NCBI GenBank assembly: GCA_016124585.1
Contig: WGNL01000043.1
Location: forward strand, 1 to 33,075
Source of the DNA: Bacteroidota bacterium
GTDB taxonomy: Bacteria > Bacteroidota > Bacteroidia > Chitinophagales > Saprospiraceae
Direction of reading: 5' to 3'
Length of the DNA stretch: 33,075 nucleotides
Below are positions 1 through 33,075 of the stretch, piece after piece; the stretch's first letter is position 1; each line of letters begins with the position of its first letter. Below the pieces are notes generated by a model that ran no database searches, was not told the origin of the DNA, and was given only the letters and a program-made list of their open reading frames with translations. A program made the position numbers and the translations under genes.

Positions 1-316
1 AGTCGGGCTTTGTCAGCGACAAGTCGGGCTTTGTCAGCGACAAGTCGGGCTTTGTCAGCGACAAGTCGGGCTTTGTCAGCGACAAGTCGGGCTTTGTCAG
101 CGACAAGTCGGGCTTTGTCAGCGACAAGTCGGGCTTTGTCAACGACAAGTCGGGCTTTGTCAACGACAAGGTGGCCTTTGTCAAGGACAAAGTGGCTTTT
201 GTCAAGGACAAGGTGGGCTTTGTCAAGGACAAGTCGGGCTTTTGTCAAGGACAAGTCGGGCCTTGTCAACGACAAGTCGGGCCTTGTCAACGACAAGATG
301 GCTTTTGTCAAGGACA
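1..316. repeat. Tandem array of 21-bp units with an internal dyad
   Basis: About 15 head-to-tail units of 21 bp start at or before the left edge. Units 1-6 are identical (consensus AGTCGGGCTTTGTCAGCGAC plus A). Later units vary, and one (232-253) is 22 bp long. Every unit contains TTGTC-N3-GACAA. The three central bases change (AGC, AAC, AAG) while both arms stay constant, and the other variable positions lie between dyads. All three forward frames are open because 21 is divisible by three; the 22-bp unit would shift any reading frame. I therefore read the array as non-coding DNA, such as a protein-binding array or satellite. There are no unique spacers, so it is not CRISPR. Confidence 0.9.
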
Positions 317-490
317 AAGGCCTTTCTTTTTCTTCATTATTGGGGTCAGGAAAGCCACAAAATCTTTTGCGACAAGTATCTACCTTTTCTCCCAGCACAA
401 CATAAACAATTACCTAAACTAGAACAAGTTTGAGCTAGTGTTAGGGCGCAGCGGCGCCTGTAATTCCAGCACTGGCCAACCTTCGGCATC

Positions 491-530
491 CCTTCCAACT
501 CGTTTGGAATATTTCGAACGAGTTGGAGGG
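491..530. promoter_or_regulatory. 40-bp near-perfect palindrome upstream of the Crp-like gene
   Basis: Arms 491-504 (CCTTCCAACTCGTT) and 517-530 pair with one wobble. Pairing continues inward through wobbles almost to the centre at 510/511. No T-run follows on either strand, so it does not look like an intrinsic terminator. It lies about 105 bases before the regulator start codon. It could be an operator or a repeat. The rest of 317-634 holds no gene that I can support. Confidence 0.5.
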
Positions 531-541
531 TAATACCGAGC

Positions 542-576
542 AAGCATGTGAAATATGTATAATGACAAACATGCTT
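542..576. promoter_or_regulatory. Inverted repeat AAGCATGT-N19-ACATGCTT
   Basis: Perfect 8-bp arms at 542-549 and 569-576 lie 58 bases before the start codon of the Crp/Fnr-like regulator. The position suits an autoregulatory operator, but the binding protein is unknown. The arm spacing is wider than a usual Crp/Fnr site (N4-N6). Confidence 0.3.
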
Positions 577-634
577 AGATGTCCTTCTATAATTTGGCTT
601 ATTTTGCCGCTAAATCAATAGTGAGCAACTACGC

Positions 635-1240
635 ATGTCGAACGCAGTACCAACAACGGATTTCGAGAGGCTGGCCTTGGCCATCACAGCTTTTGCCAAT
701 ATGACTAGTGAGGAGTTCACGCTTTCGGCACCATATTGGGTGCAGCGTAGCTACCGCAAAGGTGATTTTTACAACGAACATCGGAGTGTTTGCAAGCATT
801 TGGGTTTTGTGCTGAACGGTGCCTTCCGTTCCTATATTATTGATGAAAAAACCGCAGACGAAAAAAATGTCTTCCTATATTCTGGCAACCAGTTTGTTGT
901 TTCGTTCAAAAGTTTTATCCGGCAAATTCCTTGCGACTACCACACGCAGGCTATGACGGATGCGACCATTCTGAGCATCGGCTTTTTTGACCTGATGTCC
1001 CTTTATCAAAAATCTCATGCATGGGAGCGTTTTGGCCGGCTGCTTGCGCAGGAGGCATTCAACGTGGCCATGGAACGCACGGAGAGTTTTCTTTTTAAAA
1101 GCCCAGAAGAACGCTATCTCGACCTGGTAAACCAACACCCCGACATCTTCAACACAGTGCCGCTCTACCATATTTCATCCTATCTGGGCATTCAAGGGCC
1201 CTCCTTGAGCCGCATCCGAAAAAGAATTTCAGGAAAATAA
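635..1240 (+). CDS. Crp/Fnr family transcriptional regulator
   Basis: A 201-residue protein with an N-terminal cyclic-nucleotide-binding-like beta-roll (roughly residues 30-115, including KGDFYNEHRSVCKHLGFVL and LNGAFRSYI) and a C-terminal winged helix-turn-helix near residues 172-199 (YHISSYLGIQGPSLSRIRKR). This is the layout of Bacteroidota Crp/Fnr regulators, which often lack the cAMP-binding residues; I see no clear FNR cysteine set. The ATG at 635 gives a normal family length. The next gene, in the same direction, is an alpha/beta hydrolase, with an FNR-like dyad in the gap. Control of that hydrolase is inferred. The effector is unknown. Confidence 0.88.
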   Translation: MSNAVPTTDFERLALAITAFANMTSEEFTLSAPYWVQRSYRKGDFYNEHRSVCKHLGFVLNGAFRSYIIDEKTADEKNVFLYSGNQFVVSFKSFIRQIPCDYHTQAMTDATILSIGFFDLMSLYQKSHAWERFGRLLAQEAFNVAMERTESFLFKSPEERYLDLVNQHPDIFNTVPLYHISSYLGIQGPSLSRIRKRISGK

Positions 1241-1246
1241 TTCGAT

Positions 1247-1292
1247 TTTAACTTGGGTTAAAGTTTTCGGCAAAAAGCGCCTACATCTTTGC
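1247..1292 (+). promoter_or_regulatory. Putative Crp/Fnr operator plus promoter of the hydrolase gene
   Basis: TTTAAC-N4-GTTAAA (1247-1262) is a perfect 6-4-6 dyad with FNR-type arm spacing. CATCTTTGC at 1284-1292 resembles the Bacteroidota -7 element TAnnTTTGC, with one mismatch. If transcription starts a few bases after it, the dyad centre (1254.5) falls near -42, the class II activator position. This is a sequence-based inference. Confidence 0.5.
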
Positions 1293-1396
1293 ATCATCAA
1301 TCACATGATAGTGGACAAGCGGGGTGAAGCGAAAACAGGAAACAGTATCGGTCCTGCCTTCAAGTCTTTTGCCCATTATCAAAAAATGCATTAAAA

Positions 1397-2179
1397 ATGA
1401 AAGCGCAACCATCAAAAACAGTCGTATTTATCCACGGTCTTTTCGTCAACAACACGTCCTGGTCAGCTTGGCAAAAGTATTTCGAGGCAAGAGGCTTTAA
1501 AACTTATGCACCAGCCAACCCCGGCCATGAAGGGAATCCAGCCGACCTTCGTGCCAATATTGACCCCAAATTAAACAACTATACTTTTGAGGATTCGGTG
1601 ATGAGCCTCGCAAAGTTCATTGATACGCTGCCTGAAAAACCCATCATCGTAGGGCACTCGCTAGCAGGCTTGATCGTACAGAAATTGATTGAAATGGACA
1701 AAGCAGTAGCTGGCATCAGCATCGATGGCGCACCTCCAAAGAATGTACTTGCACCGTTCCAAACGATTAAAACCGTATTCCCTGTTGTGAATTTCTTCAA
1801 GGCTGGCCCTTTCATGGGCAGCAGGGAGTGGTACCACTATTCATTTTTCAATAATCTTAGCCGTGCCGAGAGTGACAAGGAATTCGATAAAATCGCTGTT
1901 CCGGAAAGTCGGACCGTCGCAAGGAACACGCTCCTGAAATCCTTCGCAAAAGTGGAATTCAGCAAACCTCACAACCCATTGCTATTTATTGGCGGTGAAA
2001 ATGATAATATCTTTCCTGCCAGTTTCACCAAACGGATTGCGGGCTCTTATAAGCACAAGGGTAGCATCGTGGACTTTAAATCCTTCGAAGGTCGCAGCCA
2101 TTATATTGCCGGGGAGCAAGGTTGGGAGGAAGTAGCAGATTATATATTGGGCTGGATAACACAGTTGAATTTAGCTTAA
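1397..2179 (+). CDS. Alpha/beta-fold hydrolase
   Basis: A 260-residue single-domain alpha/beta hydrolase with no signal peptide, so probably cytoplasmic. Visible parts are the oxyanion-loop HG motif at residues 13-14 (FIHGLF), the nucleophile elbow GHSLAG with Ser88, an acid in GGENDNIFP (Asp203) and the catalytic histidine in GRSHYI (His235). The elbow reads GxSxA-G rather than strict GxSxG, as in some esterase and hydroxynitrile-lyase-like members. The substrate cannot be told. It follows the Crp/Fnr-like gene by 156 bases, with an operator-like dyad between them. A hairpin at 2201-2232 ends the unit. Confidence 0.88.
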   Translation: MKAQPSKTVVFIHGLFVNNTSWSAWQKYFEARGFKTYAPANPGHEGNPADLRANIDPKLNNYTFEDSVMSLAKFIDTLPEKPIIVGHSLAGLIVQKLIEMDKAVAGISIDGAPPKNVLAPFQTIKTVFPVVNFFKAGPFMGSREWYHYSFFNNLSRAESDKEFDKIAVPESRTVARNTLLKSFAKVEFSKPHNPLLFIGGENDNIFPASFTKRIAGSYKHKGSIVDFKSFEGRSHYIAGEQGWEEVADYILGWITQLNLA

Positions 2180-2200
2180 AATCTTATTGCATAAATTAAG

Positions 2201-2232
2201 GCCATGCGGGAATCAATGTATTCTCGCATGGC
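2201..2232. terminator. Hairpin after the hydrolase, probable terminator
   Basis: Arms GCCATGCGGGAAT (2201-2213) and ATTCTCGCATGGC (2220-2232) pair at 12 of 13 positions around a 6-base loop. The 3' side is T-rich (TTATTT). It sits 21 bases past the stop codon and between two convergent genes. Confidence 0.7.
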
Positions 2233-2280
2233 TTATTTAACTCAAGTTGCGGATAACTTAGAAAAGGCAAGGTGGATGAG

Positions 2281-2363
2281 GTTGATAACAGTTGATAAGG
2301 GTTGATAACGGTTGATTTTTGCGAATTACTAGGCGAACATCAACCGTTATCAACTTTATCAAC
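2281..2363. repeat. GTTGATAA hairpin element, copy 1
   Basis: The left arm (2281-2316) is four direct repeats of a 10-bp unit GTTGATAANN. The right arm (2339-2363) is the inverse; 16 bp (GTTGATAACGGTTGAT) pair perfectly and further bases pair with a slip. It lies 27 bases beyond the stop codon of the minus-strand phospholipase gene. A second copy of the same design is at 23191-23275. Confidence 0.85.
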
Positions 2364-2390
2364 CAACATATTTATTATGTGAGTTTAGCT

Positions 2391-3383
2391 TTACAACTTA
2401 TGTAGTTCCCCATTTGCACGCACCATTCTTTCAATCAGTTCTACGGTAGGAAAATCCATGACAAGGATGCCGTAGCGCCCTTGTGGATTGGTTTTCAAGT
2501 AGGTGTTGGCATTGGGATTCACTGTTTTTGAAAAATCCTTTGGGCTGCAAGTGATGCGGAAAATGGAACCGAGGATGACGGAGAATTTGGAGCGAATCCC
2601 ATTGGCGTTGAAATAATTGACATACAGTACATCATTCTTTGACGAACCTTTGGCTATATCCAGTTGAGCCTTGACATATGGCCACTTATCCTTTTTTTTA
2701 GTAAGCTCAAACATGTCCTGAACAATAAGATTTGGATATGGAATACCCTCTCCTAAATTGGCATTGTCTACTATAACTATTTTTCCTCTTGCCGCTTGAA
2801 CGGTTGGGATTTCCCATTTATCGTACCACAGGTCTGGCTGCTGGTTTTTATACTTGGCAAATATTTCCTGAAAGCTTTGGCTAGAATTTTTAGGTTCTTT
2901 CTCCTCCTTTATCCGCATCAGAATAATTTCTGAGGGATGAGCTGAAAGGAATTTGCTGCAATCATTCAATACTTCATCAAAACCCAAGTGCTGGTCCATG
3001 ATGTCATGGTAAATTAGGAACCGTTCTCCCTCCCTTCTGCACCGGATGTCTAAAAAACGAATACCGTTTTCAAGTTGCTCCGCAATTGTCCAGTTTTGGG
3101 TTTTGAAATAGGGCTTCAGCAATATTCCAGCACCACGTTTCGACCCAGAATCATGAGTGCCAGGGATGGTAAGTGCGCCCACGGAAACATCGTCATTGAG
3201 ACTGGACATCCAAGCATTCAATGGGGCATCGTTCATGGTAGAATTGGATTGTGACTTCAAAGCATCAAGCATTAAAAATGAAAGCATCAGCAATAGATGG
3301 AATTTTAAATTTATGGAGTAAAAGGTTATTTGTCCTTTCCCTCTTTTATTAATGCTTTTCAAACCAATACCCATGACTTTCAT
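2391..3383 (-). CDS. Secreted PI-PLC X-domain phosphodiesterase
   Basis: A phosphatidylinositol-specific phospholipase C-like protein of about 330 residues. The bacterial PI-PLC signature is clear: TIPGTHDSGS (first catalytic His, residue 77), GIRFLDIRCR, and LIYHDIMD (second His, residue 126). The C-terminal half holds the rest of the TIM-like barrel. A hydrophobic segment (FHLLLMLSFLMLDAL) ends near residue 42, so the protein is probably exported or anchored. The open frame runs on to 3635, but a TACCTTTGC promoter element at 3482-3490 argues for an ATG at 3395, 3389, 3383 or 3374; I chose 3383. The N-region before the hydrophobic stretch is unusually long for a signal peptide. True substrate unknown. 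Confidence 0.82.
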   Translation of the reverse strand: MKVMGIGLKSINKRGKGQITFYSINLKFHLLLMLSFLMLDALKSQSNSTMNDAPLNAWMSSLNDDVSVGALTIPGTHDSGSKRGAGILLKPYFKTQNWTIAEQLENGIRFLDIRCRREGERFLIYHDIMDQHLGFDEVLNDCSKFLSAHPSEIILMRIKEEKEPKNSSQSFQEIFAKYKNQQPDLWYDKWEIPTVQAARGKIVIVDNANLGEGIPYPNLIVQDMFELTKKKDKWPYVKAQLDIAKGSSKNDVLYVNYFNANGIRSKFSVILGSIFRITCSPKDFSKTVNPNANTYLKTNPQGRYGILVMDFPTVELIERMVRANGELHKL

Positions 3384-3481
3384 TTCCATGTTCATCAAAT
3401 AAGTAGATAATATTAAACCAAAATAATGCGTATTAAATGAAAGCAATGCTTGCTTTCTGCACCAATGAATTGGCTTAGAGC

Positions 3482-3490
3482 GCAAAGGTA
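3482..3490 (-). promoter_or_regulatory. Putative -7 element of the PI-PLC gene
   Basis: TACCTTTGC on the minus strand matches the Bacteroidota consensus TAnnTTTGC exactly, about 90-100 bases before the candidate start codons. I see no convincing TTG -33 element. The rest of the divergent gap 3396-3673 is AT-rich and has no supported gene. Confidence 0.45.
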
Positions 3491-3673
3491 AAAGTGTACA
3501 ATATTTTACGCCATTTTTCTTACAACAATCAAGTAAGCGCAAGCGCACTAAATCCTGTGAAATTGCCAGATTAAAACCATATTGGAACAAGCCTTCCCAA
3601 TCCATATAACATGGATGGTTTGCTGTCATTGGCAAATAGCGCTATGTCACCGATTTTCATCATTTTTGCCCCA

Positions 3674-5206
3674 ATGAAAAAACACCAACTCCTACCTATC
3701 CTGTTTATTGTAGTGTTTGCTGCGGCTTGCTATTTTCCGCTTTTCCTGCACCTTGACCACATGTCCGTGCGCCTATGGGATGAAGCCAGGCGTGCCGTGA
3801 ATGCTTTTGAAATGGCCAAAAGCGGTAATTTCTTGGTCACGCATTACGAAGGGCAACCAGAAATGTGGGGCACCAAACCACCTTTTTTGATTTGGTGCGA
3901 AGCCATTTCCATGCGCCTTTTTGGATACAACGAGATCGCGTTGCGGTTGCCGTCGGCCCTGGCGGCATTGAGCACAATCATTGTCTTGGTACTATTTTCA
4001 TGGAAGGTTTTAAAAAAACCACTTGTCGGATTTCTGGCTGCACTTGTGCTCGTGACCACCAAAGGGTATGTTGGAGCGCATGTAGCTCGTTCCGGCGATT
4101 TTGACTCCTTGCTCACCTTATGGGAGACTTGCTACCTACTTTCTTTTTTTGTTTTTTGCTCCAAAAGAGCAGCGACTGAACGAAAAAAATGGCTGCTTAC
4201 CACGGCTGGATTCATTGCGCTGGCTGGAATAACGAAGGGAATTGCAGGCTTTCTTTTTATACCTGGGCTGGCCATTTTTGCAGCCATTTCTGGTGTAGGA
4301 GGAGATGCTGAACGCCGTCCGGTCTTTTCTCTTTTTACTGAAAAAACTTTTTGGATGGCCGCTGCCTTGGCATTTGCACCACTCATCAGTTTTTATCTAC
4401 TCCGTGAGGCATATAACCCCGGTTATCTAGCAGCGGTAATGGGCAATGAGGTGGGAGGTCGGTACCTCGAAACGAAGGGTGGCCATAACCACCCTTGGTA
4501 TCATTATGTGCAATGGCTATTCAAAGAGCAGTTTATGCCCTGGTTGATGTTTTTGCCCCTTGGCTTAGTTGTTGGTTTTTGGGAGCAGGGAAAAATGCGT
4601 CGAATAACGGCGCTTTTGCTATTAAATGCTATTATTTTTCTGCTAGTCATATCTTGCTCCAAGACTAAAATAATGTGGTATATGGCGCCTGTTTACCCAA
4701 GCTTGGCATTGCTGGTGGGTATAGCTTTTGAGAAGCTGGTGACTGTGGCTAGTCCTATTTCAAAATATAAATACGCCATCCTCGCTGCATTCGTGGTGGG
4801 TATGTATTGGCAGCCTTATCAGTTCATCATTGACAGGGTATATATGGAGCAGCACCCCTCATGGGACTGGCCAGAATTAAAATACAGGAATTTTATGCGG
4901 CAGTGCAAAGAGCAAAAAGCTTATACCATTGTCCATAAAAAATACAATTCCCATGTGGTTTTTTACCGCAACGTCTTTAATCAAAAAGGCTATAAAATTA
5001 AGAACCAACCACTCATAGATTTTGAATTGAACAAATACGAATTCGGAAAGCCCCCCCTTGATTTTCAGCCAGGGAATATGCTGATGGTTTGTGAAAAAGA
5101 TGTTTTCAAAGCATTGGACACCGTTTATCAATACCGTGTCTCTAAGGAATGGGATGGGTGCAAAATGCTGACAATAACAGGTAGATTGAATGATTCTGGT
5201 CAATAA
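3674..5206 (+). CDS. GT39/ArnT-like membrane glycosyltransferase
   Basis: A 510-residue polytopic inner-membrane protein of the GT-C fold (PMT_2/ArnT type), which transfers a sugar from a polyprenyl-phosphate donor to a lipid, glycan or protein on the periplasmic side. The first hydrophobic helix (residues 5-26) is followed by an extracytoplasmic loop with the catalytic acidic pair in LWDEARRA (Asp36-Glu37) and the family KPP motif (GTKPPFLIW, residues 67-74). Further hydrophobic helices extend to about residue 390, before a soluble C-terminal tail. The ATG at 3674 gives the normal N-terminus; an upstream in-frame ATG at 3611 only adds a poor extension. Acceptor and donor cannot be told; no LPS or glycan genes are adjacent. 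Confidence 0.85.
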   Translation: MKKHQLLPILFIVVFAAACYFPLFLHLDHMSVRLWDEARRAVNAFEMAKSGNFLVTHYEGQPEMWGTKPPFLIWCEAISMRLFGYNEIALRLPSALAALSTIIVLVLFSWKVLKKPLVGFLAALVLVTTKGYVGAHVARSGDFDSLLTLWETCYLLSFFVFCSKRAATERKKWLLTTAGFIALAGITKGIAGFLFIPGLAIFAAISGVGGDAERRPVFSLFTEKTFWMAAALAFAPLISFYLLREAYNPGYLAAVMGNEVGGRYLETKGGHNHPWYHYVQWLFKEQFMPWLMFLPLGLVVGFWEQGKMRRITALLLLNAIIFLLVISCSKTKIMWYMAPVYPSLALLVGIAFEKLVTVASPISKYKYAILAAFVVGMYWQPYQFIIDRVYMEQHPSWDWPELKYRNFMRQCKEQKAYTIVHKKYNSHVVFYRNVFNQKGYKIKNQPLIDFELNKYEFGKPPLDFQPGNMLMVCEKDVFKALDTVYQYRVSKEWDGCKMLTITGRLNDSGQ

Positions 5207-5355
5207 TAAACTGAACCAATTAGCATTCAATAAACAAGTCGATTCTGCCCACCTTCAAAACCTTAACGATTCCTTATCATTTAAGAATGCAGCGATAAGC
5301 CATTTCATGCGGTTATGTTTTTGAAAATCATCCGTCAATAACTAAAATCATTCGC

Positions 5356-6078
5356 ATGAAAAATTGGATACAATTCCCTAGCCTATCAATTTGCATAGTT
5401 ATATTATTAAGTTCCTGCTTTACACCCCGCAGCATTATCCGGATGGACGCCAAGGAGGCCGAGAACGTCAAATGGAGCTATGGCAAAGAACTTACAATCC
5501 AGCAAATGGACAGTCTTCAAACACAGATTTATTTTGACACTTACAATAAATCCGACCTCGTTTTTGATGTGGAAGTCACAAATTACAGGAGTGAACCTGT
5601 TCTACTTTCACCTGAAAAAATCTACCTGAAATGCGCCGAAAGTGAATTTATCCACCCATCTATTGACCCTGAAAAAATTCTGCTGAAGGAAGAAATAGAC
5701 ATTAGCCGAAGGGAAGCGGCAGCAAAGAACACAGCCGTGATTGTTGGTGTGGCGACTGTGGCAACAGTCGTAGCGGTGGCAGTTGCTGATAAGGGTGGAA
5801 ACGGCAGCAATAATGACAACAATTCCAACAATTTTTATAGCAACAACATTATCATCAGCAATTATGTAGCACCACCATTAGCAGCTCCAGTGATGCCACC
5901 TTCGCTTGATTTTTGGGCCAATTATTCCTTGCGAAAGACCACTTTAGACCAAAACTATAAGGTAGGCGGCAAGGTCGTTATCCCTCGCATGGATAGCTGC
6001 CCAAATTTAGAAGTTTATATGCCCGTTGGAGATGAAATATTTAAGGCTGGATTTATTCAAACAGTTATTCAACCTTAA
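5356..6078 (+). CDS. Putative lipoprotein of unknown function
   Basis: A 240-residue protein with a lipoprotein signal (hydrophobic 10-19, LSSC with Cys21). Residues 126-145 form a second hydrophobic, Ala/Val-rich segment. A low-complexity Gly/Asn/Ser stretch (about 148-165) follows, then a Pro-rich loop and a soluble C-terminal part with VGGKVVIPRMDSCPNLEVYMPVGDE. The soluble regions look like small beta domains, but I do not recognise a family. It follows the GT39 gene by 149 bases in the same direction and faces a strong bidirectional terminator. Confidence 0.75.
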   Translation: MKNWIQFPSLSICIVILLSSCFTPRSIIRMDAKEAENVKWSYGKELTIQQMDSLQTQIYFDTYNKSDLVFDVEVTNYRSEPVLLSPEKIYLKCAESEFIHPSIDPEKILLKEEIDISRREAAAKNTAVIVGVATVATVVAVAVADKGGNGSNNDNNSNNFYSNNIIISNYVAPPLAAPVMPPSLDFWANYSLRKTTLDQNYKVGGKVVIPRMDSCPNLEVYMPVGDEIFKAGFIQTVIQP

Positions 6079-6193
6079 ATAATTGGGATTTTTTGGGTAA
6101 TATAGTTTTAAGAACGCATACTGTCCAATTGTTAATCAAGGCTACATCGAAATGGAAAAACAATAGTGGGCATTATTGACTTTCATTTCAAAA

Positions 6194-6239
6194 AAACAGC
6201 ATCATGGAAGCTATTTAAATAGCTTCCATGATGCTGTTT
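6194..6239. terminator. Perfect 46-bp palindrome, bidirectional terminator
   Basis: The sequence reads identically on both strands (arms AAACAGCATCATGGAAGC... around centre 6216/6217). It has A-tracts on the left and T-tracts on the right, so transcripts from either side end in a hairpin plus U-run. It lies between convergent genes that stop at 6078 and 6245. Confidence 0.85.
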
Positions 6240-6244
6240 GGTAT

Positions 6245-8425
6245 TTATTTCCCCAACACTTTTACTTTCAATCCAGAAGCCTTGCCTCCTTCATGATAAA
6301 TCCGCATTGTTGCCTTTTGGAAATCGCTGTCGGAACAATGATAAATATCCACCATTTGCTGCGGATTACGGTCAAATAGCGGAAACCAAGAATTCTGTAC
6401 TTGCACCATAATTCGGTGGCCTTTTTTGAAAGTATGTGCCACAGAAGGTAGTTCATATTTTACCTCTGACACCTGACCTGGCGTGAAGGCTTCTGGTTTT
6501 TCATAGCTATTACGAAACCTGCCTCGGAATATCTCGCCCCGCACCAACATTTGATAGCCAGCCATTGGTACATGCCTATCATTTTCTGGATATGTGCTGA
6601 GCGTATCTGGGAAAACATCAATCAATTTCACCACAAAATCAGCATCGGTACCGGTTGTGCTCACAAATAGGTCGGCATTGAATGGCCCGACAATGGTCAT
6701 ATCCTCCGTCAATATGTCCGTTTGGTACACCATCACGTCAGGTCGGCGAGCGGCAAATCGCTGGTCGTCCGTCATGTATTCCCGGGTGCGTCCAAGGTGT
6801 ACATCTTCCGTGTATGGAACGGGCTTCATCGGGTCGGACACGTATTCATCAAAGCTATTCTTAGCATTTGGAGCGTCCATCGTCAAGCTACCCTTGGGCT
6901 GAAAATACAGCGTTTTTTCGGTCACATTCTTTGGTGGCCAAGACTCGAATGAATGCCACTTGTCTTCGCCTGTAATGAAAATATCGGCTTCAGGCATAGT
7001 CATGCTGCCTTTATCCTTCAAGTAAAAATTGAAAAATTGCATTTCAACTTCCTTATAGTGTTCACCCGTATTTGCCCCAAAGTGAATATTGCCAAGGTGC
7101 TCGCCTGGGTCACCGGCCCATTGTCCATGCGACCAAGGCCCCATCATTAATCGGTTGGAAATGGCGGCGGGATTCTGTTTTTCAATCGCTTCATAGGTAT
7201 GCCAAGCACCCCAGCAGTCCTCTGCATCAAACAGCCCGCCGACGGTAAGCACGGCTGGTTTAATGTCTTTCAAATATGGTCGTGGATCACGGGCTTTCCA
7301 AAAATCATCATAATTTGGGTGGTTCATCAGCTCCGTCCAGAACTTGATGCTGTCGCCAAAAGCAATTTCCTTGGCATGTTTCAAAGCACCCATTTTCAGA
7401 AAGAAATCATAATTATCCTCCCCGGGAATATCATAGCCAGACTGGCCTTTTCGAGTCGGTGTGGGCCTTGGCTTCCCAAACCCTGAATAAAAATTGAAGC
7501 CGTCCATAAGCGCAAATGCGCCATTATGGTGGAAGTCATCGCCAATAAACCAATTGGTCACTGGTGCCTGTGGCGAAACTGCCTTCAATGCTGGATGTGC
7601 ATTTATCAATGACATGGTAGAATAAAAGCCTGGATATGAAATGCCGAAAACCCCTACCCTACCGTTGTTGTGCGGCACATTTTTCACCAACCAATCAATA
7701 GCATCATACGTATCCGTTGTTTCATCAATATCCGTTTTGCTTTTTTTATTGGGAATATAAGGGCGCACATCCATGTAATCTCCCTCACTCATATAGCGGC
7801 CCCTTACATCCTGATATACGAATATATAGCCCTCTTCTATTAGTTTGATATTTCGGGAAAGATAACGGGAATAAGCTTCTTCGCCATCAGGTTCAATATT
7901 ATAGGGCGTCCGGGTCATCAACATCGGATAATCCTTTGAGGTATCTTTTGGTGTATAAATGGAAGTAAACAGGCGCTTCCCATCCCGCATCGTGATATAC
8001 ACTTCTTTTTTGTCAAGTCGAGCTTTGAGCCATTGGGGGCTACCCGGGGGTGCGTCAATTTCCTCCCGCTTGAATACCAGTGGAAAAGACTGGCCTCGCT
8101 GCGTGAAGGTGCCTACAATTTGAGTACCTCCATCCCCAACGGTTCCAACATATCGGACATCCAGACTTGAAACGGCCATGTCAAATTTGCCATTTTCAAA
8201 CTGCACGGATGACGCTGGAAACTCCTGATTCGTCTGGTCAGGGCTATACATGGTGACAGTATAATTGCCATTTTGCGCTGAAATGTCCAAGTCTAAGCGC
8301 AGTTTCATCACTTGCACATCTAGAAGCCCATGCCACATTCCTGTGATGTTTTGGGCAAAAAGCATAGAATTTGTGAAACAAAAAGCCAGAAAGGTCAACA
8401 GGGTCGGGAGAAATGCCTTTTTCAT
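6245..8425 (-). CDS. CocE/NonD family (S15) serine hydrolase, secreted
   Basis: A 726-residue protein with a Sec signal peptide (residues 1-25, ending LFAQ). Residues 28-120 form a beta-rich domain often found ahead of Bacteroidota hydrolases. The S15/CocE alpha/beta hydrolase domain follows: oxyanion Tyr175 (RTPYN), nucleophile in GISYPG (Ser263), acid in GGLFD (Asp400) and His433 in GPWSHGQW. A C-terminal jelly-roll NonD domain spans about 500-720. Family members cleave acyl or X-Pro bonds (glutaryl-7-ACA acylase, cocaine esterase, X-Pro dipeptidyl peptidase). The true substrate is unknown. There is no T9SS tail, so it is probably periplasmic. Confidence 0.9.
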   Translation of the reverse strand: MKKAFLPTLLTFLAFCFTNSMLFAQNITGMWHGLLDVQVMKLRLDLDISAQNGNYTVTMYSPDQTNQEFPASSVQFENGKFDMAVSSLDVRYVGTVGDGGTQIVGTFTQRGQSFPLVFKREEIDAPPGSPQWLKARLDKKEVYITMRDGKRLFTSIYTPKDTSKDYPMLMTRTPYNIEPDGEEAYSRYLSRNIKLIEEGYIFVYQDVRGRYMSEGDYMDVRPYIPNKKSKTDIDETTDTYDAIDWLVKNVPHNNGRVGVFGISYPGFYSTMSLINAHPALKAVSPQAPVTNWFIGDDFHHNGAFALMDGFNFYSGFGKPRPTPTRKGQSGYDIPGEDNYDFFLKMGALKHAKEIAFGDSIKFWTELMNHPNYDDFWKARDPRPYLKDIKPAVLTVGGLFDAEDCWGAWHTYEAIEKQNPAAISNRLMMGPWSHGQWAGDPGEHLGNIHFGANTGEHYKEVEMQFFNFYLKDKGSMTMPEADIFITGEDKWHSFESWPPKNVTEKTLYFQPKGSLTMDAPNAKNSFDEYVSDPMKPVPYTEDVHLGRTREYMTDDQRFAARRPDVMVYQTDILTEDMTIVGPFNADLFVSTTGTDADFVVKLIDVFPDTLSTYPENDRHVPMAGYQMLVRGEIFRGRFRNSYEKPEAFTPGQVSEVKYELPSVAHTFKKGHRIMVQVQNSWFPLFDRNPQQMVDIYHCSDSDFQKATMRIYHEGGKASGLKVKVLGK

Positions 8426-8516
8426 AATTCAAGATTTATCAGTTAAGTTTTGCCAAAAATACACTTGAACTACTAGTACGTAGCTAAAAAAGCCCATTCT
8501 TTTACAAAGTCAGAAA

Positions 8517-8555
8517 CAAAAAGCGTCGGTGCAGTTTTGGACCGTACCGACGCTT
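8517..8555 (-). terminator. Rho-independent terminator of the M48 gene
   Basis: On the minus strand the arms AAGCGTCGGT and ACCGACGCTT (10 bp, 15-base loop) are followed by TTTTTG. It lies 29 bases past the M48 stop codon. The plus strand also has a T-run after the stem, so it may act both ways. Confidence 0.85.
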
Positions 8556-8583
8556 CATTTTTTTCAATTCTCAGTTTCTAATA

Positions 8584-10041
8584 CTATTTCCCGTCTCCTT
8601 TCACCAGCGTTTTTATAAGCATTCCCTTCGTCACTTTGTCAGTAAGCTGCATTCCGTTGATGATGGAGATTTCTTCCAATTTGGCACTGGGCTGGTTGTT
8701 TGCCCGAAGGGCATCGGCCAAAGTACCGTCCTTTGCCACTGTTACGATTTTAATTTTGTCGGCATACACGTTGATTTTACTTTGGTCAGTCAGTGATTTG
8801 AACCCCCTGAAACAATTGGTAAAAGTGCCTTCGTAACTATTGAAATTTGGAGTCTCACTCAATCCTGTCATTTTGTAAATATTGCCGTTGTATTGAATCA
8901 GGTACATCAAAAGTCGAACCTGTGGGTTCAAGTCGGCAGTTATGGAAATGGCGTCGTTGCCGTTAACCGTGAGGTTTCGACTATCTATCACCCGAAGGCT
9001 ATCGGCAGAAATGGCAGCTTGTTTTGCGGCAGCCAGCGACTTCTCACCTGCAAGCGTGAAAATGATGGCAGCCTTGCCATCCTTCGGGGCAATTTGAACC
9101 TGAGAGTTCGAATTTATCGTCTGCCAAGATTTTGGGGTCGGGAATTGAAACTTGAGCTGGGGGTGGTAAAACACGTCGTTTTCAACATAGCCCAGCTGCG
9201 GATCTTCCCCATAAACCAGCCCGTCTATCATGCGGAGGTACTTGTCCCGGTTCACGTTCAGGTTTTTAGGGGATGTGGTCTTTGCCTGCTCTTTGGTGGC
9301 CAGTTGGTTTACACGGACATAACGGTCACCTGGATCGGGGTGCGTGCTGAGAAAAGTCGGCACATTGCTGCCAGAAGCATCCTGAATCCGCTTGATGGTA
9401 TTGAAAAAACCAGCCATTTGGTGGGCATCAAATCCAATTTTGGTAGAATATTCCACGCCCAGTTTGTCAGACTGACTCTCGTGGTTCCGACTGAATTTCA
9501 GGAACATAAGCCCAAGCCCGGTCTGTGCCAAATCGGAGTATTGTCGAAATTTTTCGGAAGCCAACATCGCTCCGATAAAACCGATTTGCGCCAATATTTG
9601 CTGGCTTTGCTGTTGGGCTGAGTGGCGAGCCGCTACGTGCCCGATTTCATGCCCCAACACACCTGCAAATTCCGCTTCATTGTTGAAATGAGCCATGATG
9701 CCACGGGTAAAATAGACGTAGCCACCAGGCACAGCAAAAGCGTTCACCACAGGCGAATCGAGTATTCTAAACTGGTAGTCCACTGTTGGGCGGTGGCTGA
9801 TACGCCCCATCCTTTTCCCGTAGTTGTTGATGAAATCCTGAAGCACTTTATTGTCGTACAATCCAAACTCTTGGATGACTTGTGGGTCGTAGGCAAGGCC
9901 CATCGCCTTTTCCCTTTTTTCCGAAACGAGCATGAGTTGGCGTTTGCCAGTAACAGGGTTTCGAGCACAAGAATAAACGAACAAGGCAATTAGGAGAAGG
10001 CAAAGCGCGCTAAAGCGCTGTCGGAGGATATTGTTTTTCAT
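8584..10041 (-). CDS. M48 family metalloprotease lipoprotein
   Basis: A 485-residue envelope protease of the BepA/LoiP-like M48 group. It has a lipoprotein signal (FVYSC, Cys25), then the zinc site HEIGH (His131, Glu132, His135) and the third ligand in NHESQSDKLG (Glu188, with Asp192). The M48 domain ends near residue 270. The region 290-410 is a separate mixed fold, and the C-terminal part (about 430-480, TLADALRANN... MLIKTL) resembles a LysM-type or short alpha/beta module, where E. coli BepA has TPRs. The likely role is outer-membrane protein quality control at the periplasmic face. It has its own promoter (10115-10145) and terminator. Confidence 0.9.
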   Translation of the reverse strand: MKNNILRQRFSALCLLLIALFVYSCARNPVTGKRQLMLVSEKREKAMGLAYDPQVIQEFGLYDNKVLQDFINNYGKRMGRISHRPTVDYQFRILDSPVVNAFAVPGGYVYFTRGIMAHFNNEAEFAGVLGHEIGHVAARHSAQQQSQQILAQIGFIGAMLASEKFRQYSDLAQTGLGLMFLKFSRNHESQSDKLGVEYSTKIGFDAHQMAGFFNTIKRIQDASGSNVPTFLSTHPDPGDRYVRVNQLATKEQAKTTSPKNLNVNRDKYLRMIDGLVYGEDPQLGYVENDVFYHPQLKFQFPTPKSWQTINSNSQVQIAPKDGKAAIIFTLAGEKSLAAAKQAAISADSLRVIDSRNLTVNGNDAISITADLNPQVRLLMYLIQYNGNIYKMTGLSETPNFNSYEGTFTNCFRGFKSLTDQSKINVYADKIKIVTVAKDGTLADALRANNQPSAKLEEISIINGMQLTDKVTKGMLIKTLVKGDGK

Positions 10042-10114
10042 GTTTGTTAGTTTTGTTTTCCGACGAAAAATACTGCCTCATGTCACGGTAGGAACAGTAA
10101 AGTTGGTCTGATAA

Positions 10115-10145
10115 CAAAAGTAACTTTGTTGGGCTAATGTTCAAA
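10115..10145 (-). promoter_or_regulatory. Promoter of the M48 protease gene
   Basis: On the minus strand TTTG (10145-10142), a 19-base spacer, then TACTTTTG (10122-10115) fit the Bacteroidota -33/-7 promoter TTTG-N19-TAnnTTTG. It lies about 75 bases before the ATG and after the gldG stop codon. An AACAAA/TTTGTT dyad overlaps the -7 element. Confidence 0.6.
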
Positions 10146-10164
10146 TCTAAGTTGCCTATTACTG

Positions 10165-11853
10165 CTATTTGGCATACTTTCTTTTGCGAAGCCAAGTAAA
10201 AATAAAGCCAAATATGCCAAGCAGAATCAATGGGCCGCCAATGTTGAGCAGAGTCCAAAAGGTTTCCTCATCTTGGGCTTTTTGCGTGTCGAGCAGACGA
10301 AGTTTTACCTCACGGCCACGTGCGGCAATGATCCCCGAATCGTCACGCAAGTACTCAATGGCATTCAACAAAAAATCTTTGTTGGAATATGTGAAACGAT
10401 CAATAGGATTGTAACCCAGTGCCAAAGGTTGCCCAGTTTTAGCATTCACGAAATTGCGGGCCACATCGCCGTCTGCCACTACTATCATGCGGGTTGGCAC
10501 ACTCTCCGACTTGTACGCTTGGTTGATCTGTTTCAAGCCATCCTGCATTTCCTGCGTCACCCGGTTTTCAAAAAAAGATGGGAAAACACCCTCCAGCAGC
10601 ACTGCCACGGGGATATTCTTTTTATCAAATGAACCTGCAATTTCATCTCCGTAACGCAGGATTTCGAAGTTCAGACGGGTGATATTGGGTTGTATTTTAC
10701 TGTGGTCGGAGGTGGTCAACAGCACTGTTTTTTTCACCGGGGTTTTGGTTTTTATGGTATCAACGGAAGAAGGAAAATAGAGGTTGATACCATCCAGATT
10801 GCGCACCACTGGATGGTTGGAAGTAGGGACGATAATCGGGAAATAATACCAGGGGAAAAGGTCCATCGTACCTTTTTGGTCAATGACCATCGGTATTTTG
10901 GAGCATTGGAGGTCGAGAACGAGGTCTGGGTTCACCCTGGCGCCGTACTTGAAAAGCATATCGTTGACGTTCAGTGGGTAATCCCTGGCAATATAGCTGT
11001 TTTGGTTGCGGAGCGAATCCAGTTCCACGTTGAGCGGATCAATTAGCCAAAGCACAGTACCGCCATTCATCACATATTGGTCCATCAAAAACAAGTCCCG
11101 ATCACTGAACGGTGCTTTCGGCTTGGCAATGATGAGCGTTTTCACCTCTTGTGGAATGACCGTTGCACTGTCCAGTTTGAAGGTTCCAACTTCATAATAA
11201 GCCCGCAGGCTGCGCACCAAGTCTGCCCGTTCCCGTTCGCCCAATTCCCCGTGGCCAACCGTGAAGGCGATCACCTCTTTTGCACCTGATTCCAGTTTGT
11301 GAAATGCATTGGCAAATTTGTACTCCATTTGGCTGATGGAGGTGTTCAGTTTTTCATCGGGATTTGCCCCAACAGCCTCTTCATCCAGCAAATCCACAAT
11401 GGCAGTACGGCCTTTGTAACTGATCTTAGCGTAGGGGTAAATGAACTTTTCCTCCGTACCGTCAGCCGTCTTGATGCGCAAATTGGTAGGCACGATGCCA
11501 TCCTTTGCAAGTTCCGTTCTGCGGGCATTGATTTCGTCCACACTCCCGGCACCTGGGTTGGAGTAGCTGTAGGTGATGTACCCGGATTCAGAATGAAAAT
11601 CGTCGAGCATTTCGGTTACTGAACGTTGCAGCCGCTTGAACCCAGCGTTGAATTTGCCTTCAAGCAGGACGTTGACGTAAACCTCGGCATCGAGTTTTTT
11701 CAACATTTCCCTCGTTGGGTCAGAGAGCGTAAATCGTTTGTCCTCCGTGAGGTCAAAATGGGTAAAAAAGATATTGCCCAGCACATTGGCGAAGAGTGCA
11801 ATGCCGATGATAAGGCCGAGGCGGATTAGGGATTGGGTTCGGTTATTTTTCAC
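10165..11853 (-). CDS. gldG: GldG, gliding/T9SS-associated ABC transporter auxiliary protein
   Basis: A 562-residue protein with an N-terminal membrane helix (LIRLGLIIGIALFANVLGNIFF, about 9-31), a large periplasmic part of the ABC-type uncharacterised (DUF4350/GldG) fold, and a C-terminal helix (about 532-555) ending in the basic tail RKRKYAK. The N-terminal pattern THFDLTEDKRFTLSDPTREML is characteristic of GldG. With GldA and GldF it forms an ABC complex needed for gliding in Flavobacterium; the exact substrate is unknown. The start is GTG at 11853, overlapping the stop of the upstream barrel gene by 11 bases, which implies translational coupling. Normally gldG directly follows gldF; here a barrel gene intervenes. 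Confidence 0.92.
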   Translation of the reverse strand: MKNNRTQSLIRLGLIIGIALFANVLGNIFFTHFDLTEDKRFTLSDPTREMLKKLDAEVYVNVLLEGKFNAGFKRLQRSVTEMLDDFHSESGYITYSYSNPGAGSVDEINARRTELAKDGIVPTNLRIKTADGTEEKFIYPYAKISYKGRTAIVDLLDEEAVGANPDEKLNTSISQMEYKFANAFHKLESGAKEVIAFTVGHGELGERERADLVRSLRAYYEVGTFKLDSATVIPQEVKTLIIAKPKAPFSDRDLFLMDQYVMNGGTVLWLIDPLNVELDSLRNQNSYIARDYPLNVNDMLFKYGARVNPDLVLDLQCSKIPMVIDQKGTMDLFPWYYFPIIVPTSNHPVVRNLDGINLYFPSSVDTIKTKTPVKKTVLLTTSDHSKIQPNITRLNFEILRYGDEIAGSFDKKNIPVAVLLEGVFPSFFENRVTQEMQDGLKQINQAYKSESVPTRMIVVADGDVARNFVNAKTGQPLALGYNPIDRFTYSNKDFLLNAIEYLRDDSGIIAARGREVKLRLLDTQKAQDEETFWTLLNIGGPLILLGIFGFIFTWLRKRKYAK

Positions 11854-12550
11854 TTATGCTGTTTGTTGTGGTGAGGGAATATTGGAGGCCTAGGGTGGCT
11901 TGGCGGTTTAGTCTATTGGAAATTACATCATCATATCTTGAAATATTTAGAAAACCATGATAATATTCAAGTTGAATTCTCATCTTAGTTGAAATTAGAT
12001 AAACTATTCCGATTTTAGGCCCGCAATCAAATTTTCGTAAATTCAGAATTCTATATTTAAAGTCTGTTTTATTGCTATCAAATTGCGTGTATTCAATCCT
12101 TTGCTTAGTGTGCTGACCTAAATTCATTATCATAGGTTGAAAACCCAACTTGAATTTAAACTTACGAAATTTGTATCTGTAAAAAACAGGAAAAGCTGAA
12201 TAGTAGAATTTAAAATTGTCTTTCTCATTTACTTTACCAGTAATAAAATAACTGTTTAAACCTGGTATATAAGAATATACGGGAGAAGTTGAATCATCAA
12301 CGCTTTCCATCTTAAGCAATAAAAACTCAATACCTAATTCAGAATTAATGCTAATATTATGAAAGAAAAAAAAACCAAAACTTCCTGACAATAAGGGCTT
12401 TGTGTCAAAATTTTCATCCATCACAAGATTTTTATTAACTTTATTTTCACTCAACCCTAGATTGAAAGCATATCCAATATCATTATTCTGAGCATACCCA
12501 GATGTTCTTAAGACTATTAATAGTAATATTAAAAGATTACGTTGCTGCAT
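11843..12550 (-). CDS. AT-rich outer-membrane beta-barrel-like protein inside gldF-gldG
   Basis: A protein of about 235 residues with a signal peptide (MQQRNLLILLLIVLRTSGYAQ), then alternating amphipathic beta strands rich in Tyr/Phe (YYSAFPVFYRYKFRKFKFKL, FDCGPKIGIVYLIS) and an aromatic-type final strand, as in small PorT-like barrels. An earlier ATG at 12583 would overlap gldF by 7 bases; the ATG at 12550 gives a better signal peptide. Base composition departs from its neighbours: two sampled 60-base stretches have 16 and 19 G+C, against 27 in a gldF stretch. The 3' end overlaps gldG. The gene therefore looks acquired, yet it is fitted precisely into the operon. Function unknown. Confidence 0.78.
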   Translation of the reverse strand: MQQRNLLILLLIVLRTSGYAQNNDIGYAFNLGLSENKVNKNLVMDENFDTKPLLSGSFGFFFFHNISINSELGIEFLLLKMESVDDSTSPVYSYIPGLNSYFITGKVNEKDNFKFYYSAFPVFYRYKFRKFKFKLGFQPMIMNLGQHTKQRIEYTQFDSNKTDFKYRILNLRKFDCGPKIGIVYLISTKMRIQLEYYHGFLNISRYDDVISNRLNRQATLGLQYSLTTTNSISEK

Positions 12551-12576
12551 AGCTTGATTAATTTGTTTGCAGAAAA

Positions 12577-13308
12577 TTACCATTTCCTACGCTCCAACGA
12601 CGTCACCGTCATTGCCACAAATACACCAATTATCGTTAAAAAATAAACCACATCACGGGTATCAATCACACCACGGCTAATGGAAGTATAGTGGTAATCA
12701 ATGCCGAGCATTTGTACCACATCATCCACCCTGCCCACGAAAACTGGTAGTTTGCTCAAAAACATGAAACCCCAATGCACCAAAAAACACAGAAAAACTG
12801 CCATTACGAAACTCGCAATCTGGTGGCTGGTGATGGAGGAAGCGAATACACCAATTGCCACAAAAGCCCCAGCCAGTGCTATCAAACCAAGGTAGGAGCC
12901 TAGGATGGCGCCACTGTCCAAATTACCTTGCGGGCTACCAAGTTGATAAACAGTAATGTAATAAAGTATAGTCGGAATGAGTGCAAAAACCGCCAACGCC
13001 AAACATGCGAGGAATTTGCCCATCACAATTTGCAGGTCGCTCAATGGTTTTGTGGCCAAAAGTTCAATCGTACCTGCTTGCGTTTCCTCGGCAAATGAGC
13101 GCATAGTCACAGCGGGAATGAGGAAAACGAAAACCATAGGTGCTATGTCGAATAGCTGGTCTAGAGTGGCGTAATTGTAGTTCAACAGGCTAGTGTCCGG
13201 GAACACAAACATGACCAAACCTAATATTGCCAAGAAAACACCAATCACAATATAGCCAATCAATGAGCTAAAAAAAGTGTTGATTTCTTTGAAAAAAATT
13301 GTGAGCAT
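12577..13308 (-). CDS. gldF: GldF, ABC transporter permease
   Basis: A 243-residue membrane protein of the ABC-2 permease type, with about six hydrophobic helices. It contains the typical GldF/NosY-like N-terminus (FKEINTFFSSLIGYIVIGVFL), MRSFAEETQAGTIELLATKPLSDLQIVMGKFLA after the second helix, and a C-terminal tail SLERRKW. It pairs with GldA ATPase and GldG in the inner membrane. The length matches the family. It lies 75 bases after an unknown secreted-protein gene and is followed almost directly by the barrel gene. Transcription presumably comes from the gldA promoter. Confidence 0.93.
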   Translation of the reverse strand: MLTIFFKEINTFFSSLIGYIVIGVFLAILGLVMFVFPDTSLLNYNYATLDQLFDIAPMVFVFLIPAVTMRSFAEETQAGTIELLATKPLSDLQIVMGKFLACLALAVFALIPTILYYITVYQLGSPQGNLDSGAILGSYLGLIALAGAFVAIGVFASSITSHQIASFVMAVFLCFLVHWGFMFLSKLPVFVGRVDDVVQMLGIDYHYTSISRGVIDTRDVVYFLTIIGVFVAMTVTSLERRKW

Positions 13309-13383
13309 ATATTTAGATAAAAAAGAAAATTAAAAGGTATAGACAAATCCACTGCTCCCCAATCATAGTTCACAGTTTATTAT

Positions 13384-14064
13384 TCATTGCTTATAATTTA
13401 CCATTAAATAAGTTGGATTTCTATCCACATATACAAGCAATGATTTAAACAATTTATCCTGCCGCTCTGCTGATGGCAATTCAATGATTGTCTCTGCCAA
13501 AAGCGGGTCGTCTTTTATCCAGTTCAACAGGTTTTCAACATTGAAGTCAGCGATTTCTCCCGTATCGAACTGTAGCATTTTTTCAATGATGACCTCCTCA
13601 TCCCGTACCACTTTCCCACGCCGAAATGGTCTGCCTGTGACGGGATTGTAGGCAGACACTTGAATGGTTTTCGGGCGGTAGTCCGGGTAGGTGAAATAGC
13701 AGATTTTGCCCCGGAGTTTTAGTGCGGCAAAATTGGGCAGTTCCCGGTTGATTTCATCGCTGGGAACCCGCAATGACGGAACGCCATCCAAACAAATTGC
13801 CCAAATGGAATCAAGCGGAAATGGCTCCGTGTTTTTCTTCAGAAAAATGGCGTTCAATTGTGTCAAGGAAGTTTGTGGATTGGTGAAATAATCCAATTTC
13901 ATCGAATCCAGGGCAATAGCAGGTTGGTTGGCACGTAGCTGTTCCAAATTGAAGTAGATACCATTGGCAAAGCGGAAATTCTTTGTCAACAAGACGGTAT
14001 CCTGCCCAAAAAGGGAAGCCCCCAAAAGGGTCAAAAAAAGGAATATGAAAATTGATTTTTGCAC
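13384..14064 (-). CDS. Secreted protein of unknown function between gldA and gldF
   Basis: About 226 residues from a GTG start at 14064 (signal peptide MQKSIFIFLFLTLLGASLFGQ); a TTG at 14073 is the alternative, and there is no ATG near. The rest is soluble, with short beta-like segments (GKICYFTYPDYRPKTIQVSAYNPVTGRPFRRGKVV) and a helical, acidic C-terminal third (NVENLLNWIKDDPLLAETIIELPSAERQ). I do not recognise a family. It is 33 bases after gldA and 75 before gldF on the same strand, so a periplasmic role linked to gliding or T9SS is plausible, by position only. Confidence 0.75.
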   Translation of the reverse strand: MQKSIFIFLFLTLLGASLFGQDTVLLTKNFRFANGIYFNLEQLRANQPAIALDSMKLDYFTNPQTSLTQLNAIFLKKNTEPFPLDSIWAICLDGVPSLRVPSDEINRELPNFAALKLRGKICYFTYPDYRPKTIQVSAYNPVTGRPFRRGKVVRDEEVIIEKMLQFDTGEIADFNVENLLNWIKDDPLLAETIIELPSAERQDKLFKSLLVYVDRNPTYLMVNYKQ

Positions 14065-14097
14065 TAAAAACAATTCAACAATAAGTAATTCAACCGC

Positions 14098-15003
14098 TTA
14101 TTTCGTCAAAACCGTGAACACATCTTCCACGCTTACCACTTCCTTGTGCATTTCCAGCAGGGTCAAGTTGTTGTCCACTGCAAATCGGAAAATATCGGCA
14201 CGGGTATCGTTGTTGGAAGCAGAAGAAATTCGCCAGCGATTGCCGCCAAGGTGTTCTGCCCGCTGCACGTTCCGAATATGCTGGAGTTTGTTGGCATTCG
14301 TGTTTTGGCCAAACTCCACAGTCACCAGTAGCTCACCACCTACCCTTCCCTGAAGTGCCTCGATGGCATCGTTTGCTACAATTTTTCCTTTGTTGATGAT
14401 GAGCACACGGTCGCAAAGCGCTGTCACTTCTTGCATGATGTGGGTACTGAAAATCACTGTTTTTTCTTTTCCCAACTGCTTGATGACACTCCTAATTTCT
14501 ACCAGTTGGTTCGGGTCAAGACCACTGGTCGGCTCGTCGAGGATGAGCACTTCGGGGTCGTGCAGCATGGCCTGCGCCAAGCCTACCCGCTGTCGGTAAC
14601 CTTTGGACAAAGCGCTGATAAGCTTGTGCTGTTCATGGCCTAATCCGGTCAATTCCACCATCTCTGCTACCCGCCGCTCCACATTCGAAACTTTGTGTAG
14701 CCTGGCCACAAAACCCAAGTATTCCCGAACGTACATGTCTTTGTAAAGAGGGTTGTGCTCCGGCAAGTATCCGATGCGGCGGCGTACCTCCATGGGGTCG
14801 GAGGCCACATCATAGCCACACACTTCCGCCTGACCTTCTGTCTGTGGAATAAAGCAGGTAAGAATCTTCATCGTAGTGCTTTTCCCGGCACCATTGGGGC
14901 CAAGGAAGCCAAGCACTTCGCCTTTTTTTGCTTCAAAACTGACATCGTTCACAGCTTTTTGAGGGCCGTACTCCTTGGTCAGATGTTGTACTTTTACTGA
15001 CAT
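14098..15003 (-). CDS. gldA: GldA, gliding ABC transporter ATP-binding protein
   Basis: A 301-residue ABC ATPase with Walker A GPNGAGKS (35-42), the Q-loop region GYLPEHNPLY (Pro-Glu where Gln is usual, typical of GldA), signature LSKGYRQRVGLA (132-143), Walker B VLILDEP (152-158) and the H-loop in IFSTHIMQE. The C-terminal 80 residues form the accessory domain seen in GldA/NatA-type proteins. It powers the GldF/GldG complex at the inner membrane. It is the first gene of the minus-strand gld cluster, behind a good promoter at 15055-15086, and is divergent from the T9SS subtilase gene. Confidence 0.93.
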   Translation of the reverse strand: MSVKVQHLTKEYGPQKAVNDVSFEAKKGEVLGFLGPNGAGKSTTMKILTCFIPQTEGQAEVCGYDVASDPMEVRRRIGYLPEHNPLYKDMYVREYLGFVARLHKVSNVERRVAEMVELTGLGHEQHKLISALSKGYRQRVGLAQAMLHDPEVLILDEPTSGLDPNQLVEIRSVIKQLGKEKTVIFSTHIMQEVTALCDRVLIINKGKIVANDAIEALQGRVGGELLVTVEFGQNTNANKLQHIRNVQRAEHLGGNRWRISSASNNDTRADIFRFAVDNNLTLLEMHKEVVSVEDVFTVLTK

Positions 15004-15054
15004 TTTGGTGAATGGTGATTGGTGAATGGCAATCTGGGTAGTCGCAAACTTGCG

Positions 15055-15085
15055 GCAAAGCTACTCAACGGGCATGAGGGGTCAA
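15055..15085 (-). promoter_or_regulatory. Promoter of the gldA cluster
   Basis: On the minus strand TTTTGAC (TTG at 15085-15083), a 19-base spacer, and TAGCTTTGC (15063-15055) match both Bacteroidota promoter elements. The expected start site is about 45 bases before the gldA ATG. It is the best promoter match in the window. The remaining non-coding DNA (15086-15349) shows only the palindrome listed next. Confidence 0.65.
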
Positions 15086-15287
15086 AACTTGTGTTTGAGA
15101 AGCAGCAAATTTGACAGAAAAGTGGTGGAAAGTAGGAGTCTGGTTGGTCGGCGATCCAAGTTTGGTCGTGTGGCCGCACAAAACCGGGATAGATTAGGCA
15201 AAAAAAGCAGCCAAGCAATTACCTTTGACCATTTCATTGACTTATGGTTTCAAGATTCTCACTTCAATTTTTGTTATCAAAAAAAAT

Positions 15288-15299
15288 TAACGGCCGTTA
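15288..15299. promoter_or_regulatory. 12-bp palindrome TAACGGCCGTTA, candidate operator
   Basis: A perfect palindrome 50 bases before the ATG of the secreted subtilase. Its size and GC-rich core in an AT-rich leader suit a repressor site, but no binding protein can be assigned. Confidence 0.3.
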
Positions 15300-15349
15300 G
15301 AACCCAGCGGACTAAGATTCACAGACCAAACCATTGTAAATCCTGTATC

Positions 15350-18300
15350 ATGCGACTATTATACACTCTACTTGTTTTAGGCTTTTTGCACACATCTTTT
15401 TTTCTTGCTGCACAAAATGCCAACCCTGAAAAAATTGCCAAAAAACTGCTTGATGAGATGGCGGAGCGTCCGCAATCCTACCACGCCATTTGCATTGTGA
15501 TGGCTGACCGGGTGGACCTGGACGCACTTGACGCACTGTTATCCGCACAGCGGGCGCTTCCTGACCTGCGTTCCGAAACGGTTATTTCAGCACTGAAAAC
15601 CAAAGCTGCGGAGTCGCAAGCCAATCTTTTGAACAAAATCAAAGACACTCCGGAGGTAGTAGTTTCAGGTACGGTAGCAAGCTATTGGGCAGCCAATGCC
15701 ATTTTTGCAGAAATGAAAACCGAAATGATTGAGGAACTCAGCAACCGCTCCGATGTTGCGTGGATTGGCCTCAACGGAAAGCCCCAATTGGAGGCATTTA
15801 CCGTTACTCCAGCGCCACCCGTGAGCATGCCAAATGGCCACGAAAAAGGCCTAACTGTCATCGGTGCTCCGGAAATGTGGGCAATGGGATACACGGGTTA
15901 CGGCCAACTCGCACTTACCAACGATACGGGTGTTGACCCTACCCAAGCCGCACTGAATACCAGCTACCGGGGCAATACGGCACCGCCTGAACAATCATTT
16001 TTCAGTTACGATAACAGCGCTCAAATCCAATTGCCGGGCGTGGACGCATTTGACTGCCAATACCACGGCACGCACGTCACAGGAACAATCCTCGGCCTCG
16101 ACCGGCCCAACAATGACACCATCGGCGTTGCCTTTAATGGGCAATGGATGGGAGCTGCATCACTCAATGTTTGCGGTGGCAATACACAGAACCTGATTGC
16201 CGCTTTCCAATGGGCTATTGACCCGGATGGCAACCCTGCCACTTCCGACGATATGGCCGATGTCATCAATAATTCCTGGTACGACCCAAGCATTGATACA
16301 CTGGATTGTTTTAGCGTCTATGTCCCTATTGTTCAGGCAATGGAAGCAGCAGGCATGGCGGTTGTCTTCTCTGCGGGCAATGCCGGGCCTAACCCAAGCA
16401 CCATCACTCCACCGCACAATATCAATTTGAATCTAGTTAACTCCTTCACTGTGGGTGCTTTGAATGGCAATAGCAACTTGCTACCCATCGCAGACTTCTC
16501 GAGCAGGGGCCCCTCAAAGTGTATCTCCGCAGATAGTTCCTTGCTCATCAAGCCAGAGGTATCGGCACCTGGCGTAGATGTCCGCTCCTGTATGCCATCT
16601 GGCTACGGTCTGCTTAGCGGCACATCGATGGCATCGCCGCACGTGTCTGGAGCCATTATGTTGTTGAAAGAGGCATTCCCGAACCTGCCGGGCAAGGAGT
16701 TCAAATTGGCGCTATACTTCACAGCGACCGACCTTGGCGACCCAGGCGAGGACAATACCTTTGGCATGGGACTCATCAATTTGCCAGCGGCCTTTGACTA
16801 CCTCGTTGCCCAGGGCAATGTCCCTGTTTCACCCTTTGTGGACAACGACGTATTTGTAGTTAGTATGGAAATGCCTGCTGTAACATGTGCGTCAGAAATA
16901 AACCCAATTTTAATCACGGTAGAAAATGGCGGCAGTGCGCCACTCACTTCCTTTGACATAAAACTTCAAGCAGGAGCTGCTTCCCTGACCACCAGTTGGT
17001 CTGGCAATTTGGCACAAGGCCAACGTACGCAAATACAATTGCCTGTGCTGCAAACATCCCCTGGTGATTATCACTTCAAAGTCACATTGTTGAACCCGAA
17101 TGGCGTAGTGGATGAGCGCCCGTTGAACAATTCCATTGAGCGGGTATTGCAGGTATTGGACAAACCCCGATTGCAGGTGCAAGTTGAAGGTAACGCTACT
17201 GCTTGCGAAGGTGCATCGGTTTTGCTGCGGGCAGAGTACGACGGCCCGGGCTATGCCAGTGTGAAATGGTACAATGAGCCGTTTGCAACGTCCCCAATTG
17301 CGCAAGGAATGGTTTACGCCACCGCCCCATTGACGCAAGCTGACACATTTTATGCCCAAGCCAGCTACGTGCTGCCCGTTGGGTTAACCAATAAAAACAA
17401 CGCCCCCAACGAGTTGTTGGAGGACGAAGATATTGGACTCGTATTCGATGCTTATGTCCCATTTAAACTTAAATCCGTAAAAGTGTATGCGGTGGAACCT
17501 GGGCTGAGGCAGTTTATCTTAATGGATGCAAACGGCAATGAAATAGAGCATAGTGTGGTGAATGTGAGTACCGTTGGCGAGTACAATGTGCCTGTAAATT
17601 GGGAGGTGCCTGCTGGAACAGGGTTTCAAATCTTGAAAAAAGGTGGTAAGGATTTTTACGGCAATACATCTGGCATCAGCTACCCAATGGTTCAGCCTGG
17701 CGTGGCTGCCATCACTGGCACCACCCTTGGCGATGATGCTTATTACTTTTTTTACAATTGGCAAATTGAGATACAAGAGGTTTGCGAACGCACCGAAATC
17801 ATAGTTCCTGTAAATGCAGGGGGCAGTTCACCGGGAGCCTCGTTCAGCCTCTCCACCAACAACCTTGACTTAGCCAGCAATACGCCTGTTCAGTTCACCA
17901 ACACGAGCACAGGCGGCGTGGCCAGTTTCGATTGGAACTTCGGGGACGGAGCGGGTAGCAATCTGGAAAACCCAACACATACCTATACCGAGGCGGGTAT
18001 TTTCATTGTCAGTTTGGCGATTACCAGCGCTGATGGCTGTTCGGCTTTTGCGCTCGATACCATCCAAGTGACGAGCAATGAACTGAGCATTGCCAATCCA
18101 GGCCAGGTTTTGCCAGAAAATGTAGCTGTGTACCCCAACCCAGCCAGCCAAACCGTTAACGTGCAACTCGACCTACATCATTCGAAAGTGGTACAATTGC
18201 AGCTATCGGACATGACAGGTAAGCTGGTACGCTCATCGGGCCGCCTTGCTTTACAAAAAGACCTTTTACAAATGGACATTGCCGACCTTACTACGGGTGT

Positions 18301-18361
18301 TTATTTCTTGACTGTAAAAATGGAAGGAGAAAATTCCGTTTGGAAGGTGGTTAAAATATAA
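15350..18361 (+). CDS. T9SS-exported subtilisin-like (S8) protease
   Basis: A 1003-residue secreted protease. It has a signal peptide (1-22), a propeptide-like region (about 25-160) and a peptidase S8 domain with catalytic Asp192 (NDTGVD), His239 (YHGTHVTG) and Ser426 (SGTSMASPHVSG), plus oxyanion Asn344 in SAGNAG. A CARDB-like beta domain (about 600-715) and an Ig-like/unknown beta region follow. A PKD domain (about 830-910) contains FDWNFGDG. A type A T9SS sorting domain ends the protein (about 918-1003: VYPNPAS... LTTGVYFLTVKM...). It should cross the outer membrane by T9SS and be surface-bound or released. The frame is open back to 15026, but only the ATG at 15350 gives a signal peptide. 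Its gene is divergent from gldA. Confidence 0.93.
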   Translation: MRLLYTLLVLGFLHTSFFLAAQNANPEKIAKKLLDEMAERPQSYHAICIVMADRVDLDALDALLSAQRALPDLRSETVISALKTKAAESQANLLNKIKDTPEVVVSGTVASYWAANAIFAEMKTEMIEELSNRSDVAWIGLNGKPQLEAFTVTPAPPVSMPNGHEKGLTVIGAPEMWAMGYTGYGQLALTNDTGVDPTQAALNTSYRGNTAPPEQSFFSYDNSAQIQLPGVDAFDCQYHGTHVTGTILGLDRPNNDTIGVAFNGQWMGAASLNVCGGNTQNLIAAFQWAIDPDGNPATSDDMADVINNSWYDPSIDTLDCFSVYVPIVQAMEAAGMAVVFSAGNAGPNPSTITPPHNINLNLVNSFTVGALNGNSNLLPIADFSSRGPSKCISADSSLLIKPEVSAPGVDVRSCMPSGYGLLSGTSMASPHVSGAIMLLKEAFPNLPGKEFKLALYFTATDLGDPGEDNTFGMGLINLPAAFDYLVAQGNVPVSPFVDNDVFVVSMEMPAVTCASEINPILITVENGGSAPLTSFDIKLQAGAASLTTSWSGNLAQGQRTQIQLPVLQTSPGDYHFKVTLLNPNGVVDERPLNNSIERVLQVLDKPRLQVQVEGNATACEGASVLLRAEYDGPGYASVKWYNEPFATSPIAQGMVYATAPLTQADTFYAQASYVLPVGLTNKNNAPNELLEDEDIGLVFDAYVPFKLKSVKVYAVEPGLRQFILMDANGNEIEHSVVNVSTVGEYNVPVNWEVPAGTGFQILKKGGKDFYGNTSGISYPMVQPGVAAITGTTLGDDAYYFFYNWQIEIQEVCERTEIIVPVNAGGSSPGASFSLSTNNLDLASNTPVQFTNTSTGGVASFDWNFGDGAGSNLENPTHTYTEAGIFIVSLAITSADGCSAFALDTIQVTSNELSIANPGQVLPENVAVYPNPASQTVNVQLDLHHSKVVQLQLSDMTGKLVRSSGRLALQKDLLQMDIADLTTGVYFLTVKMEGENSVWKVVKI

Positions 18362-18370
18362 TCAACCAAC

Positions 18371-18396
18371 TTCAGCGGGGCAAATACTCCGCTGAG
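18371..18396 (+). terminator. Hairpin between subtilase and lipoprotein genes
   Basis: TCAGCGG (18372-18378) and CCGCTGA (18389-18395) pair around a 10-base loop, 9 bases after the subtilase stop. There is no proper T-run, so it may attenuate or stabilise rather than end transcription into the next gene. Confidence 0.4.
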
Positions 18397-18409
18397 GCTT
18401 TGAGCTAAC

Positions 18410-19045
18410 ATGATGAAACTATTCAGTTCTAAAAATTATCGATTTGCTTTTCTAGCATTTTTGTTGATGGCGCAAGCCTGTGGCAATGAACCGAACCCAA
18501 GTCCAGGCGAATCGTCACCCAGTAGTATGGCCGACTCTGTCACAGCCACCCCTGTTGAAGCACCTCCAGCTACTGTCAAGATTGAAAAGGATTCAGGGGC
18601 TACTACCACAAAAAAATTAGACTGTGGTGTGAGCATCCAACTGCGGGAAAATGGAATGGAGTCCAAGGTTTTAAATGTCCTAGAAGGAAATGCAGATGCT
18701 TCGGAGCAAGGTGGATGGCTCAATTTTGACCAAGTTTACTTTGAGGAAGGAAAAGCCAACCCAGTCATGACCACCTCTGCCAAGCAACTGATCACGCTGG
18801 CCTCCATCCTGAAATGTTATCCGAAGGCAAAGCTCAAAATTGGTATCAATACGGCCAAGGAAGGAGGCAAAACTGCATTTACCAAACTTGACGAAGAACG
18901 GATTCTAGCCATCAAGGCGACACTGGCGGGATTGGGTGTTCCCGGTGAAAACCTGGGCTCTGAGGTTTTAAAAATAGAAAACCAAACAAGCAAAACTGGA
19001 AATGCGACAAACCATCAATTGGCCATTCAAGTAGTAACAAAATAG
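18410..19045 (+). CDS. OmpA-like domain lipoprotein
   Basis: A 211-residue protein. Its signal has a lipoprotein-type cysteine (LMAQAC, Cys24), followed by a Pro/Ser/Ala/Thr-rich linker (25-65). The C-terminal half resembles an OmpA/MotB peptidoglycan-associating fold: LNFDQVYFEEGKANPV, then a helix (SAKQLITLASILKCYPKAKLKIGI), then DEERILAIKATLAGLGVPGENLG. The usual NxxLSxxRA signature is degenerate, so peptidoglycan binding is uncertain. It is 48 bases after the subtilase gene on the same strand and may be co-transcribed. The 45 bases after it, facing a convergent gene, show no hairpin. Confidence 0.72.
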   Translation: MMKLFSSKNYRFAFLAFLLMAQACGNEPNPSPGESSPSSMADSVTATPVEAPPATVKIEKDSGATTTKKLDCGVSIQLRENGMESKVLNVLEGNADASEQGGWLNFDQVYFEEGKANPVMTTSAKQLITLASILKCYPKAKLKIGINTAKEGGKTAFTKLDEERILAIKATLAGLGVPGENLGSEVLKIENQTSKTGNATNHQLAIQVVTK

Positions 19046-19090
19046 ACTGCCCCTGATTGCCAAACTATTCCAAGCATTCACGTTGCCGCC

Positions 19091-19531
19091 TTACATGTCG
19101 GCAAGGATAGCCTCTTCCAAGATGAAAATCAATCGGTCAGGGTCAGACTCGTTGAGTTTAAGCTTACCTTTAAAAACATAAGGTCGGTCAATTTTATAAT
19201 CCTTCATGGGCTTTTTCATAATCACTTCGGCCACACTTGCCAGGCCAGCTTTCCCACAGAAAAAGCATTGGGTGTATGTGAATTTCGACAAAATAAGGCC
19301 AGAATAACCGGGTGCATCGGCGGTTGGAATGATATAACCAGACAGTATGACCTCCTTGCCTTCCCATTGTTTTATATTATCAAAACTCTTTGGCCAAGGC
19401 ATGAACATGCCATAGGATTTGAAAAATTTTTTACCAAACTCCACCTGCTCGAAGATGGACCAGCCATTGGGCACTTGTGCTTTCAAGTGTAACCCACTGC
19501 AAACAGCTATGCAAAAAAATAGGTATTTCAT
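19091..19531 (-). CDS. Small secreted protein with a CxxC motif
   Basis: A 146-residue protein with a signal peptide (1-19, ending LKAQ). The core reads KQWEGKEVILSGYIIP, then FTYTQCFFCGKAGLASVAEV with Cys89 and Cys92, then a beta-rich end (DYKIDRPYVFKGKLKL). The pattern resembles the small OB-like DUF3299-type secreted proteins, but I cannot confirm this. The paired cysteines could bind a metal or form a disulfide. It starts 6 bases after the stop of the M1 peptidase gene, so the two are surely co-transcribed. Confidence 0.75.
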   Translation of the reverse strand: MKYLFFCIAVCSGLHLKAQVPNGWSIFEQVEFGKKFFKSYGMFMPWPKSFDNIKQWEGKEVILSGYIIPTADAPGYSGLILSKFTYTQCFFCGKAGLASVAEVIMKKPMKDYKIDRPYVFKGKLKLNESDPDRLIFILEEAILADM

Positions 19532-19537
19532 GGTTGA

Positions 19538-21868
19538 TTAGGGTTTTATATGCGCCTTCTGCATTGGGTTCGGCTGCGGCATATCCTTGTTCTTTTTGTA
19601 TACCTGAATCATTTTCGGCTGCGCCGGAATGGGCACGGAATTATTCTTGGTGTCGATATCCGCCGTTTCCCGGTAAGGGTCTAGGCTTACGGATTTAACC
19701 TCTTTATCTTTCACAAAAACCTTGGTCACTTTTTGTTCATCCTTGCGCCAGATTTCAGCGGGGATGCGCTCAATTTCAGTCGTTCCATCCGTAAAAGTCC
19801 ACTCCAAGATGATAGGCATGACCATGCCGCCCTTGTTGGTGAAATTGATTTCGTAGTAGTTCTTCTTGCCGAATTTCTCCTGCTTCTCTTTTTTATCAAA
19901 TACCTCGTCGTACATGATGACCTTGCTAGTCTGCACAGAATCGGCGGTTTCCCAAGGCTTGTAAGTAGTGTAAAAATCAACGAGGTCTGGGTCAGCCTGC
20001 ACAGCGAATTGCATCCCGCTTTCCCGGTTGCGGATTTTGGTGATGTCCTGAAAAGGCTTTTGCGCCTTGTTTGTATTCACCACCTCTTTGGGTTGCGGAT
20101 TGTTGTCGAGGTCCACTTTCAGCCAGGTGATGCTGTCCATGGCGATGTCCACCGGCTCGATTTCATAGAACCAGCCCCGCCAAAACCAGTCAAGGTCAAC
20201 GCCGCTGGCATCTTCCATCGTGCGAAAGAAATCAGCCGGGGATGGGTTCTTAAAAGCCCAACGCTCGCAATACTCCTTAAATGCCGCATCGAAAAGCTCC
20301 CGGCCCATGATGGTTTCCCGAAGGATGGTCAAGCCCGCCGCTGGTTTTGCGTAAGCGTTCATGCCAAACTGCATGATATTGTCACTGTTGGTCATGATTG
20401 GCTCCAATTGGTCTTTTGGCGACGCCATGTAAGCCGTGATGGTGGAAGCCGGGCCTCGACGTAGGTCCCAGTTATTGTCAAATTCCGCTTGCGTGATGGA
20501 TTGGATGAACGTGTTCAAACCCTCGTCCATCCACGACCACTGGCGCTCGTCTGAGTTGATAATCATGGGGAAATAGTTGTGTCCCACTTCGTGAATGATG
20601 ACGCCGATAGCACCTAATTTAGCCCCTTCTGTGTAGGTTCCGTCCTCCTCGGCCCGTCCGAAATTGAAGCAAATCATCGGGTACTCCATGCCGTTTGCCG
20701 CTTCCACGCTGATGGCAGTTGGGTAAGGGTATGGGATAGAATATTTGGAATAAGTCTTCAACGTATGCGCCACCACACGGGTCGAATAGCGGCTGTAAAT
20801 TGGGTAGGATTCCTTGAGGTAGTAGCTCATACACATGGCCTTTTGGCCGTTTTCGTTGAAATGCGGCATGGCATCCCAGATGTAACGGCGGCTGGCGCCC
20901 CAAGCGAAATCCCGCACGTTTTTGGCGGTGTAATGCCAGGTTTTCAGCTTCTTGCTTTTTGGGCTGTTCTGGTTTTTCACGGCCTCATCCAAGGTCACGA
21001 TTTGCACAGGTTCTTTGGCTGTCTGCGCTTCTTTCCAGCGTTTGAGCTGGGTGGCCGTGAGCATCTGGTCGTAGTTCTGGCACTCGCCCGTGGAGGCAAT
21101 CATGTAGTCATCCGGCAGGGTCATTTTCACATCAAAATCCCCAAAGGTCAGCGCAAACTCGCCCCTACCTGTGAACTGCTTATTTTGCCAACCAGTCACA
21201 TCACTATAGACACAAAGTCTTGGATACCATTGGGTGATGGTGAAAAGGTAATTGTCGTCCTTCTCAAAATACTCGTAACCACCCCGGCCACGTGGGCCTT
21301 TGATACGGTCTACGATTTTATAGTTCCATTTCACGTTGAAGACAAAATCCTGTCCCGGTTTCAGTTTTTCCGGCAGGTTTATTTTCATCATCGTTTGGTT
21401 GATGACGTAGTTCAGCGGCTTTCCATTGGCATCCGTCACCGACTCAATATTATGGCCATACTGTGTCAAATCCTTCCATTGTTCCAGCATGTACAGCGCC
21501 TGCGCATCCATGATTTCCTCCACGTTGCTGCCGTTGAAATGGTGGTTGTCATTGTGTCCTTGGTGCTGGTTTTCATCCAATTGCAGCCAGAGGTAATCCA
21601 AGCCGCTGGGGGATTCATTGTGATAGGTGATTTGCTCTGAGCCATGTAAGCGGGTATCGGCAGGGTCGAGTGTTGCCTCAATTTTATAGTCGCAGCGCTG
21701 CTGCCAATATTGCGGGCCGGGCGCTCCGTCCACACCCCGGTAAGGCGTCGGGTCGGGCAGCACGTACTCCAGTTGCTCGAATTTATTGCCGTGGTTGGAT
21801 TTGACTTGGGCGTTGGAAATTTGAAAGGCAAAAAGGAGAATTGCGAACAGTGATAAGCCAAATTTCAT
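19538..21868 (-). CDS. M1 family metallopeptidase, copy A
   Basis: A 776-residue zinc aminopeptidase-like protein with a signal peptide (1-20), so periplasmic or surface. The N-terminal beta saddle domain (about 55-270) precedes the catalytic domain with the GMEYP exopeptidase-like motif (393-397, in place of GAMEN) and the zinc site HEVGH (426-430) plus Glu449 in WMDEG, the HEXXH-X18-E spacing. There is no T9SS tail; the end is basic (MQKAHIKP). Much of the protein matches the 796-residue copy at 23280-25670, including the fragments MIINSDERQW, EDASGVDLDWFWRGWF and MEYPMICFN. It is followed at 6 bases by the CxxC protein and preceded by a DUF6702 gene. Confidence 0.93.
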   Translation of the reverse strand: MKFGLSLFAILLFAFQISNAQVKSNHGNKFEQLEYVLPDPTPYRGVDGAPGPQYWQQRCDYKIEATLDPADTRLHGSEQITYHNESPSGLDYLWLQLDENQHQGHNDNHHFNGSNVEEIMDAQALYMLEQWKDLTQYGHNIESVTDANGKPLNYVINQTMMKINLPEKLKPGQDFVFNVKWNYKIVDRIKGPRGRGGYEYFEKDDNYLFTITQWYPRLCVYSDVTGWQNKQFTGRGEFALTFGDFDVKMTLPDDYMIASTGECQNYDQMLTATQLKRWKEAQTAKEPVQIVTLDEAVKNQNSPKSKKLKTWHYTAKNVRDFAWGASRRYIWDAMPHFNENGQKAMCMSYYLKESYPIYSRYSTRVVAHTLKTYSKYSIPYPYPTAISVEAANGMEYPMICFNFGRAEEDGTYTEGAKLGAIGVIIHEVGHNYFPMIINSDERQWSWMDEGLNTFIQSITQAEFDNNWDLRRGPASTITAYMASPKDQLEPIMTNSDNIMQFGMNAYAKPAAGLTILRETIMGRELFDAAFKEYCERWAFKNPSPADFFRTMEDASGVDLDWFWRGWFYEIEPVDIAMDSITWLKVDLDNNPQPKEVVNTNKAQKPFQDITKIRNRESGMQFAVQADPDLVDFYTTYKPWETADSVQTSKVIMYDEVFDKKEKQEKFGKKNYYEINFTNKGGMVMPIILEWTFTDGTTEIERIPAEIWRKDEQKVTKVFVKDKEVKSVSLDPYRETADIDTKNNSVPIPAQPKMIQVYKKNKDMPQPNPMQKAHIKP

Positions 21869-21900
21869 GATTGGTTAGTTTAAATGCAATTAGTGAAAAT

Positions 21901-21933
21901 GCGAAGGTAGTTTTTGAGGTGGGACGCATCCAA
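21901..21933 (-). promoter_or_regulatory. Promoter-like elements before M1 copy A
   Basis: On the minus strand TTG (21933-21931), a 21-base spacer and TACCTTCGC (21909-21901), one base off TAnnTTTGC. It lies 32 bases before the ATG. The same TACCTTCGC stands at nearly the same distance before M1 copy B. Confidence 0.45.
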
Positions 21934-21942
21934 TTTTTAGGT

Positions 21943-22422
21943 TCAAAAACTGAACTCACCCTCCGTGTCGCTGGCGTTCAGCATTTGGGTCAGGCGGCCT
22001 TTGTTGGGCAAAAGCGCATACACCATATTCGTCTGCTCTCGGAATTTCTCGATAAGCAGGGAGTTTTTCACATTGATTTTATTGATTTTTTGTGGGAAAA
22101 CTGACGTCGAAAACGTTGCCAACACCTGGTCGTTTTTCTGGCGGATGGACTGGAAACTGAGCGCCTGTTTGCCACCATTCACGTCCAGTTCGAAATGCTT
22201 CTGGATATAATCGCCAATGGTCTGACTGGCCGGCAACGGCGCATTTTTGTCCCCAGCCAAGGTCGCCGTCAGGTCATCAATGAACAGGTAAAACTTAACC
22301 TCGAACGCTTTGGTCTCCGAGGAATAAACTACCTCTGTTACGCTCATTTTGAAGTCATGGTCGGCTGCGGCTGGTTTGCCGAAGACAATAAGAAATGGAA
22401 ATAAGAATTTGATTATCAACAT
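21943..22422 (-). CDS. DUF6702 family protein
   Basis: A 159-residue protein with a short signal peptide (about 1-19, ending AAA), then FKMSVTEVVYSSETKAFEVKFYLFIDDLTATL, the start characteristic of DUF6702, and an ending with NMVYALLPNKGRLTQMLNASD. The family is periplasmic and of unknown function. In Bacteroidota it is often found beside HupE/UreJ-type membrane proteins and M1 peptidases, as here. It lies 101 bases after the HupE-like gene and 74 before M1 copy A. Confidence 0.82.
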   Translation of the reverse strand: MLIIKFLFPFLIVFGKPAAADHDFKMSVTEVVYSSETKAFEVKFYLFIDDLTATLAGDKNAPLPASQTIGDYIQKHFELDVNGGKQALSFQSIRQKNDQVLATFSTSVFPQKINKINVKNSLLIEKFREQTNMVYALLPNKGRLTQMLNASDTEGEFSF

Positions 22423-22446
22423 TTTAGGTTATGACTTGATAAGGCG

Positions 22447-22519
22447 CAGATTAAACAGATACGGCTGATTTTCACAGATTTAAAATCAGTTTTAATCGTG
22501 TCAAAATCTGTTCAATCTG
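22447..22519. repeat. Nested inverted-repeat element after the HupE-like gene
   Basis: Outer arms CAGATTAAACAGAT (22447-22460) and ATCTGTTCAATCTG (22506-22519) pair at 13 of 14. Inside them, CTGATTTT (22465-22472) pairs with AAAATCAG (22482-22489). The element starts 4 bases past the HupE-like stop codon on the minus strand. It resembles dispersed intergenic palindromes of Bacteroidota; its copy number cannot be seen here. Confidence 0.75.
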
Positions 22520-22523
22520 TGTC

Positions 22524-23183
22524 CTATCCTCCAAACAGTTTTTGCAAAATAAGCACTAGCGCCCCACCGCTCCCAAGTCCTGAAACGAACAAGTTCCAGT
22601 CCCGCTGTTGTATCTTCAGCCATTGCGCTAGTAAAAAATACAGGCCGAAGAAAACCCCAACAATCATCAACTGCCCCACTTCGATGCCAACGTTAAAAGC
22701 GAACAATGGCAGCAGAATATTGCCCTCCTCGCCCATCAGCGCCCCAAAATAACTGGCAAAGCCCATCCCGTGGATTAATCCAAAAAACAGCGCCAACAGG
22801 TAGTTCGTTGTCATACCATCCAGGATTTTTAAGCCCGAGGCACGAGGGATTGAAAAGCCTATAGCCTCTTCCTGTGTGACACTTTGGCTTAAAAATCCCT
22901 TCGGGCTTTTCAATCCTTGGAGGTTGTGTAGCCCCGTTAGCACGATCGTGATGGGAATCAGCAGTTCCACCAAGTCCTTCGGAACGGTTAGGATGTGCAA
23001 GCCCGCCAGCACCAAGGTCAGTGAATGGCCAATGGTAAATGCAGTGATGAGCACCAACAATTTCCGCCACTCCGTCCAGCGATAGACGGCGCAGAGCGTC
23101 ACCACGAACAACAAGTGGTCGAACGCCTTCGGGTCTGCGATATGGTGGAAACCGAGGCTGAGGAAGCTGAGGAATTCGGACAT
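22524..23183 (-). CDS. HupE/UreJ family membrane protein
   Basis: A 219-residue polytopic inner-membrane protein. The family signature GFHHIADPKAFDHLLF carries His13, His14, Asp22 and His23; further conserved histidines are in AFTIGHSLTL (His53) and GLIHGMGFA (His138). HupE/UreJ proteins are linked to nickel uptake, though many Bacteroidota members have no nickel context and none is seen here. The frame is open to 23243 with only a TTG, so I chose the ATG at 23183, which starts MSEFLSFLSLGF. Residues 90-121 are encoded by an interleaved palindromic DNA element and look like an insertion in the cytoplasmic or periplasmic loop between helices 3 and 4. Confidence 0.85.
   Translation of the reverse strand: MSEFLSFLSLGFHHIADPKAFDHLLFVVTLCAVYRWTEWRKLLVLITAFTIGHSLTLVLAGLHILTVPKDLVELLIPITIVLTGLHNLQGLKSPKGFLSQSVTQEEAIGFSIPRASGLKILDGMTTNYLLALFFGLIHGMGFASYFGALMGEEGNILLPLFAFNVGIEVGQLMIVGVFFGLYFLLAQWLKIQQRDWNLFVSGLGSGGALVLILQKLFGG
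22823..22916. repeat. Interleaved palindromic element within the HupE-like coding region
   Basis: Four 13-bp blocks are in order A-B-A'-B'. A GGATTTTTAAGCC (22823-22835) pairs perfectly with A' (22886-22898), and B GGATTGAAAAGCC (22847-22859) pairs perfectly with B' (22904-22916). A and B are themselves related. AAGCCCGAGG next to A can also pair with CCTTCGGGCTT overlapping A' and B'. The order makes the arms cross, as in a pseudoknot. It encodes HupE residues 90-121 with no stop codon. Confidence 0.85.
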
Positions 23184-23190
23184 TCTTCTG

Positions 23191-23275
23191 GTTGATAAGG
23201 TTTGATAATGGTTGATAACGGTTGATGTGGTACGGGAAATCAACCTTCATCAACTGTTATCAAACATTATCAACC
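23191..23275. repeat. GTTGATAA hairpin element, copy 2
   Basis: The left arm (23191-23226) is four 10-bp units GTTGATAANN. The right arm (about 23240-23275) is their inverse, with roughly 31 of 36 pairs and a 12-13-base loop. It begins 4 bases past the stop codon of M1 copy B (minus strand) and fills the gap to the HupE-like gene. Copy 1 at 2281-2363 has the same design and the same position relative to a minus-strand stop codon. Confidence 0.88.
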
Positions 23276-23279
23276 AAGC

Positions 23280-25670
23280 TTAAGGCTTTAATTGCTTCCG
23301 CTTCTTCGCCTTTTGCATCATGTTCTCCCCCGGCTCGAACTTGTTCTTTTTATAGACCATGAACAGCTTCGGCTCGGTGGGCATGGGGCGGGTGTTGTTC
23401 GATTCGTCCACATCGGCGGTTTCCCGCCAAGGGTCGAGTTTGACGGATTTCACCTCCTTGTTTTTCACAAAAACTTGCGTGAATTTCTGTTCGTTTTTAC
23501 GCCAAATCTCCACGGGGATGCGTTCGATTTCCTTGGTGCCATCGGTGAAAGTCCATTCCAAAATCACGGGCGTCACCAGTCCGCCTTTGTTGCTGAACCG
23601 CAGTTCGTAATAGTTTTTATCACCGAAAAGCTCCTTTTTTTCCTTTTTGGAATACAACTCATCGTAGCGCTTGAGGATGTTCGTTTGCGTGCTGTCCGCA
23701 GTTTCCCAAGGCTTGTAGTTGGTGTAAAAATCAACGAGCGCCGTGTCCTTTTCCACGGGGAATTGCTTCACCTCCTCCCGGTAGCGGGAGGCGGTCAGCG
23801 TCTGGAACGGCTGCTTGATTTTATTGGTGAACGTGTCCACTTTCGGCTCCGGGTTATTCTCCAAATCCACTTTCAGCCACTCAATGCTGTCCAGCGATAC
23901 GTCCACTTTTTCGATGGTAAAAAACCAGCCCCGCCAGAACCAGTCGAGGTCCATGCCGCTGGCGTCTTCCATTGTCCGGAAGAAATCGGCGGGTGTCGGG
24001 TGCTTGAAGGCCCATTTCCGGCAGTATTCCTTGAAGGCGTAATCGAATTGCTCACGCCCCATCACCGTTTCACGAAGGATGTTCAGCGCCGTGGCAGGCT
24101 TCCGGTAGGCATTCGAGAAATAGTCCACGATGTCCTCCGAATTAGTCATGATGGGTTCCAGATTGTCCGGGTCGGAATTCATGTAGTTGGTAATCATATG
24201 CGGCGGGCCTTCGTTGGAGTCATAGTTGTTATCCCATTCCTGCTCCGCAATGTACTGCATGAAAGTGTTGATACCCTCGTCGAACCACGCCCACTGGCGC
24301 TCGTCGGAGTTGATAATCATGGGGAAAAAATTGTGGCCTACTTCGTGGAAAATCACCGTCAGGCAAGCATTCTTGGCGCCTTCGGAATAGGTGCCGTCCT
24401 CCGCTGCACGGCCCGGATTGAAGCAAATCATCGGGTATTCCATGCCGTTCTGCGCCTCCACGCTGAGGGCAGAGGGGTACGGGAACGGGATGGCAAACTT
24501 ACCATAGGTCAAAATTGTGTGCGCCACGGCCTTTGTGCTGTAGCGGTGGTAAATCGGGTAAGATTCCTTCGGATAATAGCTCATCGTCATCACGGGTTTC
24601 CCATCCTGGTTTTTCACCGACATGGCATCCCAGATAAAGCGGCGGCAAGCTGTCCAAGCAAAATCCCGCACATTTTCGGCCTTGTAATGCCAAGTTTTCA
24701 GGTCCTTGGATTTCTTTTTTTTCTCGGTTTTGTTCGCCTCTTCCAGCGTCACGATGTCCACAGGTTCGCTGCTGGCCTGCGCTTTTTTCCAGCGTTGGAG
24801 CTGTTCCGGCGTGAGCGTTTCTTCGTAATTCTGGCAAAGTCCCGTACCGCCCACGATGTAGTCGGAAGGCAAAGTCATTTTCACATCGTAATTGCCAAAA
24901 TTCAGCGCAAACTCGCCAGTGCCCGTGAACTGGTCACTCTGCCAGCCTTCGAAATCCGAATAAACACACATACGGGGAAACCACTGCGTGATGGTGAACA
25001 GGTAGTTTTCATCTTTTTCAAAATACTCGTAGCCACCCCGGCCAAATGTGATATTGTTGATGCGGTCAATGAGCACGTAGCTCCATTCGATATTGAACTC
25101 GAAATCTTGGCCCGGTGCCAGCGGCTGCGGCAGTTCCACCCGCATCACCGTGTTGTCGATGAAATGCTTGAGTGGCTTGCCGACCTTGTCCGTCACCGAC
25201 TTGATTTTATGGCCGTAGTCGGCAAAATACGTCCATGATTCCAGCATTTTCATGGCATTCTCGTTCATGGTTTTGCCCACATCGTGTGGGTGCGAGTGAT
25301 GGAGGTCGTTGTCGGCGGCGTGCTCGTTTTCATCGAGCTGGAGCCAGAGGTAGCGCAGGGTCTGCGGCGAATTGTTGTGATAAGTGAGGTGCTCCTTGCC
25401 CGTCAGTTGGTGCTTGTCCGGGTCGAGCGTCGCTTCGATTTGATAGTCGCAGCGCTGCTGCCAGTAGGCTGGGCCGGGCGAACCATCAGCAGTGCGGTAC
25501 TCGTTCGGGCTGGGCAGCATGGTGCCCAATTGCTCAAAAGCAAAGCCGTGGTTGCTCTTTTTCGGGGCTGTCTCAGCGGGTTTTTCTTTTTCTTGGGCAA
25601 ATGTTGCCGTTGCCGCTAGGCAAAAAAACAAGATCAAAAATTGGCCAAACTTGGTAAGTTTCAAGTTCAT
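23280..25670 (-). CDS. M1 family metallopeptidase, copy B
   Basis: A 796-residue paralogue of copy A with the same order of parts: signal peptide (1-25, ending TFAQ), saddle domain, GMEYP (409-413), zinc site HEVGH (442-446) and Glu465 in WFDEG. It differs in a longer N-terminal Lys/Glu/Pro linker and a more basic C-terminus (MQKAKKRKQLKP). Both copies keep all catalytic residues, so both are probably active. Family members remove N-terminal residues from peptides, here probably in the periplasm. It is the first gene of the minus-strand cluster with HupE-like, DUF6702, M1 copy A and the CxxC gene. Confidence 0.93.
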   Translation of the reverse strand: MNLKLTKFGQFLILFFCLAATATFAQEKEKPAETAPKKSNHGFAFEQLGTMLPSPNEYRTADGSPGPAYWQQRCDYQIEATLDPDKHQLTGKEHLTYHNNSPQTLRYLWLQLDENEHAADNDLHHSHPHDVGKTMNENAMKMLESWTYFADYGHKIKSVTDKVGKPLKHFIDNTVMRVELPQPLAPGQDFEFNIEWSYVLIDRINNITFGRGGYEYFEKDENYLFTITQWFPRMCVYSDFEGWQSDQFTGTGEFALNFGNYDVKMTLPSDYIVGGTGLCQNYEETLTPEQLQRWKKAQASSEPVDIVTLEEANKTEKKKKSKDLKTWHYKAENVRDFAWTACRRFIWDAMSVKNQDGKPVMTMSYYPKESYPIYHRYSTKAVAHTILTYGKFAIPFPYPSALSVEAQNGMEYPMICFNPGRAAEDGTYSEGAKNACLTVIFHEVGHNFFPMIINSDERQWAWFDEGINTFMQYIAEQEWDNNYDSNEGPPHMITNYMNSDPDNLEPIMTNSEDIVDYFSNAYRKPATALNILRETVMGREQFDYAFKEYCRKWAFKHPTPADFFRTMEDASGMDLDWFWRGWFFTIEKVDVSLDSIEWLKVDLENNPEPKVDTFTNKIKQPFQTLTASRYREEVKQFPVEKDTALVDFYTNYKPWETADSTQTNILKRYDELYSKKEKKELFGDKNYYELRFSNKGGLVTPVILEWTFTDGTKEIERIPVEIWRKNEQKFTQVFVKNKEVKSVKLDPWRETADVDESNNTRPMPTEPKLFMVYKKNKFEPGENMMQKAKKRKQLKP

Positions 25671-25700
25671 GTCTAAAGTTGATTAGTGAGAAATAAAGTT

Positions 25701-25709
25701 GCGAAGGTA
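25701..25709 (-). promoter_or_regulatory. Putative -7 element of M1 copy B
   Basis: TACCTTCGC on the minus strand, 30 bases before the ATG, is identical to the element before M1 copy A. No TTG is visible at the -33 position. It was probably carried along in the gene duplication. Confidence 0.35.
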
Positions 25710-25851
25710 AAGATTGAGCCTAACTGAAAGGGATGCATCTGCATCATTGATTTGTCATTTGTGAGGCCAATTAGATGAACAGGCATTAGTGGCCAACGTT
25801 TTACTCTCGAAATGCACCTGACCTTAATTTCTTCACCAAAAAAATGTCACC

Positions 25852-26100
25852 ATGCCAAATAAAAGAATGAATTCCATCAAGGATATTCCCAAATATGAAG
25901 CCCTTCGGGAACATGGAATGAGCAAGCAAAAAGCGGCTCGCATCGCCAATACGCCCGACGCTAGCAGCCGAGGCGGCAAAGCCAGTAACCTGGAAGACCG
26001 AACGAAGCAGGAATTGATGGACGAGGCGAGAAAAATCGGCATCGATGGCCGAAGCAAGATGAAGAAGGATGAGTTGATTTACGCCATCCGGCATAATTGA
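25852..26100 (+). CDS. Small Rho-N/DUF7218-like protein
   Basis: An 82-residue basic cytoplasmic protein. The N-terminal half, YEALREHGMSKQKAARIANTP, followed by SSRGGKA, is the pattern of small bacterial DUF7218-type proteins. The C-terminal half, RTKQELMDEARKIGIDGRSKMKKDELIYAIRHN, is a Rho termination factor N-terminal (SAP-like) helix-extended-loop-helix fold, known to bind nucleic acid. Such proteins are often stress-induced, but nothing here shows that. It stands alone, divergent from M1 copy B, and ends at a bidirectional terminator. Confidence 0.85.
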   Translation: MPNKRMNSIKDIPKYEALREHGMSKQKAARIANTPDASSRGGKASNLEDRTKQELMDEARKIGIDGRSKMKKDELIYAIRHN

Positions 26101-26108
26101 GAAAATGA

Positions 26109-26147
26109 AAAAGCGGCTTCAATCTACTAGTTTGAAGCCGCTTTTTT
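26109..26147. terminator. Bidirectional terminator
   Basis: AAAAGCGGCTTCAA and TTGAAGCCGCTTTT pair perfectly around a 9-base loop, with an A-run before and a T-run after. It lies between convergent genes ending at 26100 and 26163. Confidence 0.88.
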
Positions 26148-26162
26148 ACCATGTAAAATAGT

Positions 26163-26873
26163 TTATCTGTTCACGGAAAACGGCACACTGAACCGCTCCG
26201 CATCGCCCATTTTCACCGAAATCCAGTAATTGCCAACGGCCAAATCGGTAGCATCCAATTGCAACTGGCCTTCCCAAGCGCCTACTTCCCGTTTGCTCAT
26301 GCGCTGGCCATTTTTGTTGAAAATCTCAACACTGGCAGCCAAGCCGTCAGCGTCTTTTATTTTTAGGAAAAAATCATTGCTGGCTGGGTTTGGATAAACG
26401 TTGGCCTCGTATGCAGCTTCCTTTATCGGCCACTTGACGACTGGTTGCTCCACGACAGGTTCATCAATATCCAAGTTGCTTTTTACCTCCCCTTTGATGT
26501 AGAGGATGGATTGCACTGGGTCTGTATTGGCGGTGATGGTTACCTGTTTTACTTGAGCACCTGACTTTCCTTTCGAATCAAATTCCACCACGATGGCACC
26601 CGATTCGCCCGTTTCGATGGGGTCTTTTGGCCAACTTGGCACGGTGCAACCACAGCTTCCACGGGCGTTAGTGAGCAGCAACGGCTCGTCGCCCGTGTTG
26701 GTGAAGCGGAAAACGTGCTGGACTTTGTCGCCAGCGTTGACGGTGCCGAAGTGGAATTCGGTTTCATCAAATTGGATAGTCGAAGTGGCGAAAATGGCAT
26801 TAGAGGATTCCTGCGCTTGGGCGTTAAATCCAATGAAAAATGCCAAACTGAAGAGCATAAACTTGTTTTTCAT
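26163..26873 (-). CDS. DUF1573 protein with T9SS sorting domain
   Basis: A 236-residue exported protein. It has a signal peptide (1-21, ending AQAQ), then a DUF1573 domain (about 33-130: FDETEFHFGTVNAGDK, FRFTNTGDEPLLLTNARGSCGC with Cys74/Cys76, VVEFDSKGKSG, TITANTDP). A short linker precedes a type A T9SS C-terminal sorting domain (about 157-236: VYPNPAS... ATDLAVGNYWISVKM). DUF1573 is an Ig-like fold of unknown role, abundant in Bacteroidota. The ATG at 26873 was chosen because it begins the signal peptide; the frame is open 75 bases further upstream. The 244 bases upstream (26874-27117) hold nothing that I can support. Confidence 0.9.
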   Translation of the reverse strand: MKNKFMLFSLAFFIGFNAQAQESSNAIFATSTIQFDETEFHFGTVNAGDKVQHVFRFTNTGDEPLLLTNARGSCGCTVPSWPKDPIETGESGAIVVEFDSKGKSGAQVKQVTITANTDPVQSILYIKGEVKSNLDIDEPVVEQPVVKWPIKEAAYEANVYPNPASNDFFLKIKDADGLAASVEIFNKNGQRMSKREVGAWEGQLQLDATDLAVGNYWISVKMGDAERFSVPFSVNR

Positions 26874-27117
26874 GTGATTGAGAATTAATGGTGAACGATG
26901 CTTTTTATTGATTAATGAGGAAATTGGATGAAAGTAACAGGGTTTCAAAAAGATGATTTCGACAGTGTTTTGGTTGGGTATTCACAAAAATGACCATTAT
27001 TTATTTTGCCCTGCAATGATAATCCAATGCAGTAAATACTCGTCTTCAAGATTGAGCAAGCGAGGCTTTTACGTTAGCAAGCGTCAGATTGGCGGTTTAA
27101 TTCCGTTAAAACAAGTC

Positions 27118-27999
27118 TTATTTTCGGAACCGTTTTTTGCCCAAATTAAAATACGTCCCCACCGCCACGTACTTTTCAAAGGCAATCAAGGTATGGTCAG
27201 CCCGCTTTGGCGCTGCGTTTTCGATGAGCACATCAGGGATAGTCATGTAGGCCGCCTTGAATTCCGTGGCAATGAAAAAGCGCTTGAAAATATCGAACCT
27301 CGGCCCCGTTTTGGCGGCCAGTGAGAATCCCGCCACATGGAAATCGTTGTCAATGCCGTCGCCCATGAGGTGTACCTCGGTCTTCGTCACCACCCAAATG
27401 CCGCCGAGGCCGATGTTCCATTTCAACTTGAAATTGCCGCTACGGGAGACGGCGACCGGCTGCAAATATTCAAAATCGAGGGTTATCAGGTTCAACCCAT
27501 TCGTATGCTCGAATTGCACAAAGTCCTCGGACAGCGTAATGGAATCCAGCAGGTATGCGCCCGCATATTTCGAAGAAATGCGCTCGGAAATGACGCCGGA
27601 CATCCGCACCCGCTGGCCCTGCTTCACCACATATTTCATGTGATCTAGTCCGCCGGAAATCACCCAGCTATCGTTCATGAAATAGCCCAGGCGATAATTG
27701 TACTGCGGAATGGAAAAGTTGGCTGGCTTCAGGTAATTGCCGGCCGTGAACTTACTCTGGCGGTCGGTGCCTTTCACATCAAAGAGCGTGAAATCATAAT
27801 CCGGCGAGGAAAAATGAATGTCGGAGCGGAGGTATTTGGAGCGGTTATAACCCCAGTAAAGGAAGAATTTGCCTTTGTTTTCTTGGTTTTTGGTGAGTTT
27901 TGGGAAGAAGGTAAAACCGGAAGGCGTGACAAGTTGTGCGTCAATATCTGCAAGGCAAATCACTGCTAAGATTAAGGTAAAAATTGGGCGAAGGTGCAT
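27118..27999 (-). CDS. Outer-membrane beta-barrel-like protein
   Basis: A 293-residue protein with a signal peptide (MHLRPIFTLILAVICLADIDAQ). It is followed by many alternating strands rich in Tyr, Phe and Gly (GKFFLYWGYNRSKYLRSD, YNYRLGYFMNDSWVISGGLDHMKYVV, FFIATEFKAAYMTIPDV) and the ending AVGTYFNLGKKRFRK. This is the look of a Bacteroidota 8-10-strand barrel. The start is ATG 27999, because the longer frame to 28041 opens with TTG and lacks a signal peptide. It is probably monocistronic. Function unknown; I cannot tell whether it works with any neighbour. Confidence 0.75.
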   Translation of the reverse strand: MHLRPIFTLILAVICLADIDAQLVTPSGFTFFPKLTKNQENKGKFFLYWGYNRSKYLRSDIHFSSPDYDFTLFDVKGTDRQSKFTAGNYLKPANFSIPQYNYRLGYFMNDSWVISGGLDHMKYVVKQGQRVRMSGVISERISSKYAGAYLLDSITLSEDFVQFEHTNGLNLITLDFEYLQPVAVSRSGNFKLKWNIGLGGIWVVTKTEVHLMGDGIDNDFHVAGFSLAAKTGPRFDIFKRFFIATEFKAAYMTIPDVLIENAAPKRADHTLIAFEKYVAVGTYFNLGKKRFRK

Positions 28000-28181
28000 G
28001 TTGAAATTTATTGAGAGATTTTTACGAACTGCAATTTGCAACGTTTTTTAGAAAAAAGTAAACACAAACAAATAGTGTCAAAATATTCGACTTAGAAGCG
28101 ATTTTTGCAAAAGACAATTTCAAAATTATTAGCTATGCCTATTATTTTTTGAAAATGTTGAAAAATTTTAAAAACAAATTG

Positions 28182-28213
28182 TTGTTTTTAAAATTCCCCT
28201 GCGCTACCTTTGC
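28182..28213 (+). promoter_or_regulatory. umuD: Promoter of umuDC
   Basis: TTG (28182-28184), a 20-base spacer and TACCTTTGC (28205-28213) match the Bacteroidota promoter. The overlapping AACAAATTGTT dyad at 28174-28184 could be an operator, since umuDC is damage-induced in many bacteria, but I see no canonical LexA box. The predicted leader is about 240 bases and would include the whole structured element at 28290-28452. Confidence 0.55.
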
Positions 28214-28289
28214 CCGCACACTTCCCCCACACTCGCCCGACATATTTCTGAGTTACTGGCTTTCATTTTTTAAACATACTGTAAAACTC

Positions 28290-28452
28290 AGACTGTGTTC
28301 AGGTTTTGGGTTTCGAGTGGAAAATTGTCAATTTTTCGATGATACAAGGCGGAAAATTGGGAGCCTAGCTGGGCTAAGCGACCAATTTTTCAACGAAGTA
28401 GCATCGAAATAGAGGCGATTTTACGCCGGAAGCCAAAGCCTGAACACAGTCT
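28290..28452. repeat. 163-bp multibranch inverted-repeat element before umuD
   Basis: Outer arms 28290-28309 (AGACTGTGTTCAGGTTTTGG) and 28433-28452 pair at all 20 positions with one G-T wobble, then after a mismatch at four more. Inside, 28334-28345 pairs with 28398-28409 (11 of 12), 28351-28360 pairs with 28382-28391 (10 pairs, one a wobble), and GGCG/CGCC forms a small hairpin (28414-28427). The whole folds as a stalk with at least two branches. It could be a MITE-like transposon remnant or a structured RNA leader. No target duplication is visible. Confidence 0.82.
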
Positions 28453-28464
28453 TAATGATTGGAT

Positions 28465-28908
28465 ATGCAGACTTATGCTGAAGGGATTTCTATTGTCCAA
28501 TTTGACCTGACACAGCTTGCCAACTGTGATATTTCATGGTTCGATGGGGGCATTTCCGCAGGCTTCCCCTCCCCTGCCACCGACTACATGGAGCAGGGCA
28601 TTGACCTGCACCGAGAGCTTATCAAGAACCCATCTTCCACTTTTTTCTGCCGGGTCGAGGGCAATTCGATGGAGGGCGACGGCATCTGCGACGGCGACAT
28701 CATCATCGTGGACAAGTCGCTCCCGGCCAAGGATGGTAAGCTCGTGGTCTGCTTTCTCGACGGCGGTTTTGTCCTGAAAAGACTGAAAATAACAGGCAAA
28801 TCGGTGTACCTGCTACCTTCCAACCCCCGCTACCCTGTGCTAAACGTGACCGATGAAAACGACTTCCGCATCTGGGGCATTGTCACCTGCGTCATCAGTA
28901 AAAAATGA
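28465..28908 (+). CDS. umuD: UmuD-like S24 peptidase, polymerase V accessory subunit
   Basis: A 147-residue self-cleaving protein. Catalytic Ser68 is in [14 protein letters not shown] and Lys105 in GGFVLKRL, spaced 37 residues apart as in E. coli UmuD (Ser60/Lys97). The cleavage site is Ala32-Gly33 in [11 protein letters not shown], where E. coli has Cys-Gly. There is no DNA-binding domain, so it is UmuD rather than LexA. After cleavage UmuD' would join UmuC to form a translesion polymerase. I chose the ATG at 28465; a TTG two codons earlier (28459) is possible. Its stop overlaps the umuC start (ATGA). A palindromic element ends 12 bases before the start codon. Confidence 0.92.
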
Positions 28909-30170
28909 TAGGACTTATTGACTGCAACAATTTTTACGTGTCGTGCGAGCGGGTGTTCAATCCCTCGCTGGAAGGCAAACCCGTCGTCGTGTTGAGCAAC
29001 AACGATGGCTGTATCATTTCCCGCAGTGACGAGGCGAAAGCACTCGGCGTACCGATGGGTGTACCAGTACATGAGGTGAAGTACCTGTTGGAAAAGCACA
29101 AAGTCGTCATGCATTCTTCCAATTACCCGCTCTATGGCGACATGTCGAATCGTGTAGTAGCCATTTTGCAAGAATTGGTATCTGAACTGGAGATTTATTC
29201 GATTGATGAAATGTTCCTTGATTTTTCGGGATTCAAGAAGGCACAACTGACTGATTTGGCTCGACAGGTGGTGAAGCAGGTTCACAAAAATACAGGCATA
29301 CCAGTTTCGCTGGGCATTGCTCCGACAAAGGCACTTGCCAAAGCAGCAAACCGCATTGCCCGAAAAGAATTCCCGAAGGAAAGGTTCTTTAAGATAAATG
29401 AAAACGAACAGGAAATTGCAAACGTACTGCGCAATTTCCCTGTGGAGAGCATCTGGGGGATAGGAAGGAGATATGCTCCTTTTTTTAAAAAGCACCATAT
29501 TGAAACAGCGCTCCAGTTCATCCAAGCGCCCGAAGGCTGGATACGTGCCTCAATGGGCGTCACGGGCGTCCGCCTCTGGCGGGAGATGCAGGGTATGCCG
29601 TCCGATATGCTCGACCCAGACACCTTGCCCAAGAAGAACATCTGTACGTCAAGGTCGTTTGGAGAGCTGCTCACGGATTATACACTCATTGAGCAGGCAG
29701 TGGCTAGTTTCGCCGTCCGTTGTGCTGAGAAACTGCGGAGGCAGGGTAGTTGCGCCGGAATTCTCAACGTCTCGTTGCACACCAACCCTTCCCGCAAGGA
29801 TTTGCCACAATACCATAATAGCGCCACCATGCGCTTGGCCGTTGCCTCCAATAGCTCCATTGTGTTGGCACAACAAGCAATACGGGGATTGAAAGCCATT
29901 TTCAAGGAGGGTTATCGGTACAAAAAAGCAGGAGTCATCGTGTCAGAACTTGTCCCGAAAGATAGGGTGCAGGCCACACTTTTCAGTGACGACCAACCAG
30001 AAAAGCACGCCCAACTCATGGCTGTCATGGATGCCATGAACCTCAAGCATGGCATGGACAAAGTACGGTTACTGAGCCAAGGCTACGACCGCCGCTGGAA
30101 ATCCAAGCAGGAAAGGCTGTCGCAGGGTTTTACGACGAATATGCGGGAGGTGGTGATATTAAAAATATAA
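28905..30170 (+). CDS. umuC: UmuC, Y-family DNA polymerase V catalytic subunit
   Basis: A 421-residue error-prone DNA polymerase. Catalytic acidic residues are Asp6 ([12 protein letters not shown]) and Asp101-Glu102 ([10 protein letters not shown]), with the fingers motif [18 protein letters not shown] helix-hairpin-helix-type segment ([15 protein letters not shown]) and the little-finger region follow, and the C-terminal UmuC domain ([11 protein letters not shown]...) is present. Full length for the family. It is translationally coupled to umuD by a 4-base overlap. The following 141 bases to the convergent gene show no clear terminator. Confidence 0.95.
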
Positions 30171-30311
30171 TTGGCTCCAAGGAAAGTAATGAGCTTATAT
30201 GTGTATTTAATGGGTTAAATGTGGGTTGCGATGATAGGATTAATAATTCATTTCATTGAAACGCAGAAAAAATCAACATAAAACTTTAGCGATTACTTTC
30301 TTAAAGTCATT

Positions 30312-31874
30312 TCATGGAAAACTAAATATCTCATGCTCAGCCCTTTCTGGTGCGAACATGACAGCTTCGGCATTTTCAGCGTAGATATAGTATTGAATTG
30401 GATTATTGCCAGCAGGCAATTCTACACCGTATACACCATCCTTTGGTTGACCGTCAGCATGTTGGCCATCGTCAAACATGGGCGATTTTTCAAACCGATT
30501 TCCATTTGAATTCCGCCATGCGACCCAGGCTTTATTGCAATTTCTCACGGTAGCGGTCACCAATACTTTTTGGCCATCCTCAGCAGCATTGGCAGCGATG
30601 CCTGAAATAGCAGGTGGCAGTTTTTTGTAATCCTTATGGCTTTGCAAAAAAGCTGTGCGGGCATCCATTAATTCGGTGATACCGGGATATGGGAACGGGG
30701 CGGGGGTCATAGCTGTGTAGGTATCATGCAGGTTTTGCTCGAAAGCCTCAATATCATAAACCCAGTTGGTGTCTTGTCGGACGGCATCGGCCACGAGGTC
30801 ATGTAATTTTTGCGCCTCCGATTTGTACCAACCATTGGCGAAGTTTTCCTTCAATATGGTGCGGCAATGGGCGAAATATATCTTGCGGTAAGTGGGGTTT
30901 TTCAGGACAAGATTAATGAGCGGATAGCGCTCGTCGTTCAGTTTTGAGAGTGGGTCATAGTCAGGCTGCATGGTCAAATTATTGGGTTTGCCAAGCCCAT
31001 CGAAGGCTAGGTTTAAATCCCAAAGTACAAAATGGAATCGCTTTGTGGCATCTTGAATCAGGTAGAAGTTTTGTTGAAAATCATTGTAGCTGTCGAGGTT
31101 GAGTAGTACGTTGTTGAAGGCCAGCATCCAGATGGCGGCGTCCATATCGAGCACGAATTCGATGTTTTCGGGGTGGAGTTTCAGGGTCTTGGTGAGCTTC
31201 ATCAGCGGCTCCCAGCTTTCGCCGTTGTCGAGTTCGTAGCCTTTTTCGTATTCCGAGGGGTCATCGCCCCAATATTCCAGCGAGGAGCGCTTGCCTGCGA
31301 AGGGGCCGAGCGGGGAATTGCCCTTCACCACCACACTGTTTTTGTCGGAACCAAGGTAACGTTCCCCAAATTTCCAATCCACATCCTCCGTACTGCCGAA
31401 CAGACCGTAATAAGCTCCATTGACATAAACCTGCGCATAGTTGGACTGCGGGGCAACCATGTATTTTCTCGCAATTTCATACGCCAACACCTCCCGAATC
31501 CAAGAGGGGTCGAGGTTGCCGCTGGCCAGTTTCAAGGTCTCATAGCCCTGATAGTCGGCTTTTTTGACTCTATAGTCCAATTTGATGTTCAGCGGATTTT
31601 TCTGCATTTTCTGCTTGTAGGAACTGAAGCCTTTGAAACGAACCCCAACACTATCGAATCGCACACCGTTCACTTTAGCGTTGCCCATGTGGCGATCGCC
31701 ATTGCCCAGCGAATGCAGGTAATGCATCGGGTATTGCCAGTCTTCTTCCACGAATTTTAGCTGGATTTGGGTGATGTGGTAGGGATTGTAGAGGTTGGGG
31801 AAGGACTCTTGCGCCTGACAAGACAAAGCATATAGCGTTAAAAGGAGAAAGGGGAGGAGTTGGAGTTTTTTCAT
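30312..31874 (-). CDS. CotH kinase family protein
   Basis: A 520-residue exported protein. The signal (1-19) ends in YALSC-QAQ, so it may be a lipoprotein (Cys19) or cleaved after AQ. The CotH core is recognisable: RFKGFSSYKQKMQKNPLNIKLDY, LKLASGNLDPSWIREVLAYEIARK, AQVYVNGAYYGLFGSTEDVD with KFGERYLG, and the acidic LWDLNLAFDG that in CotH kinases holds the metal-binding residues. The C-terminal part (about 425-518) is a beta domain ending PIQYYIYAENAEAVMFAPERAEHEIFSFP. CotH proteins are atypical protein kinases on the spore coat; roles in Bacteroidota are unclear. ATG 31874 is used because the frame's first codon at 31880 is TTG. Confidence 0.85.
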   Translation of the reverse strand: MKKLQLLPFLLLTLYALSCQAQESFPNLYNPYHITQIQLKFVEEDWQYPMHYLHSLGNGDRHMGNAKVNGVRFDSVGVRFKGFSSYKQKMQKNPLNIKLDYRVKKADYQGYETLKLASGNLDPSWIREVLAYEIARKYMVAPQSNYAQVYVNGAYYGLFGSTEDVDWKFGERYLGSDKNSVVVKGNSPLGPFAGKRSSLEYWGDDPSEYEKGYELDNGESWEPLMKLTKTLKLHPENIEFVLDMDAAIWMLAFNNVLLNLDSYNDFQQNFYLIQDATKRFHFVLWDLNLAFDGLGKPNNLTMQPDYDPLSKLNDERYPLINLVLKNPTYRKIYFAHCRTILKENFANGWYKSEAQKLHDLVADAVRQDTNWVYDIEAFEQNLHDTYTAMTPAPFPYPGITELMDARTAFLQSHKDYKKLPPAISGIAANAAEDGQKVLVTATVRNCNKAWVAWRNSNGNRFEKSPMFDDGQHADGQPKDGVYGVELPAGNNPIQYYIYAENAEAVMFAPERAEHEIFSFP

Positions 31875-31908
31875 GTTCAATTTGGAGATAAAAGGTGTTG
31901 AATATTGA

Positions 31909-31916
31909 CAAAGATA
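31909..31916 (-). promoter_or_regulatory. Putative -7 element of the CotH gene
   Basis: TATCTTTG on the minus strand fits TAnnTTTG, 35 bases before the ATG. No TTG is seen at -33. Confidence 0.35.
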
Positions 31917-31973
31917 CCTTTTCAGGCGGCATAGTGGAAATCGAAGCGATAGCTTCTGGTAATTATTGTTATC

Positions 31974-32312
31974 TCAAAGTTGCTCTAAAATAACTTCTAT
32001 TTCATGCACTAATTCTGGAATATTCTCTTTTGCAGTTTTCCAAACTGTTTCCAAATCCACGTCAAAATAATCATGAACGAGCTTATCTCTCATGCCAGCG
32101 ATGGCTCGCCACGGCACATTAGGGAAACGCTCCCGCAATGACATATCCAATCGTTTAGTCGCCTCACCTGCTATCTCAATCTTGCGAATAACGGCATCCT
32201 GCTTCTGCTCGTCCGCCATGAAAGCATCGTACCCAATACCATCAAGGTATTCGACGACCTTGGTCAAACTTTGCAGAATGTGGTCCAGATATATGCGATT
32301 GTCTTTCTTCAT
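31974..32312 (-). CDS. hepT: HepT-like HEPN-domain RNase toxin
   Basis: A 112-residue, all-helical HEPN protein (DUF86). The RNase motif RX4HXY is present as Arg75, His80 and Tyr82 in [11 protein letters not shown]. The length is typical of HepT. HepT cleaves RNA (tRNA in characterised systems) and is silenced by its partner MntA, which adds AMP to the motif tyrosine. Its start overlaps the mntA stop by 4 bases (ATGA), the usual order antitoxin then toxin. All active residues are intact, so the module is probably functional. Confidence 0.9.
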
Positions 32313-32596
32313 CCCAAAATTTCAATGAGGTCTTTCTGGACATATTGCTTAAGCATCGGGTGCTTCAAACTCCCTTCTGTCACCAAATCCACTTTGATAC
32401 CGAGTTTATCAGAAAGCTCCTGTTCTATTTGCACCAATTCCAGCAACCCAATGGCTTCCTTGAACTTTATGAGTATATCCAAGTCGCTGCCCTGTTGGTT
32501 TTCACCCCGTGCGTAAGAGCCAAAAACCCCTACCCGCTCTGGACGGTAGGGTGCCAAAAGCTTGATAAGATGTTGTTTCAGTTGCTGGTTCAGCAT
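32309..32596 (-). CDS. mntA: MntA-like nucleotidyltransferase antitoxin
   Basis: A 95-residue minimal nucleotidyltransferase with [17 protein letters not shown]: Gly26-Ser27, ten residues, then Asp38 and Asp40, the GSX10DXD motif of MNT antitoxins. It AMPylates HepT to block its RNase activity, forming a type VII toxin-antitoxin system. It is the first gene of the pair. It sits in a mobile-type neighbourhood, close to a transposase start at the window end. A third catalytic acidic residue is expected downstream but cannot be assigned with certainty. Confidence 0.9.
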
Positions 32597-32683
32597 GGAA
32601 TGGTGCGGATTTTTTTCAAAGGTAAGGGGTTTTTGGGAGAGGGTAATGCAATTAGTAACAATACATAAAAACTAAATTTGAAT

Positions 32684-32692
32684 TAGATTTGC
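32684..32692 (+). promoter_or_regulatory. Putative -7 element of the small orphan gene
   Basis: TAGATTTGC matches TAnnTTTGC exactly, 56 bases before the ATG at 32749. No TTG is visible about 19-21 bases upstream. Confidence 0.35.
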
Positions 32693-32748
32693 TTGGAACT
32701 TTTGTAGAGATTAATAATGTTTCTACGATTCAATCTAACAGCTTATCA

Positions 32749-32958
32749 ATGAATAAGAAAGAAATTCTAACACTTATAGATATTGGGGCAAAATTTCAGA
32801 CTGGAACTTTGAGAGATTTTATTCCAATTTTTAAGGCATTTAATGATGTCTTATCAATGCTTACTGACTCACTTCATACAGCAAAAGTACAAGACGTATT
32901 TTGGAGGGGTGAGTTAGAAATTTTACTAATTAAATTTTCGGCGGTGTATAAAATGTAA
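32749..32958 (+). CDS. Small hypothetical protein
   Basis: A 69-residue protein from the ATG at 32749 (MNKKEILTLIDIGAKFQTG), mostly helical, with a fairly hydrophobic C-terminal half and no signal peptide or known motif. The frame is open back to a TTG at 32689, but that start would sit inside the promoter-like TAGATTTGC. The region is AT-rich compared with most of the window. It lies between the mntA/hepT pair (divergent) and a transposase start. It may be a genuine small gene of an accessory module or a remnant. Confidence 0.45.
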   Translation: MNKKEILTLIDIGAKFQTGTLRDFIPIFKAFNDVLSMLTDSLHTAKVQDVFWRGELEILLIKFSAVYKM

Positions 32959-32978
32959 GGCTGGGTATAAAAATTAGT

Positions 32979-33075
32979 GGCATTCCGGAATGGTCATTAT
33001 CTTAAAGTGACCAAACTACAAAGACTATGACGATATGTCCGGACTGCCACAGCCACAATGTTAAGAAAAATGGCC
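32979..33075 (+). mobile_element. Left end of an IS1-like insertion sequence (runs off the window)
   Basis: A transposase start lies at 33027, preceded by a short dyad-rich stretch: CATTCCGGAATG, then GGTCA (32992-32996) with TGACC (33008-33012). This stretch would suit an IS terminal repeat. The left boundary near 32979 is a guess; the other end and any target duplication lie outside the window. Confidence 0.45.
33027..33075 (+). CDS. Zinc-ribbon transposase, 5' end only (IS1 InsA-like)
   Basis: Sixteen codons are visible: MTICPDCHSHNVKKNG. The CxxC knuckle followed by a polar turn and KNG is the N-terminal zinc ribbon of IS1-family InsA and similar transposases (IS1595 is an alternative). 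Partial, cut by the window edge. Confidence 0.6.
   Translation, partial: MTICPDCHSHNVKKNG

Follow-up and report, generated by a model that had tools for sequence, protein, structure and literature searches.

A MITE-like element with a conserved, covarying and polar core between promoter and umuD of a sporadic umuDC operon

Why a long inverted-repeat element should lie between the promoter and the first start codon of a umuDC operon is the question raised by the stretch of DNA analysed here (the window; 33,075 bp of contig WGNL01000043.1, from a Saprospiraceae bacterium). The initial annotation allowed two answers, namely that a MITE-like element has captured the leader of the operon, or that the leader is a structured RNA controlling translesion synthesis. 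The operon is sporadic: umuD is matched in just one of 14 genomes of the genus and in 6 of 40 relatives (the own genome being counted in both). Upstream of umuD, the sequence TTG-N20-TACCTTTG matches what we take to be the Bacteroidota promoter consensus, and it holds the only exact TAnnTTTG on the plus strand between 28000 and 28470. The TTG/TAnnTTTG pair is found five times in the window (three on the plus and two on the minus strand), so the motif alone is weak evidence and the umuD promoter is plausible but unproven. This promoter is absent from the output of a sigma-70 scan, which on the plus strand gave only TTTAAA-16-TAAAAT at 28167-28194. There is no space for a second promoter between the hairpin element and the umuD ATG. 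A MITE would have been inserted between the umuDC promoter and umuD, and with this position the umuDC transcript should carry the element.

The branched inverted-repeat element claimed for the leader is present, as one long branched hairpin between promoter and umuD (Table 1). Its inverted repeat (28290-28315 with 28427-28452) has 26-nt arms that are 88% complementary. The details first described were also recovered, including a 20-bp outer stem with one wobble (28290-28309 with 28433-28452), whose last base lies 12 bases 5' of the ATG at 28465, and the inner helices 28334-28345/28398-28409 and 28351-28360/28382-28391, both of which are present in the minimum-energy fold. The leader folds at -96.6 kcal/mol (z -7.27), whereas 200 shuffled versions average -63.15 (sd 4.6) and not one of them reaches its stability. 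The flanks TCA and TTA make 28291-28451 the likely extent of the element. As expected of a MITE it is short, has copies dispersed over unrelated sites, carries the 19-20 bp outer stem as terminal inverted repeats and lacks a transposase; in the list of open reading frames of at least 80 aa, the sole overlap is with a frame of 87 aa (28149-28412) whose start lies beyond the element. At gathering score, Rfam gave no match in the window, and at 20 loci with copies it gave two tRNAs and nothing else. A known riboswitch or leader family was considered and rejected, the lone match at E<=1 in 28150-28500 being BtsR1, whose 16.6 bits fall short of the cut-off of 66.

Table 1. Features of the umuDC region, in window coordinates.
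Feature	Position	Strand	Basis or remark
Palindrome AATTTTAAAAACAA-N4-TTGTTTTTAAAATT, perfect 14-bp arms, 4-bp spacer	28164..28195	.	overlaps -33 region of umuD promoter
Bacteroidota-type promoter TTG-N20-TACCTTTG	28182..28212	+	motif scan; consensus presumed
Left flank TCA, probable target-site duplication (differs from right flank at one base)	28288..28290	+	class rule TNA
MITE-like element of 161 bp, in the same orientation as umuDC	28291..28451	+	repeat search, fold, copies elsewhere
Left terminal inverted repeat GACTGTGTTCAGGTTTTGG	28291..28309	+	repeat search, boundary assignment
Conserved structured core, model R1 (91 positions, 22 pairs)	28327..28417	+	92.6 bits (this copy is among the 17 sequences used to build R1)
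Right terminal inverted repeat	28433..28451	-	repeat search, boundary assignment
Right flank TTA	28452..28454	+	boundary assignment
umuD	28465..28908	+	Peptidase_S24 (Pfam); NCBIfam NF007621, 149.6 bits
umuC	28905..30170	+	Pfam IMS, IMS_C, DUF4113; NCBIfam NF002955, 373.7 bits, under cut-off 431

Genome searches showed that the element recurs and is not private to umuDC. BLAST with the element found two additional copies in the own genome (79% and 73% identity) and, counting the own genome, matches in 11 of 199 genomes from the family. Both ends could be assigned in 21 copies, including that of the window, after exclusion of L041, L044, L047, L052 and L057 (contig-end cuts, repeats or no recognisable element); 13 of the 21 measure 160-162 bp and the others 166-213. 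Most of them form the same branched hairpin, with L003 folding differently. A covariance model of the 91-nt core, with up to 108 candidates scored per genome, extended the family, with matches in at least 21 of 40 relatives (own genome included) and, per genome, at least 104 in G206, 68 in G210, 67 in G207 and four in the own genome. Among 296 genomes sampled evenly across the phylum, and under stricter filters, three had matches at E<=1e-4, namely the own genome and two from outside the family. The family of one of these two carriers, a second family of the class, has core-model matches (E<=0.001) in 4 of 41 genomes. A motif pattern gave two matches in viral contigs, neither of which was scored by the core model, and BLAST gave no match for four copies against plasmids or for one copy against phages. 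Neither Rfam nor text searches of the literature, which cannot detect a sequence, gave a description of this core.

Some loci depart from the standard form. A locus of the own genome (L275; G000:C43, around 68,840-68,981), with a pair of GAC.GTGTTCGGA termini spaced by about 151 bp, is not among the core-model matches listed and is probably a decayed copy. In G206, a 77-bp deletion derivative of the AGACATC class (L145, C169, 1071-1147) retains intact termini and has lost the core. In G417, a carrier with a single-contig genome, two copies (L256 and L259) have the right half past the core swapped for other sequence, possibly a recombinant terminus.

Termini and target sites bear on how the copies may have moved. 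Of 107 core matches, 103 could be extracted with flanks (four were cut by contig ends), and 79 of these, with distinct flanks, were given a boundary at G. Members of the IS1031-like group of the IS5 family have GAG-type termini and produce 3-bp TNA duplications. In the GAG/GACYGTG class TNA stands on both sides in 29 of 41 copies, and the middle base is equal in 25 of these 29 (chance 0.41, p 9e-7, with a boundary finder that gave a small bonus for equal flanks). The whole 3-bp flanks are identical in 25 of the 41; those of the window copy (TCA/TTA) differ by one mismatch and fit TNA. Identical flanks are also found in 13 of 24 copies beginning GG, in none of eight with another start type and, in the form ANT, in 7 of 8 intact copies of the AGACATC class (by eye). 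Ends of the IS5/IS1031 type and TNA duplications thus occur at the level of the class, the window copy itself beginning GAC and having unequal flanks.

A search for DDE_Tnp_1 in eight genomes gave a single match in the own genome. It belongs to an 878-bp IS with 14-nt identical ends (GAGGTTGTTTAAAA) and flanks TTA and TAA, unequal at the middle base, whose transposase falls in the IS5 family (NF033580, 197 bits). The ends of this IS are near those of the own-genome copy L002 and are related, not identical, to the terminus of the window copy, which at fewer than two mismatches occurs nowhere else in the own genome. Termini related to that of the window are found in 6 of 14 genus genomes including the own, with 17 sites in G209. 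The own genome also has a near-terminus-only derivative of 54 bp (L032, G000:C33:50007-50062; 56 bp with the flanking A and T), which has TAA on both sides and lies closely 5' of an ATG. Inspection by eye of the beginnings of reading frames revealed no transposase of an autonomous partner at single terminal sites, comprising 12 genus loci of GACYGTG type and four G206 loci of the AGACATC class. Incidental inspection showed no likeness of the MITE core to the interior of the IS. No empty site of the element was found; umuD matches just the one genus genome, and the gene to the left of umuDC has matches in 3 of 14 (at 39% outside the own genome). The class to which the window element belongs shares with IS1031-like members of the IS5 family the GAG-type termini and 3-bp TNA duplications, and a complete IS of this family lies in the own genome; the element differs from such an IS in its lack of a transposase. 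On this evidence the leader very probably holds one 161-bp copy of a MITE with TNA target sites, which an IS5-family (IS1031-like) transposase would have mobilised in trans.

Similar elements have been described elsewhere in bacteria. QMITE2 of Coxiella and MITECca01 of Cardinium are short, transposase-less elements with terminal repeats, often intergenic, whose transcripts are predicted to form stable folds (PMC10969869, PMC9769881). The window element is likewise short, has terminal repeats and lacks a transposase. MITECca01 was derived from an IS982-family element and retains some of its sequence (PMC9769881, PMC10969869), unlike the family described here, in which a covarying core is joined to different termini.

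Covariation across relatives, proposed in the initial annotation as a check, proved to be abundant across the element family. In 17 cores found by BLAST, and hence with no use of structure in the search, 95.5% of cells pair, compared with 49-62% when partners are slid, and double-change cells number 72 compared with 12-32. Another 18 ungapped 91-nt cores, with at most 85% identity to the 91-nt members of the first set and to each other, show 94.4% of cells paired (49-60% slid, at most 72.7% in 500 shuffles), a set that came from the model search, which rewards pairing. When the fold of the window copy was laid on 13 other full-length copies, 91.3% of cells pair compared with 41-52% slid; the changed cells comprise 114 with compensation at both partners, 72 altered at one partner and still paired, and 72 broken. 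However, 84 of the 114 double-change cells lie in the termini, where double changes could be explained by the transposase alone, and the core holds 24 compared with 20 when slid by one. Covariation of the core therefore rests on the sets of 17 and 18 cores.

Long near-perfect palindromes are prone to templated correction, and the termini must match for the transposase anyway, so that complementarity might be maintained by palindrome-templated DNA repair and not by selection on the fold. However, the internal-loop bases RAGGCG opposite AACGAAG are among the best conserved columns, conserved as mismatches that remain uncorrected, and the one-strand excess of G.T over A.C described below is not expected from a strand-neutral process. 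Templated repair is, on this evidence, an improbable account of the complementarity.

In a neutral palindrome A.C and G.T mismatches are expected in equal number. When pairs were defined irrespective of wobble, 69 G.T and 34 A.C were counted in the 21 copies found by BLAST, and the sense strand folds better in 20 of 21. The same was found in 67 copies oriented solely by a sequence motif (240 G.T and 113 A.C; sense better in 66). The other 36 of the 103 distinct copies, which the motif did not clearly orient, were excluded; one of these reads the opposite way. RNAalifold gives -19.0 kcal/mol for the sense alignment and -4.1 for the antisense, and the window copy folds at -86.1 kcal/mol in sense and -63.3 in antisense. 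Because copies share ancestry the counts are inflated, and by columns G.T is ahead in 11 and A.C in two (p 0.02). The excess is 56 to 22 in the terminal stem and weak in the interior alone (108 to 74, p 0.014). Together with the covariation of the core and its one-strand fold, this excess suggests selection on a single strand of fixed polarity, for which the strand data are fair evidence and which would most simply be RNA. The core of about 90 nt retains its fold and its conserved internal loops, and the termini differ between classes.

The gene context of the copies bears on whether the host makes use of this fold. After repeats and copies near contig ends were dropped, 95 of the 103 extracted copies remained, 20 of which overlap naive ORFs (some possibly spurious) and 74 of which have a naive gene call on both sides. 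Within 60 nt these 74 copies adjoin 37 gene starts and 29 gene ends (p 0.39), with 19 of the 37 leaders carrying the core in sense and 18 in antisense. Since copies lie near starts about as often as near ends and in either orientation, there is no sign of retention as leaders. The core model also gave no match at nine further umuD-homologue loci (L060-L068). A cis-acting RNA switch dedicated to umuDC, which would set its translation or message stability after DNA damage, would agree with the place of the element between promoter and umuD, its very stable fold and its more stable sense orientation, and in silico removal of the element raises the openness of -18..-1 from 0.25 to 0.41. However, the openness of -12..+6 moves the opposite way (0.38 with the element, 0.28 without) and that of +1..+15 is unchanged, so no clear effect on the umuD start is predicted. 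Sequestration of the start codon was rejected as a candidate on these mixed values. With copies adjoining so many genes, near starts as well as ends and in either orientation, and with no core-model match at the nine other umuD loci, such a switch is very improbable.

The two answers offered at the outset thus fared differently: copies elsewhere, length, terminal repeats, the TNA flanks of the class and the IS5 element in the genome all favour the MITE, while structured RNA control specific to umuDC is unsupported. As evidence against its own reading, the initial annotation had also named many copies that bear no relation to gene starts and lack compensatory changes; the first part was observed, but compensatory changes are present.

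An effect of the MITE insertion on umuDC is nevertheless plausible, the likeliest being incidental: a stable 5'-leader hairpin might be a substrate of RNase III or change the stability of the message. The closest precedent is found in the Correia repeat enclosed elements (CREE/NEMIS) of Neisseria, which have a long form of 153-157 bp, inverted repeats and a directional core; one of them separates the mtrCDE genes from their native promoter and undergoes transcription and RNase III cleavage (PMC2649163). The element described here resembles these in length, inverted repeats, directional core and place between promoter and genes. The same report gives CREE ends as CCGGTACGG (PMC2649163), whereas the window copy begins GACTGTG and does not share that terminal sequence. 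Also unlike CREE, the single core here is combined with many different termini and is present in two families of one class.

That one core of about 90 nt is common to copies with different termini is directly visible in the core-model matches. Grouped by eye, these have as termini GAGCATGTTTGGA, AGACATCTTTCC, AGACTTTATTCTG, AAGTAGGTGGA, AAGTAGTCGGA, AGGAACG, AGGGAACAA, AGGGGTCGGCG, AGAAGCCATCTC and ATACCAATTT, among others, and GGGCACCTCTA occurs among copies found by BLAST. The folded strand would, on this reading, serve the element and not host genes. It is possible, although doubtful, that the core is instead a DNA or single-stranded-DNA site for transposition or replication of the element. 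The lack of orientation bias with respect to host genes agrees with such a site, and single-stranded DNA, in which G.T is better tolerated than A.C, could give polarity. However, IS5-type cut-and-paste transposition uses double-stranded ends, and the core is common to copies whose termini differ.

For RNA as the selected form, a wider proposal can be put forward tentatively: a mobile structured-RNA module, a fixed-polarity core of about 90 nt, may have spread among Bacteroidota in elements of about 160 bp whose termini were repeatedly exchanged or re-evolved. Different IS5-type transposases would then move the same RNA, and the core might, for example, protect or regulate the transcript of the element or recruit a host RNA-binding protein. 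Bacterial MITEs are usually viewed as internal deletions of IS elements whose interior is of little importance. Here the interior is conserved and the termini vary, and both covariation and strand asymmetry are testable, so that the question of why MITEs keep hairpins becomes open to experiment. As a MITE-like insertion into a umuDC leader the element is ordinary in kind, but it belongs to a family that combines a conserved, covarying and polar core with changing termini, and it cautions against taking every stable leader hairpin for a regulator.

Damage control of umuDC is more likely seated in the promoter and the palindrome that overlaps it than in the element. Markov randomisation of the surrounding 300 bp gave no like repeat in 500 copies, and the palindrome is a candidate operator for a damage-response repressor. 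Two Bacteroidetes SOS boxes, GGA-N5-TCC and CTAA-N5-TTAG, have been published (PMC8565304); the palindrome differs from both, and in 28000-28520 neither has an exact or one-mismatch match. Two-mismatch matches of the CTAA type number five in the same interval.

Three further features of the window were noted. At its contig end (10-405) there is an in-frame tandem run of SATSRAL-like units. Two similar long frames on the minus strand (19538-21868 and 23280-25670) have by eye the look of peptidase paralogues. A perfect palindrome with 23-bp arms and no spacer (6194-6239) lies between convergent reading frames and is probably a two-way terminator.
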